DNA of 64,000 nucleotides, taken from NCBI GenBank assembly GCA_017427385.1, contig JAFRSW010000001.1, forward strand, positions 17,762-81,761. The letters are read 5' to 3'. Within the stretch, counting starts at the first letter, position 1. Each line of letters begins with the position of its first letter. The notes beneath the pieces were generated by a model. That model saw only the letters and a program-made list of their open reading frames with translations, made no database searches and was not told where the DNA came from. A program made the position numbers and the translations under genes. This document shows, one piece after another, positions 1 to 64,000 of this stretch. The stretch is from Bacteroidales bacterium (GTDB lineage Bacteria > Bacteroidota > Bacteroidia > Bacteroidales > UBA932).

Positions 1-1980
1 GGCACTTGCAGTTGGTATGAATGCCATATGGTCCGTCAATTGAATATCATAATACAACTCGGCGACCCAAGGGCTTCCAAGCGTGTCCGGTTCTACTTCT
101 AAACTGTATTTCGAACTCGGAAAAGTATCGTATAAATCGCCCGATGATGGTCCATAATGGTTATTTACAGGGATTGAAACATTCATCATATCCAACCATA
201 ACAGTTTTTTCTTATAAGACGCTGTTGTTCGGGAGACACAATCACCATGGTTGAGGCATGGATAAACAGTATGAGATAATGAAAGAGTTGTCTTCCCGAG
301 ACGCCATAACGAACCCATAGGCGATTTGCAGAATAGCATCATTATCAACTCCACCAAAGTTCCGCTGTTTAAATCAATCTCTGCTTGAAGGATAGTATCA
401 CCGGCACTGTACAAAGATTTTGTTCCTGATGGCGACTTCCCGCCGTTTATTATTGCGACATTCTGTATAGGATGGCCACGATCTCCCTTTGGGAAACCAA
501 TCGATTTAAAACTCTGCTGAAGATTTTCATAAAAAACAGAATTGTATGTAAGGGAAGAATTCATATACATGGGTAGCATTTGTTTTACCGATGTATAATT
601 ACCCACTTCCCTTAATGCCGGATAAATATCTTTTGTTATATTTAGATTACTAAACACTACGTCTGCCACGTAATTATCTGTTATATTATACAAATCCCAA
701 TATGTATAGAGTAAACCAGGGGAAATGTTCGCCCCTAAATATGGGACATCGTGAGAAATAAATAGGCTTGTTTGATGTTCTTCCTCGTTATCAAGCTCCA
801 TAGTGGAAAGGGCATAACGCGCAATAAGACCACCCATACTCTGTCCCATTACTATATTTGATGTCTCCGATGTCTTTTGTCCGTTCACCCATCTTATTAC
901 TTCCTTCAGCACCTCGGCATTATCTCGGATATTCGCTCCACAGTCATACCAATCAACATAAAACACATCGTAACCATCAAAAAAGGGCAAGTGCCTTTCT
1001 CCGTTCTGTTTAATAATATCTAAGATATCCGTAAAACCCGAGTACTTATGCGGATCCTTAGGATCATATTTATGAAACTTCCATGGATCAAACCCTTCTG
1101 AAACAATCAATGGTTTATCAAATCGAAACGGCGACTTTCCCGTAACCATCGCCTTATAGGCTATCCCGTCAATATTAACGGATACAGTATGGGTATCGAT
1201 GGACTCCGTCATAGAATTGGGCGCAATTAATGGAAATTGAACCTCTACCAATCCATGACTGACATACGTCCGGTTATTGTAACCAACCCGTAACTTGGTC
1301 TCATAAAAACCTTCCATAGAATATGATGCCACTACCGTACCCCCGGAAGCAACGCTCCTATAGCCCTGTCCATCTCCCGGATCGAACTCAATACTCTGAA
1401 AAGATAATGTTGAAAGACTATCAATATTAATAACTGTGAAAGAGACTAAAGGATCGACTATTCCATCATTACCCAGAGCAAAACCGAACAAAACATCTTC
1501 TCCGTATGGGTTCTGCCAAACACCATTGACGTATGTGTCACTGACCACTCCATTCGAATAATCAATCAGATGATCGGACAGAGCATTCGAAACGATATAA
1601 TTATATGGCTTGAACAGGAAGCCGACCATCTGGTTGTCCGATGTGGAAATACTCTTTATTCTCGACAACACCGACTGGACACAAATCGTGTCTGCCCCAA
1701 CCGAAGCCGTATTTATGCTATAAAGCATATCCACCATCAACGGTAGTGTAACTAAATTACTATCAGTGAGCGCACTGCCGTTATATGCTTCGCCATCTAC
1801 AAGGTTAACCGCCGCGTCCCATAAATATCCTGTAGGAACCTTGGACTTGTCCAGGCCTGCAAACATAGCGGACAACTGACTTTTTATACTGTTTAGATTC
1901 TGACCGTACGCACTTATATTACCCACCATCAATATGGACAGAATCAATACTATAACTCTATAATTAACGATTCTCTCCAT
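1..1980 (-). CDS. Secreted alpha/beta-hydrolase (lipase/esterase-like), C-terminus beyond the window
   Basis: The minus-strand frame is open for 660 codons from an ATG at 1980 to the window edge, so the C-terminus is missing. I checked this frame by eye and found no stop. Residues 1-27 form a hydrophobic signal peptide ending near SAYGQ. A GQSMG nucleophile elbow (Ser381) lies in the context MGQSMGGLIARYA, which is typical of lipases and PGAP1-like esterases. A GFDPWKFH segment precedes it, and an NHGD segment follows that could carry the catalytic His. It probably acts outside the cytoplasm on an ester or acyl substrate; the substrate is unknown. It overlaps the upstream lipoprotein gene by 17 nt. 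Base composition is clearly AT-richer than the housekeeping genes, which suggests acquisition. Confidence 0.75.
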   Translation of the reverse strand, partial: MERIVNYRVIVLILSILMVGNISAYGQNLNSIKSQLSAMFAGLDKSKVPTGYLWDAAVNLVDGEAYNGSALTDSNLVTLPLMVDMLYSINTASVGADTICVQSVLSRIKSISTSDNQMVGFLFKPYNYIVSNALSDHLIDYSNGVVSDTYVNGVWQNPYGEDVLFGFALGNDGIVDPLVSFTVINIDSLSTLSFQSIEFDPGDGQGYRSVASGGTVVASYSMEGFYETKLRVGYNNRTYVSHGLVEVQFPLIAPNSMTESIDTHTVSVNIDGIAYKAMVTGKSPFRFDKPLIVSEGFDPWKFHKYDPKDPHKYSGFTDILDIIKQNGERHLPFFDGYDVFYVDWYDCGANIRDNAEVLKEVIRWVNGQKTSETSNIVMGQSMGGLIARYALSTMELDNEEEHQTSLFISHDVPYLGANISPGLLYTYWDLYNITDNYVADVVFSNLNITKDIYPALREVGNYTSVKQMLPMYMNSSLTYNSVFYENLQQSFKSIGFPKGDRGHPIQNVAIINGGKSPSGTKSLYSAGDTILQAEIDLNSGTLVELIMMLFCKSPMGSLWRLGKTTLSLSHTVYPCLNHGDCVSRTTASYKKKLLWLDMMNVSIPVNNHYGPSSGDLYDTFPSSKYSLEVEPDTLGSPWVAELYYDIQLTDHMAFIPTASA

Positions 1981-2608
1981 ACTTACAATATCCATCAGTT
2001 ATTCTTAAAAATTCACCGTCTTCACTTTCTGCCATGAATTCAAAGAAAACATTACTAAACCATAAAACCTGATTCTCCATATTACCATCATCGCTGTACC
2101 ACGTACATAGATTATAGTATTGTATCCATCCGTAAGTTATATAATAAACAATATCTTTATCATAGTTATAAAGATACCCTACCCATATTGGCGAATCAAC
2201 GGTCGTATTCTTCTTATATAGGGAATAAACTTCATCCTCTGTTTCCATCGAACGATTATCAAACAAAAACTGCGTCCCATTTTGCTGGAACAAAGTGCTA
2301 TCAGCATATATACCAATGTGAAAAACATATCGATCTTGTTTATTATCTCTCGGCCCCAAATCCTCTATGCCACCGGAAACCAGTACATACTTAGATTGCG
2401 GTTTGCTAATAAACCTAAAACCACACTTTGGTATAGGCTCACCCCATCCATGAAAAGATTTGGAGATTTCATGATACTCAACACCATTGATATACATCCC
2501 TATCAGGTAATTCCCATATTTACCTTTATCTCTAACTTCCTCATGACAAGATGATAATAAGATAACAGGCGCCATGGCCAAGATAATGAGTACAATATAT
2601 TTATTCAT
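1964..2608 (-). CDS. Small hypothetical lipoprotein
   Basis: The product has 214 residues. The N-terminus is a lipoprotein signal (hydrophobic residues 4-18, lipobox LSSC with Cys21), so it is probably anchored in the outer membrane. The rest is rich in aromatic residues and Gly/Asp and looks beta-rich. I do not recognise a family. Its stop overlaps the start of the downstream hydrolase by 17 nt, so the two are probably translated together. Like that gene it is AT-rich compared with the rest of the window. It could be a partner of the hydrolase, but nothing in the sequence shows this directly. Confidence 0.7.
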   Translation of the reverse strand: MNKYIVLIILAMAPVILLSSCHEEVRDKGKYGNYLIGMYINGVEYHEISKSFHGWGEPIPKCGFRFISKPQSKYVLVSGGIEDLGPRDNKQDRYVFHIGIYADSTLFQQNGTQFLFDNRSMETEDEVYSLYKKNTTVDSPIWVGYLYNYDKDIVYYITYGWIQYYNLCTWYSDDGNMENQVLWFSNVFFEFMAESEDGEFLRITDGYCKYGENR

Positions 2609-2624
2609 CTGTAGGTCTTTTCTA

Positions 2625-2642
2625 CAAATTTAGTTATTTTTG
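2625..2642. promoter_or_regulatory. Divergent -7 promoter boxes for the lipoprotein and divIC
   Basis: The minus strand carries TAAATTTG (2625-2632) 16 nt before the lipoprotein ATG at 2608. The plus strand carries TATTTTTG (2635-2642) 5 nt before the divIC ATG at 2648. Both match the Bacteroidetes TAnnTTTG consensus. No clear -33 TTTG was placed. The plus-strand box implies an almost leaderless mRNA. Confidence 0.5.
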
Positions 2643-2647
2643 CGATA

Positions 2648-2971
2648 ATGTCGAAGGTCAGCAAAGATATATGGAACAGGGAGAAGGACGGGAACAACCA
2701 CGAGAAGCGTTCCTTCCTCCGCTATTTCATTATTTCCACCGCAATCTGCATTGTTTTTCTGTTCGTTAAGAAAGACAGTGTGGTGCGCTTGATAGGCACC
2801 GGATTCACCATCCACAGGCAGAACAAGGAGATGCGCTACTATCAGAAACAGATTAACGACCTGGACCGCCAGATCCGCGTGCTCAGCAACGACCGCGACA
2901 CCCTCGAAACCCTCGCCCGCGAACAGTATTTATTCGCCGAGCCGGGGGATGATGTCTATCTGACACACTAG
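2648..2971 (+). CDS. Septum formation initiator, DivIC/FtsB family
   Basis: The product is a 107-residue bitopic membrane protein. It has a short basic cytoplasmic N-terminus, one transmembrane helix (about residues 23-40), then a coiled coil (about 52-90) with the family-like ending TLETLAREQYLFAEPGDDVYL. DivIC/FtsB proteins join the FtsL-FtsQ complex of the divisome and help activate septal wall synthesis. Length and topology fit. It stands alone, with a promoter box just before its start, and its 3' end overlaps the convergent transglycosylase gene by 4 nt. Confidence 0.85.
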   Translation: MSKVSKDIWNREKDGNNHEKRSFLRYFIISTAICIVFLFVKKDSVVRLIGTGFTIHRQNKEMRYYQKQINDLDRQIRVLSNDRDTLETLAREQYLFAEPGDDVYLTH

Positions 2972-3666
2972 CGCGCGGCGCGGCGCTTGTACTGCTCGTA
3001 TTTGGAGAGGACGTTCTCGACGTAGGCTATCGTTTCGGTGCCTTTGAACTTGCCGAATTTAATGGTATCGATTTCGAGAATGGCATCGTCGTTCATTTCG
3101 GGAATCAACGCAACTATATTGTCCCAGCTGGATGGATCCACTCCGCGGATTGCGGCAAATTTTATGCAGTCCTGGATGCGGCCGACCCCGGCATTGTAAG
3201 CGGCCAGGGCGAATTTCATCCTTTCCACAGGATCGTCGGTGTGGTTCCTGTAGGCATTGTGGATGCGTTTCAGATAAATGGTTCCAATACGCACTCCCTC
3301 GATCGGGTCTGAAATATCGCCTGCGCCCAGCCATTCTGCGGTGGAAGGCATCATCTGCATAAGGCCTGTCGCACCCCTGCGCGAACGGACGTCGTTGTCG
3401 AAGCCGGATTCGTGATAGATGACCGCGGCGACCAGCCTCCAGTCCAGCCCGACGGAATCGGAATAGACTTTAATCAGAGAGTCGTAGGGGCTGATGACAT
3501 AGTTGGCGCACATTCCACGCGGGAGAGTATCGGTTACCACCGGCTCCACCCGCGACAGTCTCAGCTTCCGGGCATAGCCATCCGCCAGAATCGAGCCTGC
3601 TATCAAAGCAAGCACGAAGAGAATCATCACAAAGCTATGTGGTTCCTTAATCCTGCCGTTCATCAT
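2968..3666 (-). CDS. Lytic transglycosylase (SLT domain)
   Basis: The product has 232 residues. An N-terminal hydrophobic segment (about 11-28) acts as signal or anchor, and an SLT goose-lysozyme-like domain spans about 60-215. The catalytic Glu is Glu86 in IYHESGF. The family motifs GATGLMQMMPSTA (98-110) and AAYNAGVGR follow. It cleaves the MurNAc-GlcNAc bond of peptidoglycan, forming 1,6-anhydroMurNAc in the periplasm. Its ATG shares an ATGA junction with the porin stop, which fixes the start at 3666 and suggests coupling. The sequence resembles MltF/Slt C-terminal domains without an extra sensor domain. Confidence 0.9.
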   Translation of the reverse strand: MMNGRIKEPHSFVMILFVLALIAGSILADGYARKLRLSRVEPVVTDTLPRGMCANYVISPYDSLIKVYSDSVGLDWRLVAAVIYHESGFDNDVRSRRGATGLMQMMPSTAEWLGAGDISDPIEGVRIGTIYLKRIHNAYRNHTDDPVERMKFALAAYNAGVGRIQDCIKFAAIRGVDPSSWDNIVALIPEMNDDAILEIDTIKFGKFKGTETIAYVENVLSKYEQYKRRAAR

Positions 3667-6353
3667 TCTTCCCCTCCAAGACTCCTTCCTCCGGGAAGCG
3701 ACCGTCCTTCTCCCTGCGAGCTGCTTGAACCGCCTCCCTTTCCGGGCTGGGTGTAGAACGGCCAGAACAGGCCGAATTTAATCACGCGCTGGGTGTTGAT
3801 ATAATGATGCGCAGAGAAGTAATCCGCGCTGTCGAACCAGCGCATGGCCGCATTCTCTATCTTTATGAATATGCACGCGCGTTTCCACTGCGCGTTCACG
3901 AAGAGATCGATGATCGGGCCGTTTTCGTAACGGACCTGGTTCTGATTGTGGAACACGCCCAGGGCCGGATTCCATGCGGGCGAATACCACGGTGTGTTGT
4001 AGAGCAGGTTCGCGCCGATCTGCATTTCCAGCACCTTCTGCCTGAGGGCGTCGCGCTGCACAATGAACTGGATGAAGTACTTGCCGTTCAGCGCCAGGCG
4101 CGGAAGCGGCAGCACATCCTCGTTGGAAGAAACCTGGAACAGCACTTGATTGTCAAGATGCAGGAAATTGGCGATAACTATATCTTTCCGGAGGGTAGCG
4201 GAAAGCACACTCATCGCGCTGGCATTCTGCCTGGCGATGCTGAGGGTGTCGTAGTAGACATTATTCGCCAGCAGGCCGTAATTGAGGCTGGCGGAAAGCT
4301 TCCAGTAAGGGATGTCTATGTTCCCTCCAATCTTGGTGATCGAAGTCTTGCCGAAGTCGTTGTTCCACTTGTAGTGGTTGGAATACACGTTCTGCTGGTA
4401 GTAGTCCGGATCCCGCAGCGAGGTGCTGAAGGTGGCTCCGAAGGCCACAGGGCTGGTGCGAGCCTTGCGGAAAGGATAGAAGCGGTAATCCGCGTTGGCC
4501 CGTATGTTAAAATCTCCCGCGTGGTAGCCTGCGAAATAGAGCTGGCCTCGCGCGTTCCACGTCATGTTCCGGAACAGGCGTCCGTTCGCTCCAGCGTAGG
4601 CATATACCGAATTCCCCCGGAACCGGTTGCCGGTGGCGGAACTGTCGGCATAAGTCTGGATCTTGTCCCCTATACCCACATCCAGCTTGGCCACCGCGGC
4701 CTCTGCCGACCATGGCTGCAGGCGGAGGAAGATCTTGTTGTCCAGTTCCGTGAGCCCCAGCGAATCGTCGGAAGCGGTGGGATTATAGTTGAACACGTTG
4801 TTGTAGAGGCTGCGCCCCACGGCATCGGAAGCGTTGATATTGTCTGTGTAGTGCCTGCCGTAGCGGCTCCATTCGGTGCTGTGCCCGATGAAGGCTGTGG
4901 TGATGTCTTCCGTGGTATCAGGCACGAAGGTGGAGTCCCTGCGGGCCCTCCAGGTGTTGATGAAGGTGAAGGGAATGCGGTACTGCTGGTTCAGGAAGAA
5001 GGTTTTCTTCTTTATCTCGGAAGAAGCCTTGCCCAGCGCCACCTTCATCTCGCGGGCGTCGATGGTGGTATCCCTCACGTCCGCTATGTCCACCAGGCCG
5101 CCGTTCTCGTTCTGGATTATGTTGTTGGAGATGAATCCTGCATGCATGAGGTAGCGCTCGCCGAGGAAGTTGGTGCCCAGCGCCAGGGTCTTGTTCTTCA
5201 CCGTCTCGTTGTTCAGCATTCCTCCCCCGCCCCAACGCTCGTAGAGTATGGAATAGTTCCAGGCAGGGAGGATGTTGTTGGTGGTAAAGATGTGCAGGTT
5301 GTCGGATTCCTTGGCATCTCCAGCCATCAGGGTTCCCCAGTAGGCCAGTTCCGTGTAGGGAGTCTTAGTGTTGTACATCCGCATGTTCCTCGCGCTCTGG
5401 CTCCAAGGCTCGTACCAGGAGTAGAACTCCGGGCTGTCTCCTTCCTGACGCTTGAAATAGTTGTAGGGCTGAACGGCTGATCCCGACACACCCAGCCAGG
5501 TGGAGTTCACGTCTTCGCGGCGGAAGGCGTAGTCGTAGAAGTAGTGGTTGTAGGTGGTGTCCGGCACGCGCGCCTTCACGTCGTGGAACTCGCGGTCCAC
5601 GTTCCAGGTAATCAGGCGCTTGTATTTCAGGGAGTCCGGTATGGCAAAGGTCAGCAGCACCCTCGGGGTGTTTTCCCGTATGCTGTCCCGCACGGCCTGC
5701 TTTTCCTCCTTTATCTTACCAAGGGAATCGGCGACGGCCATCTTGCGCTTCACCTTCTGCTCGTAGTCGTATTTCTTGCGCTCCTCCTTGCTGAGACCGT
5801 TGTACCACGCCAGGAAGGCCTCGCGGGCGCGGATGGTGGAATCCCGGTAGTAGAGGGAGTCCAGCATGTAGCGGTCGGCCGAGTCCAGACGGGCCTGCAG
5901 GGTATCTGCGGCCACCATCAGGCTGTCGTACGATTTCCGGAGGGAATCGCTCACTATGCGGTGCGTGAGCGAGTCTATCAGCGCGACGTAATACTTATAA
6001 CGGAAGGGATCGATTTCCCGGAGGGAATCCGGCACAACCATGGTATCCCGCGCGAAGATGCGCGGCAGAGTGTCTTCTTCTTCGAAACTCAGTGTTATGC
6101 CAAGGGCCTTGAGCACGCTGTCCGGCAGGCTCTCGGCCGTAAAGTTGCCTCTGCGGCGGAGTTTGTAGGCCCCGAGGCGGTATTTGACGGTGTCCTGGAG
6201 GGGGGAGATTCCTTCGCTGCGCTCGGAATGACAGGAGGCCTCGGGATGACAAACTACATATGTACTTTCCACGGGGTCGGTGGTTGCGACGGTGGTCGCG
6301 ATGGCGAGAGTCACCACCGCTGTCGGGAACCACATTCTGGAGAGCATGGACAT
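3663..6353 (-). CDS. Putative porin (Bacteroidetes DSL-rich porin family)
   Basis: The product has about 896 residues. The signal peptide is MLSRMWFPTAVVTLAIATTV. A Ser/Asp/Leu-rich, partly helical region follows (about 95-230, many DSL repeats), then a long beta-rich C-terminal region with alternating aromatic residues that looks like an outer-membrane barrel. This matches the Bacteroidetes 'putative porin' layout. I start it at ATG 6353, 6 nt after a TAAATTTG box; a longer reading would need a TTG codon inside that box. A dispersed repeat (6206-6233) is read in frame just after the signal peptide as CHSERSEGIS. The gene follows the permease with almost no gap. Confidence 0.7.
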   Translation of the reverse strand: MSMLSRMWFPTAVVTLAIATTVATTDPVESTYVVCHPEASCHSERSEGISPLQDTVKYRLGAYKLRRRGNFTAESLPDSVLKALGITLSFEEEDTLPRIFARDTMVVPDSLREIDPFRYKYYVALIDSLTHRIVSDSLRKSYDSLMVAADTLQARLDSADRYMLDSLYYRDSTIRAREAFLAWYNGLSKEERKKYDYEQKVKRKMAVADSLGKIKEEKQAVRDSIRENTPRVLLTFAIPDSLKYKRLITWNVDREFHDVKARVPDTTYNHYFYDYAFRREDVNSTWLGVSGSAVQPYNYFKRQEGDSPEFYSWYEPWSQSARNMRMYNTKTPYTELAYWGTLMAGDAKESDNLHIFTTNNILPAWNYSILYERWGGGGMLNNETVKNKTLALGTNFLGERYLMHAGFISNNIIQNENGGLVDIADVRDTTIDAREMKVALGKASSEIKKKTFFLNQQYRIPFTFINTWRARRDSTFVPDTTEDITTAFIGHSTEWSRYGRHYTDNINASDAVGRSLYNNVFNYNPTASDDSLGLTELDNKIFLRLQPWSAEAAVAKLDVGIGDKIQTYADSSATGNRFRGNSVYAYAGANGRLFRNMTWNARGQLYFAGYHAGDFNIRANADYRFYPFRKARTSPVAFGATFSTSLRDPDYYQQNVYSNHYKWNNDFGKTSITKIGGNIDIPYWKLSASLNYGLLANNVYYDTLSIARQNASAMSVLSATLRKDIVIANFLHLDNQVLFQVSSNEDVLPLPRLALNGKYFIQFIVQRDALRQKVLEMQIGANLLYNTPWYSPAWNPALGVFHNQNQVRYENGPIIDLFVNAQWKRACIFIKIENAAMRWFDSADYFSAHHYINTQRVIKFGLFWPFYTQPGKGGGSSSSQGEGRSLPGGRSLGGEE
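6206..6233 (-). repeat. Dispersed 28-bp repeat, copy 1 (inside porin CDS)
   Basis: Read on the minus strand it begins TGTCATTCCGAGCG and ends GAAGGAATCT. It is identical over 28 bp to the copy at 11209-11236, and differs at one or two positions from those at 54567-54594 and 60801-60828. A second partial unit (TGTCATCCCGAG) lies at 6240-6251. It is translated as SERSEGIS. Confidence 0.85.
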
Positions 6354-6359
6354 AACCTG

Positions 6360-6367
6360 CAAATTTA
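6360..6367 (-). promoter_or_regulatory. -7 box before porin
   Basis: TAAATTTG on the minus strand, 6 nt before ATG 6353. It suggests that the porin also has its own promoter and a very short leader, although it lies directly downstream of the permease gene. Confidence 0.45.
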
Positions 6368-6371
6368 ACAA

Positions 6372-7538
6372 TTATTTCACACGTACCGTATCCGCGGGAT
6401 CCACGCGCGCAATGAACAGCGACGGAATGAGCAGCAGAAGCATGATTGCAGCGAATGCGATAGCGTCCACCGCAAGCACGCTCCACCAGTTCACGCTCAC
6501 CGGCACGAACGACACGAAGTAATTGTCCGGATTGAGGCGGATGAAGTGCGTGAGATGCTGCACCAGGCAGAACAACAGCGCCACCGCATTGCCTATCAGC
6601 ATACCCTTCAGCACCGTGCGGGCGGATACTCTCAGGAAGACGCCTGCGATGCCCCTGTCGCCCATCCCCAGGGCTTTCAGGGTGCCTATCGTGGAGATAT
6701 TGCGGAAGAGCATTATCAGAAGCCCGGAAATCATGTTGAAACCGGCCACCAGCACCATCAGGATGAGGATGACCAGCACGTTGAAGTCGATGAGGTCCAG
6801 CCAGTCGAAGAGATTGTAGTATTTATCGGCGGAGGCTACGGCAAGCGTGGGGTCATCATCTTCCGAAGCCCTTCCATAGGCAAATCCCGCTATCTCCACG
6901 GCCTTGGTTTTCTGCGCGCGGCGGTCCCGGAAGCGTTCCGAGAGGGTTATCTCCAGGGCGGATGCCTTCCCCTCGTCCCAGCCGTTCACACGGCGGATGT
7001 CTTCGTAGGACGCCAGCACCATCGGACTGCCGGAATTGTCCGATAGGCCCTCGTAGATGCTGCTCACGGTGAACTTTCTCACCTGCACGCGCTCCCCGAT
7101 GAAGTATCCTCGCACCACATCCCCTTCTTTCAAGCGAAGCGTCTTCGCGAGGCTGCGCGGGATGCTTATCTGCAGGGGGAGGCTGTCGCGCGAGGGTACT
7201 GCCTTGAAGAGCACGCCCTGCAGGTCTTCCCCGTTCTGGATGATGCCTGCACGGTAGATGGCGGGTGTGACCGCCTCGACGCCCCTGCGGGCGAGGAGAT
7301 CCTCTATGAAGGATGAATCAGCGTTTACGCAAACCTCACTGTTATAGATGTTTGCGGACGGGGAGGTAAGCTGGATATCCCCCGTAAGGGATGCCACTCC
7401 CCCGCGTATCTCCCTGCGGAAACCGGCCGAAATGGCCAGTGAAAGTATGATTACGAGGAAGCTGACAGCGATGGAAATCACTGCCAGCCTCCCCTTGAAA
7501 CGGAGTCCGGAAGCTATGAACCTACCAGATGTGGACAC
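6372..7538 (-). CDS. FtsX/LolC-LolE-type ABC transporter permease
   Basis: The product has 388 residues and the LolC/E topology: TM1 at about 19-40, a large periplasmic domain (about 42-255), then three TM helices (about 260-285, 312-335, 350-378). The segment NISTIGTLKALGMGDRGI between TM2 and TM3 is the typical coupling loop of lipoprotein-releasing permeases. It probably helps extract outer-membrane lipoproteins from the inner membrane to a carrier, using an ATPase encoded elsewhere. The start is a GTG at 7538 that overlaps the M13 peptidase stop by 17 nt. MacB-like permeases are a less likely alternative. Confidence 0.85.
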   Translation of the reverse strand: MSTSGRFIASGLRFKGRLAVISIAVSFLVIILSLAISAGFRREIRGGVASLTGDIQLTSPSANIYNSEVCVNADSSFIEDLLARRGVEAVTPAIYRAGIIQNGEDLQGVLFKAVPSRDSLPLQISIPRSLAKTLRLKEGDVVRGYFIGERVQVRKFTVSSIYEGLSDNSGSPMVLASYEDIRRVNGWDEGKASALEITLSERFRDRRAQKTKAVEIAGFAYGRASEDDDPTLAVASADKYYNLFDWLDLIDFNVLVILILMVLVAGFNMISGLLIMLFRNISTIGTLKALGMGDRGIAGVFLRVSARTVLKGMLIGNAVALLFCLVQHLTHFIRLNPDNYFVSFVPVSVNWWSVLAVDAIAFAAIMLLLLIPSLFIARVDPADTVRVK

Positions 7539-9534
7539 GCTCTTCTTCCGGGCGGAACATAGGATCTCCTTCCTTGATGCCGAAGGCCTCGAAGAAGCTG
7601 TCGAAGTTGCGGATAGAAACGTTCACGCGGTTTTCTGCCAGCGAATGGACGTCCAGGTTGGTCAGGCGTGCCTTCTCTTCGTCGGTAATGTTTTGTGCCC
7701 AGACGGTGGCATAGCCGATATAGAAACGCTGCTCGGGAGTGAAGCCGTCGATAAGGCCGATATTCTTACCCTTGATGGCATTCTGCATGGCGGTGAAAGC
7801 GATGCTGAGTCCGCCGTGGTCGCCTATGTTCTCACCGAGGGTAAACTGGCCGTTGGCGTGTACGCCGGGCAGGATTTCGATCTCATCGAACTGCTCGACG
7901 AGTTTCTGCGCCTTTGCGCGGAACTTGGCATCATCCTCATCGGTCCACCAATTGACCATGTTGCCGTCCTTGTCGAAGAGGCGTCCCTGGTCGTCGAAGC
8001 CGTGGCTCATCTCGTGGCCGATCACCACGCCGATGGCACCGTAGTTGACTGCATCGTCGGCATCCGGGTTGAAGAACGGAGGCTGGAGGATGGCTGCAGG
8101 GAAGCATATCTCGTTGGTGGTGGGGTTGTAGTAGGCGTTCACGGTCTGGGGAGTCATGCCCCATTCGGTCTTGTCCGTGGGCTTGCCAAGCTTGGAGAGG
8201 TTATCCGCCACATACCAGCGGCTGGCGGCACGGAGATTCTCGTAGTAGCTCTTTTCGGGATCCACCTCGAGGGTGCTGTAGTCTTTCCACTTGTCGGGAT
8301 AGCCGATCTTGACGGTGAAGTTGTCCAGCTTCTCGTGGGCCTTGGCCTTGGTCTCGTCGCCCATCCAGTCGAGGGAGTCGATGTGCTCACCGAGTGCAAT
8401 CTGAAGGTTCTTGACAAGCTTGAGCATCTGCTTCTTGGAAGATTCGGGGAAGTAGCGCTCCACATACATCTTGCCCACCGCTTCGCCGAGCACGCCGTTG
8501 GGAACCGCCATGGCCCTCTTCCAGCGGGGCTTGTGCTCCTGGATACCGGCCATCTGACGGGAATAGAACTCGAAGTTGGCAGCATAGAAGTCATCGCTGA
8601 GCGCACCGCAGCCACCGCTCACGAGGTGAGAGACGAGATAGTCTTTGAGAACCTCGATGTCGGTAGCTTCGACATAGTTGCTGAACGCCTTGAAGAAAGA
8701 AGGCTCGGCCACTATGATCTTTTCCTGTGCGGGGATGCCGCCTGTCTCGAAATAGCCTGCGAAATCGAATCCGGGATAGGCTGCCACGATCTGCTCCGTG
8801 CTCATGGGGTTGTAGAGCTTGGGAATATCGCGTTCCTGCTCGCGGGTCCAGGAATTCTGCGCAAGATATTCTTCTACGGCAACGGTGTTGTCGGCCACTT
8901 TCTGGGCATTTTCTACACCTGCGAGGGTGAGGACCTTATTGAGGAACACCCTGTATCCTTCCTTGATGGCTGCGTTCTCGGGCTTGACATAGTAGTCCCT
9001 GTCGCCTATTCCGAGGCCGCCCTGGCCGATGTAGAGGATCTGGTTGTTGCTGTCCATGAGGTCGGCTTCAACATAGGCGCCGAAGAATCCGCCTTCGCCC
9101 TCCAGCTGCATCTTGGCGAGCATCTGCGCGAGTTCTTTCTTGTCCTTGATTGCCTGTATCTCAGCGATATACTTCTGCAGAGGAGCCGCACCTTCGGCAT
9201 TCAGGCGGGTGGAGTCGAGACCCTGCTTGTAGAGGTCCACTATCTTCTGCTCGATGCTGCCGGGTTTGGTATTCATGGTGGCCATGGATGCGAACAGGTC
9301 GTTCAGGCGGGTGACGTTGTTCTCGCGGAGCTGGTCGAACGAGCCGAAACGGCTGTACTCGGCGCCGAGAGGGTTCTTCTCCTGCCAGCCATGGGTGGCA
9401 TATTTATAGAAATCTTCACCGGGAGCAACGGAAGTATCCAGGTTGCCTAGGTCTATTGCAGGGACCTTCTCCCCTTTGTTCTGGCAGGCTGCCAGGGTAA
9501 TAAGTGCGATCATACACAATGCGATCTTTTTCAT
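7522..9534 (-). CDS. pepO: M13-family zinc metallopeptidase lipoprotein (PepO/neprilysin type)
   Basis: The product has 670 residues, full length for M13. The N-terminus is a lipoprotein signal with lipobox LAAC (Cys17). The zinc site is HEMSH at 507-511 in VIGHEMSHGFDDQG, and the third ligand Glu568 is in GENIGDHGG. The N-terminal M13 domain has the usual PGEDFYKYATHGW motif, and the NAYYNP segment also fits. It is expected to cut small peptides in the periplasm or at the cell surface. It lies 1 nt after the TPR gene and overlaps the permease gene. Confidence 0.95.
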   Translation of the reverse strand: MKKIALCMIALITLAACQNKGEKVPAIDLGNLDTSVAPGEDFYKYATHGWQEKNPLGAEYSRFGSFDQLRENNVTRLNDLFASMATMNTKPGSIEQKIVDLYKQGLDSTRLNAEGAAPLQKYIAEIQAIKDKKELAQMLAKMQLEGEGGFFGAYVEADLMDSNNQILYIGQGGLGIGDRDYYVKPENAAIKEGYRVFLNKVLTLAGVENAQKVADNTVAVEEYLAQNSWTREQERDIPKLYNPMSTEQIVAAYPGFDFAGYFETGGIPAQEKIIVAEPSFFKAFSNYVEATDIEVLKDYLVSHLVSGGCGALSDDFYAANFEFYSRQMAGIQEHKPRWKRAMAVPNGVLGEAVGKMYVERYFPESSKKQMLKLVKNLQIALGEHIDSLDWMGDETKAKAHEKLDNFTVKIGYPDKWKDYSTLEVDPEKSYYENLRAASRWYVADNLSKLGKPTDKTEWGMTPQTVNAYYNPTTNEICFPAAILQPPFFNPDADDAVNYGAIGVVIGHEMSHGFDDQGRLFDKDGNMVNWWTDEDDAKFRAKAQKLVEQFDEIEILPGVHANGQFTLGENIGDHGGLSIAFTAMQNAIKGKNIGLIDGFTPEQRFYIGYATVWAQNITDEEKARLTNLDVHSLAENRVNVSIRNFDSFFEAFGIKEGDPMFRPEEERVHIW

Positions 9535-9535
9535 A

Positions 9536-10357
9536 CTATTTCTTTTTGGATTTGTTTTTCTCTATAATCTTCATGTTCGCGGTGGCCGTCTCATCGCCAG
9601 GGGCGAGTTTCAGCACCTTCTTGTAATACTTGGCGGCCTTTTTGTCATCGCGCCTGGCGACCTGCCAGTATGCGCCGAGGTTGTTCAGGAACAGCGTGCT
9701 TTTAGGATTTTCCTTGAGCATGCGTTCGGAGAGGATGCGGAAGGATTCATAGGAATTGGGGCTGCCGGTCCTGTAGAACATGTAGCAGTATTCCTGCACG
9801 GCTGCCTCGAAATCCTCCCTGCTGACAGGTTCTCCATTGAACATCCAGGCGGGATGCTTTGCAGCATCGTAATCAATCAGGTCCAGCATGGCGGTGGCGG
9901 CCATGTCCGGGCTGTCTTTTTCGTAAACTGCCAGGGCCCCTATCTTGTCGAAACGGTACACAAGGGCATTGGGGGCCAGTTCAATGGCCTTGTCTATGCT
10001 TTTCTGGCTGATGCGGAAGAGGGAGTCGTTGAACACGGGCACGGTGAAATAGTTCACCTTCTTTCCGAGGGTGTCCTTGAGGCTGAGCACAGGTTTCTGG
10101 CCGAGATACTTTTCGGCATCAACTTTCTGCACTTCTTCAGAGCGGGATTTGGCCAGGTAATAGTTGAAGCGACCTTCGAGCATGTCGGTGTCTTCCGGAT
10201 AGGCCGATGCCCATTTGTCCAGGATATATTCTACACCAACCCCGGCCGCTCCGACGCTGCGGACCTGCCGGTCGAACTTCTCCTTGAACTGAGCTGAGGT
10301 CTGGGCCGTTGCGCCCAGACTGACCGCTGCCAGTATTATCGCCACAAGTCTTTTCAT
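9536..10357 (-). CDS. TPR-containing secreted protein
   Basis: The product has 273 residues. It has a cleavable signal peptide (MKRLVAIILAAVSLGATAQ) and is mostly alpha-helical. TPR-like repeats are clearest at the C-terminus (NNLGAYWQVARRDDKKAAKYYKKVL), which ends in a Lys-rich tail. The start at 10357 is chosen because its ATG forms an ATGA junction with the methyltransferase stop and precedes a good signal peptide. It probably acts as a periplasmic scaffold; the partner is unknown. It is followed after 1 nt by the M13 peptidase. Confidence 0.75.
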   Translation of the reverse strand: MKRLVAIILAAVSLGATAQTSAQFKEKFDRQVRSVGAAGVGVEYILDKWASAYPEDTDMLEGRFNYYLAKSRSEEVQKVDAEKYLGQKPVLSLKDTLGKKVNYFTVPVFNDSLFRISQKSIDKAIELAPNALVYRFDKIGALAVYEKDSPDMAATAMLDLIDYDAAKHPAWMFNGEPVSREDFEAAVQEYCYMFYRTGSPNSYESFRILSERMLKENPKSTLFLNNLGAYWQVARRDDKKAAKYYKKVLKLAPGDETATANMKIIEKNKSKKK

Positions 10358-11442
10358 ACGTCCATCTGTATTCTGCGGCTCTTGGGATACAGATTGTTGC
10401 ATCTCGAGCCTAGATTCTTCACAAAGCCAAGGGGATGCGAGCGGTAGCAGACCACAAGCATTCCCAAAGGTGCATCCGGCAGGAACAGCGTGTCCCTGTG
10501 CAGATACTTTAATGCTTGCTGCAAATCCAGTTCCACTCTGGGCTCTCCGCCATCAAAATTTTGCATTCTGCTCTCCAGGGGCCTCAGGTCGGCTATCTTG
10601 CACCTTGCCGAGGGGGCTTCCGCCGTCTTTATGAGGGCTCCGGCCCACTGGCCTTCCCCGGGCACATCCCCGGCTTTCAGCAGGTTGCCGTGGCGGGTAA
10701 GGCGCACGCCGTACTGCCCGAATTCATCTTCCGGAGGAATGATATCGCCCCCTAGTTCGCGGGCGGCCCACTCGAGGTTATCGTCGTTTTCGCAGTCTTC
10801 GTAGGTGCAGGTGGAGTAGATGAGGAGGCCTCCTTCCCTGAGGGCGGGCCAGGCGTCTGCGAGGATACGTTTCTGGCGTGCGGCGCAGATACCCGGGAGC
10901 TGTGGGCTCCATTCGGCCACTGCGCGGGGGTCCTTGCGGAACATTCCTTCTCCGCTGCAGGGCACGTCGGCCACGATTACGTCGTAGTGGCCTTTCATGG
11001 TGCGCCCGATGACGGCTGGATCCACGCTGGTGACGGTGACGTTGGGGTCTCCCCAGACGGCGACGTTGTCGGCCAGGACGGAGGCGCGGGCCTTCATGAC
11101 TTCGTTGGCGGTGAGTTCGAAGGCGTTGCCCAAGGCTTCGCGGCAGGAGGCGGCGATGTCGGTGGTCTTGCCGCCGGGTGCGGCGCACAGATCCAGGATT
11201 TTTACATGAGATTCCTTCGCTGCGCTCGGAATGACATCGAGATATTTGCGGAACAAGTGGCCGACAAACATAGCCGACGAGTCCTGCACGTAGTAACAGC
11301 CGGCGTGGAAGAGGGGATCGAGGGTGAAGTTGGGGCGGGTGGAGAGGATGCGGCCATAACGGTTCCACGGCACCGGAGCGCCGTCCGGACCGTCGCATCC
11401 CTTGAAGGGATTCAGCCTAAGCGATGTTACCGCAGAGTCCAT
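10354..11442 (-). CDS. NOL1/NOP2/Sun-type rRNA cytosine-C5 methyltransferase (RsmF/RsmB-like)
   Basis: The product has 362 residues. The SAM-binding motif is ILDLCAAPGGKTTD. The two catalytic cysteines are in DVPCSGEGMFRK and STCTYEDCEND. The C-terminal about 110 residues resemble the RsmF PUA-like region. It would methylate C5 of a cytosine in rRNA using SAM. The protein is shorter than usual because it begins at the SLRLNP motif and lacks most of the N-terminal helical subdomain. The ATG at 11442 overlaps the SRPBCC gene by 26 nt. A 28-bp dispersed repeat (11209-11236) is translated as VIPSAAKES just before the SAM motif. Confidence 0.85.
   Translation of the reverse strand: MDSAVTSLRLNPFKGCDGPDGAPVPWNRYGRILSTRPNFTLDPLFHAGCYYVQDSSAMFVGHLFRKYLDVIPSAAKESHVKILDLCAAPGGKTTDIAASCREALGNAFELTANEVMKARASVLADNVAVWGDPNVTVTSVDPAVIGRTMKGHYDVIVADVPCSGEGMFRKDPRAVAEWSPQLPGICAARQKRILADAWPALREGGLLIYSTCTYEDCENDDNLEWAARELGGDIIPPEDEFGQYGVRLTRHGNLLKAGDVPGEGQWAGALIKTAEAPSARCKIADLRPLESRMQNFDGGEPRVELDLQQALKYLHRDTLFLPDAPLGMLVVCYRSHPLGFVKNLGSRCNNLYPKSRRIQMDV
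11209..11236 (-). repeat. Dispersed 28-bp repeat, copy 2 (inside methyltransferase CDS)
   Basis: It has the same sequence as copy 1 on the minus strand but is read in another frame (VIPSAAKES). It falls between the LFRKYL helix and the SAM-binding strand, where a surface loop is expected, and it does not break the frame. Confidence 0.85.
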
Positions 11443-11821
11443 CCACAACCTTGTCGAGAGCCTCCTGGAGGCGCTTGCCTATCATCATCTTCATCATCAC
11501 GTTCAGATCCGCGAGAAGGTCGATGTGGAAATCGGTCTTGCCGGGATCGTCGGCCGGGTCGAAATGAAGGGAGACCATGAAATGGAAGGGGGCGCCGTTG
11601 TCCTGGAGCTCTATATAGTTATAAGGTTCGCGACGCGTGACCTTCACTCCTATGGTGAAGCCCTGGACGGTGGCGGTAATGGTGTCGAAATCGGCTGTCA
11701 CACCCTCTTTCTTATCTTCCGGGAGCATGGCCAGGAAGGACCTCATGTCCGTGAATGCCATATAGAGCTCGGCCTGGGGACGGGGGACTATGCCGTGTTT
11801 GCTGCTGTATTGTGCGCTCAT
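11417..11821 (-). CDS. SRPBCC-type conserved protein
   Basis: The product has 134 residues, no signal peptide, and the alternating beta pattern of a START/SRPBCC fold: an N-terminal segment FTDMRSFLAMLPED, strands ending in GAPFHFMVSLHFDPADD, and a long C-terminal helix LQEALDKVVDGLCG. Such proteins bind hydrophobic ligands, but no specific role can be assigned. It is the first gene of the minus-strand series and starts 53 nt from the divergent Nudix gene. Confidence 0.75.
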   Translation of the reverse strand: MSAQYSSKHGIVPRPQAELYMAFTDMRSFLAMLPEDKKEGVTADFDTITATVQGFTIGVKVTRREPYNYIELQDNGAPFHFMVSLHFDPADDPGKTDFHIDLLADLNVMMKMMIGKRLQEALDKVVDGLCGNIA

Positions 11822-11826
11822 AAGAG

Positions 11827-11861
11827 TAAATTTGCTAAATTTGCAATCCAGCGCAAAGATA
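11827..11861. promoter_or_regulatory. Divergent promoter boxes (SRPBCC operon / Nudix)
   Basis: The plus strand carries two tandem TAAATTTG boxes (11827-11834 and 11836-11843). The minus strand carries TATCTTTG (11854-11861), 32 nt before the SRPBCC ATG. The duplicated plus-strand box could give two start sites or adjust strength. Confidence 0.5.
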
Positions 11862-11873
11862 GCAATTATTTAT

Positions 11874-12485
11874 ATGCACAGGATATACTTCGAAAAACGA
11901 TGCATCATCATCTGCGAGCCTGAGGACCAGGCCCTTGCCGATCCGAACGCTGTGGAATTCCACCTGGGAGAGAAGATAGACATCCATACACTCGTGCTGA
12001 TGTTCGAAAGCAGCGCTGAACTGAGCCGAATCTACATCCCTGCTTCCAACACCGACAAGGTCTATCACCGTCTTTGCGCCGAGTTCAAGGAGGTGAACGC
12101 CGCCGGAGGGCTTGTGAGCAACCGGCGCGGAGACTATCTGCTAATCAAGCGGAACGGCCTCTGGGACCTCCCCAAGGGGCATCAGGAAGATGGTGAAGAC
12201 ATCAAGGTGACAGCCCTGCGCGAAGTGCAGGAGGAGACCGGAGTGGATAAACTGGAACTCCGGGATCTCATCTGCGTGACCGACCACTGCTACCTCCGGG
12301 ACGGCATCTGGCACCTCAAGCACACCTGGTGGTACGACATGCTGTACACAGATCCCGTGAACCTCACTCCCCAGCGCGAAGAAGATATCACAAAGGCCAG
12401 CTGGGTGGCAAAATCGAGCCTTCCGACCTTCCTTGCAGACACTTATCCTTCCATCCTGGAAGTATTCCGCGAGGCCAGGGTATAA
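11874..12485 (+). CDS. Nudix hydrolase
   Basis: The product has 203 residues. A complete Nudix box GX5EX7REVQEETGV starts at GHQEDGED, inside a Nudix fold covering about residues 70-200. The N-terminal 65 residues (MHRIYFEKRCIIICE...) form an extra domain found in some Bacteroidetes Nudix proteins. The reaction would be hydrolysis of a nucleoside diphosphate linked to another group; the substrate cannot be read from sequence. I prefer ATG 11874 to an upstream in-frame ATG because the promoter boxes lie between them. queA follows after 68 nt. Confidence 0.9.
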   Translation: MHRIYFEKRCIIICEPEDQALADPNAVEFHLGEKIDIHTLVLMFESSAELSRIYIPASNTDKVYHRLCAEFKEVNAAGGLVSNRRGDYLLIKRNGLWDLPKGHQEDGEDIKVTALREVQEETGVDKLELRDLICVTDHCYLRDGIWHLKHTWWYDMLYTDPVNLTPQREEDITKASWVAKSSLPTFLADTYPSILEVFREARV

Positions 12486-12516
12486 AAAGTGCTGCAAGAC
12501 TGAAACTTTTACCTAC

Positions 12517-12552
12517 GTTCAGACGTATAATAAAAGCTATTATCTTCTGAAC
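12517..12552 (+). promoter_or_regulatory. Hairpin ending 1 nt before the queA start codon
   Basis: An outer 7-bp stem GTTCAGA (12517-12523) / TCTGAAC (12546-12552) encloses an inner 6-bp stem ATAATA (12527-12532) / TATTAT (12538-12543) with loop AAAGC. There is no T-run, so it does not look like a terminator. Its position suggests control of access to the queA start codon, or mRNA protection. Confidence 0.45.
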
Positions 12553-12553
12553 A

Positions 12554-13606
12554 ATGAAATTATCGCAATTCAAATTCGACCTCCCCAAGGACAGGATTGC
12601 AACCGAACCTACCCGCTGGAGGGATGAGTGCAAATTGATGGTTCTCCACAGGAAAACGGGAGAAATCGAGCACAGGATTTTCAAGGACATCATAGATTAT
12701 TTCGGAAAAGGAGACCTTTTCGTGCTGAACAACACCAAGGTTTTCCCCGCCAAGCTTCTCGGCAAGAAGGAGAAGACCGGTGCCGACATCATGGTTTTCC
12801 TGCTCCGCGAGCTCAACAAGGAGCAGAAACTCTGGGATGTTATCGTGGAGCCGGCCCGCAAGATACGCATAGGCAACAAGCTGTACTTCGGCGAAGACGA
12901 GAGCATGGTGGCCGAGGTTATCGACAACACCACCTCCCGCGGACGTACGCTGCGTTTCCTCTATGACGGACCGTACGATGAGTTCAAGGCGAATCTCTTC
13001 GCTCTTGGCAAGACCCCCGTTCCCGAATGGGTGAAGGAGGATCCCACCCCCGAGGATGTGGAGAATTTCCAGACCATTTTCGCAGAGCACGAGGGTGCGG
13101 TTTCCGCCCCCGCGGCAGGCCTGCACTTCAGCCGCGAGCTCTTTAACCGCATGATTCTCAAGGATATAGAGAAGACGTTCATAACCGTTCACATGGGCAT
13201 AGGGCACTTCCGCAAAGTGGATGTGGAAGACCTTTCCAAGCACCGCATGGACGGGGAGCGCATGATAATCTCGGAAGAGGCTGCGGAAAAGATCAACTCC
13301 ACCAAGAAGGCCGGTCACAAGATCCTGGCGGTCGGCGTCACCGTGGCCCGCGCGCTGGAGACTTACGTCACCACCACCAACGAGGTCAAGGCGAACGATA
13401 TATGGACCAACAAGTTCATCTTCCCTCCCTACTCCTACTCCATCCCTGATGCATTCGTTTCCAATTTCCACCGCCCTGAGTCGACTATGCTGATGTGCGT
13501 AGCCGCTTTCGGAGGTTACAAAAACGTAATGAACGCATACGATGTGGCCCTCAAGGAAGGCTATCGCTTCGGTCCGTACGGAGATGCCTTATTGATAGTG
13601 GATTAG
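12554..13606 (+). CDS. queA: S-adenosylmethionine:tRNA ribosyltransferase-isomerase QueA
   Basis: The product has 350 residues, full length. It starts MKLSQFKFDLPKDRIATEPT and carries the family segments LFVLNNTKVFPAKL, EHEGAVSAPAAGLHF, HMGIGHFRKVDVED and NKFIFPPYSYSIPDAFVSNFHRPESTMLM. QueA transfers ribose from SAM to preQ1-modified tRNA, giving epoxyqueuosine at position 34 of GUN tRNAs. It follows the Nudix gene and is closed by a GC-rich terminator. The hairpin at its start codon is the only visible regulatory element. Confidence 0.97.
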   Translation: MKLSQFKFDLPKDRIATEPTRWRDECKLMVLHRKTGEIEHRIFKDIIDYFGKGDLFVLNNTKVFPAKLLGKKEKTGADIMVFLLRELNKEQKLWDVIVEPARKIRIGNKLYFGEDESMVAEVIDNTTSRGRTLRFLYDGPYDEFKANLFALGKTPVPEWVKEDPTPEDVENFQTIFAEHEGAVSAPAAGLHFSRELFNRMILKDIEKTFITVHMGIGHFRKVDVEDLSKHRMDGERMIISEEAAEKINSTKKAGHKILAVGVTVARALETYVTTTNEVKANDIWTNKFIFPPYSYSIPDAFVSNFHRPESTMLMCVAAFGGYKNVMNAYDVALKEGYRFGPYGDALLIVD

Positions 13607-13634
13607 CTATAGGCAAACGTAAATTTGAGATTTT

Positions 13635-13668
13635 ACCCCCGGTTTTACCCCCGGGGGTTTCTTTTTTT
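13635..13668 (+). terminator. Terminator after queA
   Basis: ACCCCC repeats and GGGGGT (13635-13658) form a GC-rich hairpin, followed by a run of seven T (13662-13668). It separates queA from dprA. Confidence 0.75.
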
Positions 13669-13685
13669 ATGCCTACATTGCAGGC

Positions 13686-14855
13686 ATGGAAGACATTGTG
13701 AAAGAAAGGATAAGCGCCGCCGCGCTGGGAAAGATTTTCGGGTACGAACCCCTCTATGTATCCGGCCTCATCTCCAAACTGGGCTCCGCCTCGGCCGTGT
13801 TCGACCTCTCCCCCGGAGAGGCTGACGAAGTACTTGGGCCGCACAGCAAATACAGGGGCAGGATAAACCGTGCCGCGTTCGAAGAAGCCGCCGGGGAACT
13901 GCAGAGGCTGGAGGGAATGGGATGCCGTTTCATCGCCTGCACCGAAAAAGAGTTCACGGGCCCCCTGAAAGAATGCCCCGACTGCCCGGCAGGGCTGTAT
14001 TATAAAAGCTCATCTGCTCCCGTAGAGATCTTTGCCGACAGGCCACTGGTAGCGGTTGTGGGCACCAGGGACATCTCCCCCTACGGACGCGAGTGGACAC
14101 GCAAGATAGTGGACGCCTGTGCGCAGGCTCCCGCAAAACCAGTCATAGTCAGCGGACTGGCGTTCGGGGTGGATATAACCGCCCATCTGACAGCGCTGGA
14201 CTGCGGCCTGGGCACCATCGCCGTGCTGCCCTGCGGCATCGACGACCTCTACCCGGCCGCGCACAGGAAGGCCGCCGAACGCATCGTTTCTTCTCCCGGC
14301 AGCGCCCTGGTGACCGATTATCCGCCGGGCACATCCCCCGTGGCATTCACCTTCGTGCGGCGGAACCGCATCATCGCGGGGCTGGCCGGATGCACCGTGC
14401 TGGTGGAGTCGAAGGCGAATGGTGGAGGGCTCATAACCTGCAGGCTTGCAGATAGTTACGGGCGCGATGTCTTCGCCCTACCCGGGCGTGTGGACGACCC
14501 CCGTTCCGCCGGATGCAACGCCCTCATCCGTGCCGGCACCGCAGAGGCCATAACCGGCCTTCCGGGGCTCGGGGAGCAGCTCGGGCTCGGGCGCTACAAC
14601 ATCCGGAAAAAGAAGGATTTCTGCAGCATGGTGAGCGAGTTCTACGGCACCCTCGCGGACGCCGCCGAACTCAAAGGCATACGCGAAATCGCAGGCATGA
14701 TAGCCGACAGGCGGGGCATCGACCTTGAGGAGCTTTGCTACATCAGCAACAAGCCCTACAATGAGGTTGCACGCATCGCGGTGAGGTTGGAATCGGACGG
14801 CTTCATATGCACGGACCTGGCCGGACGGTGTACTATCAATGCAAGAAAATCGTAA
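13686..14855 (+). CDS. dprA: DNA-processing protein DprA/Smf
   Basis: The product has 389 residues. An N-terminal helical/SAM-like part (1-110) precedes a Rossmann-like DprA core (about 115-320) with VAVVGTRDISPYG, IVSGLAFGVDITAH, VLPCGIDDLYP, FTFVRRNRIIAGLAGCTVLVES and VFALPGRVDDPRSAGCNALI. The C-terminal about 60 residues form the winged-helix domain (LEELCYISNKPYNEVARIAVRLE). DprA binds ssDNA and loads RecA in natural transformation, and may also protect incoming DNA. tatD follows 10 nt later. Confidence 0.96.
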   Translation: MEDIVKERISAAALGKIFGYEPLYVSGLISKLGSASAVFDLSPGEADEVLGPHSKYRGRINRAAFEEAAGELQRLEGMGCRFIACTEKEFTGPLKECPDCPAGLYYKSSSAPVEIFADRPLVAVVGTRDISPYGREWTRKIVDACAQAPAKPVIVSGLAFGVDITAHLTALDCGLGTIAVLPCGIDDLYPAAHRKAAERIVSSPGSALVTDYPPGTSPVAFTFVRRNRIIAGLAGCTVLVESKANGGGLITCRLADSYGRDVFALPGRVDDPRSAGCNALIRAGTAEAITGLPGLGEQLGLGRYNIRKKKDFCSMVSEFYGTLADAAELKGIREIAGMIADRRGIDLEELCYISNKPYNEVARIAVRLESDGFICTDLAGRCTINARKS

Positions 14856-14860
14856 CTTTG
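14853..14860 (+). promoter_or_regulatory. -7 box before tatD
   Basis: TAACTTTG overlaps the end of dprA and lies 5 nt before ATG 14866. It supports the internal ATG over an upstream in-frame ATG at 14839 and implies a leaderless tatD message. Confidence 0.45.
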
Positions 14861-14865
14861 CAGAA

Positions 14866-15636
14866 ATGGTCTTCATCGACACGCATACCCATTGCACCGA
14901 CGAAGCTTTTCCGGGCGCTGAACAGGACCTTTTCGTGGAAAGGGCCCTCGCCGCCGGGGTTTCGAAGATGCTGCTCGCAGACATCGACACCCGCGAGCGG
15001 GATGCCATGTATGCGGCCGTGGCGAGGCATCCGGGCGTGCTCTACCCCATGCTGGGGCTGTATCCTGGTTCGGTAGACAAAGACTGGAAGCGCGAGATCG
15101 ACGCCCTGGAAGCCTGGAAGGGCCGCGGCGCCGTCGCAATCGGCGAAATCGGCCTGGACTACCACTACGGGGCGGAGTTCAAGGAGGAGCAGAAGGAGGC
15201 GCTGCGGGTGCAGTTCGAACTGGCCGCGGCATGGAACCTGCCCGTAAACATCCATCTCCGGGATGCCACGGAAGACTTTTTCAAGGTGCTGGACGACTGC
15301 CGGCACCTGGGCCTCAGGGGCAACCTGCATGCTTTCAGCGGCAGCATCGAGACCTTCCGCCGAATACAACGCTACGGCGACTGGTCCGTGGGGATAGGCG
15401 GAGTGATCACCTTCAAGAAGGCCTCCCTGCCGGAGACGGTGCGCCAGATTCCTCTGGACCGCATCCTGCTTGAAACCGACTCTCCCTACATGGCGCCCAC
15501 TCCCCTGCGCGGCACGCGCAACGAGAGCGCGAACATCCCCATCATCGCCGCCAAGGTTGCGGAGGTGAAGGGTGTAGATATAGAAACGGTGGCCGCCGTC
15601 ACCACTGCAAACGCCGAAAAACTGTTCTCGATATGA
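14866..15636 (+). CDS. tatD: TatD-family metal-dependent hydrolase/DNase
   Basis: The product has 256 residues. It carries the TatD metal-binding set: FIDTHTHC at the N-terminus (HxH), AIGEIGLDYHY, IHLRDA, LHAFSGS and LLETDSPYMAPTP. The fold is an amidohydrolase TIM barrel, and members show 3'-5' exonuclease activity on damaged DNA. The start at 14866 follows a promoter box; an ATG nine codons upstream would overlap dprA by 17 nt. Its stop forms an ATGA junction with the asparaginase gene. Confidence 0.93.
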   Translation: MVFIDTHTHCTDEAFPGAEQDLFVERALAAGVSKMLLADIDTRERDAMYAAVARHPGVLYPMLGLYPGSVDKDWKREIDALEAWKGRGAVAIGEIGLDYHYGAEFKEEQKEALRVQFELAAAWNLPVNIHLRDATEDFFKVLDDCRHLGLRGNLHAFSGSIETFRRIQRYGDWSVGIGGVITFKKASLPETVRQIPLDRILLETDSPYMAPTPLRGTRNESANIPIIAAKVAEVKGVDIETVAAVTTANAEKLFSI

Positions 15637-16667
15637 GCAAGAAAGATAAATCCGCCATCCTCCTGATCTACACCGGAGGCACCATAGGAATGAAGGAAAG
15701 CGGGCACGGGCTCGTGCCCTTCGACTTCTCCCAGATACTGAGCGAAGTGCCTGAGCTGCAGAAGTTTACCTTCAAGATAGATTCCTACACCTTCGATCCG
15801 CTGATTGACTCTTCGGACGTGGAGCCCTCCATGTGGAAGGAGCTGGCGACACTGATGAAAGACAGGTACGATGCCTACGACGGATTCGTGGTGCTGCACG
15901 GCACCGACACCATGGCATACTCCGCCTCTGCGCTGAGTTTCATGCTGGACGGACTTGCGAAACCCGTCATCTTCACCGGGAGCCAGCTGCCGGTGGGAAG
16001 CCTCCGCACGGACGGTAAGGAGAACCTGGTTTCCGCCATAGAGGTGGCTTCCGCCAAGGATGCCCGCGGGCGGGCGATGGTGCCGGAGGTGGCCATCTAC
16101 TTCAACTCCCAGCTGATCCGCGGCAACAGGGCCACAAAGGTCAATGCTACCTCCTTCGATGCGTTCCGCTCCCCCAACTGCCCTCCGCTCGCGGAGGCGG
16201 GTATACGCATACGCTACAACAAGGCTCTGATACGCTACCCTTCCGCAGATACTTCGCTGTCCATCCATACGGATCTCGACACCCGCGTCGCAATCCTCAA
16301 AGTGCACCCCGGAATCACCGAGCAGGTGGCGCGTAACGTGCTGCTGGGCAATGGGATACGTGCTGTCATCATAGAGACCTACGGCTCCGGCAACGCCATC
16401 TCCAAGCCCTGGTTCACCGACATCATCCGCGAGAGCGCCGCGAGCGGGAAGATACTCCTCAACATCACCCAGTGCCTGGCCGGGGACGTGAACATGAACC
16501 TCTATGCCACGGGCAAGGCCCTGAAGGAGGCGGGAGTGGTGTCCGGGAGCGATATCACCACCGAAGGTGGACTTGCGAAACTATTTGTTTTGATGGGCGA
16601 ACATGCTGATAATGAAAAAGTAAAGCGTCTTCTGGAGAAAAACCTCAAAGGGGAAATATCAAAATAA
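15633..16667 (+). CDS. ansA: Type I (cytoplasmic) L-asparaginase
   Basis: The product has 344 residues and no signal peptide. Both catalytic Thr motifs are present: IYTGGTIGM near the N-terminus and LHGTDTMAYSA at about 90, with the conserved SQLPVG and DGKENL segments. Later segments KVHPGI and NITQCLAGDVNMNLYATG complete the two-domain asparaginase fold. It hydrolyses L-asparagine to aspartate and ammonia. The ATGA overlap with tatD suggests coupling. Archaeal GatD-like proteins are related, but length and motifs fit AnsA. Confidence 0.95.
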   Translation: MSKKDKSAILLIYTGGTIGMKESGHGLVPFDFSQILSEVPELQKFTFKIDSYTFDPLIDSSDVEPSMWKELATLMKDRYDAYDGFVVLHGTDTMAYSASALSFMLDGLAKPVIFTGSQLPVGSLRTDGKENLVSAIEVASAKDARGRAMVPEVAIYFNSQLIRGNRATKVNATSFDAFRSPNCPPLAEAGIRIRYNKALIRYPSADTSLSIHTDLDTRVAILKVHPGITEQVARNVLLGNGIRAVIIETYGSGNAISKPWFTDIIRESAASGKILLNITQCLAGDVNMNLYATGKALKEAGVVSGSDITTEGGLAKLFVLMGEHADNEKVKRLLEKNLKGEISK

Positions 16668-16683
16668 GTATTGGCATATGAAA

Positions 16684-16691
16684 TATTTTTG
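16684..16691 (+). promoter_or_regulatory. -7 box of the first exb cluster
   Basis: TATTTTTG is followed by an AT-rich leader of about 75 nt before exbB. This is one of the few long leaders in the window. Confidence 0.5.
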
Positions 16692-16771
16692 CTAAATTGC
16701 GTTGATTTTATGTAGTTGAGAATAATATCAATCAAATAAAACATTATCAATTAAATCACTAAGAACAAGTT

Positions 16772-17566
16772 ATGAAAAAGTTTTTCATGATTCTCGCAGC
16801 AATGGCCCTTATGGCTTTCACTGCTAGCATTGCTTCCGCACAGGATGCCGCCGCTCCCGAGCAGGCCGCAACTGAAGAAGTAGCACAGGCTCCCGCCAAC
16901 GATCTGGCAGCCCTTACCGCCGGTGCTCCCGAGGTTCCGCTCACCCAGGCTCTCAAGACCAAGTTCATCGAAGGTGGTGCAGGCTTCATGTCCCTCATCA
17001 TCATCTGCCTTGTCATCGGTCTCGCCCTCTCTATCGAGCGCATCCTCTATCTCTCGTTCTCCAAGACCAACACCAAGAAGCTCATCGCCGATGTCGAGAA
17101 GGCTCTTGAGGAAGGTGGTATCGAGAAAGCAAAGGAAGTCTGCCGCAATACCCGTGGCCCCGTGGCAAGCATTTACTATCAGGGTCTCCTGCACTACGAT
17201 CAGGGAATCGATGTCGTAGAGAAGAACATCGTCTCCTACGGCTCCGTGCAGAGCAGCGAGCTTGAGAGCGGTCTGAGCTGGATCAGCCTCTTCATCGCAA
17301 TCGCCCCTTCACTCGGATTCCTCGGAACCGTTATCGGTATGATCCAGGCATTCGACGCCATCCAGGCAGCCGGCGATATCAGCCCGAACGTCGTGGCAGG
17401 CGGTATGAAGGTCGCCCTTATCACCACTGTGGCAGGTCTCATCGTTGCTATGATCCTCCAGGTGTTCTACAACTACATCCTTGCTAAGATCGAGAGCATC
17501 ACCATCGACATGGAAGACAGCTCCATCAGCCTCATCGATGTACTCACCAAATACGGAAAGAAGTAA
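16772..17566 (+). CDS. exbB: MotA/TolQ/ExbB proton-channel protein with signal peptide
   Basis: The product has 264 residues. An N-terminal signal-like segment ends at SIASAQ, and an Ala/Glu-rich linker leads to three TM helices (about 68-90, 165-190, 205-230). The ExbB signature is SLGFLGTVIGMIQAFDAI, then VAGGMKVALITTVAGLIVAMILQ. The protein forms the proton channel that powers TonB-type energy transfer together with the downstream ExbD proteins. Its stop and the next start share TAATG. The extra signal peptide is common in Bacteroidetes ExbB. Confidence 0.93.
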   Translation: MKKFFMILAAMALMAFTASIASAQDAAAPEQAATEEVAQAPANDLAALTAGAPEVPLTQALKTKFIEGGAGFMSLIIICLVIGLALSIERILYLSFSKTNTKKLIADVEKALEEGGIEKAKEVCRNTRGPVASIYYQGLLHYDQGIDVVEKNIVSYGSVQSSELESGLSWISLFIAIAPSLGFLGTVIGMIQAFDAIQAAGDISPNVVAGGMKVALITTVAGLIVAMILQVFYNYILAKIESITIDMEDSSISLIDVLTKYGKK

Positions 17567-18003
17567 TGAAAAATCTTAACAAAATATTTAAATGGGCGAT
17601 GGTGCTCCTTCTCGTCGTCAGCGTGGTCCTGCTTGTAGTGGGATTCGTCGGCGGCTGGAAAGAGGGCAACGTTGACGTCCTGCTCGGCTGGACCTACATC
17701 ATGGTAGGTCTCGCTATTGCAGCAGTGGTCATCGTGGGCCTCATCATTGGCGCCATCAACAACCCCAAGAGCCTGGTCAAACTCGGACTCGGGCTCGTGG
17801 CGGTGGCAATCGTATGCTTCATTGCATACCTGATTGCTCCCGGAGACCCTGCGCTCAACCTGACCACGATGGATCAGCCCAGCGCACCCATGCTCAAACT
17901 CACCGATACGATTCTCTACCTGACATATTTCGCCGGCATCGTGGCAGTTCTTTCCATTGTTGTTGGTGAAATCCGTCTTGCAATCACGAACAAAAAAGGT
18001 TAA
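17566..18003 (+). CDS. Conserved four-helix membrane protein of the exb cluster
   Basis: The product has 145 residues with four predicted TM helices (about 10-30, 42-63, 72-92, 115-138). No known motif is visible. It is encoded between exbB and the exbD pair by a TAATG overlap and 6-nt spacing, so it is probably a subunit or accessory of this proton-driven complex. Small membrane proteins in this position are, to my knowledge, common in Bacteroidetes exb/gliding-type clusters. The function is not known. Confidence 0.75.
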   Translation: MKNLNKIFKWAMVLLLVVSVVLLVVGFVGGWKEGNVDVLLGWTYIMVGLAIAAVVIVGLIIGAINNPKSLVKLGLGLVAVAIVCFIAYLIAPGDPALNLTTMDQPSAPMLKLTDTILYLTYFAGIVAVLSIVVGEIRLAITNKKG

Positions 18004-18009
18004 CGGACT

Positions 18010-18591
18010 ATGGCAAAGAAAACACCCGCGATCAATTCGAGTTCAACGGCCGACATCGCTTTCCTCCTGCTCTGCTACTTCCTCATGACAACTACCATGG
18101 GCACGCAGACTGGTCTGAGCCGTCGTCTGCCTCCTATGCCCGACCCCAACCAGAAGGTAGAGGACCAGAAAGTTAATCGCCGCAACATCATCATTGTGAA
18201 GATTAACTCCGCCGACAGAATTTTGGCCGGTAGTGAACCCATAGACGTTAGCCAGCTCAAGGACAAGATTAAGATCTTCCTTACCAACCCCACCGACGAT
18301 CCCAACCTTCCCGTCATGGAAGCCACCGAGATCGCAGGCCTCGGTAACCGCAAGGTTTCGAAGGGCGTCATATCCCTCCAGAACGACCGTGGCACCAGTT
18401 ATCAGGCATACATCGCCGTTCAGAACGAGCTTGTGAAAGCCGTGAACGAACTCCGCGACGAAGCCTCGATGAGGGAATTCGGCAAGAAGTTCCTCGCCCT
18501 TGACGAAGATGGTCAGAAAATCATCAAGGAACTCGTTCCTCAGCAGATCTCCGAGGCCGAGCCCAAGGATGTTGGTAAAAGAAGAAGATAG
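18010..18591 (+). CDS. exbD: ExbD/TolR-family biopolymer transport protein (first of two)
   Basis: The product has 193 residues. It has a short cytoplasmic N-terminus, a TM helix with the essential Asp in SSTADIAFLLLCYFLMTTTM (Asp15), and a periplasmic domain. The domain is longer than usual, with an ILAGSEPIDVSQLKDKI strand-helix segment and an insert around 90-130. It couples proton flow through ExbB to energy transfer across the periplasm. It precedes a second, different exbD by 12 nt. Confidence 0.9.
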   Translation: MAKKTPAINSSSTADIAFLLLCYFLMTTTMGTQTGLSRRLPPMPDPNQKVEDQKVNRRNIIIVKINSADRILAGSEPIDVSQLKDKIKIFLTNPTDDPNLPVMEATEIAGLGNRKVSKGVISLQNDRGTSYQAYIAVQNELVKAVNELRDEASMREFGKKFLALDEDGQKIIKELVPQQISEAEPKDVGKRRR

Positions 18592-18603
18592 GAGGATATA
18601 GTT

Positions 18604-19068
18604 ATGTCAATGTTTAAGAAAGGCGAAAAGAAAGAAATGCCGGGAATCGCTTCCGGCTCGCTCTCCGATATCGTTTTCATGCTCTTGTTCTTCTTCATGG
18701 TGACGACCCAGATGAGGGAAACCGAAAACAAGGTCGTCGTCAAGATCCCCCAGGCTTCTGAATCGGTGAAGCTCGATCGCAAAGACCTCGCTTCCTATAT
18801 CAACATCGGAACTCCTATCCGCAGCCTCCAGGCTCAGTACGGAACCGATGCACGTATCCAGCTCAACGACTCTTTCAAGACCGTGGACGATATCCGCGAC
18901 TTCGTTGCAGCAGAGCGTGACTCCAAGAGCGAGAACGACCGTGCTTTCATGCAGATTTGCATCAGGGCGGACCAGGATGTACGTATGGGTATCATTACCG
19001 ATGTTAAGCAGGAGTTGCGACGCTGCTCTGCGCTTAAGATCATGTACTCAGCAAGGAAGGGCGAGTAA
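18604..19068 (+). CDS. exbD: ExbD/TolR-family biopolymer transport protein (second of two)
   Basis: The product has 154 residues. The TM helix contains the key Asp in GSLSDIVFMLLFFFMVTTQM. A periplasmic domain follows, ending VRMGIITDVKQELRRCSALKIMYS, which matches ExbD ends. With the preceding paralogue it could form a heterodimer. No tonB lies directly next to it; the nearest TonB-like gene is at 21183. The cluster ends at a strong terminator. Confidence 0.92.
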   Translation: MSMFKKGEKKEMPGIASGSLSDIVFMLLFFFMVTTQMRETENKVVVKIPQASESVKLDRKDLASYINIGTPIRSLQAQYGTDARIQLNDSFKTVDDIRDFVAAERDSKSENDRAFMQICIRADQDVRMGIITDVKQELRRCSALKIMYSARKGE

Positions 19069-19087
19069 AACCGCCCCGCTTCTATAG

Positions 19088-19116
19088 AGCAGCCCCCTTT
19101 ATGAGGGCTGCTTTTT
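19088..19116 (+). terminator. Terminator after the exb cluster
   Basis: AGCAGCCC (19088-19095) pairs with GGGCTGCT (19105-19112), followed by TTTT. Confidence 0.9.
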
Positions 19117-19133
19117 AAAATGCAATAAAAGGA

Positions 19134-20543
19134 ATGTCTAAGGAATTACTGCGTACGAAGGTCAAGGACCTTCTTGCAAAGGCACCCGGAGAAGAGGTTC
19201 TCGCGAAGGGCTGGGTGCGCACAAAGCGAGGAAACAAGGAAATCGCGTTCATCGCACTGAACGACGGTTCCACCATAAATAATATTCAGATCGTAGTCGA
19301 CAAGACCGCGACGGATGCAGACCTGCTGGCGAAAGTCACCACAGGTGCCTGCATAGCCGTCCGTGGCAAGCTGGTGGAGTCTATAGGAAGCGGCCAGGCG
19401 GTCGAGATCCAGGCTTCGGAAATCGAAGTCTACGGAGAATGCGACCCTGTGCGTTATCCTCTTCAGAAGAAAGATACCAGTTTCGAGTATCTTCGCACTG
19501 TCGCCCACATGCGTCCCCGCACCAATACCTTCGGCGCTGTGCTGCGCCTACGCAGCCAGATGGCCTTCGCCATCCACGAGTATTTCCATTCGAAGGGATT
19601 CGTCTATCTGCACACCCCGCTCATCACTGCGGCTGACGCCGAGGGTGCCGGTAACATGTTCCAGGTGACAACCCTGGACCTCAACGCCCCTCTCCCCCGC
19701 GACAAGAAGGGTGGCATAGACTACAGTAAGGATTTCTTCGGGCGCAGGACCTCCCTGACCGTCAGCGGTCAGCTTGAAGGCGAGCTCGGAGCCACCGCGC
19801 TCGGCGAGATCTACACCTTCGGCCCCACCTTCCGCGCAGAGAATTCAAACACTCCCCGCCACCTGGCGGAGTTCTGGATGATAGAGCCGGAGATGGCATT
19901 CTACGACATCAAGGATAACATGGCCCTCGCCGAAGACTTCATCAAGAGCCTGGTCAAGTACGCCCTCGACAACTGCTACGACGACCTCAAGTTCCTGAAC
20001 GACCGCTACGACAGCGAGCTAATCGAGCGCCTGCAGGGCGTAGTGAACACCGAGTTCAAGATCCTCACCTACACCGAGGGCATCGAGATCCTCGAGAAGG
20101 CGGTTGCGGACGGGCACAAGTTCGAGTATCCCGTGGCCTGGGGCGTGGACCTGCAGAGCGAGCACGAGAGGTATCTGGTGGAGCAGCACTTCGGCCGCCC
20201 CGTCATCCTCACCGACTATCCCAAGGACATCAAGGCCTTCTACATGAAGCAGAACGAGGATGGACGCACCGTGCGCGCCATGGACGTTCTCTTCCCGAAG
20301 ATCGGCGAGATCATCGGCGGAAGCGAGCGCGAGGCCAGCTTCGAGAAGCTGAACGCACGCATCGACGAACTGGGCATGAGCCACCGCACCCTGGAGTGGT
20401 ATCTGGATACCCGCCGCTTCGGCAGCTGCCCTCACAGTGGCTTCGGCCTCGGATTCGAGAGGCTGCTGCTCTTCGTGACCGGCATGCAGAACATCCGCGA
20501 TGTCATCCCCTTCCCGAGAACCCCTAAAAACGCAGAATTCTAG
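19134..20543 (+). CDS. asnS: Asparaginyl-tRNA synthetase
   Basis: The product has 469 residues, full length. The N-terminal OB-fold anticodon-binding domain (about 1-115) begins with [18 protein letters not shown]. The class II catalytic domain has motif 2 in [20 protein letters not shown] and motif 3 in [20 protein letters not shown]. The ending [17 protein letters not shown] is typical of AsnRS and separates it from AspRS. It charges tRNA-Asn with asparagine. udk follows 3 nt later. Confidence 0.97.
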
Positions 20544-20546
20544 AAT

Positions 20547-21173
20547 ATGTTGGTAATAGGTATCGCCGGCGGTTCCGGCTCAGGAAAAACCACAGTGGTG
20601 AAGGCGATCAAGGACCGCCTCAAGGAAGATGTGGTGGTCATCCCCCAGGATGCCTACTACAAAGACTCCAGCAACCTCTCGGACGAGCAGAAGCGCAATC
20701 AGAACTTCGACCATCCGGACGCCATCGACTGGGAACTTCTCTGCAAGCAGCTCAGCGAACTGAAAGAGGGTAAGACTGTGCACCAGCCTGTGTATTCCTA
20801 CATCAGCTGCTCGCGTTCCAAGACAGAGACCGTGACGGTGGAGCCCGCCGACGTGATTATCATCGAGGGCATCCTCATCTTCACCTGCAAGAAACTGCGG
20901 GACCAGCTGGATATCAAGCTGTTCGTGGATGCGGACGATGACGACCGCCTGATGCGCGTGATGGCCCGCGACATCCGCGAACGCGGGAAGAACGTGGAAT
21001 GGGTAATCGAGCGCTACAGCCGCACCGTGAAGCCGATGTACCTTCAGTTCATCGAACCCAGCAAGCGCTACGCCGACATAATCATCCCCCAGGGCGGCCA
21101 CAACAAGGTTGCCATCAACATGATAATGAACACGGTGGAGAAGGCCCTCCGGAAGAACAAGGCAAACGTGTAA
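20547..21173 (+). CDS. udk: Uridine kinase
   Basis: The product has 208 residues. The Walker A motif is GIAGGSGSGKTT at the N-terminus. QDAYYKD, FDHPDAIDW and PVYSYISCSR are the substrate-binding segments of Udk, and VIIIEGILIF is the Walker B region. It phosphorylates uridine and cytidine in pyrimidine salvage. Length matches bacterial Udk. It lies between asnS and a TonB-like gene with very short gaps. Confidence 0.96.
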   Translation: MLVIGIAGGSGSGKTTVVKAIKDRLKEDVVVIPQDAYYKDSSNLSDEQKRNQNFDHPDAIDWELLCKQLSELKEGKTVHQPVYSYISCSRSKTETVTVEPADVIIIEGILIFTCKKLRDQLDIKLFVDADDDDRLMRVMARDIRERGKNVEWVIERYSRTVKPMYLQFIEPSKRYADIIIPQGGHNKVAINMIMNTVEKALRKNKANV

Positions 21174-21182
21174 ACGAAGGCT

Positions 21183-21893
21183 ATGCGCATCTCCAGAGAC
21201 GACCGGGCCGGATTATACATCACAGTGATCGTGCACCTCGTGGTGCTGATCGTGCTGATGGCCATCCAGCTCGGTGCGACTTTGAAAAAGGAGACGTCCT
21301 TCGTGCTGGACTTCACCAAGATGGAGCAGATAGAGAAGCTCCAGAAAGAACTTGAGCTGAAGCAGGCGATCAACGACCGCCTCAACGAGATGCTCGCCGG
21401 AGGTTACGAGCCCATACGCAACATCGCGGTGGACCGCTCCGAACTCCGGGACGACCGCCATTCGGCGGAAGATGCGCGGGAGCTTTACGAAGAGGCCGAG
21501 AAACTGAAGCAGGACCTCCAGCGCCCTGCGGAGGAAGTTCAGGTGGAGCATGAGATTATTGCAGCTCCGACTCCTGCCAAGAAAGAAGAAGCGCGGAAAG
21601 AGGTCAAATACAGCGGCCCGTCCGTGTTGGAATACGAGCTGGAAGGCCGCAAGGCCAGCCGCCTGCCCATCCCGGCATACCGCTGCATCGGCGCCGGCGA
21701 GGTTCGCATCAACATCACCGTGGACAAGCAGGGAACGGTGGTTGGCGCCAAGGTGGACGAGAGCTCGTCATCTTCCGACGGATGCCTGCGTTCCTTTGCC
21801 GTCCGGGCAGCCAGGATGTCGAAGTTCTCGATGAGTACCACGGCGCCCGACCGCCAGCAAGGATATATAATTTACCAATTTGTAGCACAATAA
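21183..21893 (+). CDS. TonB-like energy-transducer protein
   Basis: The product has 236 residues. It has a short basic N-terminus, a TM helix (about 11-32), a coiled-coil/charged periplasmic linker (about 40-135) and a C-terminal domain. The segment GEVRINITVDKQGTVVGAKVDESSS in that domain has the TonB C-terminal strand pattern. It may receive energy from an ExbB/ExbD pair, possibly the cluster 2 kb upstream. The N-terminal helix is HLVVLIVLMAIQLG. The linker is Glu/Lys-rich rather than Pro/Lys-rich, so it could instead be a TolA-like protein. Confidence 0.7.
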   Translation: MRISRDDRAGLYITVIVHLVVLIVLMAIQLGATLKKETSFVLDFTKMEQIEKLQKELELKQAINDRLNEMLAGGYEPIRNIAVDRSELRDDRHSAEDARELYEEAEKLKQDLQRPAEEVQVEHEIIAAPTPAKKEEARKEVKYSGPSVLEYELEGRKASRLPIPAYRCIGAGEVRINITVDKQGTVVGAKVDESSSSSDGCLRSFAVRAARMSKFSMSTTAPDRQQGYIIYQFVAQ

Positions 21894-21906
21894 CACTGAA
21901 ACTGAA

Positions 21907-22869
21907 ATGAAAAAGTCTATTTTAAAGCCCTTGATGGCAATTTTGCTCGCTGCGCCCCTGCTATCGGGATGTCTGGCCGGCAAGTTCATGTGCAATTACG
22001 CCCTGAAACCTACCCCTCACGGTGTAGATGATATTGAGCGCACCCGCCATAAAGCCGATTCGCTGTGCCCCGGGGTTATTGCCTGGTACGATAACCTGCA
22101 TAATGCGGGAGTATTCCAAGACACTACGATTGTCGGAGAGGGCGGATTCAAGGTGCACGCAGTCTACGCTCCCGCAAAGAATCCCGCCAAGGCAGAAGGC
22201 ACTGCGGTGGTAGTGCACGGCTATACCGACAACCACCTCGTCTTCCTGTATCTGGTAAAGATGTACCGGGATGAGTTCAACTACAATGTGATGGTGCCGG
22301 ATCTGCAGTATCACGGCTATTCCGAAGGCCGCGCCGCCGGAATGGGATGGCTCGACCGCCTCGATGTGGAGCGCTGGGCCGCCCTGGCCCATGAGCTCTG
22401 GCCCAACGACTTCATGGTCGTTCACGGTGTGTCGATGGGTGCAGCCACCGTCATGATGATGAGCGGTGACGAATTGCCTTCGTATGTGCGCGCATTCGTG
22501 GAGGATTGCGGTTATTCTTCGGTTTGGGACCAGTTCGCCCACAACCTGAAGGATTCCTTCCATCTTCCCACCTTCCCTGTGCTCAATTCTGCATCCATTG
22601 TCTGCAAGAACCGCTACGGCTGGGGCTTCAAGGAAGCATCTTCCGTCAAGCAGCTTGCCAAGTGCGACCGTCCCATGCTCTTCATCCATGGCGATGCCGA
22701 CGACTTCGTGCCCTTCAGCCACCTGCAGAAGAACTACGATGCCAAAACCCATGGCTACAAGGAAATGTGGGTCGGCAAGGGAGCAGTCCATGCCAACTCC
22801 TATGCCAAGCACCCCGAGGAGTACACCGAGCACGTCCGTGACTTCCTCGCCAAGGTGAAAAGGATGTAA
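21907..22869 (+). CDS. Alpha/beta-hydrolase lipoprotein
   Basis: The product has 320 residues. The lipoprotein signal ends in LLSGC (Cys22). The alpha/beta-hydrolase fold shows the oxyanion motif VVVHGYTDNH, the nucleophile elbow VHGVSMGAA, the acid motif FIHGDADDFVPF and the His motif GAVHANSYAKHPEEY. This is the pattern of DUF1749/YfhR-like or cutinase-like serine hydrolases found as lipoproteins in Bacteroidetes. It probably removes acyl groups at the cell envelope; the substrate is unknown. It is the last protein gene before tRNA-Ser. Confidence 0.88.
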   Translation: MKKSILKPLMAILLAAPLLSGCLAGKFMCNYALKPTPHGVDDIERTRHKADSLCPGVIAWYDNLHNAGVFQDTTIVGEGGFKVHAVYAPAKNPAKAEGTAVVVHGYTDNHLVFLYLVKMYRDEFNYNVMVPDLQYHGYSEGRAAGMGWLDRLDVERWAALAHELWPNDFMVVHGVSMGAATVMMMSGDELPSYVRAFVEDCGYSSVWDQFAHNLKDSFHLPTFPVLNSASIVCKNRYGWGFKEASSVKQLAKCDRPMLFIHGDADDFVPFSHLQKNYDAKTHGYKEMWVGKGAVHANSYAKHPEEYTEHVRDFLAKVKRM

Positions 22870-22872
22870 TTA

Positions 22873-22902
22873 TTTGGGATTGCAGATTAATTGCTATATT
22901 TG
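22873..22902 (+). promoter_or_regulatory. Consensus promoter of tRNA-Ser
   Basis: TTTG at 22873-22876 and TATATTTG at 22895-22902 with an 18-nt spacer, 15 nt before the tRNA 5' end. Confidence 0.75.
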
Positions 22903-22917
22903 CAGTCCCTTTTACCG

Positions 22918-23002
22918 GGTGAGATGTCCGAGTGGTTGAAGGAGCCTGCCTCGAAAACAGGTGTACGGCAACGTACCGGGGGTTCGAATCCCTCTCTCAC
23001 CG
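22918..23002 (+). tRNA. tRNA-Ser, anticodon CGA
   Basis: The gene is 85 nt long. The acceptor stem pairs GGTGAGA with TCTCACC, followed by discriminator G. The D stem is TCC/GGA. The anticodon loop CTCGAAA gives anticodon CGA. A long class II variable arm GTACG/CGTAC and a T arm with TTCGAAT confirm tRNA-Ser. CCA is not encoded. The base pair closing the anticodon loop is a C-A mismatch, which is slightly unusual. Confidence 0.93.
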
Positions 23003-23023
23003 CGCAATGCAATCAGAATCAGG

Positions 23024-23048
23024 CGCCGCACAACAGTGCGGCGTTTTT
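23024..23048 (+). terminator. Terminator after tRNA-Ser
   Basis: CGCCGCAC (23024-23031) and GTGCGGCG (23036-23043) form a perfect 8-bp stem with loop AACA, followed by TTTTT. Confidence 0.9.
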
Positions 23049-23761
23049 GCGTGATGGTGTGGCCGTTGAAAGCTTGCTTTCATAAGGGCACGGCAGCGCG
23101 CAAAAAGCGCGGCGCAGCCACGCACCTGTATTCTGATTGCTCTCGGTGACCAAGGGATAGCGCGACCGAAGGGAGCGGAATCCCTCCACCTCCCTCCTCC
23201 TTACCCAGAAACCCCCGCTCCCCCTCCTCGCGCTAGCACTTTCAAATCTATTTACAAAAACTGCCTTCGGAGGCCGATTCTTGTAAAAAAACCGCCTAAT
23301 AATGCCGTTTTTTTTACACAACCATGCATTACAGGCGGGTTTGCGTAAATACGTTTATAAACGTTTAATACTAAATGTCCATTTTAAATCCTGAGGCGCT
23401 CATCTGCTTTGCTCACGGTGTTCGAGGGATGTGCAAAGGGGCGCAGCGACTGCGCAAATCCCTCCCCATCCTCTCCCATCCCTCCCTCCGCTTTCATGCG
23501 TGGAGCCAACATATTGATTTGCTGGAGATTACGTGTTTTGTCTTCCCCTGATTAAAGGAAGGTAAAGTACCTATAGTATTGATTATTAGGCATTTGCCTC
23601 CACGACCCTTATATTTCATCAGTCGTAACTGATGAATTTGTGTCAAAAGACTTCCATTGCTCATAAATAGTCCGCATATTCCTTAAGTTGCGTGGCGAGA
23701 ATCCTTTGAGCCTCGGCATCTCTGCAGAGGGTTGCTGGGATTATGTTCCCACAAAAATCAC
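23049..23761. other. Long intergenic region without a convincing gene
   Basis: About 710 nt without supported coding. It contains small palindromes (TGAAAGC-TT-GCTTTCA at 23067-23082; TTCATCAGT-CGTA-ACTGATGAA at 23625-23646), a GC-rich CCCTCC-rich stretch, and one copy of a spaced repeat element (23251-23353) that also occurs at 54838-54949. A short minus-strand frame ending at 23661 might be a gene remnant, but it has no recognisable family. Confidence 0.6.
23251..23353. repeat. Spaced repeat element, copy A
   Basis: Shared blocks with copy B (54838-54949) are TTTACAAAAA, then GTAAAAAAACCGC 32 nt later, then TTTTTTTACACAA 26 nt after that, then ATGC-x-x-TACAGGC. The first three blocks have identical spacing in both copies while the sequence between them differs. 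GTAAAAAAA and TTTTTTTAC can pair as a hairpin. Confidence 0.65.
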
Positions 23762-23769
23762 TATCTTTA
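23762..23769 (+). promoter_or_regulatory. -7 box before the SGNH lipoprotein operon
   Basis: TATCTTTA, one mismatch to TAnnTTTG, 22 nt before ATG 23792. Confidence 0.4.
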
Positions 23770-23791
23770 CAACAACAAACCACTGCCACCC

Positions 23792-26584
23792 ATGAAACGC
23801 CTGCTGACAACCATCCTGCCAATAACCATACTGTTCCTCCTGTTTGCCTGCTCTCCTCAGCCCGAACCGGAGCCCAAGACCGAAGAACCACAAACAGAAG
23901 AGCCGCAGGAACCGGAAGAAGAAAAAGCATCTCTCACCGTCAGCCCGGAAAGCATCTCCCTTCCCGGAACCAAAGCCCTGCTTTCCATTACCGTCACCTC
24001 CAACGTGGCATGGACGGTCTCTTCTACGGCAGACTGGCTCGGCACTACGCCGTCAAGCGGCCAGGGGAACGCCATGGTCGTGGTAGTAGCGAAAGACTAT
24101 CGGGGAAAAGAGGAACCTCGCAACGCCGCCTTGCGCTTCAGCTACGAAGATCAATCCCTGGATGTCCCCGTTTCACAGACGGCTGAGCAGGAATTCAAGG
24201 GCACCGGGACCAAGGAAGACCCCTATCTCATATCCACGGAAGCAGACCTTAGAAACCTGAGCACCCTTACAAATGATTCATCCTCTGCAAACATTTACTG
24301 TGCAGCGCATTACAAACAGACGGCAGATATTTCCCTCTCGGACAAATTCACCCCGATTGCCCAGGGAGGCGTTTCATTCACCGGCAGCTACGATGGAGGC
24401 GGGCATACTATTGACGGCCTCAAGATCCTCTCGACAACTGTGAAGAAAGCTACCGGATTCATCGCAGTCGCATCCAATGCCGAAATACGCTCTATTCGCT
24501 TCACTAATGCGAATATCGATGCCGGGTATGTCTATAGCGGCACCGTCGTAGGCAAGGCCGATAAAACGACAGTCTATGATTGCGACGTCACAGGATTATT
24601 CCGTCAGTACACTGCCAGCCTCAACGTAGTTAATGAGGCTAACGAAGGGTTCTCCGGAGGCCTGGCCGGATGGGTGACGGACTGCACCATAGAGAAATGC
24701 GATCTCGATGCCGACGTGACCATCTACGGCAAATACAGCGGTGGCCTGATTGGCGTGGTGCAGAATTCCACGGTGGAAGACTGCCACCTGGCCAAGGAAC
24801 GCACCGTCAATATCTACTACCATTGGAACGGAGGCCTGGTGGGCGTCATGCGCGGCGCAAAGGCGGCGATCCGCAACTGCTCCTTCGAAGGCAACCTTAC
24901 CTCGGTGGGTTACATCCAGGGGGGCATCGTGGGCCAGGTGGAGGGAGGTAGGATCGAATACTGTGTACTAGGCAGTTACGGTTCCATCGGCAGCGACAAG
25001 TACTTCGTGGGCGGCATCGCGGGAGCGCTCGTGCCGGTAGATGAAATAACGGTGGACCACTGCGCCTGCTATGGCACCGTAAAAGGCCAGTATGCCGTTG
25101 GCGGCATCGCGGGCTACAGCGGGTTCCTGATCTCCAGCCTGAAAATATCTTCCGCCACCAAGCCGGTTACAATCTCCAACTGCGCGACCATCGGCTCGGA
25201 AATCACCGCGACCGGCAACAACGGCAACTCGAATCTCTATTCCATAGCTTCCGGCATCCTGGGCTGGTCCCACGGCAGCAATAACCTTACTCTCAAAGGA
25301 TGCTTCAGCCGTCCGGCCCTCATCCAGACCATCTCCGGCGGCAACAGGGGCGCCCTCGCCGGCATCCTCGCATATCAGAACTCCACCGGCAGCAACTGCA
25401 AGGTCTCGAACTGCTACTCCACCCTCACTCCCTCCTCCCTGCTCTCCTGCAACGACCTGGTGACCACTCTCGCTGGATATGACTTCTACGGAGCCATCTA
25501 CTGCCGGGCCGTTCAGCCTACAAGCGTTTCCAACTGTTTCTGCGATGCTTCGCTGAAGACCGGCACGGGCGATGCCACGGAAAGCGGGCTGGAAGCCCTT
25601 CAGACCGCACAATTCGGAGACGGCACGCTGCTCGGCAAACTGCAGGCATCCGCGGAAGGCACTGCCTGGATCGCAGGAGGAGACAATCTCCCGACCATCG
25701 AGGGCCTGCCGGCGGATCCCAACGTGAAACCCAAGGCTGCCAAGCGCGTGAGCGTCATCGGGGACTCCATCTCCACCTTCAGGGGATGGATTCCGGGAGG
25801 ATACAGTGCGCACTACCCCGCCGCTGACGGTACCCTGACACTGGTGAACGAGACCTACTGGTACCGCCTGATCCACGACTATATGAAGAGTGCCGAACTC
25901 GACCAGAACATCGCTTTCTCGGCAACTACCGTAACAAATACAACAGACGAGAACTACGAAGCGCGATACGGCACCGCCACCAACAACTGGTTCAAGCACG
26001 ACTTCGTCACCCGCTTCATAGAACACGGTGGATGCGGACAACCGGACATCATCATCCTCCATGGAGGCACCAACGACTGGTCCCATAACGCCGATCCGCT
26101 GGCTCCCGGCGTAGCCATCCGCAACGATGCCAGCAACATCTACGGCGGCGAAGCGCCGTCCAAGGACATCATGGATGCGATTTTCGCCAAGGCCGATGCC
26201 GCCACCACGCGGAGCGACGTCAACGCCCTGCCCGACGGCACTTTCTGCGAAGCCTATGCGAAACTGCTTTGCCTGATCCGCGAGCGCTACCCCAAGTGCA
26301 AGGTCGTGTGCATTATCGGGGATTACGTCAGCATTTCCATAGAGCAGTCGATTCTGCAGATTGCAGACCACTACGGTGCCAAAACCGTAAACCTCCTCCG
26401 CGTGAACGGTTTCAACGACCTTGGAGGATACTCCCTCTCCACGTTCAAGAATCAGGGAAGCCAGCCAAACATGCCCAAGCACGATTACTCCGGCAACGTG
26501 AACGGCTGCCATCCTAATTCGGCTTGCATGAAATTCATCGCAGAAAAGATTTATACTGAACTGGGCAGTTGGCTCGAAGAATAG
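23792..26584 (+). CDS. Modular lipoprotein: BACON-like domain, GLUG-type repeats, SGNH hydrolase
   Basis: The product has 930 residues. The lipoprotein signal ends LLFAC (Cys18), followed by a Pro/Glu-rich tether. A BACON-like domain (about 45-130) has WTVSSTADWLGTTPSSG. A parallel-beta region (about 135-630) carries repeated GGLAGW, GGLIGV, GGLVGV, GGIVGQ and GGIAG motifs, as in GLUG/polysaccharide-binding folds. The C-terminal SGNH hydrolase has VIGDSIS (Ser659), HGGTND (Asn761) and CHPN (His907). It is probably a surface carbohydrate esterase. The C69/BNR gene follows in the same frame after only 6 nt. The start at 23792 gives the lipoprotein signal; a longer frame does not. Confidence 0.85.
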   Translation: MKRLLTTILPITILFLLFACSPQPEPEPKTEEPQTEEPQEPEEEKASLTVSPESISLPGTKALLSITVTSNVAWTVSSTADWLGTTPSSGQGNAMVVVVAKDYRGKEEPRNAALRFSYEDQSLDVPVSQTAEQEFKGTGTKEDPYLISTEADLRNLSTLTNDSSSANIYCAAHYKQTADISLSDKFTPIAQGGVSFTGSYDGGGHTIDGLKILSTTVKKATGFIAVASNAEIRSIRFTNANIDAGYVYSGTVVGKADKTTVYDCDVTGLFRQYTASLNVVNEANEGFSGGLAGWVTDCTIEKCDLDADVTIYGKYSGGLIGVVQNSTVEDCHLAKERTVNIYYHWNGGLVGVMRGAKAAIRNCSFEGNLTSVGYIQGGIVGQVEGGRIEYCVLGSYGSIGSDKYFVGGIAGALVPVDEITVDHCACYGTVKGQYAVGGIAGYSGFLISSLKISSATKPVTISNCATIGSEITATGNNGNSNLYSIASGILGWSHGSNNLTLKGCFSRPALIQTISGGNRGALAGILAYQNSTGSNCKVSNCYSTLTPSSLLSCNDLVTTLAGYDFYGAIYCRAVQPTSVSNCFCDASLKTGTGDATESGLEALQTAQFGDGTLLGKLQASAEGTAWIAGGDNLPTIEGLPADPNVKPKAAKRVSVIGDSISTFRGWIPGGYSAHYPAADGTLTLVNETYWYRLIHDYMKSAELDQNIAFSATTVTNTTDENYEARYGTATNNWFKHDFVTRFIEHGGCGQPDIIILHGGTNDWSHNADPLAPGVAIRNDASNIYGGEAPSKDIMDAIFAKADAATTRSDVNALPDGTFCEAYAKLLCLIRERYPKCKVVCIIGDYVSISIEQSILQIADHYGAKTVNLLRVNGFNDLGGYSLSTFKNQGSQPNMPKHDYSGNVNGCHPNSACMKFIAEKIYTELGSWLEE

Positions 26585-26590
26585 AATACC

Positions 26591-28825
26591 ATGAACACCC
26601 TTCTGATATCCATCCTTTGCTTCGGCATAATCGCCGGGCGGAACGCCACCACCGACGGATACGTCTATCTCGGCCACAATGAAGACGAGTGGGGCGAGCA
26701 GATGCTCAACATCTACAACGTGCCCGCCACCAAGGACCGCGTGGCGTACCTATGGTTCGAGTTTCCCGGGGAGGCCTGCGGAGACTGCTATGCCAACGAA
26801 TACGGCGTATGCATCGCATCCGACCAGTGCAAATCCCGCGAAGACCGGGCGCAGGGCAGCGTCCTCTACGAAGTGCGCACCACGGCCATACAGAAGGCCC
26901 GCACGGCGAGGGAGGCTGTTCACATAATCGGCTCTCTGATAAACAGATACGGCTATGCGGATTCCGGGCGCTCATACCTGGTGGCCGACCAGAAGGAAGG
27001 CTGGGTAGTGGCGGTTGTAAAGGGCCGTCATTGGGTGGCCCAGCGCGTGCCGGACGACGAGATCGCCACCATCCCCAACTACTACACCATCGGAGAAATC
27101 AACCTGAAGGACACCGTCAACTTCCTGGGCAGCAAGGATATTATAAAGTACGCGCGCAAGCGCGGATGGTATAAGCCCAGGCGCGACGGGGCCTTCAGCT
27201 TCCGCAAGGCCTACGCCGATCCGAAGACTCTGACCGACAGCCACAATATCAAGCGGCATACGCTCGCGCAGAACACCTTCTTCGGGGACTTCCAAGCCGA
27301 TGTCTTCTCCCGCAAGCCTATGCACAAGTTCCACCGCAGGCATTTATCACAGCTGCTCACCGAGCCACCCATCTGCAACAAGAACACGGTCCTGACCACC
27401 GTATTCACCATGAATCCGGCCTTCCCTCCGAAGAGCGGGACGGTAATCTGGGTGGGGTATCCGAACCAGGATGCCGCCAGCCAGAGCCAGTGGACGGTGC
27501 TCACGAAGGCGCCTGAATCCTGCCACCGCTACGCCACGGCCGACGAAGCGCTGGAAAAACATTTTACCGACACCGGCAACTACCGCCAGCGCTGGCCGAA
27601 TCACTTCTACTGGCATTATCTCTTCCCGGAGACCAACATCGACGTCATCCCCCACGACTTCACGGTATACGTTCCTAAGCAGCCCAGGAGAGAGTCCGAA
27701 CGGGATATCACCAGGACCGGGGATACATTCAACGACCATTTCCATGTGTTGCAGGATGATTCCCGCGGCCTGCTCTACGCCTTCTGGACTCAAGGGTCCT
27801 TCGAGGCGGCGAACGACGAGCACGTGGTCTTTGCGCGTAGCGCGGATGGCGGCCGCACCTGGACGGATCCCGTCATCATCGCCGGCTCCGCCACCCTCGC
27901 GGACCCCAAACCCGTAGCCGCGTGGCAGCAACCTATGCTTAGCAAGAGCGGGCGCCTCTACTGCCTCTGGAACCAGGAGACCACCCTCAAGAAACACCTC
28001 TGTGGCAGCCTGTGCGGCCGATATTCCGATGACTGCGGGCAGACCTGGTCCGCCCCGGAGACCATCCCCTTCCCTATCCGTTTCAAGGAAGATCCGGCCG
28101 ATCCCAACATTCCGCCGGTGTGGTGCATGTGGCAGAGGCCGCTTCGCCTGGGGCAGGATGGGAAGTATCTGGCAGGATGCTCGCGCTACGACCGCAGTGA
28201 TGTCAGCCGGGTGGAGTTCTGGCAGTACGAGAACATAGACGAGGACCCCGAAATCCGGGATATCCGTATATCCTTCTTCAACACCGGGGATGAGGCTTTC
28301 GACGGCTCGAAGGTGGAAAATGACGTGGCCTACGTGGCCCGGGAGCCGCATTCGATAGAGGAAGCCTGCATCGTGGGCCTGCCGGACGGGCGCCTGTTCG
28401 CGGTGATGCGTTCCTCGCTCGGGCATCCTGTATGGGCCGTGAGCGATGATGCCGGCCGGCACTGGAGCCGCCCGGAGATATTGCGCATGCGCGACGGCGG
28501 TCCAGCCATCCTGCATCCACGCTCCCCCTGCCCCATCTACGACTACGCCGGGCCCGAAGCACGGAGCGGACGCTACTTCCTGATGGTGCATAACAGCTTC
28601 GATTTCAACGGGATGACCTCGTATCAGATGCGCGGGCCCATGTATCGCCTGGACGGGACCTTCGTGCCGGGGGCACACCAGCCCGTGTGGTTTGCGGAGG
28701 GCGTGCTGTTCTCGCCGAGGGATACGGGAAACTCCTTCTACACCAGCTACACTGCGCTTAGCGGAGAAGGAGTCCTGTGGTTCGGCGACCAGAAATTCTA
28801 TCTGTTCGGGAAGCGGATGCTATAG
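26591..28825 (+). CDS. Fusion: C69-type Ntn-hydrolase domain plus BNR/Asp-box (sialidase-like) propeller
   Basis: The product has 744 residues. Residues 10-360 resemble peptidase C69 dipeptidases: CFGIIAGRNATTDGYVYLGHNEDE puts a candidate nucleophile Cys10 after a 9-residue leader that would be removed. Residues about 370-744 form a BNR/sialidase-like propeller with three Asp boxes: SADGGRTW (417), SDDCGQTW (479) and the degenerate SDDAGRHW (618). C69 enzymes cut dipeptides or amide bonds; BNR propellers act on or bind sialylated and related glycans. No clear FRIP sialidase motif is seen, so glycosidase activity is uncertain. It sits 6 nt after the SGNH gene, separated by one TAG. The lack of a normal signal peptide is odd. 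Confidence 0.75.
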   Translation: MNTLLISILCFGIIAGRNATTDGYVYLGHNEDEWGEQMLNIYNVPATKDRVAYLWFEFPGEACGDCYANEYGVCIASDQCKSREDRAQGSVLYEVRTTAIQKARTAREAVHIIGSLINRYGYADSGRSYLVADQKEGWVVAVVKGRHWVAQRVPDDEIATIPNYYTIGEINLKDTVNFLGSKDIIKYARKRGWYKPRRDGAFSFRKAYADPKTLTDSHNIKRHTLAQNTFFGDFQADVFSRKPMHKFHRRHLSQLLTEPPICNKNTVLTTVFTMNPAFPPKSGTVIWVGYPNQDAASQSQWTVLTKAPESCHRYATADEALEKHFTDTGNYRQRWPNHFYWHYLFPETNIDVIPHDFTVYVPKQPRRESERDITRTGDTFNDHFHVLQDDSRGLLYAFWTQGSFEAANDEHVVFARSADGGRTWTDPVIIAGSATLADPKPVAAWQQPMLSKSGRLYCLWNQETTLKKHLCGSLCGRYSDDCGQTWSAPETIPFPIRFKEDPADPNIPPVWCMWQRPLRLGQDGKYLAGCSRYDRSDVSRVEFWQYENIDEDPEIRDIRISFFNTGDEAFDGSKVENDVAYVAREPHSIEEACIVGLPDGRLFAVMRSSLGHPVWAVSDDAGRHWSRPEILRMRDGGPAILHPRSPCPIYDYAGPEARSGRYFLMVHNSFDFNGMTSYQMRGPMYRLDGTFVPGAHQPVWFAEGVLFSPRDTGNSFYTSYTALSGEGVLWFGDQKFYLFGKRML

Positions 28826-29776
28826 TTTTTCCATCAGCATCCAGGCATTGATGACGGCGCGTTCGGTGCCGTCCGAAGGCTTGTTCCGTATCTGGAACTT
28901 ATCTGTGAAAGGATCGCGGACAAGGAGCTGCGTGGAGCCGCCACCGTCGAGGTTTACGGCACGGTCGCAGCCGAGAGCCTCGAATATGCACCCCATTTCG
29001 TCGTAGGTCATGCCTTCAGACACTCCCTCGTTCCTGCCATCCACGACGAAGAAATACACAAAATTATCTTTTGTATAGCCTATTGCAGTGCGTGGATGCC
29101 TGTCGTCCGCAGGCCAGGATGAATTGTCTACCTGTTTTCCGTCCCATGTGAGCATGAGGCCTGATCCCGTCACGTTGGGGAAGAGGGTTGCATCGGCAGA
29201 ATAGAAGGAACTGTAGTCTATGTTTATCTTGTTATCTGAAGAACAACTGACGAAAGATATGCCCTGCTTGTTGCCGGAGGGCTCGAAAGTGGAACTGATT
29301 ACATAGCCGTTGCTATGGACGGGGCCTCTGGGAACGAATGTTTTCGTGTTCCAAAAGTCTGCATTGATCATGGCTATTACGAGTCCACCCTTCAGATCCA
29401 GGTTATAAGCCATGGTGGTAAGGGTGCGCCTGGGCCATTCGCCGGCAGGTTTTTCCATGGAAGGGAGCGCAACGCGCGCAAATATGCTGTCCCTGTCGAG
29501 ATCGGCGGAAATGATGAAGATGTTCTCCTTCATGCCGTTTGTGAGCGTGACCGTGAGATCGGCCTCCAGGACACCTCCGGTGAGGGTTGTGGTGCTGGAG
29601 GAGGCGATTTCCTTGATTACGGAGGCTTTCTTCACCAGATTCAGAACGTCGGGCATTTCCCGGTATTGTACCGGTTCTTCTTCCGGCGGAAGCTCATTAC
29701 CGTTTTCCGGCTTGTTGCATCCATAAAATAAAAGGCCGGAAAGCAGAATCAGGAAGATAATTGGCGTCTTTTTCAT
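28820..29776 (-). CDS. Phosphodiester glycosidase (NAGPA-domain) lipoprotein
   Basis: The product has 318 residues. The lipoprotein signal MKKTPIIFLILLSGLLFYGC (Cys20) fixes the start at 29776. The NAGPA domain (about 105-315) shows DDRHPRTAIGY, FVVDGRNEGVSEGMT and the signature NLDGGGSTQLLV. Related enzymes remove GlcNAc or other sugars linked through a phosphodiester, and bacterial members act on cell-wall or exopolysaccharide phosphodiesters. It is divergent from the DUF4838 lipoprotein with only 14 nt between start codons. Its 3' end overlaps the convergent C69/BNR gene by 6 nt. Confidence 0.87.
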   Translation of the reverse strand: MKKTPIIFLILLSGLLFYGCNKPENGNELPPEEEPVQYREMPDVLNLVKKASVIKEIASSSTTTLTGGVLEADLTVTLTNGMKENIFIISADLDRDSIFARVALPSMEKPAGEWPRRTLTTMAYNLDLKGGLVIAMINADFWNTKTFVPRGPVHSNGYVISSTFEPSGNKQGISFVSCSSDNKINIDYSSFYSADATLFPNVTGSGLMLTWDGKQVDNSSWPADDRHPRTAIGYTKDNFVYFFVVDGRNEGVSEGMTYDEMGCIFEALGCDRAVNLDGGGSTQLLVRDPFTDKFQIRNKPSDGTERAVINAWMLMEKL

Positions 29777-29791
29777 ACATTTGCAAAGATA
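29776..29791. promoter_or_regulatory. Back-to-back -7 boxes, divergent leaderless promoter
   Basis: Plus-strand TACATTTG (29776-29783) abuts minus-strand TATCTTTG (29784-29791). Each box ends 7 nt from its ATG (29791 plus, 29776 minus) and overlaps one base of the opposite start codon. Predicted transcription starts fall on or next to the start codons. Confidence 0.6.
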
Positions 29792-31341
29792 TGAAAAAAG
29801 TGCTGATACTGGTAGTCGTGGCGTATGCTTTGTGTTCCTGCGCGGCAAAGCGGGATTCCGGCGCACTCGAGATGCGCGGCGTAGTTCTTTCAACTAAGGA
29901 ACTCGCTGAGGTAGACTGGGTTACGCTTGCTGCAAACAGCGGCCTGAACACAATAGGAACTCATATAACGCCGTCCGAAGTGGTGGCTTTCCTGCCGACT
30001 CCGGAGGGCGCGCAGTTCCGGAAAGACTGCAAACGGAATGGAATAGCGGTAGAGCACCAACTGCACGCTATGGGTGAATTGCTCCCGAGGGATTTGTTCG
30101 AAGAAGATCCTTCCATGTTCCGGATGGATTCCACCGGGCAGAGGACTCCGGACTGCAACTGCTGCGCGCATTCGGAAAAAGCGCTTGATATAATAGCGGA
30201 GAATGCCGCTAAACTGGCTGCGATCCTTAAACCGGACAACCACCGCTACTATTTCTGGCTGGACGATAACGTCCCCACATGCTATTGCGAACGGTGCAGG
30301 AAGTATTCACCGAGCGAACAGGCGCTTATCATAGAAAACAGGATGCTCCGCGAGATACGTAAGGTGGACAGTAAGGCAAAACTGGCGCATTTGGCCTACT
30401 CTTTCTATATGGATCCTCCAGCAAAGGTTAAGCCGGAAGAAGGTATATTCCTGGAATTCGCACCGATATACAGATCGTGGGATGTGCCGCTGACGGAAAC
30501 TGAAGCGCTTTGCCCCCGTGGATACCCAGTCAGCAACGGCGACAATCTGCGCTGGCTGGAGGAGAACCTGAAAGTATTCCCTGCAGAAGATGCAGTCGTG
30601 CTGGAATACTGGCTGGACGTTTCGCTGTTCAGCAGATGGAAGCGTCCGGCTGTGGAACTGCCCTGGCATGGCGATGTATGCGCGAGCGACCTGGCGACTT
30701 ATGCGTCGTATGGCATAAAGAACGTAACGTCCTTTGCCGTTTACATGGACTCCGACTACTTCGAGCGCTTCCCGTCGACCATCCGGGCGATCGAAGAATA
30801 CGGACAGATGTTGGGCAGCCTCAAGACTTTCACCGGCCTTACCGACTGGTGGAACAATGTTACAGATTCTACAATTGTTACAATTTCTAAAGACACCGGA
30901 AGGCTTCACATTTCATTCGAAGTCAAGGATGACACCCCGGTTTTCAACGATAGCGACGACGAACGTTCCGTAGATTTCTCGGACAGAGTGGAAGTTTTCC
31001 TCAGCTGTGATCCTGATATGAAATACTACTACGGATTTGAAATAGATCCTCGTGGCAAGGTGATGGATTACAAGAATTCCTACTATCGCCAATTCGACTA
31101 TGGATGGAATTCAGGGCTGGTAGCAAGCGGAAAGCCGCACGAAGGCGGCTACAGGGTGGATGTAAGCTTCACTGTGGACTTTCTTAAAGAAGCAGGAGTG
31201 CTCCAGGAGGACGGATCGTTCATCATTGGATTATACCGCGCCGAAGCAGTTACTCCGGACGATATACGCTGGTATTCGCTGATAAATCCGCACACGCCGG
31301 AACCCGACTTCCACGTCCCGGCATCGCTGTTCAGATACTAA
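29791..31341 (+). CDS. DUF4838-type lipoprotein with C-terminal CBM9-like domain
   Basis: The product has 516 residues. The lipoprotein signal is MKKVLILVVVAYALCSC (Cys17). The central region (about 25-345) resembles DUF4838/GH-like barrels: FWLDDNVPTCYCERCRKYS has the typical cysteine-rich motif, followed by AYSFYMDPPAKVKP. The C-terminal about 160 residues look like a family 9 carbohydrate-binding module (FSDRVEVFLSCDPDMKYYYGFEIDPRG). It probably binds or degrades a glycan at the cell surface. It belongs with the neighbouring SGNH, BNR and NAGPA genes. Its stop overlaps the convergent zinc-peptidase gene by 4 nt. Confidence 0.75.
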   Translation: MKKVLILVVVAYALCSCAAKRDSGALEMRGVVLSTKELAEVDWVTLAANSGLNTIGTHITPSEVVAFLPTPEGAQFRKDCKRNGIAVEHQLHAMGELLPRDLFEEDPSMFRMDSTGQRTPDCNCCAHSEKALDIIAENAAKLAAILKPDNHRYYFWLDDNVPTCYCERCRKYSPSEQALIIENRMLREIRKVDSKAKLAHLAYSFYMDPPAKVKPEEGIFLEFAPIYRSWDVPLTETEALCPRGYPVSNGDNLRWLEENLKVFPAEDAVVLEYWLDVSLFSRWKRPAVELPWHGDVCASDLATYASYGIKNVTSFAVYMDSDYFERFPSTIRAIEEYGQMLGSLKTFTGLTDWWNNVTDSTIVTISKDTGRLHISFEVKDDTPVFNDSDDERSVDFSDRVEVFLSCDPDMKYYYGFEIDPRGKVMDYKNSYYRQFDYGWNSGLVASGKPHEGGYRVDVSFTVDFLKEAGVLQEDGSFIIGLYRAEAVTPDDIRWYSLINPHTPEPDFHVPASLFRY

Positions 31342-32207
31342 AGCTGGCTGTCCTTCAGGCTGAAGGTATCTCCCTGGGAGATGTCTCCCGTATCCATACC
31401 CTTCTTCAGCCAGCGGTTACGCTGGGCTGCAGTGCCATGGGTGAAGGATTCCTCCACGACATAGCCCTGGGAGCGCTTCTGGATGTAGTCGTCGCCGATT
31501 ACGGATGCGCAGTTCAGGGCTTCTTCCAGGTCGCCCTTCTCTATGGAACTGAACATCTGCTTCTCGTAATGGGCCCACACGCCAGCGAAGAAATCCGCCT
31601 GGAGTTCGAGCCGGACGCTGAGTCTGTTGGCGTCGGTCTTGCTTGCACGGGACCTTTGCTGGTTCACCTGGCCAAGTATTCCAAGAAGGTTCTGCACATG
31701 ATGCCCGACTTCATGGGCGATAACGTAGGCATAGGCGAAGTCGCCATCGGCACCAAGCTGTTTCTTCATGGAAGTGAAGAAACTCAGGTCTATGTAGACT
31801 GTCTGGTCTGCGGAGCAGTAGAAGGGGCCCATGGCAGCCTGGCCGGTGCCGCAGCCTGTGGCTGTCGCATTGGTGTAAAGCACCAGTTTCGGTGCGCGGT
31901 ATGCACCGAGTTTTGCAGACTTGAAATAAGCCGTCCACACATCTTCCGTGCTGGCCAGTATCTGGCTGGAAAACTTGGCGAGGGCCTGTTCTTCGGCAGT
32001 GAATTCACGGGTAACTTCTGTTGTCTGAGTGCCAAGGCCTCCGGAATTGGAAACATTCTGAATCACGTCTCCGAGGTCCCCGCCCATAAGGAGGGTGATA
32101 AGGCCTACAATCAAAACTCCGCCGAGCCCCAGCCCGGTTGCAGCGCCGCCGCTCATTCTTCTGCGGTCTTCTACATTGCCGCTTTCGCGGCGTCCGTCCA
32201 TTTTCAT
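31338..32207 (-). CDS. Neutral zinc metallopeptidase, YpfJ family
   Basis: The product has 289 residues. A basic N-terminus is followed by one TM helix (about 22-42, GGAATGLGLGGVLIVGLITLLM). The zinc site is in YVIAHEVGHHVQNLLG. The later segments RLELQADFFAGVWAH and HGTAAQRNRWLKKG are typical of the family. Substrates are unknown. It is the last gene of a minus-strand series, 12 nt after the S41 protease gene. The start may be M1 or M3. Confidence 0.93.
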   Translation of the reverse strand: MKMDGRRESGNVEDRRRMSGGAATGLGLGGVLIVGLITLLMGGDLGDVIQNVSNSGGLGTQTTEVTREFTAEEQALAKFSSQILASTEDVWTAYFKSAKLGAYRAPKLVLYTNATATGCGTGQAAMGPFYCSADQTVYIDLSFFTSMKKQLGADGDFAYAYVIAHEVGHHVQNLLGILGQVNQQRSRASKTDANRLSVRLELQADFFAGVWAHYEKQMFSSIEKGDLEEALNCASVIGDDYIQKRSQGYVVEESFTHGTAAQRNRWLKKGMDTGDISQGDTFSLKDSQL

Positions 32208-32219
32208 ATAATTATATGG

Positions 32220-33815
32220 TTAGTCAGTCACTCCCTGGGCGGCAACTGCTGCCGCATAAACATTGTCTATTGCAAGATAGATATGGTAGAAAGCATCGTC
32301 GCCGAGCTTCGAGTACCGGCCTACAAGGGCCCGCACCGCAGTCATCATGTATTCCCTTTCCGATGCCCATTCGGCCGCGGATTTGGGGCGAAGGCCGTCC
32401 CTGGATGCCGCGAAAGCGAGGAATCTGCCTTCCAAGCCGACTGAAGCGAGGTAGCGCTCCAGTTTCTTGTAATCGTCTATCTTCTGTAACTCGGCCTTGT
32501 GGGAATCGAAATACGCTGAGGCGAAGCGCATCGCAGTCGCCTTCTTGTTGCAGGCCAGATAGAAGTCGGAGGCTCGCGTGGTGTCAATGGGCACGAACAC
32601 GTCCGGCACTATTCCGCCCCCGCCGTAGACAGTGCGCCCGCCGACAGTGTGGTACTCCTCACTCTTATCCACCTTCACGCTGTCCGCACTGAGCATCTCG
32701 CCGTCGCGGTAGCGGTAGTAAAGGTCGTAGGCGTAGTCTTCGCTGCTGGAATAGGGCTTCTGAATGCAGCGGCCGGAAGGGGTATGGTAACGTGCGACCG
32801 TGATACGCAGGCCGCTGCCATCGTTGAAATAGAGCGGTTCCTGCACCAGGCCCTTGCCGAATGAACGGCGGCCTACTATGATGCCACGGTCATTGTCCTG
32901 GATCGCACCTGCGAATATCTCGCTGGAAGATGCCGAGTTCTCGTTTATCAGCACTACCAGGTCCACATCCTGCAGTTTACCTTTCCCGGTGGCGTTGAAA
33001 TCCTGACGCGGCTGTGCGCGGCCTTCGAGATAAACTATGCCTGCGCCCTTGGGAAGGAACATGTCCGCAAGGAGGAAAGACTGGTCGAAGAATCCGCCGC
33101 CGTTGTCGCGAAGGTCGAAGATCAGCCTCTTCATTCCCTGTTTAACCAGCTTTTCACTCGCCTGGAGGACTTCTTCATGGGTGGTTCTGGCAAACTTGCT
33201 CAAGCGAAGGTAACCGGTAGTGTCATTCACCATGAAAGCTGCGTCGAGGCTGTTCACGGGAATCTTGCCGCGGGTGATTTCGAACGGCACGGTTTCGCCA
33301 TCGCGGAGCACGGTGATGGTTACCTTGGAACCGGACGGGCCGCGCATCTTGCGAACCATGCTGTCCTGAGGGAACTTCACGCCGGCGATATTCTTCTCAT
33401 CCACCTTGAGTATGCGGTCACCCGGCTGGAGACCTATCTTTTCGGATGGCCCTCCGGGAATAACCTCCAGCACTATGGCCGTGTCGTTGGGGACGTTGAA
33501 CTGTATGCCTATGCCGTCGAAATTGCCGGCAAGCTCGGTCTCGGATTCCTCCAGGACAGCCGGAGGCATGTAAACGGAATGCGGATCCAGGGCGCCCAGG
33601 GCGGCAGTGATTGCAGCATCGGTGACCGACTTGCGGTCTACCGTATCTACATAGTGCTCATCCAACGACTGCAGCACGAGGTTGAGTTTGCGCCAGTCCC
33701 TGTACTCAGTGCGCAGAAGGCGCTTGTTCTCCTGGGCCTTCTGGAACGTGAGCACCGCGAGGGCGCCTACAAGCACCCCCAGCAACGCTACCAGCACCGA
33801 TGAATACTTTCTCAT
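32220..33815 (-). CDS. C-terminal processing peptidase, S41 family
   Basis: The product has 531 residues. It has an N-terminal signal anchor (about 8-26), a PDZ domain (about 95-180, GIGIQFNVPND to GDRILKVDEKNIAG) and an S41 protease domain with the catalytic Ser in ENSASSSEIFAGA and Lys in RRSFGKGLVQEPL. It degrades or trims periplasmic proteins from their C-terminus. It shares an ATGA junction with the dCMP deaminase gene, which fixes the start. The C-terminal about 130 residues are a helical extension common in Bacteroidetes CtpA. Confidence 0.95.
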   Translation of the reverse strand: MRKYSSVLVALLGVLVGALAVLTFQKAQENKRLLRTEYRDWRKLNLVLQSLDEHYVDTVDRKSVTDAAITAALGALDPHSVYMPPAVLEESETELAGNFDGIGIQFNVPNDTAIVLEVIPGGPSEKIGLQPGDRILKVDEKNIAGVKFPQDSMVRKMRGPSGSKVTITVLRDGETVPFEITRGKIPVNSLDAAFMVNDTTGYLRLSKFARTTHEEVLQASEKLVKQGMKRLIFDLRDNGGGFFDQSFLLADMFLPKGAGIVYLEGRAQPRQDFNATGKGKLQDVDLVVLINENSASSSEIFAGAIQDNDRGIIVGRRSFGKGLVQEPLYFNDGSGLRITVARYHTPSGRCIQKPYSSSEDYAYDLYYRYRDGEMLSADSVKVDKSEEYHTVGGRTVYGGGGIVPDVFVPIDTTRASDFYLACNKKATAMRFASAYFDSHKAELQKIDDYKKLERYLASVGLEGRFLAFAASRDGLRPKSAAEWASEREYMMTAVRALVGRYSKLGDDAFYHIYLAIDNVYAAAVAAQGVTD

Positions 33816-34219
33816 TCTACGTCAACTTTTTCGACCTCGATCCCGGCACGGCGGAGCAGTTTGATGCCGTCGTCCAGTCTATAATCCTCACTGTATACCA
33901 CGCGAGTGATACCCGACTGGATTATCAGTTTGGAGCACTCTATGCAGGGAGAAGCCGTCACATAAAGCGTGGCCCCGGCGGACGAATTGCCGGATTTGGC
34001 AACCTTAGTGATAGCATTCGCTTCCGCATGAAGGACATAAGGTTTTGTAACATTTCCATCCTCACATTCGTTTTCGAAGCCAGAGGGAGTGCCGTTATAG
34101 CCGTCGGAAATGATCATTTTGTCCTTCACCAGAAGCGCACCAACCTGGCGACGCTTGCAGTAGGAATTGGTAGCCCATATCTTGGCCATCCTTATATACT
34201 TGTCGTCGAACTTGTTCAT
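33812..34219 (-). CDS. dCMP deaminase (cytidine/deoxycytidylate deaminase family)
   Basis: The product has 135 residues. The zinc motifs are HAEANAI and SPCIECSKLI, and the substrate segment is ISDGYNGTPSGFENECED. It converts dCMP to dUMP for dTTP synthesis. The start at 34219 is set by an ATGA junction with the acyl-CoA synthetase stop; a longer reading frame upstream is only a shadow of that gene. The S41 protease follows with another ATGA overlap, so three genes are tightly coupled. Confidence 0.95.
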   Translation of the reverse strand: MNKFDDKYIRMAKIWATNSYCKRRQVGALLVKDKMIISDGYNGTPSGFENECEDGNVTKPYVLHAEANAITKVAKSGNSSAGATLYVTASPCIECSKLIIQSGITRVVYSEDYRLDDGIKLLRRAGIEVEKVDVE

Positions 34220-35904
34220 TTGTTTCTCTGATAAAGGTAACGTTTGATACTCTTCTTGGGGGTGCGCTCGAAGTCTTCGGGCATCACTTCTATCTTCTTG
34301 AGCTGTGCATAGGCGGGCAGGAGCTTGTTGAACTCCGGCAGGCTTTCCACAAGGCGATGTTCCAGCTGTTCGCGGTCCATGCCGTCGTTCTGCCCCTGCT
34401 GATAGTCCGGATAGATAAGTGCGGTGAGACCTCCGGCATCCTCGACCACCAGCGAATCTACTACATAGGATGCGTTGTTGATAACCGCCTCCAGCTCCTC
34501 GGGATACACGTTCTGACCATTCGCGCCAAGGATCATGCACTTGGAACGGCCGCGCAGATATAGATAACCTTCAGAATCCATGATTCCCATATCTCCCGTC
34601 TTGAACCAGCCGTCGTTGGTGAAGCACTTGCGGGTTTCTTCCCTGTTCTTATAGTAGCCCAGGAACACGTTTCCGCCCTTGATCTGCACTTCTCCGGGAA
34701 TCTTGTGCGGATTGGCGGAATCGATGCGGATTTCGCACCCAGGGATGGCCTTGCCGCAGGAATAGCGGCGCGTGCGGAACCATTTTTCGTAGGTGATGAT
34801 AGGGCCGCATTCGGTCATGCCGTAGCCTACCGTGAAGGGGAAATGGATCCTGCGCAGGAAGTCCTCGACCTCCGGATTGAACGCCGCTCCGCCGAGGATG
34901 ACCTCCTCGAAACGGCCGCCGAAGGCGCTGATGAGCCCGTCGCGTATCTTTTTCTGAATAGACTGCCCCAGCAGCGGCACATACATCATGGTCCTTGTGC
35001 GGTCGGCGATTGGCTTGAGCTGGGTTTTATAGACCTTCTCCATGATCAGCGGCACAGCGATGATGATATCCGGATGTATCTCCTGGAAGGCCTTCATTAT
35101 GATCTTGGGGCTGGGCAGGCGTGTGAGGAAGTGCACATGGGCGCCAATGACCATCTCGTAGAGCAGTTCGAACATCAGGCCGTACATGTGGGCGGAAGGC
35201 AGCATGGCCACCACTTCCGAAGCACAGCTCATCTGCGGCTCGGCGGTAAATGCCAGGTTGAGATTGGTGTAGAGCGACCTGTATGGCAGCATCACGCCCT
35301 TCGAGAATCCGGAAGTGCCGGATGTGTAGTTGATGAGCGCGAGTTCTTCGGGGCTGTCTTCGTAATAACTGATATCCTCCGGCTTGAAGCCATCCGGGTA
35401 CTTTTCGTTGAAAGTCCTGGTAATATTATCGCGAACCGCCGACAGGGATTCGTTCCTGGCATAGAGGAAATTGAAGTTATTCATCAGCACCACCACCGAC
35501 AATCCGGGCATCTCGGCCTCGGAAAGCCCTTCCCACTCGGTCTCACCCACAAACAGAACCTTGGATTCGGAGTGGTTCACAAGGTAATGCACATTTGCGG
35601 ACTTGAATTCATGAAGGATGGGTACCGGCACCGCACCGTATGTGAGCGCAGCAAGGAAGCAGACTCCCCAGTTGGCCTGGTTGCGCGAGCAGAGGGCGAC
35701 CTTGTCTCCCCTCTGCAAACCGCACTGCTCGAAGCAAATATGCAGCATGGCGATACGCTCGGCAAGCTCGCGGTATGTGACCGTCCGGCCCTGATAGTTG
35801 GACAGGGCTTCCCTTTCCCAATGCTCCTTGAAACTCTTTTCAAAGAGCTTGTTTACGGACTTGTATTCCAATTCAGTTGACATCCATCGATATGTTTTTG
35901 CCAT
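34216..35904 (-). CDS. AMP-binding acyl-CoA synthetase (long-chain fatty acid type)
   Basis: The product has 562 residues. The ATP-binding motif is INYTSGTSGFSKGVML, and the adenylation core is GYGMTECGPIITYE. The hinge motif is WFKTGDMGIMDSEGYLYLRGRSK, with a C-terminal Lys in RTPKKSIKRYL. It activates a fatty acid to acyl-AMP and then acyl-CoA. The ATG at 35883 (MSTELEYKS) is an equally good or better start; both overlap the upstream lipoprotein gene (32 or 11 nt). It is part of the lipoprotein-synthetase-deaminase-protease-peptidase series. Confidence 0.92.
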   Translation of the reverse strand: MAKTYRWMSTELEYKSVNKLFEKSFKEHWEREALSNYQGRTVTYRELAERIAMLHICFEQCGLQRGDKVALCSRNQANWGVCFLAALTYGAVPVPILHEFKSANVHYLVNHSESKVLFVGETEWEGLSEAEMPGLSVVVLMNNFNFLYARNESLSAVRDNITRTFNEKYPDGFKPEDISYYEDSPEELALINYTSGTSGFSKGVMLPYRSLYTNLNLAFTAEPQMSCASEVVAMLPSAHMYGLMFELLYEMVIGAHVHFLTRLPSPKIIMKAFQEIHPDIIIAVPLIMEKVYKTQLKPIADRTRTMMYVPLLGQSIQKKIRDGLISAFGGRFEEVILGGAAFNPEVEDFLRRIHFPFTVGYGMTECGPIITYEKWFRTRRYSCGKAIPGCEIRIDSANPHKIPGEVQIKGGNVFLGYYKNREETRKCFTNDGWFKTGDMGIMDSEGYLYLRGRSKCMILGANGQNVYPEELEAVINNASYVVDSLVVEDAGGLTALIYPDYQQGQNDGMDREQLEHRLVESLPEFNKLLPAYAQLKKIEVMPEDFERTPKKSIKRYLYQRNK

Positions 35905-37117
35905 CCGCAGCCATGCAGACGGCGTTGTTTTTCATGTAAAACTTTGCGCTCCGGGGCATACCCTTCAGCGCTCCGGTGCGCACGGCATCGCCCCAGGCGG
36001 CTATATCGTCGGCAGAGCCGAACAGCGTCCAGCCATCGCGAACAGCCGTGCAGGAATCATCCGCGATGCGGAAGGCTTCTCCGAATATGGCGGGGATAAA
36101 GCCCGGATAAGGGTTTTCCGCCACGTCGCCCTTGCGTTTGTGGCCACTGCGAAGAAGCAGCACTTCGTGGGATTCCCAGCGCACCAGGGCGATTTCGCGG
36201 GGGGCCATCTCCGCCAGCCAGGCGTCGGGGCTCTTGCCGAAGCGCTTCTTAAGCCCCGCGAGGCGGCCTTTGTACTTCGACAGTTCCGCCCGGGCATCCA
36301 GGCAATCCTTCCAGGCCTCGCTATACTGCTTCCAGTCTTTCAGGGGCAGGTCCACTATGTAATGTGCCGTATCCGGCACCGCCAAGGCGAGTTTGCTCTC
36401 CCCCGCCGGCAGCCCGCCGAACATCTCAGCAAGGTACTTGCGCTTGCCTCCGGTGAAGCATTGTACAGTAATACCCCGACGGCTCAAGTCCCTGAAACTC
36501 AGCACAGTCCACTGGGAGGCACCGCTCACGAACTTTACCATCTCCCGGCGTTCCACCTGACCCTTCAGCATCTTTGCCGGCAGCCAGCGTCCTGCGCTCT
36601 TGTTTTTGAGGATGATGTTGCCGGCCGTGCCGTCGGCAAGTGCGGACGCTCCCGCGAAATCCGCCGCATCCAGCACGGACGCCCCGGATTCGATGTGCAT
36701 CAGGGCCTCGTCGATGGCGGCCCTGGACGGGCTGAGCAGCACTGCCGCCCGTTTGGGAAGCAGGTCGGCGGTGTAGAGGGGATTCAGTTTCAGCTCCTCC
36801 GCCTGTTGCAGCACCTTGCGCACTGCGGCAGACGTGTCAGCGCCCGCGCGGCCCGCATCCACCGCCAGGAGGGGAATCAGCCCTGCACTGTAATCGTAGG
36901 AGAGGATCATCTCCTCATCCCCCAGACGGCCATAATCCAACTGCCTGAATACCGATGTGGAGTCCAGGAGGAACTCCAGCGCCGGCTCACACCTGTTGAA
37001 ATGCATCACCGCAACCGCCCTGGAAGGGACGGTGCGCAGCAAAGCAGACTCCTCAGGCGCCTGAACGCGGGCACAGGAGACCAGAAGTACGGCGGCGATT
37101 ATAGGTGCAGTTTTCAT
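35873..37117 (-). CDS. Hypothetical lipoprotein, first gene of a five-gene series
   Basis: The product has 414 residues. The short lipoprotein signal ends LLVSC (Cys15). No known domain is visible. Hydrophobic beta segments alternate with charged helices, and a Lys/Arg-rich stretch lies at about 275-300. DUF3352-like adhesion/substrate-type proteins have a similar layout, but this is only an impression. A minus-strand TATATTTG box (37126-37133) lies 8 nt before the ATG. Its stop lies inside the start of the acyl-CoA synthetase gene. Confidence 0.7.
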   Translation of the reverse strand: MKTAPIIAAVLLVSCARVQAPEESALLRTVPSRAVAVMHFNRCEPALEFLLDSTSVFRQLDYGRLGDEEMILSYDYSAGLIPLLAVDAGRAGADTSAAVRKVLQQAEELKLNPLYTADLLPKRAAVLLSPSRAAIDEALMHIESGASVLDAADFAGASALADGTAGNIILKNKSAGRWLPAKMLKGQVERREMVKFVSGASQWTVLSFRDLSRRGITVQCFTGGKRKYLAEMFGGLPAGESKLALAVPDTAHYIVDLPLKDWKQYSEAWKDCLDARAELSKYKGRLAGLKKRFGKSPDAWLAEMAPREIALVRWESHEVLLLRSGHKRKGDVAENPYPGFIPAIFGEAFRIADDSCTAVRDGWTLFGSADDIAAWGDAVRTGALKGMPRSAKFYMKNNAVCMAADGKNISMDVN

Positions 37118-37125
37118 ATAACTTA

Positions 37126-37155
37126 CAAATATACGAAGTATTTTTTCTAAATTTG
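37126..37155. promoter_or_regulatory. Divergent promoter boxes (lipoprotein operon / Omp85-like)
   Basis: Minus-strand TATATTTG (37126-37133), 8 nt before ATG 37117. Plus-strand TAAATTTG (37148-37155), 25 nt before ATG 37181. Confidence 0.55.
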
Positions 37156-37180
37156 TATGTTAAATCATTAACACTATTTC

Positions 37181-38551
37181 ATGAAAAGGATTATCACTAT
37201 CATTCTTCTCTGCGCGGCAGCGTTTTCTGCATCTGCACAGGGAGAAGTCGCCAAAACCGGTCTGAACTTCGGCCCCCTCCCCGCAATAGGCTATTCTTCA
37301 GACCTCGGATGGCACTATGGCGCGCTGTCCGACATCTATTGGTATGGTGACGGCTCGACATATCCCGAATACGTGTGGAAGGCCAATGTGGAGATTTCCA
37401 AGTATTCAAAGGGCAACACCGTTCTGCATAGCTTCTTCGACAGCAAGTATCTGGTGCCCGGTATCCGCATCTCCGGAGCCATCTCCTGGTTCGGAAACAA
37501 AACCACGAGTTTCTACGGTTTCAACGGAGCCAATTCGGTTTATGTGCCGGCGCTCGACAGGATCACCGCCGACAGCAAGGATTTCGGATATTTCCCCGAA
37601 GGACAGGGCTTCTACCTCATGCGCCGCGATATTTTCCGCATCCAGACCTGCTTGCAGGGCGAGATCGGCGGCAACTGGGGCTGGGCCGGAGGCATCACCT
37701 ACTGGAACATCAAGACCGGACATGCCGAGAACAAGGGCCTGAGCGGAGATATATTCGATGTCTCGCTATACGACCTCTATGTCAAGAACGGCATCATTCC
37801 CGAAGCCGAGAAGAATGGCGGGCAGCACCTCGAATTCAAGGCCGGCGTAGTCTATGACACCCGCGACCACGAGAACAATCCTACGCGCGGCACCAACCTC
37901 GAGGTCTACATGTTCGGCTCTCCCGACATCATCTCGAAGCATAACAATTCCTACCTCAAGCTGGCCGTCCACTTCAAGCAGTTCTTCCCTGTCATCCAGG
38001 ATAAACTCACCTTCGGCGCCCACCTGGCATTCCAGGGGCTGATTGCAGGAAATGCTCCTTACTACATGCTCCAGACCATCCAGAGCATCAACATGAAGCA
38101 GATCAACACCGAAGGCCTGGGATCCACCTGCACCCTCCGAGGCACCATCAACAACCGCCTGCAGGGCAACAGCTACGCATGGGCGAACACGGAGTTCCGC
38201 TGGAGCTTTGCAAAGTTCCGCTGGATCAACCAGAACTGGACTCTTGCCACCAACCCGTTCTTCGACATGGGTATGATCGTGAAGCCTTATAATGCCGACG
38301 CCATGAAGAAACTCGCCACGGACATCTCTTCCGTGAGCATCGTGACCGACAAGGGCAACAACACTACCACCAACTACCTGGCAAAAGACTTCTACAACGA
38401 TGTTGAGCAGAAACTCCACTTCAGCGCCGGTATCGGCCTGCATGTGATCATGAACCAGAACTTCAACATCAACTTCGAATTCGGTAAGTGCCTGGACCCC
38501 AACGACGGCACCGGACTTGGTATCAACATCGGCCTCAACTACATCTTCTAA
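37181..38551 (+). CDS. BamA/TamA-like outer-membrane beta-barrel protein
   Basis: The product has 456 residues. It has a cleavable signal peptide (MKRIITIILLCAAAFSASAQ) and then a barrel-like pattern of amphipathic strands without POTRA domains. Segments FKAGVVYDTRDHENNPTRGTN and CTLRGTINNRLQGNSYAWAN resemble the Omp85 barrel, and the protein ends in a Phe (LNYIF), typical of outer-membrane barrels. It may act in lipid or protein insertion, or as a surface antigen. The phosphatase-like gene follows after 1 nt. Confidence 0.8.
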   Translation: MKRIITIILLCAAAFSASAQGEVAKTGLNFGPLPAIGYSSDLGWHYGALSDIYWYGDGSTYPEYVWKANVEISKYSKGNTVLHSFFDSKYLVPGIRISGAISWFGNKTTSFYGFNGANSVYVPALDRITADSKDFGYFPEGQGFYLMRRDIFRIQTCLQGEIGGNWGWAGGITYWNIKTGHAENKGLSGDIFDVSLYDLYVKNGIIPEAEKNGGQHLEFKAGVVYDTRDHENNPTRGTNLEVYMFGSPDIISKHNNSYLKLAVHFKQFFPVIQDKLTFGAHLAFQGLIAGNAPYYMLQTIQSINMKQINTEGLGSTCTLRGTINNRLQGNSYAWANTEFRWSFAKFRWINQNWTLATNPFFDMGMIVKPYNADAMKKLATDISSVSIVTDKGNNTTTNYLAKDFYNDVEQKLHFSAGIGLHVIMNQNFNINFEFGKCLDPNDGTGLGINIGLNYIF

Positions 38552-38552
38552 T

Positions 38553-39470
38553 ATGAAAAGACTAGCTCTCCTGCTGATCGCCCTTTGCTGCATCAGCGCC
38601 CTGGACTCCGACGCGGCCCGCAAGAAGGCCAAGCATGTTGTGATGATCGGCATAGACGGATGGGCCGCCGAAGGCATACGCCAGGCGGACATGTCCGAAC
38701 TGCCCAACATCAAGTTTCTCATGGACAACGGCAGCTGGACCCTCACCAAGCGTTCGGCCATGCCTTCCGCATCCGCTATCAACTGGGCCACCATGTTCAT
38801 GGGCATACCCACCGAGATGCACGGATTCGACAAGTGGAATTCCACCCACGGCACCATCCCCTCCACTTCGGACAACGGCCACGGCATTCCTCCCACCATC
38901 TACACCATCCTCCGCGAGCAGTTCCCGAATGCAGAGATGGGAATAGTGTACGACTGGAACGGCGTGGGCGCGGTATGCGACACCAATGCGGTGAACTACA
39001 ACTACTACATCGGCACATACGGCAGCAACAACATCCCCGTGGAAGAGTACACCAAACTGGCAGTGAACTACATTAAGGAGAAGAAGCCTTTCTTCTTCAC
39101 CTTCTACTACGGCATACTGGACCATGTGGGCCACTCCAAAGGCTGGTACAGCCCCGAATACATGGAATGCCAGAGGACTCTGGACAAGGGCGTCGGCATG
39201 ATCATACAGGCCATCAAGGATGCCGGTATCATGGACGACACGGTGATCATCATGTCTGCCGACCATGGCGGAAAGGGCAAGGGCCACGGCAAGTTCACCC
39301 TGCTGGAGCTCGAAACCCCCTTCATCGTCTATGGCAAGAAGATCAAGGCCGGTTACGAAGTGACCGCACCCATGATGCAGTACGACACCGCGGCCATCAT
39401 TGCAGACATCCTCGGAGCAAAGATCCCCGAAGACTGGCGCGGCAAGGCTTTCAAGCAGATTTACAAGTAG
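38553..39470 (+). CDS. Secreted alkaline-phosphatase-superfamily protein (nucleotide pyrophosphatase/phosphodiesterase-like)
   Basis: The product has 305 residues. The signal peptide is MKRLALLLIALCCISALDSDA. The fold starts with HVVMIGIDGWAAEG, which supplies the first metal-binding Asp; the nucleophile is probably in SASAINWATMFMG; the second metal site is in GILDHVGHSKG and IIMSADHGGKGKGHG. It probably hydrolyses phosphodiester or phosphomonoester bonds in the periplasm. It is 1 nt after the barrel gene, and its stop abuts the convergent regulator's stop with no gap. Confidence 0.87.
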   Translation: MKRLALLLIALCCISALDSDAARKKAKHVVMIGIDGWAAEGIRQADMSELPNIKFLMDNGSWTLTKRSAMPSASAINWATMFMGIPTEMHGFDKWNSTHGTIPSTSDNGHGIPPTIYTILREQFPNAEMGIVYDWNGVGAVCDTNAVNYNYYIGTYGSNNIPVEEYTKLAVNYIKEKKPFFFTFYYGILDHVGHSKGWYSPEYMECQRTLDKGVGMIIQAIKDAGIMDDTVIIMSADHGGKGKGHGKFTLLELETPFIVYGKKIKAGYEVTAPMMQYDTAAIIADILGAKIPEDWRGKAFKQIYK

Positions 39471-40412
39471 TTATTTACCATACGCGGCAGGAGCGACTCC
39501 AAAGTACTCCTTGAATGCGCTGGAAAAATAGGAGGCTGAAGAAAAGCCGCATCTGGAAGCGATCTCGCTGATGCTTGCAGATCCCTCCTTCAGCATTCCG
39601 GCAGCAAGATCCATCCTCATCTTTTTGATAATATCAGATGGGGATGGACTGTTTTCTGCCTTAAGCTTGCGGTTCAGATGCACGCGGCTCATGCCGAGGG
39701 CGGCAGCCACATCTTCCACTCCGAAGTCCGGATTTGTGAAGTTTGCCTTTATGATTTCCAGCACTTTGGCGGCAAACTCACCGTCGCTTACGCGCGGGCG
39801 GGATTCCTCCGGCTTTTCTGCCGGCGCGGTTGTTTTGGCAAGACGCGGGCTGATTTCAGCCGGTTTTTCTGCCGGCGCGGCTGATTTGGCTGGAACAACG
39901 GGGTCCGGAAGAGGCGAGGTAACAGCTTTGTCAGCAATTGGCTGCGTTGCGGGAACGGCAGGTGATTTTGTAACATTGCGCCTGTTCCTGAGAAATTGCC
40001 AGATGAACAAAGCAAAGAACAGAATCGCAAGTGCCGGCATCCACCACGAGCCATACCAAGGGCGCTGGAGCGGCTCCAGAGCAGGCTTCTCCACAACGGT
40101 TTCTTCTTTTGTAACAGGTGCAGACAGGGCATCAGCCACACTTTGAGGCAGCCCGGTCTGCTTTACAAAACCGGAAAAAGAGGTGTAAGAATAAACGGCG
40201 CCTTCTGCGTCTTTTATCCATAGAACACCCTCATTATCAAAGGATAGGGCAACAACATTGTTGCATGCAAAGTCCCCCTTTTCGACTGAGTAATTGAAAG
40301 CTTTGCCATTCTTCCCCACCCGCACGAGCCCGCGGGCGGAAGTTGCAATCCACATTGAGCTGTCTGCAGGGCTGACAGTTGTGGCATTTACTGATTGCGT
40401 TTCTGTTACCAT
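39471..40412 (-). CDS. Membrane-bound AraC-family regulator with short propeller-like N-terminus
   Basis: The product has 313 residues. The N-terminal part (about 1-80) has two Reg_prop-like repeats (MWIATSARGLVRV and GVLWIKDAEGAVYSY) as in hybrid two-component sensors. One TM helix follows (123-141), then a Pro/Ala/Lys linker with repeated PAEKPAEISPRLAK-like units, and a C-terminal AraC HTH (about 215-313, with SRVHLNRKLKAEN and SEIASRCGFSSASYFSSAFKEYFG). No histidine kinase or receiver domain is present, and no signal peptide is visible. ATG 40412 lies 4 nt after a TATTTTTG box. A candidate small RNA is transcribed divergently from it. Confidence 0.8.
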   Translation of the reverse strand: MVTETQSVNATTVSPADSSMWIATSARGLVRVGKNGKAFNYSVEKGDFACNNVVALSFDNEGVLWIKDAEGAVYSYTSFSGFVKQTGLPQSVADALSAPVTKEETVVEKPALEPLQRPWYGSWWMPALAILFFALFIWQFLRNRRNVTKSPAVPATQPIADKAVTSPLPDPVVPAKSAAPAEKPAEISPRLAKTTAPAEKPEESRPRVSDGEFAAKVLEIIKANFTNPDFGVEDVAAALGMSRVHLNRKLKAENSPSPSDIIKKMRMDLAAGMLKEGSASISEIASRCGFSSASYFSSAFKEYFGVAPAAYGK

Positions 40413-40416
40413 GTTA

Positions 40417-40424
40417 CAAAAATA
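40417..40424 (-). promoter_or_regulatory. -7 box of the AraC-type regulator
   Basis: TATTTTTG on the minus strand, 4 nt from ATG 40412; predicts a leaderless mRNA. Confidence 0.5.
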
Positions 40425-40499
40425 AATTATTATTTTCAAAAACGCAAGATGCCGGGCAAATCATTACCCATCCCACAGAGCGCCAGCAATACGACTGGT

Positions 40500-40530
40500 T
40501 TTGTGGTTTAGATAATAATTGCTACCTTTG
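40500..40530 (+). promoter_or_regulatory. Consensus promoter of a small RNA
   Basis: TTTG (40500-40503), a 19-nt spacer and TACCTTTG (40523-40530). This exactly matches the Bacteroidetes -33/-7 consensus, with no open reading frame downstream. Confidence 0.75.
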
Positions 40531-40535
40531 TGACG

Positions 40536-40670
40536 AGATAATAAAACGTGGTACGGATGAGGTAATTCGCTAAGTGCAAAGTCCCCGCCTCGAGCCTCAC
40601 CGAAAGGTAAACATCCACCACGTAGTCTTGGGGCAAAATTAACAGGAGATCATTTGGCCTCCTGCTTTTT
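40536..40670 (+). ncRNA. Candidate structured small RNA of about 135 nt
   Basis: The RNA lies between a consensus promoter and an intrinsic terminator and has no plausible ORF. The closing stem is ACGTGGT (40546-40552) with ACCACGT (40617-40623), extended after a 2-nt bulge by GGATG (40555-40559) with CATCC (40612-40616). Inside, TGAGG (40558-40562) can alternatively pair with CCTCA (40595-40599), and ACC-GAAA-GGT (40599-40608) makes a GNRA-capped hairpin. The mostly unpaired middle contains TGCAAAGTCCCC (40575-40586), a perfect 12-nt complement to the mRNA of the neighbouring AraC-type regulator. I do not recognise a known RNA family; it does not show SRP, 6S, tmRNA or RNase P signatures. 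Confidence 0.65.
40643..40670 (+). terminator. Terminator of the small RNA
   Basis: CAGGAG (40643-40648) and CTCCTG (40659-40664) with a 10-nt loop, followed by CTTTTTT. It overlaps the last codons of the convergent membrane-protein gene. Confidence 0.8.
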
Positions 40671-41429
40671 TAGAAACTCCTCCTTGACATCTTTCGAAAA
40701 TGTATCTGGCCCTGCGGCGCCACCACGAAACATGAAGGCCACATGGTCGTTATAAGGAATCAGGTGATAGTCGGACAGTGCTTCCTGACGTTGTTCGTCA
40801 TTCATCGGGGATAAATAAACCCTATATAAATACATCCCCATCCCAACACGCTTGTATCCAATATTGCAATACTCAGGGAAATGTGTTTCAATCCGTATGC
40901 ATCCTATGTCCTTAAGTTTTTTCTTTATAGATTGAAGCTCTTCTTCATCCAGGCCCACCTCACTCATTAACACTGTTTTAAGTGAATCAGAAACGTTCCA
41001 ACCACCATTTTTAGCCGTGTGGAATGACGTCACTTTGCCATGCCCAAATTCGAGCAACATAGTCTGCCCTTCATTTAAAGCGGCTTGGGTAAAAGCCACC
41101 AATTCTTCTATTCCCGCTCCTTGTTTTTCATAATGCCTGGCCATTTTATCCGGATTGCATTTCTTGGCAGGTACCGTGAGAAGCAGAAACCCCAGAATAG
41201 CAACTACAATAACACCGGTATAAATAGAAATCGCTGTTTTATGGGATCCTCCTATCACCACCAGACTACGGAGAATGGCGACTATGGCCCAAATAACCAT
41301 TGCCACTACAAACCACCGCAATAACAGTAGCAACCACATGCCCGCATATGGTTGCAGATACAGGAGCAGCAGAAATATGGCCAATACTGATAACGGAATA
41401 TAATGCCACCAGTAATGATCGATCTTCAT
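40650..41429 (-). CDS. Hypothetical membrane protein, AT-rich gene
   Basis: The product has 259 residues. Three hydrophobic helices are predicted in the N-terminal third (about 10-30, 33-55, 65-88), followed by a soluble domain of about 165 residues with helices and mixed strands (LDEEELQSIKKKLKDIGC, YKRVGMGMYLYRVYLS). No family is recognised. I use ATG 41429 because a TATCTTTG box (41457-41464) overlaps the upstream in-frame ATG. The gene is more AT-rich than its neighbours and lies between a small RNA and a palindrome array, so it may be part of an acquired island. Confidence 0.7.
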   Translation of the reverse strand: MKIDHYWWHYIPLSVLAIFLLLLYLQPYAGMWLLLLLRWFVVAMVIWAIVAILRSLVVIGGSHKTAISIYTGVIVVAILGFLLLTVPAKKCNPDKMARHYEKQGAGIEELVAFTQAALNEGQTMLLEFGHGKVTSFHTAKNGGWNVSDSLKTVLMSEVGLDEEELQSIKKKLKDIGCIRIETHFPEYCNIGYKRVGMGMYLYRVYLSPMNDEQRQEALSDYHLIPYNDHVAFMFRGGAAGPDTFSKDVKEEFLKKQEAK

Positions 41430-41456
41430 AACAGGATTATTTCTTTGGTTTCCAAA

Positions 41457-41464
41457 CAAAGATA
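41457..41464 (-). promoter_or_regulatory. -7 box of the membrane-protein gene
   Basis: TATCTTTG on the minus strand, 27 nt before ATG 41429. Confidence 0.5.
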
Positions 41465-41583
41465 CTACTTTTTCCCAGAAAACGATGCGAATGCTGGTCC
41501 GCGCCGGGTAAGGTCCAATTTCATGCCGGGGACCTTACCGGCATTTCGGCCTCCCAGGCACTTCCAGCGGGTAAGGCAACGCA

Positions 41584-41672
41584 TTTCATCCACAAAATAG
41601 CCCCCAAAATGTGGATGAAAGGCCAAAAACCATCACTTCATCCACAAATAACGGCCTAAAACGTGGCTGAAG
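41584..41672. repeat. Two tandem 37-bp palindromes
   Basis: Unit 1 (41584-41620) is TTTCATCCACA, 15 nt, TGTGGATGAAA, a perfect 11-bp inverted repeat. Unit 2 (41636-41672) is CTTCATCCACA, 15 nt, CGTGGCTGAAG, with two mismatches. Period 52 nt. They resemble repetitive extragenic palindromes. Confidence 0.8.
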
Positions 41673-41694
41673 AGCGGCCCGAGAGGAGATGCAG

Positions 41695-41873
41695 GGCTCT
41701 CTGAGCCGTCAGGCGAACCGCCGAAGGCACGCCTCAGCGTGCCCGGCGATGCGGGTATTTTGCCAGGGCAAAATACGGGAGCAAGGAGCCGCGGGGGTTT
41801 TGGGGGCAGGGCCCCCACAGAAGGACATTAGGGGCAGAGCCCCTAATAGGACAATCGGGCGGCACAGCCGCCC
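41695..41873. repeat. Array of six different short-loop palindromes
   Basis: In order: GGCTC-TCT-GAGCC (41695-41707), GGCG-AAC-CGCC (41712-41722), GGCACGC-CTCA-GCGTGCC (41726-41743), TATTTTGCC-AG-GGCAAAATA (41756-41775), TGGGGGC-AGG-GCCCCCA (41801-41817) and ATTAGGGGC-AGA-GCCCCTAAT (41827-41847). A seventh, GGGCGGC-ACA-GCCGCCC, lies at 41857-41873. Loops are 2-4 nt and all stems are perfect, but the stem sequences differ. No coding sequence is supported here. Confidence 0.8.
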
Positions 41874-41874
41874 A

Positions 41875-41945
41875 GATTCCTGTAGAGGCGTTAAACGAAA
41901 ATGCCAGCCGCTTGGCTGGCAATTTTCGTAGCCTCTACAGGAATC
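41875..41945. repeat. 71-bp palindrome carrying an inverted copy of the tRNA-Arg 3' end
   Basis: GATTCCTGTAGAGGC (41875-41889) is the exact inverted copy of 41931-41945, which belongs to the T arm and acceptor stem of tRNA-Arg. The terminator palindrome (41895-41929) sits between the arms. Confidence 0.85.
41895..41929 (-). terminator. Terminator after the rpmF-tRNA-Arg operon
   Basis: TGCCAGCC and GGCTGGCA with loop AAGC, flanked by ACGAAAA and TTTTCGT, a nearly perfect 35-bp palindrome. It starts at the tRNA 3' end and could work in both directions. Confidence 0.85.
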
Positions 41946-42000
41946 GAACCTGTATTTAAGGTTTAGGAAACCTCCGTTCTATCCGTTGAACTAAGAGGCC
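41929..42000 (-). tRNA. tRNA-Arg, anticodon CCT
   Basis: The gene is 72 nt long. The acceptor stem is GGCCTCT with AGAGGCT (terminal G-U pair), then discriminator A. D stem GTTC/GAAC, anticodon loop TTCCTAA (CCT), T arm ACAGG-TTCGATT-CCTGT. CCA is not encoded. It starts 8 nt after the rpmF stop, so it is probably cut out of the typA-yceD-rpmF transcript by RNase P. Confidence 0.93.
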
Positions 42001-42008
42001 CCAAGATC

Positions 42009-42191
42009 TTACTGAGCGTCCTTGACGATAATCTGACGTCCGCGGTAGTAACCGCACTCAGGACATACCCTGTGATACATTACGGTTGCGCCGCAGTTAG
42101 GGCAGGTAGCAAGGGTGGGAACAGGAGCGAAATCGTGAGTACGACGCTTGTCCCTGCGCTGCTTTGAAAGTTTGTGTTTCGGATGTGCCAT
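42009..42191 (-). CDS. rpmF: 50S ribosomal protein L32
   Basis: The product has 60 residues. It starts MAHPKHKLSKQRRDKRRTHD, as in all L32. The four zinc ligands are intact: CPNCG and CPECG. It is part of the large ribosomal subunit. It lies 21 nt after the YceD-family gene, the usual bacterial pairing, and just before tRNA-Arg. Confidence 0.98.
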   Translation of the reverse strand: MAHPKHKLSKQRRDKRRTHDFAPVPTLATCPNCGATVMYHRVCPECGYYRGRQIIVKDAQ

Positions 42192-42212
42192 TGTACTATA
42201 TTTTATTATTTG

Positions 42213-42749
42213 TTATTTCAAAATGTCCTTCAGCGCTGCAAACGGGCTCCCGGCTGCGGGTGCCGCGTCTGCAGTTTCCTCCGAACTCAGATACCGCAGG
42301 GCGTCCGGATTGCACTCCCCTTCGGGATGAACCCTTCTCATCGGCAGCGAAATGCAGGTATAGTCGTAGACGAACTGCGCGAGGTCCAGCTCCGAAGAGC
42401 CATCGGGAATCATTACGATTTCCCTGTCGCCCGCGTCGGCCGTCTCTGCATTCTCGCCGAATTTGACGCTCAGTTTGAATCCCGTATCCACGGGGAGTTC
42501 CAGCTCTTCGAGACATCTGTCGCAAAGCACTTTCACCCAGCCCGTTACAGCGGCGTCCACGCCGAAAAAGCGCGAAGCTCTTTCCACATGCACATCCACC
42601 TCGAGATCCGCATCGATAATCTCCGAGTTGCCGGAATTGCCAAAGAACTTTCCGTCGGCACGCCAGTTAAACTGTGTACCGCCTTGTGCCAATCCTATTA
42701 AGGGTATAACAAAGGGTTGCAAAGGTACAAATTTTTTTTCTATTATCAA
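42213..42749 (-). CDS. YceD/DUF177-family protein
   Basis: The product has 178 residues. The family motif VLCDRCLEELELPVD (CxxC, here CDRC) is at about 80-95, with a C-terminal segment RVHPEGECNPDALRYL. YceD proteins are linked to 23S rRNA accumulation and ribosome assembly, and are usually encoded next to rpmF as here. The start at 42749 comes from the ATGA junction with typA. A TACCTTTG sequence at 42720-42727 on the minus strand lies inside the first codons and could be an internal promoter for rpmF, or chance. Confidence 0.9.
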   Translation of the reverse strand: MIIEKKFVPLQPFVIPLIGLAQGGTQFNWRADGKFFGNSGNSEIIDADLEVDVHVERASRFFGVDAAVTGWVKVLCDRCLEELELPVDTGFKLSVKFGENAETADAGDREIVMIPDGSSELDLAQFVYDYTCISLPMRRVHPEGECNPDALRYLSSEETADAAPAAGSPFAALKDILK

Positions 42750-44551
42750 TCAGCGATATCACTATTTCTTTTGCGCGCCAAAGGGTCGAGCAAAATCTTG
42801 CGGATACGCATATAATGCGGCGTCACCTCCACGAGTTCATCCTCCTGGATATACTCCAGGGCCTCTTCCAGCGAGAACTTGATGGCCGGAGGCAGAAGTA
42901 TCTTCTCGTCCGAGCCGGCGGCGCGCACGTTGGTGAGCTGCTTGGCCTTGCATATATTTATATTAAGGTCGCGCTCGCGCGTGTGTTCGCCTACTACCTG
43001 TCCGGCATAGATCTCCTCGCCGGGCTCCACGAAGAAGCGGCCGCGGTCCAGCAGCTTGTTCATGGAATAAGCCTTCGCCTCCCCCGTCTCCAGCGACACC
43101 AGCGAACCGTTGTTCCGGTGCTCGATCTCGCCCTTGTAGGGCTGATAATCCTTGAAGCGGTAGGCCACGATGGCTTCGCCCTGGGTAGCGGTGAGAAGGT
43201 TGCTGCGCAGGCCCATCAGGCCGCGGGTAGGAATCTCGAACTCGAGCAGGGTCCTGTCCCCGCGGGGCTCCATGCGCAGGAGCGCGCCCTTGCGGCGGGT
43301 AGATATCTCGATAGCGGCGCCCACAAACTCCTCGGGCACCTCGATGCTCATCTCTTCGATAGGCTCGCAGCGCTGGCCGCCTATGGTCTTGTCCAGCACC
43401 TTCGGCTGGCCTACCTGGAGTTCGAAGCCCTCACGGCGCATGGTCTCGATCAGCACCGAAAGGTGCAGCACGCCGCGGCCGTAGACAACGAAGGAATCCG
43501 CGCCCAGGCCGGGTTTGACGCGAAGCGCAAGGTTCTTCTCCAGCTCCTTCTCGAGGCGGTCCTTGATGTGACGGGAGGTCACGTACTTGCCGTCCTTGCC
43601 GAAGAAGGGAGAGTTGTTGATGGTGAAGAGCATGCTCATGGTAGGCTCGTCCACGGCGATGGGCGGCAGAGCCTCAGGATTCTCCAGGTCCGCGATGGTA
43701 TCCCCGATCTCGAAGCCTTCGATTCCGACCACTGCGCAGATATCGCCGCATCCGACCTCGTCCACATTAGCCTTGCCCAGGCCCTCGAAGGTCATCAGCT
43801 GCTTGATCTTGTGCTTCTGCACCACATCGTAACGCTTGCAGAGGCTGATCTGCTGGCCGGTGCGGAGCGACCCGCGGGTGATCTTCCCGACTGCAATACG
43901 CCCCACGTAGGGGGAATACTCCAGGGAGGATATAAGCATCTGCGGAGTACCCTCCACCACTGCGGGCGCGGGCACCTCCTCCAGGATCACATCCAGAAGA
44001 GGAGTGATGTCGTGGGTAGGCTTGTGCCAGTCCAGTGACATCCAGCCCTGCTTGGCGGATCCGTAAACGGTCTTGAAATCCAGCTGCTCCTCGGTGGCGT
44101 CCAGGTTGAACATGAGGTCGAAGACCTCTTCCTGAACCTCGTCCGGACGGCAGTTGGGCTTGTCTACCTTATTGATTACAACTATGGCCTTCTTGCCCAT
44201 CTGGAGGGCCTTCTGCAGAACGAAACGCGTCTGGGGCATGCAGCCCTCGAAGGCATCCACCAGCAGCAGCACTCCGTCCGCCATATTGAGCACGCGCTCG
44301 ACCTCACCGCCGAAATCGCTGTGCCCGGGCGTGTCGATGATGTTTATCTTCACGTCCTTATATGTGACCGAAACGTTCTTGGCGAGGATGGTGATGCCAC
44401 GCTCGCGCTCAAGATCATTACTGTCCAGAATGAGTTGCCCAAGGTTTTCCGGCTGACGTACAAGATTGGCCTGATAGATCATGCGGTCTACCAGTGTGGT
44501 CTTGCCATGGTCTACATGGGCAATGATAGCTATATTTCTGATTTGCTGCAT
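42746..44551 (-). CDS. typA: Ribosome-associated GTPase TypA/BipA
   Basis: The product has 601 residues. GTPase motifs are [14 protein letters not shown] (G1), [15 protein letters not shown] (G3) and VINKVDK (G4). EF-G-like domains follow, with the BipA-specific C-terminal part ([37 protein letters not shown]). It helps 50S assembly and stress growth. Its ATG is only 9 nt from the ompA terminator, and no -7 box is visible in the gap. It starts the typA-yceD-rpmF-tRNA-Arg unit. Confidence 0.98.
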
Positions 44552-44560
44552 ATTTTACCT

Positions 44561-44591
44561 AAAAAAAGCCAGCCCGGGGGCTGGCTTTTTT
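44561..44591 (-). terminator. Terminator after ompA
   Basis: GCCAGCC and GGCTGGC around a CGGG loop, flanked by A7 and T6 tracts, so it can work in both directions. It lies between the ompA stop and the typA start. Confidence 0.9.
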
Positions 44592-44607
44592 CATCTGACC
44601 GTTAATA

Positions 44608-45774
44608 TTACTGCTTCTCAATGATGACAGCACGGTTGAGCTCAGGAGTAGCAAACCTCTCGGTGCCATCCCACTCGACCACGGTGATGTTCTCGCGGCT
44701 TACGCCGAGTTCGTCAACGAGGTTGTAGACGGTCTGTGCACGCTGCTTGGAGAGCTGCTTGTTGCGAGCCTTGGAACCGGTTCCGGTATCAGCGCTACCG
44801 TTGAGGGTGAACTTAACGTTCTCGCCACGGGCGATGATGTTCTTGATAGCATATTCGGCGTGTGCCTTCTCAGCCTTGGAGAGAGTGCTCTGGCCAATCT
44901 GGAAGTAAACCACGACGGGCTCGTCGAAGAGACCATCGATGTTGCTGCCGGCAGCCTTCTTAGCTTCGTCAACCAGCTGCTTTGCCTCATCCTGTGCATT
45001 CTTTGCAGCAGCCTGAGCCTCATCAGCAGTCTTCTGAGCGCCGGCGACCTTTGCCTCAGCAGCATCCTGAGCGGCCTTTGCAGCAGCAATAGCAGCAGCA
45101 GCGGCAGCAGCGGTGGTGGCAGTGCGGGTCCAGTTGGTCTTGCCAAAGCTCTTGGCGATACCGAGTTCGAGTTTCCAGTAGTTGTAGGTGTCACCAGCGT
45201 GGCCAAGGAGATTGCCATCGGACAGGATTCCACCAAGGTCTGCGAAGAGAGCCCACTCAGTTCCAAGGGCGAAGTCTGCAAAAATACCTGCACCTGCGCC
45301 GGCACCGAGGGTCTTGCCAGCCCTCATGAAAGGCGCGAGGGAGAAGTAAGGGGAAACTTCGAATTTCCTTCCTTCCTTGTAGCCCCACCATGCATTGCAG
45401 ATATTCCAGAGAATGTCTACGTGTGCATAGTTGAGATTCTTCTTAACATCCTCTTCGGGAGCGACGGTCTGCATGCCAGTCCAGCCGAAACGGACACCAT
45501 AGCAAGGATCGATCCACTTAAGGGCGAAAAGCTCGACACCACCGGGGAACATCTCGGTGAAGTTACCTATCTGGCCGAGAGTCTTGGGGATGTAGAGGGG
45601 AGTAGTGGTGGTGGTAGGAAGATTCCAACCCAAACCAACGACCCAGTTGTCCCAGAAACCGTTGGTTTCATAGCCACCGAACTTGAGATTACCGTTCTCA
45701 TCGCGGTTGGTTTCCTGTGCGAAGGAAGCAACGCTGATCAGAATAGCGGCAGCAATTGCGAAAAACTTTTTCAT
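44608..45774 (-). CDS. OmpA-family outer-membrane protein
   Basis: The product has 388 residues. Signal peptide MKKFFAIAAAILISVASFAQ. An eight-stranded-barrel-like region covers about 25-210. An Ala-rich, coiled-coil linker (about 215-285) follows, then an OmpA peptidoglycan-binding domain (FQIGQSTLSKAEKAHAEYAI, NGSADTGTGSKARNKQLSKQRA). It ties the outer membrane to the wall. A consensus promoter and a leader of about 75 nt suggest strong expression. It has its own terminator. Confidence 0.93.
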   Translation of the reverse strand: MKKFFAIAAAILISVASFAQETNRDENGNLKFGGYETNGFWDNWVVGLGWNLPTTTTTPLYIPKTLGQIGNFTEMFPGGVELFALKWIDPCYGVRFGWTGMQTVAPEEDVKKNLNYAHVDILWNICNAWWGYKEGRKFEVSPYFSLAPFMRAGKTLGAGAGAGIFADFALGTEWALFADLGGILSDGNLLGHAGDTYNYWKLELGIAKSFGKTNWTRTATTAAAAAAAIAAAKAAQDAAEAKVAGAQKTADEAQAAAKNAQDEAKQLVDEAKKAAGSNIDGLFDEPVVVYFQIGQSTLSKAEKAHAEYAIKNIIARGENVKFTLNGSADTGTGSKARNKQLSKQRAQTVYNLVDELGVSRENITVVEWDGTERFATPELNRAVIIEKQ

Positions 45775-45853
45775 ACTTTTTTTTATTTAGTTAACTAAAA
45801 AATTTAACTACAAACTAAACTGTCAATTTCCCGGTAGAGGGCATATTGCGCTG

Positions 45854-45884
45854 CAAATATAGAAAGAATTCCTCAATAAACAAA
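45854..45884 (-). promoter_or_regulatory. Consensus promoter of ompA
   Basis: On the minus strand TTTG (45881-45884), 19 nt, TATATTTG (45854-45861). The match is exact. The predicted start lies about 75 nt before the ompA ATG. Confidence 0.8.
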
Positions 45885-45906
45885 CATTATCAACAATTTA
45901 TCCACA

Positions 45907-48501
45907 TTAAATAATGCTGATTCCATCCTTTTTCAGCCAGCCCTCACGCCCGTCGGAAAGCTTCACGTTGCACCAGTCCCCAACACTGTCCAAAACCTCA
46001 ACACAGGTACCCTCGTGCAGGATGAACAAATCTTTGGTGTCCGCTCCCGAGGGCGCACTCTTCACCGGCACCACCGGACGCATCACCACAGCATCGTCCG
46101 CACGGACGTAATCCCGCTTCTGCCAAGCGGCAAAAATCAAAGCGAAAACCATCAGCACCAGGACTGCCAGCCCGCCGAAAAATCCCCAGCGGCGTGCCGC
46201 GGAAACACGTCCGAGCAGGAACAGCAGCGCCAGGGCCAGAACCGCCGCCAGCAGCGCCAGCGAAATCCACGCCCAGGCGTCCGAAGGCAGCATCCAGCAA
46301 AGCTTCCGCATCCACGACCGCAGGAAGAACTCGGGCACGGAATCAATCCTGTCCTGAGTGAGCGAACGCGCGAATTCCAGATTGTAGCGTGCATCGGCAA
46401 AGGATGGATCCAGCTTCAGGGCACGGGAATAATACAGGATGGCGTCCGCCAGCATGCTCTGCCGGAAGTACGCATCTCCGAGGTTGCAGTAGAGTTCGGG
46501 AGATGCCATCCCCACATTCTCGATGGCAGCCCAGGCCTGGGATGCATCCTGCCAGCGGCCGTCGGTATAGGCTGCGACGCCGGCATTCCAGAGCGAATCC
46601 AGATAAGCATCCGCCGCATGGCCGCCGAAAGGTACGAACATCAGCAGCAGCGCAAGCACGGCAGCGCCACCGGAAGTCTTTTTCTTTTTCATGGAAGAAT
46701 CTATCGCAGAAATCACCGAGACTGCACTCTCGTAATGGCTGTTCATGGCATCATGCCCGGCGTCTGGCGCATAGCGGGCATACTCGCAGGCATCCAGCAG
46801 GGCGGAGAAATCCGCCGCCAGGCCCTCGGAAACGCCCTCCGAACAGAGGCGGGCGGAGATATTCTCCTTGCTCATGTCGGTGGCGTCCATGTTGAGCTTA
46901 TCGGAAATGAAGCCCAGCAGGGTCTTGTGCAACTCCTCGTAGAAAGCGGTGTAGAGGTTCTTCTGGAGGAATTCACCTGCCTGTGCCAGGCGCTTGCGGG
47001 CCATCTTGGTGGCAGCGCGGTTGCGGCTGCCGGCCACATCGGCACGGAGTGCAGCGCGCCTGCGGAGTATGAACCAGACCGCGGCGGCGGCCAGGAGCAG
47101 GAACGCTGCCAGACCCCAGAACAAGGGCGACCACACAAAGAAGCGGCCGGTGCTGGAGAGAGAGGGCAACTTGCTGGAAATGAAGCGGATATCGCTGCCG
47201 AGATCCTTCACATCCCTCCTGGTCTGCACGAGCTGTCCGCCGGCAGGCACGGCACTTTCCAGCTCCGCCCCGCGTGCTACCGTGAGCATCAGAGGGCCGG
47301 AAGTCAGAGTCACGTATCTGCCGGAAGAAATATCGTAGTAGCTGTACTCCACCGGCCCGATCTCAAACTCCCCATGGCTGCGGGGGATGAAAGGATATTC
47401 GAACACGCGGCTGCGGCCGGAGTCGGTGGATTTCATGTCGTAGACCTCGAAATCCGGAGGGAAGGATACCTTGGGCGCCGTCAGCAGCGCCAGGTTGCCG
47501 GTGCCGGAGATCGTCACCTTCAGCGAGGCGGCATCGTGCGTCTTCAGCGAATCCCTGGTGAGTTCCGCCTTCATGTCGAACTTGCCGACCCCACCTCCGA
47601 ACGAGGCCGGAGCGCCGGCGGGAAGGGCGGAAATGTGCAGGGTTACCGGCTGCGTCGTAACACGCTTACGCACAGTGCGATAGTTATCCTGGAAGAAGCT
47701 GTCGAAGATGCTTCCGGAAGATGATGTGGCCGCCCGTACGTTCACCAGGCACACCAGCTCGGCCGGCTCGATGGTAACATCTCCCGCCTTCTGCGGGATG
47801 AGGTTCCAGCTGCGCAGGACGGCGGTGTTGAAGATCTCCCCGCCCACGTTCTCACGCTTGAACTCTATGCTGGACGGCGCCTGCAGTTCCTGGCTCCAGA
47901 AGCCGTTGAACGAGGGGAAGCGGGCATCCTCGAAGCCCTGCACGTTAACCCTCTGGTAGAGTTTGAGGGTGGCGGAGATGCCTTCTCCCACCACCGCACG
48001 CGTCTTATTGACTATCAGGCGCATGTAGATGTCGTCCGAGGATATGTTGCCTGTGGCCTGCTGCTGCCGGGCGGCGGAGTTCCCGGAAGATGCCGCCGCG
48101 CCGGAGTTGTTCCTGGAAGCGTTGCCGGCCACGACCTCGATGGAGAAACTGCGGCTGCTGACCTTCTTTCCCTGGATGGTCGCTGTCGCCCCCGGAAGGG
48201 TGAAGGTGCCGGTGCGCGAGGGCATCAGCACATAGGTATAGGAGTTGGTGACGCTCTTGGAGCGCTTGCCGTTGACTATGCTGATGGATGTGGATGTGCC
48301 CTTCTGCGGACCCCAGACCAGACGGAATCCGTCCCCGGGTTCCCACTCGAACTCGCTGGGTGCATGCTCGCCTTCCACCGAGAAACTCACGTTGAACTGT
48401 TCATCCGCCCCCACGAGGTTCGGCGCCTCCACCTTAATGCTCTGCGCATGGAGGCTCGCCGCCACGAGGATGGACACCAATATAATAGAGAGTCTTTTCA
48501 T
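45907..48501 (-). CDS. BatD-BatE fusion protein
   Basis: The product has 864 residues. Residues 1-603 are BatD-like: signal peptide MKRLSIILVSILVAASLHAQ, beta-rich Ig-like periplasmic region (SSDDIYMRLIVNKTRAVVGEG), TM helix about 455-478 and a cytoplasmic helical part. At Met604 a second signal-like start (MKKKKTSGGAAVLALLLM) leads into a BatE-like part with TPR repeats (SPELYCNLGDAYFRQSMLADA), two TM helices and a C-terminal SH3-like domain (EGTCVEVLDSVGDWCNVKL). In related genomes batD and batE are usually separate. Bat proteins are linked to aerotolerance. The gene is last in the moxR-bat series. Confidence 0.85.
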   Translation of the reverse strand: MKRLSIILVSILVAASLHAQSIKVEAPNLVGADEQFNVSFSVEGEHAPSEFEWEPGDGFRLVWGPQKGTSTSISIVNGKRSKSVTNSYTYVLMPSRTGTFTLPGATATIQGKKVSSRSFSIEVVAGNASRNNSGAAASSGNSAARQQQATGNISSDDIYMRLIVNKTRAVVGEGISATLKLYQRVNVQGFEDARFPSFNGFWSQELQAPSSIEFKRENVGGEIFNTAVLRSWNLIPQKAGDVTIEPAELVCLVNVRAATSSSGSIFDSFFQDNYRTVRKRVTTQPVTLHISALPAGAPASFGGGVGKFDMKAELTRDSLKTHDAASLKVTISGTGNLALLTAPKVSFPPDFEVYDMKSTDSGRSRVFEYPFIPRSHGEFEIGPVEYSYYDISSGRYVTLTSGPLMLTVARGAELESAVPAGGQLVQTRRDVKDLGSDIRFISSKLPSLSSTGRFFVWSPLFWGLAAFLLLAAAAVWFILRRRAALRADVAGSRNRAATKMARKRLAQAGEFLQKNLYTAFYEELHKTLLGFISDKLNMDATDMSKENISARLCSEGVSEGLAADFSALLDACEYARYAPDAGHDAMNSHYESAVSVISAIDSSMKKKKTSGGAAVLALLLMFVPFGGHAADAYLDSLWNAGVAAYTDGRWQDASQAWAAIENVGMASPELYCNLGDAYFRQSMLADAILYYSRALKLDPSFADARYNLEFARSLTQDRIDSVPEFFLRSWMRKLCWMLPSDAWAWISLALLAAVLALALLFLLGRVSAARRWGFFGGLAVLVLMVFALIFAAWQKRDYVRADDAVVMRPVVPVKSAPSGADTKDLFILHEGTCVEVLDSVGDWCNVKLSDGREGWLKKDGISII

Positions 48502-48502
48502 A

Positions 48503-49207
48503 CTACCAATTCTTTTCTTTCTGCCGGGACTGCAGCACCGCCGCCTTCTGCTTGTTCACCTTGTCCTGGGTCTCCTTCTCCTTTGCCTGCACGGCCTGAA
48601 GCATCTGCTGGGCCTGCTGGGGAGAAATCTGCGGCTGCTGATCCTGGTCCTGTTGCTGCTGGTCTTGATCCTGCTGGTCGGGCTGGTTTTGCTGTTGCTG
48701 CTGATCCTGCTGTTGATCCTGATTCTGCTGGTCCTGGTTTTGGTCCTGATTCTGATCCTGCTTGCCTTCACCGCCGCCCTGCTGGTTTTTCAGCATCTTC
48801 TTGGCATAGATGTAGTTTTCCTTGGCGTCCAGGTCTCCCGGATTCCGGAGCAGCGACTCGCGGAAGGCATTCACGGCTGCACCGTAATCCTTCTTCTGCA
48901 GGGCCACGTCGCCCAGATTATAGTAATAGTCGGCCGCGTGGGCGTCCGCAGCGGCAACGTCCTTGACGGTTTCCAGGGCCTTGCCGGCCTCGTCGTAATT
49001 CTCTTGACGGTAGAGGGTGGATGCCAGATTGTACTCCCCCGCCACCGAAAGCGAATCCTTCACCACGGCACGGCGGTAATCTATCTCAGAGTTCTTGAAA
49101 TCCCCCTTGTTGAACTTGCGGTTGCCGGCACGGACCTCCTTCCTGTCTACCTGGGCGGACAGAGGCAGCGCACTGAGTATCAGCAATATGCATAGTATCC
49201 TTCTCAT
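48503..49207 (-). CDS. batC: BatC, TPR protein with Gln/Asp-rich region
   Basis: The product has 234 residues. Signal peptide MRRILCILLILSALPLSAQ. TPR repeats cover about 22-145 (AAADAHAADYYYNLGDVALQ). A striking Gln/Asp/Asn-rich segment (about 155-200, QDQNQDQNQDQQNQ) precedes a helical end. The start at 49207 shares TGATG with the batB stop. It probably supports assembly of the BatA/BatB von Willebrand complex. Codon repeats in the Gln-rich part are nearly identical, so length may vary between strains. Confidence 0.88.
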   Translation of the reverse strand: MRRILCILLILSALPLSAQVDRKEVRAGNRKFNKGDFKNSEIDYRRAVVKDSLSVAGEYNLASTLYRQENYDEAGKALETVKDVAAADAHAADYYYNLGDVALQKKDYGAAVNAFRESLLRNPGDLDAKENYIYAKKMLKNQQGGGEGKQDQNQDQNQDQQNQDQQQDQQQQQNQPDQQDQDQQQQDQDQQPQISPQQAQQMLQAVQAKEKETQDKVNKQKAAVLQSRQKEKNW

Positions 49208-50205
49208 CAGAACATCCTCCTTTTCCAACGCCTTTCGCCAATCAGCATCTCTATCACCAGCAGCGCCAGCGCCACGGCAAAGAAATACATGTATTGTTCA
49301 TCGAACTCCTCGAACACCATGGAGTTGAAAGTTTCATCTTCCAGGCGCTTGAGGTCATTGATGATGGGATTCAGGCCGAATTCCTCGTTGCCGGCGTGCA
49401 CATATGCACCGTTTCCGGCGGCAGCTATCTTCTGGAGCGTTTCCTCATCCAGATGCGTGACCACGATGTTCCCATCCTTATCCTTCATCAGGTCGCCGTC
49501 CAGGGGAATGGGTTCCCCACGCAGCGAACCTACGCCTATTGTATATATCCTTATACCGAGCTCAGCGGCCTGCTTTGCGGCCTCGACCGGGTCATCTTCG
49601 TGGTTCTCGCCGTCGGTAATCACTATTATCGCCCGGCTCTTCTCGCTCTGGGCGCTGAAACTGCGCGCGGCGGTGAGGATGGCGTCGCCGATGGCCGTTC
49701 CCTGCACGGGCACGGATTCGGTGCTGATGCTGTTCAGGAACATCTTGGCCGACACGTAGTCGTTGGTGATGGGCAGCTGAACGAAGGAACTGCCCGCAAA
49801 GATTATGAGGCCTATGCGGTCGTCCTGCAACTTGTCGGTGATGCGGGAAATGGCCAGTTTGGCGCGCTCCAGACGGTTCGGGGAGTAGTCCTTCGCCAGC
49901 ATGGAGTTGGATACGTCCAGGCATATCATGATCTCCGCACTCTTGGTCTCACGCTCCTGCAGTTTGGCGCCTATCTGCGGCCTGGCGAGGCCGATTATGA
50001 AGAATGCGAAAGCCAGATCGAACAGCACCAGCCTCACCCAGCCCTTGGAACCGGACCAGGAAGGCATTAACTGCTTCACCAGGGCTTCGTCCCCAAAGCG
50101 GCGGATGCGCTCCTTGCGCAGCCGGCGCATCAGCCCGTAGAGCAGGGGCATCAGCGGCACCAGCAGCAACAAGAACAGATATTGATGATTGGCAAATATC
50201 AGCAT
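49207..50205 (-). CDS. batB: BatB, von Willebrand factor A domain membrane protein
   Basis: The product has 332 residues. N-terminal TM helices (about 8-25 and 60-76) flank a basic segment, and a VWA domain (about 85-290) has the MIDAS motif ICLDVSNSMLAKDYSPNR and IVITDGENHEDDP. A C-terminal TM helix follows (about 305-325). It acts with BatA in the aerotolerance complex, regulated by the MoxR ATPase encoded upstream. The start forms a TAATG overlap with the batA stop. Confidence 0.93.
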   Translation of the reverse strand: MLIFANHQYLFLLLLVPLMPLLYGLMRRLRKERIRRFGDEALVKQLMPSWSGSKGWVRLVLFDLAFAFFIIGLARPQIGAKLQERETKSAEIMICLDVSNSMLAKDYSPNRLERAKLAISRITDKLQDDRIGLIIFAGSSFVQLPITNDYVSAKMFLNSISTESVPVQGTAIGDAILTAARSFSAQSEKSRAIIVITDGENHEDDPVEAAKQAAELGIRIYTIGVGSLRGEPIPLDGDLMKDKDGNIVVTHLDEETLQKIAAAGNGAYVHAGNEEFGLNPIINDLKRLEDETFNSMVFEEFDEQYMYFFAVALALLVIEMLIGERRWKRRMF

Positions 50206-51188
50206 TACGGCATCCTCCTAATAAACAGGCGCAACGCAAGTTCGAGCAGCAGGCAGACCAGCGCCCAAACAGCATATTTGCCGAACAATTCTTTATAAAC
50301 CGGGAAACTGTCCACGGTGGTGCGAACCTTCTCCATCTGGTTGATTTCGGAATAGATTTCCGCCAGCTTGGTGTTGTCGGTGGCGCGGAAATACCGCCCT
50401 CCGGTGGACTCTGCGATATTTTTCAGCAGGTCCTCATCTATCTCCACAGGCATCTTGCGGAGCTCCACCCCCCAGGCCGTCATCACCGGATAAGGGGCCT
50501 CACCGCGAGTGCCTATACCTATGGTGTAGACGCGGATGCCGTAGGTCTTGGCTATCTCGGCGGCCGTGGCGGGAGCTATCTCTCCTGTGTTGTTCACACC
50601 GTCGGTCAGCAGGATTATCACCCGGCTCTTGGCATCCGAATCCTTCATGCGCGCCACCGCGGTCGCCAGGCCGTTGCCAATGGCGGTACCATCCTCAATG
50701 AGGTCCGTCTGCACATCCTTCATGAGGTTGATGAGCGTGGGCCGGTCGGTAGTCAGGGGGCACTGGGTGTAGCTCTCCCCTGCGAACACCACTATTCCCA
50801 TGCGGTCCGAAGGCCGCTGGGCGATGAACTCGATGGCTATGTCCTTGGCTGCGCTGATGCGGTCGGGCTCGAAGTCCCGGGCCAGCATAGAAGTCGAAAC
50901 GTCCATCGCCAGCACGATGTCAATCCCCTCTGTATCAATCTTTTCGGTTTCGGTAGATGAGCGTGGCCGGGCCAGCGCCACTATTATCAGGCAAATCGCC
51001 GCGATGCGGAGGATGAAGGGGAGATGCCTGATCCACGCCAGGACGCTGCCGCCTCCGGCCAGCCAGGGGGCCGATGCCGACACCCGCATGTGCGGGCGCC
51101 TGCCGCTCAGTTCCTGCCACAGATAGTGGGCGATGAGCAGCACCGGCACGGCCAGCAGCCAGAGGAGTTTGGGATACTCAAAGAACAT
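50205..51188 (-). CDS. batA: BatA, von Willebrand factor A domain membrane protein
   Basis: The product has 327 residues. It starts MFFEYPKLLWLLAVPVLLI, the usual BatA beginning; an upstream in-frame ATG would add seven basic residues and more overlap. The VWA domain has LAMDVSTSMLARDFEPDR (MIDAS) and ILLTDGVNNTGEIAP. A C-terminal TM helix spans about 302-322. It overlaps the preceding gene by 11 nt and batB by one base. Confidence 0.93.
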   Translation of the reverse strand: MFFEYPKLLWLLAVPVLLIAHYLWQELSGRRPHMRVSASAPWLAGGGSVLAWIRHLPFILRIAAICLIIVALARPRSSTETEKIDTEGIDIVLAMDVSTSMLARDFEPDRISAAKDIAIEFIAQRPSDRMGIVVFAGESYTQCPLTTDRPTLINLMKDVQTDLIEDGTAIGNGLATAVARMKDSDAKSRVIILLTDGVNNTGEIAPATAAEIAKTYGIRVYTIGIGTRGEAPYPVMTAWGVELRKMPVEIDEDLLKNIAESTGGRYFRATDNTKLAEIYSEINQMEKVRTTVDSFPVYKELFGKYAVWALVCLLLELALRLFIRRMP

Positions 51189-52122
51189 CTTCCTTCGGCT
51201 CCTCCTCAAGCGCGGTCTGGTAGGTATCGGTCACGAAGCGCACCGCCACAGGCACTACCTTCGCATTATAATCGTCCGGGGCGGAATGCTTGGCGAACTT
51301 CACGAAGTCGGCGATTTCGAAGAGTTCCTTGGTGTCGCCGTAATCCTCCGGGGTGATGTCTTTTTCAGATTTCAGGGCATCGAACAGCTCGGCCGTGGTC
51401 ATCTCCGGGGCATCCACCCCGAACCGGGCCTCCATGTAGGTCTTGAGCGTGTCGGTGACGCCGGAATAGAAACCTTTCTGCTTGTCGGGAGCCCAGAACT
51501 TGTTGCCGCGGAACTTGTCCAGATTCCGCAGAGCCGTGATGTGTGCGGGCTCGCGGCGTTTCTCTTCCTCCTTTTCCCTATGGCGCCTGCGGAGCCACCA
51601 CACCAGTGCCGCAACCGCTCCTGCCAGCAGGAGGCCGCCCCCTATCCACGGCAGCAGCTCGCTGAAAGTCAGCGGGTAACGTATCTGGGCCTTGATGTCG
51701 TGGGGCACGAAGGTGGAGGTGTCGACGGGCATGGATTTCACTTCCATCTGCACTCCTTCGAACACCAGGGTATCCACCTGGGTACCCGCAGCCCGCAGGA
51801 TATGCAGGTCCGGCAGATTGTATGTCCCTTCCTCGAAGGGCGCAAGGATGATGCTGCCCTTCAGGGTAAATGTCATATTGCGGAGCGAAATGTTGGTGGT
51901 ATCCAGCTGCCATCCGCGCACGATGGGGATGGCTTCGTTGTCGGCGTCCTTGAACTCCGGCATCTTGAAAACGGTGAACGCATGCACGGTGTCCAGCACG
52001 AAGCCGTACTCCACCTGGTCCGCCACAAGTATGGAATCCCTTTTCTGCAGCTGGTTCAGGAAGGCGGGGCCTTTGGGAACCAGTTCCAGCAAAGCTATCA
52101 ATATGATACTCAGTATCTTCAT
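51178..52122 (-). CDS. Membrane protein of the bat operon, unknown function
   Basis: The product has 314 residues. A signal/anchor helix (1-14) is followed by an extracytoplasmic beta-rich domain (about 25-160), a TM helix (about 160-182) and a cytoplasmic basic/helical domain (KGFYSGVTDTLKTYMEARFG). The layout resembles a shortened BatD. Its position between DUF58 and batA is typical for Bacteroidetes moxR-bat operons. It starts in an ATGA junction with the DUF58 gene and overlaps batA. Confidence 0.75.
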   Translation of the reverse strand: MKILSIILIALLELVPKGPAFLNQLQKRDSILVADQVEYGFVLDTVHAFTVFKMPEFKDADNEAIPIVRGWQLDTTNISLRNMTFTLKGSIILAPFEEGTYNLPDLHILRAAGTQVDTLVFEGVQMEVKSMPVDTSTFVPHDIKAQIRYPLTFSELLPWIGGGLLLAGAVAALVWWLRRRHREKEEEKRREPAHITALRNLDKFRGNKFWAPDKQKGFYSGVTDTLKTYMEARFGVDAPEMTTAELFDALKSEKDITPEDYGDTKELFEIADFVKFAKHSAPDDYNAKVVPVAVRFVTDTYQTALEEEPKEDVL

Positions 52123-53006
52123 CTCTTGGCAAACAGGGCCATGAGGCCCTTCACATAATCGGAGTCGGTGGCAATATCCACGTGATCCACTTTATATCTG
52201 TTGAACAGCTGCTCCTCGCTCCGGGCAAGGTCCGAGAACCAGCGGGAGTACCGGCTGCGCACGGTGGAGCTGTCGGTATTCACCCAGGCGGAACGCCCTG
52301 TCTCACTGTCTTTTATGTTTATCAGTCCTACCGGCGCCAGCGTGCGTTCGCGGGGGTCGAAGACCTTGATTACGGAGAGATCGTGCCTGCCCGCCGCCAC
52401 CTTCAGGGCATCCTCGTAGCGGGGATGACCGGCGGCATCCGCATCCAGCATGTCGCTGAGCAGGAAGGCGGTGCACTTCTTCTTGATGGCACCGGTGAGG
52501 AACTGGAGGGCCGCGCCGATGTCGGTGCCGTCCGACTGCGGCTCAAGCTCCAGCATCTCCCTTATTATATGGAGGAGATGGCTGCGCCCCTTTTTCGGAG
52601 GGATGAACTTCTCTACGCGGTCGCTGAAGAAGAGGGCGCCGACCTTGTCGTTATTGAGGATGGCGCTGAAGCTCAGCACTGCCGCGATCTCCGCGAGCAG
52701 CTCGCGCTTGGTGCGGGTCTGCGTGCCGAACAGGCCGGAACGGCTCACGTCCACCAGCAGCACCACCGTCATCTCGCGCTCCTCCTCGAATACCTTTATA
52801 TAGGGTGCGCGCATGCGGGCGGTAACATTCCAGTCCATGTTGCGCACATCGTCCCCGTACTGGTATTCGCGCACCTCGCTGAAGGCCATGCCGCGCCCCT
52901 TGAATGCGGAGTGGTACTCCCCCGCGAATATCTGGTGCGAGAGAGCCTTGGTGCGGATTTCTATCTTCCGGACCTTCTTCAGGAGTTCTGTTGCGTCCCT
53001 GGCCAT
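52119..53006 (-). CDS. DUF58-domain protein
   Basis: The product has 295 residues. It contains the DUF58 signature GRGMAFSEVREYQYGDDVRN, followed by MDWNVTARM, and a VWA-like MIDAS VVLLVDVSRSGLFG. DUF58 proteins are regularly encoded with MoxR ATPases and act with them in chaperone-like complexes. Cytoplasmic, no signal peptide. It overlaps moxR by one base and the next gene by ATGA. Confidence 0.94.
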   Translation of the reverse strand: MARDATELLKKVRKIEIRTKALSHQIFAGEYHSAFKGRGMAFSEVREYQYGDDVRNMDWNVTARMRAPYIKVFEEEREMTVVLLVDVSRSGLFGTQTRTKRELLAEIAAVLSFSAILNNDKVGALFFSDRVEKFIPPKKGRSHLLHIIREMLELEPQSDGTDIGAALQFLTGAIKKKCTAFLLSDMLDADAAGHPRYEDALKVAAGRHDLSVIKVFDPRERTLAPVGLINIKDSETGRSAWVNTDSSTVRSRYSRWFSDLARSEEQLFNRYKVDHVDIATDSDYVKGLMALFAKR

Positions 53007-53998
53007 TACGGCACTACCACTGCATTGATTACCTGGGAGATTATCTCTTCGGTGGTCACATTCTCCGCCTCCGCCTCATAGGTGAGGCCGATGCGGTGAC
53101 GCAGCACCTCGGGGCAGACCGCGCGCACATCTTCCGGAATCACGTAGCCCCTGCGCTTGATGAACGCGTAGGCCTTCGCGGCGGCGCTCAGGCTGATGCT
53201 GGCGCGGGGGGATCCTCCGTAGGAAATGAGGTCCTTGAGGCCCTTCAGGCCGTATTCTTCGGGGGTGCGGGTGGCGTAGACGATGTCCACGATGTAACGC
53301 TCTATCTTTTCGTCCATGTAGACCTCGCGAACCACTTCGCGGGCACGGACGATGTCGTCGGGGTTCACCACGGGGCTGGGCTGGGGGAACTCGCCGCAGT
53401 TGTTCATGCGGATGATGAGCTTCTCCTCCTCCTTCTTCGGATAATCCACCACCACCTTCAGCATGAATCGGTCCACCTGGGCCTCGGGCAGAGGATAGGT
53501 TCCCTCCTGCTCGATAGGGTTCTGGGTGGCCATCACGAGGAAGGGTTCCGGCAGCTTATAGGTGCTGTCGCCGATGGTTACCTGCCTTTCCTGCATGGCT
53601 TCCAGCAGAGCGGACTGCACTTTCGCGGGGGCGCGGTTGATTTCATCTGCCAGCACGAAGTTGGCGAAGACGGGGCCCTTGCGCACCTCGAAACTCTCCT
53701 TCTTCTGCGAGTAGATGAGGGTGCCCACCACGTCGGCAGGGAGGAGGTCCGGAGTGAACTGGATGCGGTTGAACTTGGCGTTCACCGCCTTGCTGAGGGT
53801 GCTGATCGCCAGGGTTTTTGCGAGGCCGGGCACGCCTTCGAGAAGGATGTGTCCGTTGGCGAGGAGGGCTATCATCAGGTTTTCCACCAGGTGCTTCTGG
53901 CCCACGATGACCTTGCCCATCTCGAGAGAAAGGATATCCACGAAGCCGCTTTCTTTCTGGATGCGGTCGTTGAGTTCCTTGATATTTACACTTTCCAT
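53006..53998 (-). CDS. MoxR-family AAA+ ATPase
   Basis: The product has 330 residues. Walker A is LLEGVPGLAKTL, Walker B is FVLADEINRAPAKVQSALLEAMQE, sensor 1 is in LVMATQNPIEQEGTYPLPEAQ. The C-terminal lid has SPRASISLSAAAKAYAF. MoxR ATPases regulate VWA proteins such as BatA/BatB. ATG 53998 is used because truA starts 23 nt away in the other direction; a longer frame would run into truA. It is the first gene of the Bat operon. Confidence 0.95.
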   Translation of the reverse strand: MESVNIKELNDRIQKESGFVDILSLEMGKVIVGQKHLVENLMIALLANGHILLEGVPGLAKTLAISTLSKAVNAKFNRIQFTPDLLPADVVGTLIYSQKKESFEVRKGPVFANFVLADEINRAPAKVQSALLEAMQERQVTIGDSTYKLPEPFLVMATQNPIEQEGTYPLPEAQVDRFMLKVVVDYPKKEEEKLIIRMNNCGEFPQPSPVVNPDDIVRAREVVREVYMDEKIERYIVDIVYATRTPEEYGLKGLKDLISYGGSPRASISLSAAAKAYAFIKRRGYVIPEDVRAVCPEVLRHRIGLTYEAEAENVTTEEIISQVINAVVVP

Positions 53999-54007
53999 AT
54001 ATTTTAA

Positions 54008-54015
54008 TAAATTTG
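54008..54015 (+). promoter_or_regulatory. -7 box of truA
   Basis: TAAATTTG, 6 nt before ATG 54022. An in-frame TTG (54013) inside the box is not a likely start. Confidence 0.5.
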
Positions 54016-54021
54016 CATCAT

Positions 54022-54822
54022 ATGCGTTATTCCATCGTACTTTCATACGCCGGTGCCGGCTTCTGCGGCTGGCAGCGCCAACCCTCCGACCCGAGCGTGC
54101 AGGAGTGCCTCGAAGATGCCCTTGGAAAGCTTCTTGGAGGCGAGGTTCCCGTGATCGGGGCGGGGCGTACGGACACAGGCGTGAACGCTATTGGTTACGT
54201 TGCGTGTTTCGACGGCCCCGAGGGCCTTGCGGCAGATGATTTTCGCTACAAATTAAATGCCATCCTGCCCCGCTCCGTGGTGGTTTCTTGCGTGGCTCCG
54301 GCCGGGGCGGATTTCCATCCGCGCTTCGATGCCGTGAGGCGGGAATACACGTATTTCCTGCATAGGTGCAAGGATCCGTTCGTGGAGGCTTTTTCGTGGC
54401 AGTGCGGGTATCCCGGGCTGGATTTCGAGGCGATGAATTCCGCCGCCGGGTTGTTGGTCGGGACGCATGATTTTTCCTGTTTCGAGAAGGTCGGGGCGGA
54501 TAACAAGACTTCTGTCTGTACGGTGTTCGAGGCCTATTGGAAGCCGTATGTGCCGGGGTTTCGCACTGTCATTCCGAGCGAAGCGAAGGAATCCAGGTAC
54601 TGGTATTTCCGCATATCTGCCGACAGGTTTCTGCGGAATATGGTGCGGGCCATAGTGGGAACGCTGATCGAAGTCGGCCGCGGCAAACGCTCGATTGACG
54701 ACTTCGCCGGATTGATTCTGCCGGCCGACAACCCATCCGCGAAAAGCAAAGGGCCCAACCGTTCCTTGGCCGGCGAATCCGTCCCCGGCCACGCCCTCTT
54801 CTTGTCGAAAGTGGAATACTAA
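54022..54822 (+). CDS. truA: tRNA pseudouridine(38-40) synthase TruA
   Basis: The product has 266 residues. It starts MRYSIVLSYAGAGFCGWQRQ. The catalytic Asp is in IGAGRTDTGVNAIG. HPRFDAVRREYTYFL and ISADRFLRNMVRAIVGTL are conserved. It isomerises uridines in the tRNA anticodon arm. A 28-bp dispersed repeat (54567-54594) is read in frame as VIPSEAKES between two strands of the catalytic domain. ATG 54022 follows a promoter box by 6 nt. Confidence 0.96.
   Translation: MRYSIVLSYAGAGFCGWQRQPSDPSVQECLEDALGKLLGGEVPVIGAGRTDTGVNAIGYVACFDGPEGLAADDFRYKLNAILPRSVVVSCVAPAGADFHPRFDAVRREYTYFLHRCKDPFVEAFSWQCGYPGLDFEAMNSAAGLLVGTHDFSCFEKVGADNKTSVCTVFEAYWKPYVPGFRTVIPSEAKESRYWYFRISADRFLRNMVRAIVGTLIEVGRGKRSIDDFAGLILPADNPSAKSKGPNRSLAGESVPGHALFLSKVEY
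54567..54594 (+). repeat. Dispersed 28-bp repeat, copy 3 (inside truA)
   Basis: TGTCATTCCGAGCG to GAAGGAATCC on the plus strand, two mismatches from copies 1 and 2. It is read in the same frame as in the methyltransferase gene (VIPSEAKES). Confidence 0.85.
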
Positions 54823-54837
54823 ACGATTAGAAACGTT

Positions 54838-54949
54838 TTTACAAAAATCCCCCTAAAATGCATTGTTTCGTAAAAAAACCGCGCTTTTTAGGGACTTTTT
54901 TTACACAAATATGCCATACAGGCCCCTGAGAGGCATATTCATGTAAACG
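54838..54949. repeat. Spaced repeat element, copy B
   Basis: It shares the blocks TTTACAAAAA, GTAAAAAAACCGC (54870-54882) and TTTTTTTACACAA (54896-54908), then ATGC-x-x-TACAGGC, with copy A at 23251-23353. CCCTAAAA and TTTTAGGG around the middle can also pair here. It fills the gap between truA and the flavodoxin gene. Confidence 0.65.
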
Positions 54950-54960
54950 ATTTTTTTCAG

Positions 54961-54968
54961 TATCTTTG
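54961..54968 (+). promoter_or_regulatory. -7 box of the flavodoxin lipoprotein
   Basis: TATCTTTG, 5 nt before ATG 54974; another near-leaderless arrangement. Confidence 0.55.
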
Positions 54969-54973
54969 TAAAT

Positions 54974-55798
54974 ATGAAACGAATCCTGATTCTGGCGTTG
55001 GCGGTGCTGATGGCGGCGTCCTGCGCAAACAAGAAATCTGAAATGAAAGCACTTGTACTTTACTATTCCCAGAACGGCACCACGAAGGCCGTGGCAGAAG
55101 AGATTGCCGGCAAACTCGGCGCGGACATCGAGGCTATCGTGCCCGTAACCCCCTACGACGGGGATTTCATGGCAACCATCGAGCGCGGCAAGAAGGAGCT
55201 GGACGGGGGCATCCTCCCGGAAATCCAGCCCATCAAGGCGGATATCCAATCCTACGACGTCATCTTCCTGGGCTTCCCCATCTGGTTCGGAGTGTATGCC
55301 ACGCCCGTGTTCACCGTGCTGGAAAACGTTGATTTCAGCGGCAAGAAGATAGTGCCCTTCTGCACCTTCGGCAGCGGCGGCATCGACTCCGCCAGCCGTG
55401 CCCTAGCAGAGAAGCTCACCTCGGCGGAAATCCTCCCCGGCTACGGCGTGAGGACCGCGCGCATCGATGCGGCACCGGCCGAGCTCGACCGCTTCCTGAA
55501 AGAGAACGGATTCCTGGAGGGAGACATCACCCCTCTCGAGCCTTTTCCGGCACTCCACTCGGCCAGCGAGGAGGAAGCCGCCATTTTCGATGCAGCGGTG
55601 GACGGATATCCGATGCTGAATGCCAAGGCGGAGGAGGTTGCGGCCCGCAGCGTCCCCGGCGGCACAGAGTACATCTTCACGGCCAAGGACCAGCCCCGTC
55701 AGAAGGCGGATGCACCCCTTCCCCCGGCAGGCACGCTCAAGATTTATGTGCTCGCCGAAGACGGCAAGGCCCCTGTTTTCACCCAGGTCATACGCTAA
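54974..55798 (+). CDS. Flavodoxin-domain lipoprotein
   Basis: The product has 274 residues. The lipoprotein signal ends MAASC (Cys17). The flavodoxin fold begins MKALVLYYSQNGTTKAVAEEI, with the FMN phosphate-binding loop SQNGTTK, then FLGFPIWFGVYATPV and CTFGSGGIDSA. The C-terminal about 90 residues are an extension of unknown fold. It may carry electrons in the periplasm. An internal Met24 would give a cytoplasmic flavodoxin, but the signal peptide supports the longer form. The YhcH-PPC gene follows after 12 nt. Confidence 0.88.
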   Translation: MKRILILALAVLMAASCANKKSEMKALVLYYSQNGTTKAVAEEIAGKLGADIEAIVPVTPYDGDFMATIERGKKELDGGILPEIQPIKADIQSYDVIFLGFPIWFGVYATPVFTVLENVDFSGKKIVPFCTFGSGGIDSASRALAEKLTSAEILPGYGVRTARIDAAPAELDRFLKENGFLEGDITPLEPFPALHSASEEEAAIFDAAVDGYPMLNAKAEEVAARSVPGGTEYIFTAKDQPRQKADAPLPPAGTLKIYVLAEDGKAPVFTQVIR

Positions 55799-55810
55799 AA
55801 CCCACATGAC

Positions 55811-56659
55811 ATGGCAACTCCCTACGACTGCAATCCTTATGTGCTGAAGGCACTTGAATTCATGAAGGCCAACGACCTCTCCAAGATGCCCGTCGGCACC
55901 CATGTCATCGATGGCAAGAATCTTTGGGTGAATATCGTGGACGCGGATCTCAAGACCCCGTCCGCCGCCCGTCTGGAGGCCCACGAAAGCTATATCGACG
56001 TGCAGGTGCCCCTCTCCGGCCCGGAAACCTTCGGCATCAAGCCGGTGTCCGCCTGCCTCAAGCCCGTCGGCTGCATGGACAGGGAAAAGGATATCCTCTT
56101 TTACGATGATCCGGTGGAAGAAACCATAACCCTCAAAGCTGGAGAGATGGTCGTTTTCGGCCCGGATACCGCCCATGCCCCGCTTATCGGCGAGGGCCGC
56201 ATCCACAAGGCGATTTTCAAGGCCCGGGTGCCCTACAAGTACCGCGAAGCCTCCGGGCGCAGGTTCATCCTCAGCATCGACAATCATCAGGAAATCACCG
56301 CCTCGCTGGCCGCCTTCTGCGCCGAAAAGGGTATACGCTCCGGCAGCGTCAGCGGGCTCGCGGCCATCAAAGAAGCCACGTTCCGCTTCCTCAACCCCGC
56401 CACCAAGCAGTACGTGGACAAGACTTTCGCCGAGCAGATGGAGGTCTGTTCGCTGACCGGGAACATCTCCGAGAAGGATGGAAAGGTGTATCTGCACCTG
56501 CACATGACCGCCAGCCGCAGCGACTATTCCTGCATCGGCGGGCATCTCCTCACCGCCACAGTCAACGGCGCCTGCGAACTCTTCCTGGAAGACTACGGCC
56601 TCACCGGCATCGGCCGCCGTTTCGATCAGGAAACCGGCCTGAATCTGTACGACTTTTAA
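55811..56659 (+). CDS. Fusion of YhcH/YjgK/YiaL domain with PPC/DUF296 domain
   Basis: The product has 282 residues. Residues 1-150 are a YhcH/YiaL-type cupin (HESYIDVQVPLSGPETFGI, MVVFGPDTAHAPLI), a family linked to sugar and sialic-acid use. Residues about 152-282 match the PPC/DUF296 domain (GRRFILSIDNHQEITASLAAFC, HLHMTASRSDYSCIGGHLLTA), known from plant AT-hook proteins and bacterial one-domain proteins. The two parts join without a clear linker. The protein is probably cytoplasmic, and a small-molecule binding or isomerase role is plausible. No other gene of a sugar pathway is next to it. Confidence 0.85.
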   Translation: MATPYDCNPYVLKALEFMKANDLSKMPVGTHVIDGKNLWVNIVDADLKTPSAARLEAHESYIDVQVPLSGPETFGIKPVSACLKPVGCMDREKDILFYDDPVEETITLKAGEMVVFGPDTAHAPLIGEGRIHKAIFKARVPYKYREASGRRFILSIDNHQEITASLAAFCAEKGIRSGSVSGLAAIKEATFRFLNPATKQYVDKTFAEQMEVCSLTGNISEKDGKVYLHLHMTASRSDYSCIGGHLLTATVNGACELFLEDYGLTGIGRRFDQETGLNLYDF

Positions 56660-56721
56660 ACCATTGGCATCCAAGGTCTAAAAAAGGGCCGGACCAAGGC
56701 TTTTTCAACCGATTTTTTGAT

Positions 56722-56729
56722 TATATTTG
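56722..56729 (+). promoter_or_regulatory. -7 box of the second exb cluster
   Basis: TATATTTG, 18 nt before ATG 56748. Confidence 0.5.
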
Positions 56730-56747
56730 CATGATATATTATAACTA

Positions 56748-57470
56748 ATGGGAATTATGCTCTTTACTTTACTCCAGGCCGATACGCTGAATGCCGTGCA
56801 GGCCGCTCCGGTTCCGCAGGAGATGTCTTACTCTCTCATCGATATGGCGATGAAGGGCGGATGGCTGATGATAGTCCTCCTCCTGCTCTCCGTAATTGCA
56901 ATCTACATCTTCGGAAAGAAACTCGTGCAGATCAGCCGCGCTTCCAAGGTCGACCGTAACTTCATCGACGACATCCGCGACTACATCCACGACGGCAAGA
57001 CCAAGTCCGCCATCACTCTCTGCGGCAAGTACGACAATCCTACCGCACGTCTGGTGGAGAAGGGCCTCGAGCGCATAGGCAGGCCGCTGAGCGACATCCA
57101 GACCGCGGTCGAGAACACAGGCAACCTCGAGGTTGCACGCCTGGAGAAGGGTCTTCCCATCCTCGCGGCAATCGCGGGCGGCGCCCCGATGATCGGATTC
57201 CTCGGAACCGTGCTCGGTATGGTGAGGGCATTCTTCAACATGGCCAACGCCGGTAACAACATCGACATCACCCTCCTCTCCGGAGGTATCTACGAGGCCA
57301 TGATCACCACCGTAGGCGGTCTGATCGTGGGTATCCTCGCATATTTCGGATACAACTACCTCACCTCCAAGATCTCCGACGTGGTCTTCACCATGGAGAA
57401 CGCCACCATCGGCTTCATGGACGTGCTCAACGATCCCGAATCCGCAGCCACAGTTAAAATAGAAGAATAA
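56748..57470 (+). CDS. exbB: MotA/TolQ/ExbB proton-channel protein
   Basis: The product has 240 residues. It has three TM helices (about 38-58, 140-165, 180-203) and the ExbB signature GGAPMIGFLGTVLGMVRAFF, then SGGIYEAMITTVGGLIVGIL. Unlike the first exbB it has no signal peptide. It forms the proton channel for the downstream ExbD and TonB. Its stop shares TAATG with exbD, so the three genes are tightly coupled. Confidence 0.95.
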   Translation: MGIMLFTLLQADTLNAVQAAPVPQEMSYSLIDMAMKGGWLMIVLLLLSVIAIYIFGKKLVQISRASKVDRNFIDDIRDYIHDGKTKSAITLCGKYDNPTARLVEKGLERIGRPLSDIQTAVENTGNLEVARLEKGLPILAAIAGGAPMIGFLGTVLGMVRAFFNMANAGNNIDITLLSGGIYEAMITTVGGLIVGILAYFGYNYLTSKISDVVFTMENATIGFMDVLNDPESAATVKIEE

Positions 57471-57883
57471 TGGCAATCAAGAGAACAACCAGGGCGGACG
57501 CTTCGTTCTCGATGTCGAGCATGACCGACATCGTGTTCCTGCTGCTCATATTCTTCCTGGTGACGTCCACCCTCATCAACCCCAACGCCCTCAAGCTCCT
57601 GCTTCCCAAGAGCACCGGCCAGGTGAGCGCAAAGCCCACCGTGAGCGTGAGCATCAAAGACTGGGGCACCGGCAACTACACCTACCACATCAACGGCAAC
57701 GAGCTGGCGGAGAACAACCTCGCCCAGGTCGAAGACGATCTGGTGGGCCTCCTCCAGAACGAAGAGGATCCTACTTTCAGCATCTATTCCGATGAGAGCG
57801 TTCCCATCGGCGAGATAGTGCAGGTGATGAACATCGCCAAGCGCAACCACTACAAGGTCATACTCGCAACACAACCGGAATAG
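57470..57883 (+). CDS. exbD: ExbD-family biopolymer transport protein
   Basis: The product has 137 residues, the normal ExbD length. The TM helix carries the essential Asp in SMTDIVFLLLIFFLVTSTLI (Asp19). The periplasmic domain ends SVPIGEIVQVMNIAKRNHYKVILAT. It works with the preceding ExbB and the following TonB protein. Confidence 0.95.
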   Translation: MAIKRTTRADASFSMSSMTDIVFLLLIFFLVTSTLINPNALKLLLPKSTGQVSAKPTVSVSIKDWGTGNYTYHINGNELAENNLAQVEDDLVGLLQNEEDPTFSIYSDESVPIGEIVQVMNIAKRNHYKVILATQPE

Positions 57884-57886
57884 CAT

Positions 57887-58669
57887 ATGAAAGAGTATCT
57901 CCGCGAAAGGAAACGCACAGAAGACAAGTCGAAGGTGACCGGCATCGTGCTCACGGTGCTGCTGCACGCCGCGGCTCTGTGCGTAGTGTCTTTCTCGGGG
58001 CTGAAATACATCTATCCCCCGCCGGAGGAGAGCTCCTTCCTCGTGGACTACACCGAAGACCAGGAATTCGAGATGAAGACCTACTACGGGCGCGAGCCCG
58101 TGGGCGAGGATGTCGACCTGGAGAAGGATGTGGAGTTCGTGCAGAAGAGCGAATCCCCCAACGAGAGCCTGGCGGAGAACCTCACCCCCGCCGCAAAGCC
58201 GGATAACTTCGGCGACGTGGAAACACCTGAACCCCCGAGGCAGGAGGAGCCCAAGCTGGATCCCCGGGCAGCATTCCCCGGCATGGCCAAGAAGGATACC
58301 TCCATCACCTCCCCTCACACCGCCCGAGAGGCATCCTCCGACTTCCGCGCCGGCCAGGCCACCGGAAACGCCGAGGGCGCCAAGACCGAAGGCGTGGCCA
58401 ACGCCCATCTGGAAGGCCGCAAGGTCAACAAGTCCACCCTCATCAAGCCCAGCAACGATTTCCAGGAGAGCGGCAGGATAGTGATGAAGATCTGGGTAGA
58501 CAACTACGGCAACGTGAAGAAGGCCATAGTGGACGACGGCACCACCATTTCCAGCACCAAGCTGATCGCCGAGGCGCGAGCCGCCGCGATGAAAGCGCAT
58601 TTCGATCAGAAGATAGATGCCCCTGCCATGCAGGAGGGCACTATTACATACATTTATACATTACAATAG
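57887..58669 (+). CDS. TonB-family energy transducer
   Basis: The product has 260 residues. It has a short basic N-terminus, a TM helix (about 19-38), a Pro/Glu-rich linker with EPPRQEEPKLDP and AKKDTSITSPHTAREA, and a C-terminal domain (GRIVMKIWVDNYGNVKKAIVDDGTT) with the TonB strand-helix pattern. It transfers energy from ExbB/ExbD to outer-membrane transporters. The exbB-exbD-tonB order is complete, unlike the first cluster. Confidence 0.9.
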   Translation: MKEYLRERKRTEDKSKVTGIVLTVLLHAAALCVVSFSGLKYIYPPPEESSFLVDYTEDQEFEMKTYYGREPVGEDVDLEKDVEFVQKSESPNESLAENLTPAAKPDNFGDVETPEPPRQEEPKLDPRAAFPGMAKKDTSITSPHTAREASSDFRAGQATGNAEGAKTEGVANAHLEGRKVNKSTLIKPSNDFQESGRIVMKIWVDNYGNVKKAIVDDGTTISSTKLIAEARAAAMKAHFDQKIDAPAMQEGTITYIYTLQ

Positions 58670-58722
58670 TCAACCGCACAAATCCGCGACGTGAGTCGTG
58701 GGTGTGCAAACATTCAAAGACA

Positions 58723-59919
58723 ATGACAGATTTCAGCAAAGATGGTCGCAAGCTCAGGCCGAGAAGGTCGGCTTCGGCACAGGGAAGGCCCGCGTACAGC
58801 ACGTCGGACCGCCGCGAACGTTCCGATCGCCCCGAAAACGGTGAACGCCGCCAGTACGGTGAACGCAAGTCCTATGGCGAACATAAGTCTTATGGCGAAC
58901 ACAAGGCATACGGAGACCGCGGTACACGCAACAACTATGGAGAACACAAGTCCTACGGCGAGCACAAGCCGTACGGAGAACGCCGCCAGGGCGAAGGACG
59001 CCAGTATGGAGAGCGCAAGAGCTACAGCGAACGCAAGAGCTATGGCGAGCGCAAGACCTACGGGCAGAAGCCCGCATACGGCGCCAGGCGCAACACCGCC
59101 GGCAGCTTCAACAAAGCATCCAACGAGGGCATCAACCGCATGATCGCGGCCAGCCCTAAGGCCCAGATAAGCGATTTCGATTCCGCACCCAGCCAGGTTA
59201 AGGAAGAGATCCGCCTCAACAAGTTCATCGCCAATTCGGGAGTATGCTCCCGCCGCGAGGCCGACACCATGATCCAGGCCGGCGTGGTTACAGTGAACGG
59301 AGAGGTGGTAACCGAACTCGGCACCAAGGTCAACATCCTCAAGGACGTGGTCAAGTTCAATGGAGAGACGCTCCGTGGAGAGGCCAAGGTCTACATCGTG
59401 ATGAACAAGCCGAAGGGCTTCGTCACCACCGCCTCCGACCCCCATGCGGACAAGACCGTCATGGATCTCCTCAAGAACTGCCCCAACAGGGTGTATCCCG
59501 TCGGCCGGCTCGACAAGGCCACCACGGGCGTGCTGATGTTCACCAACGACGGTGAGATATCCGAACGCCTCACCCATCCTTCCTACGACAAGAAGAAGAT
59601 CTATCAGGTGGTGCTGAACAAGCCCCTCACCGAGGAAGATCGCCTGAAGATACTCGCGGGCGTGGAACTCAGCGACGGTCCCATCGCCGCCGACGCCCTG
59701 GAGTTCATCGACCCGGAAGACAAGCGCAAGCTCGGCATCGAGATCCACTCCGGCAAAAACCGCGTGGTGCGCCGCATATTCGAGGCTGTGGGCTGCGAGG
59801 TCCGCACCCTGGACCGCGTCTACTTCGCCGGCCTCACCAAGAAGGGCCTGAAGAAAGGCGAATGGCGCTATCTCACAGAAGGAGAGATCAACATCCTTAA
59901 AATGGGAGCATACGTGTAA
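58723..59919 (+). CDS. RsuA/RluB-family pseudouridine synthase with repeat-rich N-terminus
   Basis: The product has 398 residues. The N-terminal about 120 residues are a basic low-complexity region made of YGERKSYGEHK-like hexapeptide repeats. An S4 domain follows (RLNKFIANSGVCSRREADTMI), then the synthase domain with the catalytic Asp in VGRLDKATTGVLMFTNDG and the ending KNRVVRRIFEAVGCEVRTLDRVYFAGL. It would modify rRNA. The repeats may help RNA binding. The start at 58723 is chosen over an upstream in-frame ATG. It shares TAATG with era. Confidence 0.92.
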   Translation: MTDFSKDGRKLRPRRSASAQGRPAYSTSDRRERSDRPENGERRQYGERKSYGEHKSYGEHKAYGDRGTRNNYGEHKSYGEHKPYGERRQGEGRQYGERKSYSERKSYGERKTYGQKPAYGARRNTAGSFNKASNEGINRMIAASPKAQISDFDSAPSQVKEEIRLNKFIANSGVCSRREADTMIQAGVVTVNGEVVTELGTKVNILKDVVKFNGETLRGEAKVYIVMNKPKGFVTTASDPHADKTVMDLLKNCPNRVYPVGRLDKATTGVLMFTNDGEISERLTHPSYDKKKIYQVVLNKPLTEEDRLKILAGVELSDGPIAADALEFIDPEDKRKLGIEIHSGKNRVVRRIFEAVGCEVRTLDRVYFAGLTKKGLKKGEWRYLTEGEINILKMGAYV

Positions 59920-60800
59920 TGGCGCACAAATCCGGTTTCGTTAACATAATAGGCAACCCCAACGTCGGCAAGAGCACGCTGATGAACCGTGTGGTGGGCG
60001 AAAAGCTGTGCATAGTCACCGCCAAGGCCCAGACCACGCGCCACCGCATCATGGGCATTGTGAACGGCGAGGATTTCCAGATAGTTTATTCCGACACTCC
60101 CGGCATCCTCAAGCCCGTCTACCGCCTGCAGCAGAACATGATGAACTTCGTGGACACCGCCATCGGCGACGCGGACGTCATCCTCTACGTGACCGACACG
60201 GTGGAGAAGCCGGACAAGAACACCGAGTACGTGGAGAAGCTCTCCAAACTGCAGTGCCCGGTGATCATCGTCATCAACAAGATAGACATCAGCAGCCAGG
60301 AGAAGGTGCAGGAGCTGATGGCCTGGTGGCAGGAGAGAGTGCCCGCCGCCACAGTCATCCCCGCATCCGCGCAGGAGGGCTTCAACATGGAGGCCATCAT
60401 GGACGCGGTGATAGAGCGCCTGCCGGAATCCCCCGCCTGGTACGACAAGGACACTTTCACCGACAGGAACCTCCGCTTCTTCGCCTCCGAGATCATCCGG
60501 GAGAAGATCCTCCTCAACTACAAGGATGAGATCCCCTACTGCTGCCAGGTGGAGATAGAGAGTTTCAAGGAGGGCGAGGAGCGCTACGACATCGGCGCCA
60601 TCATCTATGTGATGCGGGATTCCCAGAAGGGCATCCTGATAGGCAAGGGCGGAGCGGCCCTCAAGAAGACAGGCACAGCCGCCCGCATCGAGATGGAGGA
60701 TTTCTTCCAGAAGAAGGTGTTCCTGCAGCTGCTGGTGAAGGTGGATCCCGACTGGCGCGAGAGCCGGAAGGAACTCCGGAAATTTGGATACGAAGATTAA
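59919..60800 (+). CDS. era: GTPase Era
   Basis: The product has 293 residues. GTPase motifs are IGNPNVGKSTLMNRVVGEK (G1), YSDTPGILKP (G3) and VINKID (G4), followed by a C-terminal KH domain with ILIGKGGAALKKTGTAAR. Era helps mature 16S rRNA and assemble the 30S subunit. The TAATG junction with the pseudouridine synthase gene suggests a ribosome-maturation operon. Confidence 0.97.
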   Translation: MAHKSGFVNIIGNPNVGKSTLMNRVVGEKLCIVTAKAQTTRHRIMGIVNGEDFQIVYSDTPGILKPVYRLQQNMMNFVDTAIGDADVILYVTDTVEKPDKNTEYVEKLSKLQCPVIIVINKIDISSQEKVQELMAWWQERVPAATVIPASAQEGFNMEAIMDAVIERLPESPAWYDKDTFTDRNLRFFASEIIREKILLNYKDEIPYCCQVEIESFKEGEERYDIGAIIYVMRDSQKGILIGKGGAALKKTGTAARIEMEDFFQKKVFLQLLVKVDPDWRESRKELRKFGYED

Positions 60801-60828
60801 TGTCATTCCGAGCGAAGCGAAGGAATCT
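60801..60828 (+). repeat. Dispersed 28-bp repeat, copy 4 (intergenic)
   Basis: TGTCATTCCGAGCG to GAAGGAATCT, starting at the base after the era stop codon and ending 12 nt before the topoisomerase start. Confidence 0.85.
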
Positions 60829-60840
60829 AATTAAACGGTT

Positions 60841-63597
60841 ATGAGCGAAGACTACGAAGATATACAGAACGAGGAACTCGAAGAACAGGAAATTGAAGAA
60901 GCAGAACTGACCGAGGAAGAAGACGGCCAGGGCGGCGGCAAATTCAACCGACTCCTCGAGAGCGACAGCCGGAAATACAAGCTCTCGGGCATGTTCAAAG
61001 ACTGGTTCCTCGACTATTCTTCCTACGTGATCCTGGAGCGTGCCGTCCCCCACATCGTGGACGGCCTGAAGCCCGTGCAGAGGCGCGTGCTCCATGCAAT
61101 GTACCGCATGGACGACGGAAACTACACCAAGGTCGCGAACATCGTGGGACAGGCCATGCAGTATCATCCGCACGGCGACCAGTCCATCCTCGGAGCCCTC
61201 GTGCAGCTCGGGCAGAAGAACCTGACCGTAGACTGTCAGGGTAACTGGGGCAACATCCTCACCGGCGACTCCAACGCCGCTCCCCGATACATCGAGGCAC
61301 GCCTCTCGAAGTTCGCCAAGGAGGTCGTCTTCGACCCGGACATCACCAACTGGATGAACTCCTACGACGGGCGCAACAAGGAGCCGATGGAACTCCCCGT
61401 CCGCTTCCCTCTCCTGCTGGCGCAGGGCACCGAGGGCATCGCCGTGGGTATGGCCTCCAAGATCCTCCCCCACAACTTCAACGAGCTCCTGGACGCCTCC
61501 GTGCGCATCCTCGAAGGCAAGCCCTACGAACTCTATCCCGACTTTCCCACAGGCGGCTTTGCCGACTGCAGCAAGTATAACCAGGGCAGGCGCGGCGGCA
61601 CCGTCAAAGTGCGCGCCCGCATTGAAAAGCTCGACAAGAACACCGTGGCCATCACCGAAATCCCTTACGGCAAGACCACGCACATGCTCATAGACTCCAT
61701 CCTGAAGGCCAAGGACAAGGGCAAGATCAAGATCAAGAAGATCGAGGACATGACCACCGACAAGGTGAACATCATCATCCATCTGCCCAACGACGTGTCG
61801 CCGGACAAGACCATCGACGCACTCTACGCCTTCACCGACTGCGAGGCCAACATCAATCCGAACGCCTGCGTGATCGTGGAGAACAAGCCCCAGTTCCTCT
61901 CCGTGCACGACATCCTCGAGTACGACACCTTCCACACCCGCGACCTGCTGGAGCAGCAGCTCCGCATCCGTCTGGCTGGCCTGGAAGACGACTGGCACTG
62001 GAGCAGCCTCGAGCGCATCTTCTTCCAGGAGGGCGTGTACCATCTGCTCGAAGACAAGAGCTTCCCCAGCTGGGAGGCACAGAAGGAAGCCATCCTCGCC
62101 AGGATGCAGGAGTACCGCGCGCAGTTGCGCAGGGACATCGTCATGGAAGATATCGACCGCCTGGTCGAGAAGCCCGTGCGCAAGATTTCCCGCTTCGACG
62201 TGAAGGCCATCGAGGAGAAGATCGCAGGGCTCGAAGAGCAGATGGCAGCCGTGCAGGCCGACATCGACAACATCACCGGCTACACCATCGAATGGTTCAA
62301 GGGCCTCAAGAAGAAGTACGGCAAGGCGTTCCCGCGCCTCACCGAACTCACCGGATTCGAGACCATCGCCGCCACCAAGGTCATCAACAACAACGCCAAG
62401 CTTTACGCCAACCTGGCGGAGGGCTTCGTGGGAATCGGCCTCAAGCGCGACGACAACGGCACCTACATCTGCGACTGCTCCGACCTTTCCGAGATAATAG
62501 TCATAGGCAAGGACGGCAAGTACCGCATCACGAAGGTGGAAGACAAGGCCTTCTTCGGCAAGGACCTGCTCTATGTGGGTATCTTCAACCGCGGGGACGA
62601 CCGCACCATCTACAACGTGATCTACCGCGAGGGCAAGACCAGCGTCTATTATGCCAAGCGCTTCGCGATAACCTCCATCACCCGCGACAAGGAATACGAC
62701 ATCACCACCGGCGCCGCCGGGTCGCAGATAATGTGGTTCACCGCGAACCATAACGGCGAGGCGGAGACGGTGCGGATAGCTTTAAGGCCGAAACCGAAAC
62801 TCAAGAAGACTTCGCTGGAGTACGATTTCGCCCAGCTTGCCATCAAGAGCAAGACCGCACGCGGCAACCTGGTGAGCAAGAATTCAATTGCCCGCATTAC
62901 GCTGAAGAGCAAGGGCGTTTCTACGATTGCCGGAAAGGATATATGGTATGATGCCGACATCCAGAAGCTTAACGAGGATGGCCGCGGGCAGTATCTCGGC
63001 CAGTTCGAGGGCGACGACAAAGTGCTCGCCATCTTCAAGAACGGCACGTTCTACACCACTTCCTTCGATCTTGTGAACAAGTATCAGGGGGATGTGCTGC
63101 AGATTCGGAAGCTGGATACGGGCCTCACCTTCACCTGCCTCTATTACGACGGGGCGGCGAAGACCTTCTACGTGAAGCGTTTCTCCTTCGTGGAGAGCGA
63201 CAATTCTCCTATGCTGTTCATCTCCGATGCGCCGAAGTCGTACCTGGTGGCGCTCTCGGACGACAAGCATCCCCAGTACAAGTGCACCTTCGGCGGCAAG
63301 TCCGCGCACAAGGAGCCAGAGTGTATCGATGCAGAGGAGTGGATTGGCAAGAAGGGCATCGCGGCGAAGGGCAAGAAGTGCCACGACCGCGAGACAGTGA
63401 AGAAGGTGGAGTTCATCGAGCCTTTGGTGAAGCCGGAGGATTCTATCCCCGAGGCGCCGACGGATCTGTCTGCGGAGCCCATCGAGGTTATCCTGCCTGA
63501 GGAAGATGAGCTGGCGCTCCCTACCGGGGAGATTGTGCTGCCCCCTGCCGGGGAGGATATTCCGGAGCTGATTATCGAGGAGCCGACGTTGTTCTGA
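60841..63597 (+). CDS. parC: DNA topoisomerase IV / gyrase subunit A (ParC-like)
   Basis: The product has 918 residues. An acidic N-terminal tail (1-35) precedes the breakage-reunion domain with DGLKPVQRRVLHAM and the catalytic Tyr in AAPRYIEARLSKFA. A coiled-coil and tower region follows, then a beta-propeller C-terminal domain from about 535 and an acidic tail. It cuts and rejoins DNA with a B subunit encoded elsewhere. The lack of a GyrA-box-like motif in the C-terminal part favours ParC, but I cannot exclude gyrA. aroK overlaps its stop by one base. Confidence 0.93.
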   Translation: MSEDYEDIQNEELEEQEIEEAELTEEEDGQGGGKFNRLLESDSRKYKLSGMFKDWFLDYSSYVILERAVPHIVDGLKPVQRRVLHAMYRMDDGNYTKVANIVGQAMQYHPHGDQSILGALVQLGQKNLTVDCQGNWGNILTGDSNAAPRYIEARLSKFAKEVVFDPDITNWMNSYDGRNKEPMELPVRFPLLLAQGTEGIAVGMASKILPHNFNELLDASVRILEGKPYELYPDFPTGGFADCSKYNQGRRGGTVKVRARIEKLDKNTVAITEIPYGKTTHMLIDSILKAKDKGKIKIKKIEDMTTDKVNIIIHLPNDVSPDKTIDALYAFTDCEANINPNACVIVENKPQFLSVHDILEYDTFHTRDLLEQQLRIRLAGLEDDWHWSSLERIFFQEGVYHLLEDKSFPSWEAQKEAILARMQEYRAQLRRDIVMEDIDRLVEKPVRKISRFDVKAIEEKIAGLEEQMAAVQADIDNITGYTIEWFKGLKKKYGKAFPRLTELTGFETIAATKVINNNAKLYANLAEGFVGIGLKRDDNGTYICDCSDLSEIIVIGKDGKYRITKVEDKAFFGKDLLYVGIFNRGDDRTIYNVIYREGKTSVYYAKRFAITSITRDKEYDITTGAAGSQIMWFTANHNGEAETVRIALRPKPKLKKTSLEYDFAQLAIKSKTARGNLVSKNSIARITLKSKGVSTIAGKDIWYDADIQKLNEDGRGQYLGQFEGDDKVLAIFKNGTFYTTSFDLVNKYQGDVLQIRKLDTGLTFTCLYYDGAAKTFYVKRFSFVESDNSPMLFISDAPKSYLVALSDDKHPQYKCTFGGKSAHKEPECIDAEEWIGKKGIAAKGKKCHDRETVKKVEFIEPLVKPEDSIPEAPTDLSAEPIEVILPEEDELALPTGEIVLPPAGEDIPELIIEEPTLF

Positions 63598-63953
63598 TGG
63601 CGGTCTGGGCTCTCATAGGATTCATGGGTTGTGGCAAGTCGTCGATCGGGCGGCTTGTCGCTTCTTTTTGTGGGCTTGGTGGTTCCCCCCTTCGGGAGTT
63701 CCCTGCTGCTGCGAAGGCTGCGGGCAGGAAAATGGCCGAAAACCTGCCCGGGGCCATGGCATTTATAGATCTGGATACGGAAATCGAGGTGAGGGAGGGG
63801 CGTTCGATTCCGGAGATTTTTGCAGCGGCCGGCGAAGCGGGGTTCCGCGCCATCGAACGGGAAACTCTGGCCTCCTTATTGGCGGCTGGGATCCCCCCTT
63901 CGGGAGTTCGCTTCGCTCACCCCACCACCCCCTTGGGGCGGTCCCCCCGCTAA
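63597..63953 (+). CDS. aroK: Shikimate kinase, truncated by inserted repeats
   Basis: The product has 118 residues. The P-loop LIGFMGCGKSSIGRLVA and the shikimate-binding FIDLDTEIEVREGRSI and FRAIERETL are present. An in-frame insert of about 30 residues (FCGLGGSPLREFPAAAKAAG) follows the P-loop helix where none is expected. After LASLLAAG the frame enters a second repeat and stops at 63953, before the family's glycine-rich GGG motif. The rest of the domain is missing or continues beyond the element. Shikimate kinase phosphorylates shikimate in aromatic amino-acid synthesis. It could be a pseudogene or depend on a bypass. Confidence 0.8.
   Translation: MAVWALIGFMGCGKSSIGRLVASFCGLGGSPLREFPAAAKAAGRKMAENLPGAMAFIDLDTEIEVREGRSIPEIFAAAGEAGFRAIERETLASLLAAGIPPSGVRFAHPTTPLGRSPR
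63684..63701. repeat. TCCCCCCTTCGGGAGTTC repeat, first copy, with nearby palindrome
   Basis: An 18-bp sequence repeated at 63892-63909. Next to it CGGGCAGG (63721-63728) and CCTGCCCG (63743-63750) form an 8-bp inverted repeat. Together they make up the extra segment in aroK. Confidence 0.75.
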
Positions 63954-64000
63954 CTAACCGCGGTTTTTACGTCCCTCTGCGGGGGAACCCAGCCGCCAAT
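63878..64000. repeat. 123-bp element with terminal inverted repeats inside aroK
   Basis: The left end ATTGGCGGCTGGGATCCCCC (63878-63897) is the reverse complement of the right end (63981-64000) with one mismatch. It contains TCCCCCCTTCGGGAGTTC, CCCC-TT-GGGG and CCGCGG palindromes. It may extend past the window. No transposase is present, so it is more like a MITE or structured repeat than an IS. Confidence 0.7.

Follow-up and report, generated by a model that had tools for sequence, protein, structure and literature searches.

A dispersed, pseudoknotted RNA family convergent with LPD3-domain genes in gut Bacteroidales is a candidate type-III-like RNA antitoxin

DUF3800 provides a case in which several unrelated RNA folds serve one protein family. 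An RNase H fold has been predicted for the DUF3800 protein in the passage of PMC10910872 that concerns it. In the type III systems (ToxIN, CptIN, TenpIN, and AbiQ), as outlined in PMC5086642, a pseudoknotted RNA accompanies an RNase-like protein, related toxins go with related RNAs, and the RNA repeats lie upstream of the toxin gene within one operon, with a terminator between the two. The AbiF RNA of C. difficile (RCd22) was reported to neutralize an adjacent RNase-fold toxin by binding directly to it, whether in cis or in trans (PMC12373285). LPD3 (PF18798) is a domain of the polyvalent proteins of phages and conjugative elements; the LPD3 passages of PMC5512222 do not mention an RNA partner, and a search of the open literature found none named. 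In the current study, an RNA gene lying within a 64-kb stretch of Bacteroidales DNA (64,000 nucleotides, the whole of which is hereafter called the window) was analyzed together with its relatives.

The RNA family to which the window copy belongs resembles the type III RNAs in that it is also, by sequence, pseudoknotted (covarying CCCC/GGGG) and in that its partner protein is RNase-like. It differs, however, in being a single unit without tandem repeats, convergent with the partner gene (72 of 80 loci) and preceded by its own promoter box (76 of 99 copies). The partner is an LPD3 protein, often fused to a helix-turn-helix (HTH), whereas the ToxN/CptN/TenpN family was absent from a Pfam scan of six partner proteins. 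Because three defining type III features were thus lacking, the LPD3-RNA module was not filed as type III. The likeness to AbiF is that an RNA gene lies beside the gene for an RNase-fold toxin there and beside an RNase-like LPD3 gene here; in AbiF, however, the protein is an Abi_2 protein with HEPN similarity, the RNA precedes the gene, and two abiF motifs exist, whereas the window family matches no Rfam family. The DUF3800 RNA motifs (e.g., RF03075, DUF3800-VIII) offer a parallel at one locus, where such an RNA is convergent with the gene of an RNase-like protein, but protein and RNA are both different: the window has no DUF3800 motif match, and the gene next to its RNA is not DUF3800. With the polyvalent proteins, the partner appears to share the same LPD3 domain, as judged by profile and predicted fold.

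A preliminary description of the window had proposed, from 40536 onward, an RNA gene of about 135 nt with a promoter and a terminator of its own. A Bacteroidales-type promoter was found on the forward strand at 40500-40530, in which TTTG (40500-40503) and TACCTTTG (40523-40530) are separated by a 19-nt spacer; TTTG-N19-TACCTTTG has a single exact match when both strands of the 64 kb are searched. An intrinsic terminator (CAGGAG...CTCCTG and then a T-run) was likewise present at 40643-40671 (+). As a correction to the proposed extent, the conserved core is 40532-40641 (+), and the terminator ends at about 40671. This core scored 113.0 and 114.6 bits with covariance models R1 and R2, both of whose seeds include the window copy. 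The closing stems described previously (ACGTGGT/ACCACGT, 7 bp, and GGATG/CATCC, 5 bp) were also seen in the window. The statement that the region contains no ORF was too strong, since mechanical ORFs at 40379-40573 (+) and 40508-40636 (-) cross it; these were taken as chance because the region is conserved as a folded RNA. The downstream gene, at 40650-41459 (-), encodes a 269-aa protein with apparent membrane segments, is convergent to the RNA with its stop inside the RNA terminator, and is not the usual partner. This orientation, together with the promoter and terminator kept in most copies, agrees with the earlier view that the RNA is an independent gene. When the window was searched against Rfam 15 at the curated gathering threshold, no covariance model matched the RNA, in line with the earlier inability to assign it to a known family; a match at E≤10 (40356-40377) lies outside the RNA and was dismissed as chance. 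At E≤0.1, 13 loci holding diverse relatives of the RNA yielded two tRNAs and nothing else. No tandem repeats were found in window 40400-40800. Folded as a single sequence, the window RNA was no better than chance (z −0.86; 33 of 200 shuffles were as good), and the evidence for structure is therefore covariation. We conclude that window 40532-40641, with its terminator extending to about 40671, is a predicted structured RNA gene with its own promoter. Beyond the neighboring gene, before a tRNA gene, window 41580-41880 contains repeated CATCCACAAA-like words and G+C-rich, stem-loop-like text (by eye); similar text occurs near L007 and looks, again by eye, like an interspersed repeat.

Covariation was measured in two alignments. 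The model-fitted alignment held 106 copies (104 distinct) and omitted truncated or odd copies at L071, L078, L079, and L094; the unfitted MAFFT alignment held 95 of 101 dereplicated copies, omitting the same four loci plus L045 and L064. Copies were dereplicated before covariation was counted, yet L057 and L151 both stand in the model-fitted alignment. In the latter, 91.7% of cells pair (78.1% in shuffles) and two-sided changes occur at 16 of 18 pairs; when partners were slid by 1-3 columns, 32-67% paired. In the unfitted alignment, 85.2% of cells pair (75.0% in shuffles), slid partners pair at 33-51%, and two-sided changes occur at 14 of 18 pairs, a number reached by 4 of 500 shuffles. The RNA is a single unit in the alignments. 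The preliminary description had named the absence of conserved stems in relatives as evidence against an RNA; the stems proved to be conserved, with strong covariation, and the proposal was not refuted.

The individual helices, all on the forward strand, are as follows. P1 pairs 40547-40550 (CGTG) with 40619-40622, and in the fitted alignment two-sided changes are seen at 3 of its 4 pairs (cells paired 97.6% fitted, 87.9% unfitted). Such changes affect 3 of 3 pairs in P1b, which joins 40555-40557 (GGA) to 40614-40616, and 4 of 4 in P2, which joins 40559-40562 (GAGG) to 40595-40598 (CCTC), in both alignments. P3, the GNRA hairpin of the earlier description (ACC-GAAA-GGT, 40599-40608), is present in the window copy and is the least conserved helix of the family (cells paired 74.0% fitted, 61.5% unfitted). 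On comparative grounds, P1, P1b, and P2 are firm predictions and P3 is a weak one. A pseudoknot that had escaped the first description pairs CCCC in the P2 loop (40583-40586) with GGGG just 3′ of P1 (40630-40633). The knot lies outside the search model, and 98.5% of its cells are paired in the fitted and 97.3% in the unfitted alignment. Among 106 rows, 89 read CCCC/GGGG; compensated forms are CCTC/GAGG (5 rows, of which two come from a single locus), CTCC/GGAG (1), and CCCT/AGGG (1); CTCC/GGGG and CCTC/GGGG (1 each) pair through G-U; and the knot is mismatched or offset in the alignment in CCCC/GGGA (2), CCCG/GGGC (1), and five gapped rows.

A DNA search revealed further copies of the RNA in its own genome, on contigs C17 and C10, and copies in 4 of 40 relatives, partly as fragments. 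A covariance model built from five copies detected the RNA in 84 of 300 genus genomes, at 1-4 matches per positive genome (114 matches by summing, with some further copies added later); among the better genomes of the same genus, 35 of 118 were matched. A second covariance model found the RNA in 6 of 393 order-wide genomes, namely its own and five of other families, and in all five an LPD3-like frame, diverged in L180 and split over two frames in L181, faces the RNA (by eye). Flanks were counted in 99 dereplicated copies for which both were available: a TAnnTTTG box stands within 20 nt before the RNA in 76 copies, compared with 0.7% of positions drawn at random from these loci; a hairpin resembling a terminator, with a T-run, follows the RNA in 87, versus 5% at random. 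That the RNA forms a family, and that this family is paired with LPD3, appears nearly certain. At L044:2563-2907, two window-type RNAs of different sequence classes stand in tandem about 233 nt apart, each with promoter and terminator, and no LPD3 gene faces them. Remnant RNA copies lie beside a TIR-like protein in L003 and beside the apparent end of an AbiEii-type nucleotidyltransferase in L004 (both named by eye).

At many loci, the RNA faces a gene whose product ends in ...KVQYCITA(I/L) or a similar sequence, a partner that the preliminary description had not noticed. The encoded protein contains a domain of LPD3 type (PF18798), in many cases preceded by an Xre-type HTH; the full module protein has about 135-250 aa, its LPD3 domain is C-terminal, and the N-terminal part of the long form has an HTH fold of Xre/Cro type. 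The Pfam scan of six partner proteins returned LPD3 and HTH families only. Five of the six scored 14.9-25.4 against the PF18798 gathering cut-off of 27 and one had no LPD3 hit, while two members of a second subfamily, matched by the profile of the first, score 30.5 and 40.6. Because HTH matches took up the fold search with the whole protein, the LPD3 domain was predicted alone; the resulting model weakly resembles RelE/BrnT-like RNase toxins (BECR fold). A BECR-fold ribonuclease is expected to combine an N-terminal helix with a sheet of four or five strands and to carry His or Arg in that helix and S/T in the last strand. LPD3 alignments for this fold held 65 and 52 of 80 loci; in the 52 rows, R13 and T129 are invariant, as are 24 other residues. 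A sequence search of solved structures with the protein profile returned nothing, and no LPD3 relatives were found in viral contigs, plasmids (one query), or phages (one query). At E≤1e-10, the LPD3 profile matched 1 of 296 genomes of a class-wide sample, the own genome alone, which indicates that the protein is rare outside its own group. At L098:3470-4000, on C10 of the own genome, a chimeric junction joins a DNA/RNA non-specific endonuclease gene to the final 28 positions of LPD3 ahead of the RNA.

Pairing of RNA and protein was examined from both sides. A protein-only search of the GTDB species collection gave 240 LPD3 relatives, the best 80 of which were examined. Titles of 79 of these 80 name Bacteroidales, Bacteroidia, Bacteroidaceae, Prevotella(ceae), or Colivivens and one names Lachnospiraceae; the source, where a title names one, is herbivore gut. 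The RNA was convergent within 250 nt of the gene in 72 of these best 80 loci, lying 28-103 nt past the gene match. Among the eight loci without an RNA match, four are cut off by the end of the contig 2-111 nt beyond the gene, L156 and L172 carry a shorter related RNA with a CCGC/GCGG knot (by eye) that the model had missed, L129 is truncated, and in L146 no RNA was found past the LPD3 gene. When the census started from the RNA (94 genus copies, leaving out four repeat matches at L033 and L092), 36 copies faced a full-length LPD3 match, 12 a partial one, and 42 none, and 4 were unjudgeable. Thus 42 of 90 judgeable copies, the window's included, face no LPD3 gene; in 7 of the 42, an LPD3 match lies elsewhere within 3 kb. 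Many contigs occur in both sets (e.g., L047 and L099), which are therefore two views of one population.

Of the 72 convergent pairs, 70 were usable for co-divergence analysis, 69 of them with promoter. LPD3 distances correlated with RNA distances (r 0.79, n=69; 0.69 given the intervening terminator), whereas LPD3 and terminator, given the RNA, were unrelated (partial r 0.04). For the HTH-bearing proteins (n=38), LPD3 correlated at 0.85 with the RNA versus 0.42 with its own HTH, and HTH with RNA, given LPD3, at 0.45. Linkage and shared descent contribute to these values, so that the co-divergence is support for, and not proof of, a functional pairing.

Upstream of the HTH-bearing genes, a palindrome, GTAAT-N8-ATTAC, overlies the -7 box (exact at 38 of 40 genes, and present at all 40 when one mismatch is allowed). 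It was present at 1 of 39 other genes, and this exception, L131, had been listed as short and carries an HTH. With L131 reassigned, the palindrome is exact at 39 of 41 genes with HTH and at 0 of 38 genes lacking it; the scan of short genes covered 140 nt ahead of the match rather than ahead of the true start. At RNA promoters it occurred in 1 of 37 and 0 of 33 cases, in random stretches in 6 of 1600 (which may include the sites themselves), and in shuffled promoters in 0 of 840. The pattern held with a spacer of 8 nt and failed with 6, 7, 9, or 10 nt. Given its presence at HTH genes and scarcity at RNA promoters, the HTH protein probably binds and represses its own promoter and, as a rule, not that of the RNA.

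A second structured RNA, unrelated to the window RNA, was found at L200:1890-2060 (-), on C12 of the own genome, and in L202-L216. On C12, another LPD3 gene is faced by this different promoter-RNA-terminator unit. RNAalifold gave three stems, with GGGG/CCCC changed to GAGG/CCTC in one locus (by eye), and Rfam returned no match in four loci. Of 200 genus genomes, 37 contain relatives at E≤0.001 and 22 at E≤1e-8, most weaker matches being short. Among 16 distinct longer copies (18 rows in the fetched loci, two L090 copies recurring in L209), an LPD3 match of a more distant subfamily faces 11 (in L204, a partial match) and 4 have no LPD3 match; at L203, the match lies about 460 nt off on the other side. 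The array at L090:1687-3981 (G184 C95) contains two LPD3 genes, each faced by the second RNA, with window-type RNA copies beyond the 5′ ends of both. At L211:2241-3117, an Rfam DUF3800-VIII RNA is convergent with a DUF3800-like gene (17.8 bits against a cut-off of 21) and adjoins an LPD3 module, an arrangement like that of LPD3 but with a different RNase-like protein.

The RNA family, its fold, its pairing with LPD3 genes, the co-divergence, and the palindrome are read from the sequences themselves. One-sided dependence, a toxin-like fold, probable self-repression, and matched classes together suggest an RNA antitoxin, and we consider it somewhat better than an even chance that the window RNA family acts as an antitoxin, in the manner of type III, against an RNase-fold toxin, with the window copy as an orphan. 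In the mechanism that we propose, window 40532-40671 would be the orphan copy of a dispersed, possibly mobile two-gene module, which would combine an LPD3 protein that is RelE/BrnT-type (BECR) ribonuclease-like, often with an N-terminal Xre-type HTH, with a convergent, separately promoted RNA whose core of about 110 nt adopts a knotted fold. Once transcribed, the folded RNA would bind the LPD3 domain and keep the putative RNase off. The HTH form would repress its own promoter through GTAAT-N8-ATTAC over the -7 box, and since most RNA promoters lack the palindrome, the RNA would stay in excess. If the RNA supply fell, through loss of the module or phage shut-off of host transcription, the RNase would be released.

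The linkage and co-divergence data would also fit if the RNA were a required cofactor or guide, forming with the LPD3 protein a ribonucleoprotein (a defence effector, an RNA-processing enzyme, or an HTH-linked regulator) active only when joined. The DUF3800-VIII RNA at L211, convergent with the gene of another RNase-like protein, agrees with such a role, as do the gene-less RNAs, which keep the fold and might work in trans alongside a protein encoded elsewhere. However, 42 of 90 RNAs are gene-less while 72 of 80 examined LPD3 genes have an RNA, which protection explains better, and a variable guide-like segment is absent from the alignment (by eye); we therefore hold the cofactor role to be unlikely. 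The dispersal of the RNA (84 of 300 genomes positive, each with 1-4 matches), its tandem copies and arrays, and its chimeric neighbors might instead suggest that the RNA-like sequence serves mainly as the end by which the LPD3 protein recognizes and moves a mobile DNA element, with gene-less copies comparable to MITEs. Compensatory changes that include the pseudoknot, the promoter and terminator kept in most copies, and the Pfam hits of the six scanned proteins, which include neither a transposase nor an integrase family, make this very improbable. Slightly less probable still is a type-I-like antisense control, in which the 3′ end of the RNA would pair with that of the toxin mRNA across the shared terminator: the genes do meet, with LPD3 stop codons inside or next to the RNA terminator, but it is the core, rather than the overlap, that is conserved and covaries; LPD3 shows no relation to the terminator once the RNA is accounted for (partial r 0.04); and an antisense RNA would need no pseudoknot.

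As for the window copy alone, no LPD3 match was found within 3 kb of it. The 269-aa neighbor (40650-41459, -) was rejected as a partner: it has no LPD3 match, and the fetched stretches of its three closest relatives (53-58% identity, among 300 genus genomes) contain no RNA copy. The copy is thus an apparent orphan, with promoter, helices, knot, and terminator predicted to be intact. Given the missing gene, the unrelated neighbor with its RNA-less relatives, and a resemblance (by eye) of the window terminator and the neighbor's last codons to another RNA class, it may be a relic of a lost module with no present function, a reading that we regard as a real possibility but a minority one. Against it stand the intactness of promoter, helices, knot, and terminator and the 95.5% identity of the window RNA to the RNA facing a full-length HTH-LPD3 gene in L105. 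The knot is kept in 98.8% of cells in gene-less copies (21 rows) versus 97.1% in the others (85 rows), the gene-less set being 21 of 106 rows, with some gene-less rows (e.g., L033) counted among the others. Under the antitoxin model, a gene-less copy would have been kept as an antitoxin and might give protection from modules of the same class.

In its broadest form, the proposal is that the LPD3 proteins of gut Bacteroidales may constitute a new class of RNA-controlled toxins, in which a folded RNA encoded convergently keeps a BECR-fold RNase off, whether or not the RNase carries a self-repressing HTH. Two LPD3 subfamilies would be served by no fewer than two unrelated RNA folds (pseudoknot and three-stem), and orphan RNAs would act as resistance genes; this we put forward tentatively, at a little under an even chance. 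If true, RNA antitoxins would extend beyond ToxN-like and AbiF-like toxins to the RelE/BrnT fold, and LPD3, a domain found in proteins of phages and conjugative elements, would gain a function. It would also offer a testable reason why several unrelated RNA folds serve one protein family, and as the RNA is found in more than a quarter of the sampled genus genomes, the idea can be tested by ordinary genetics.
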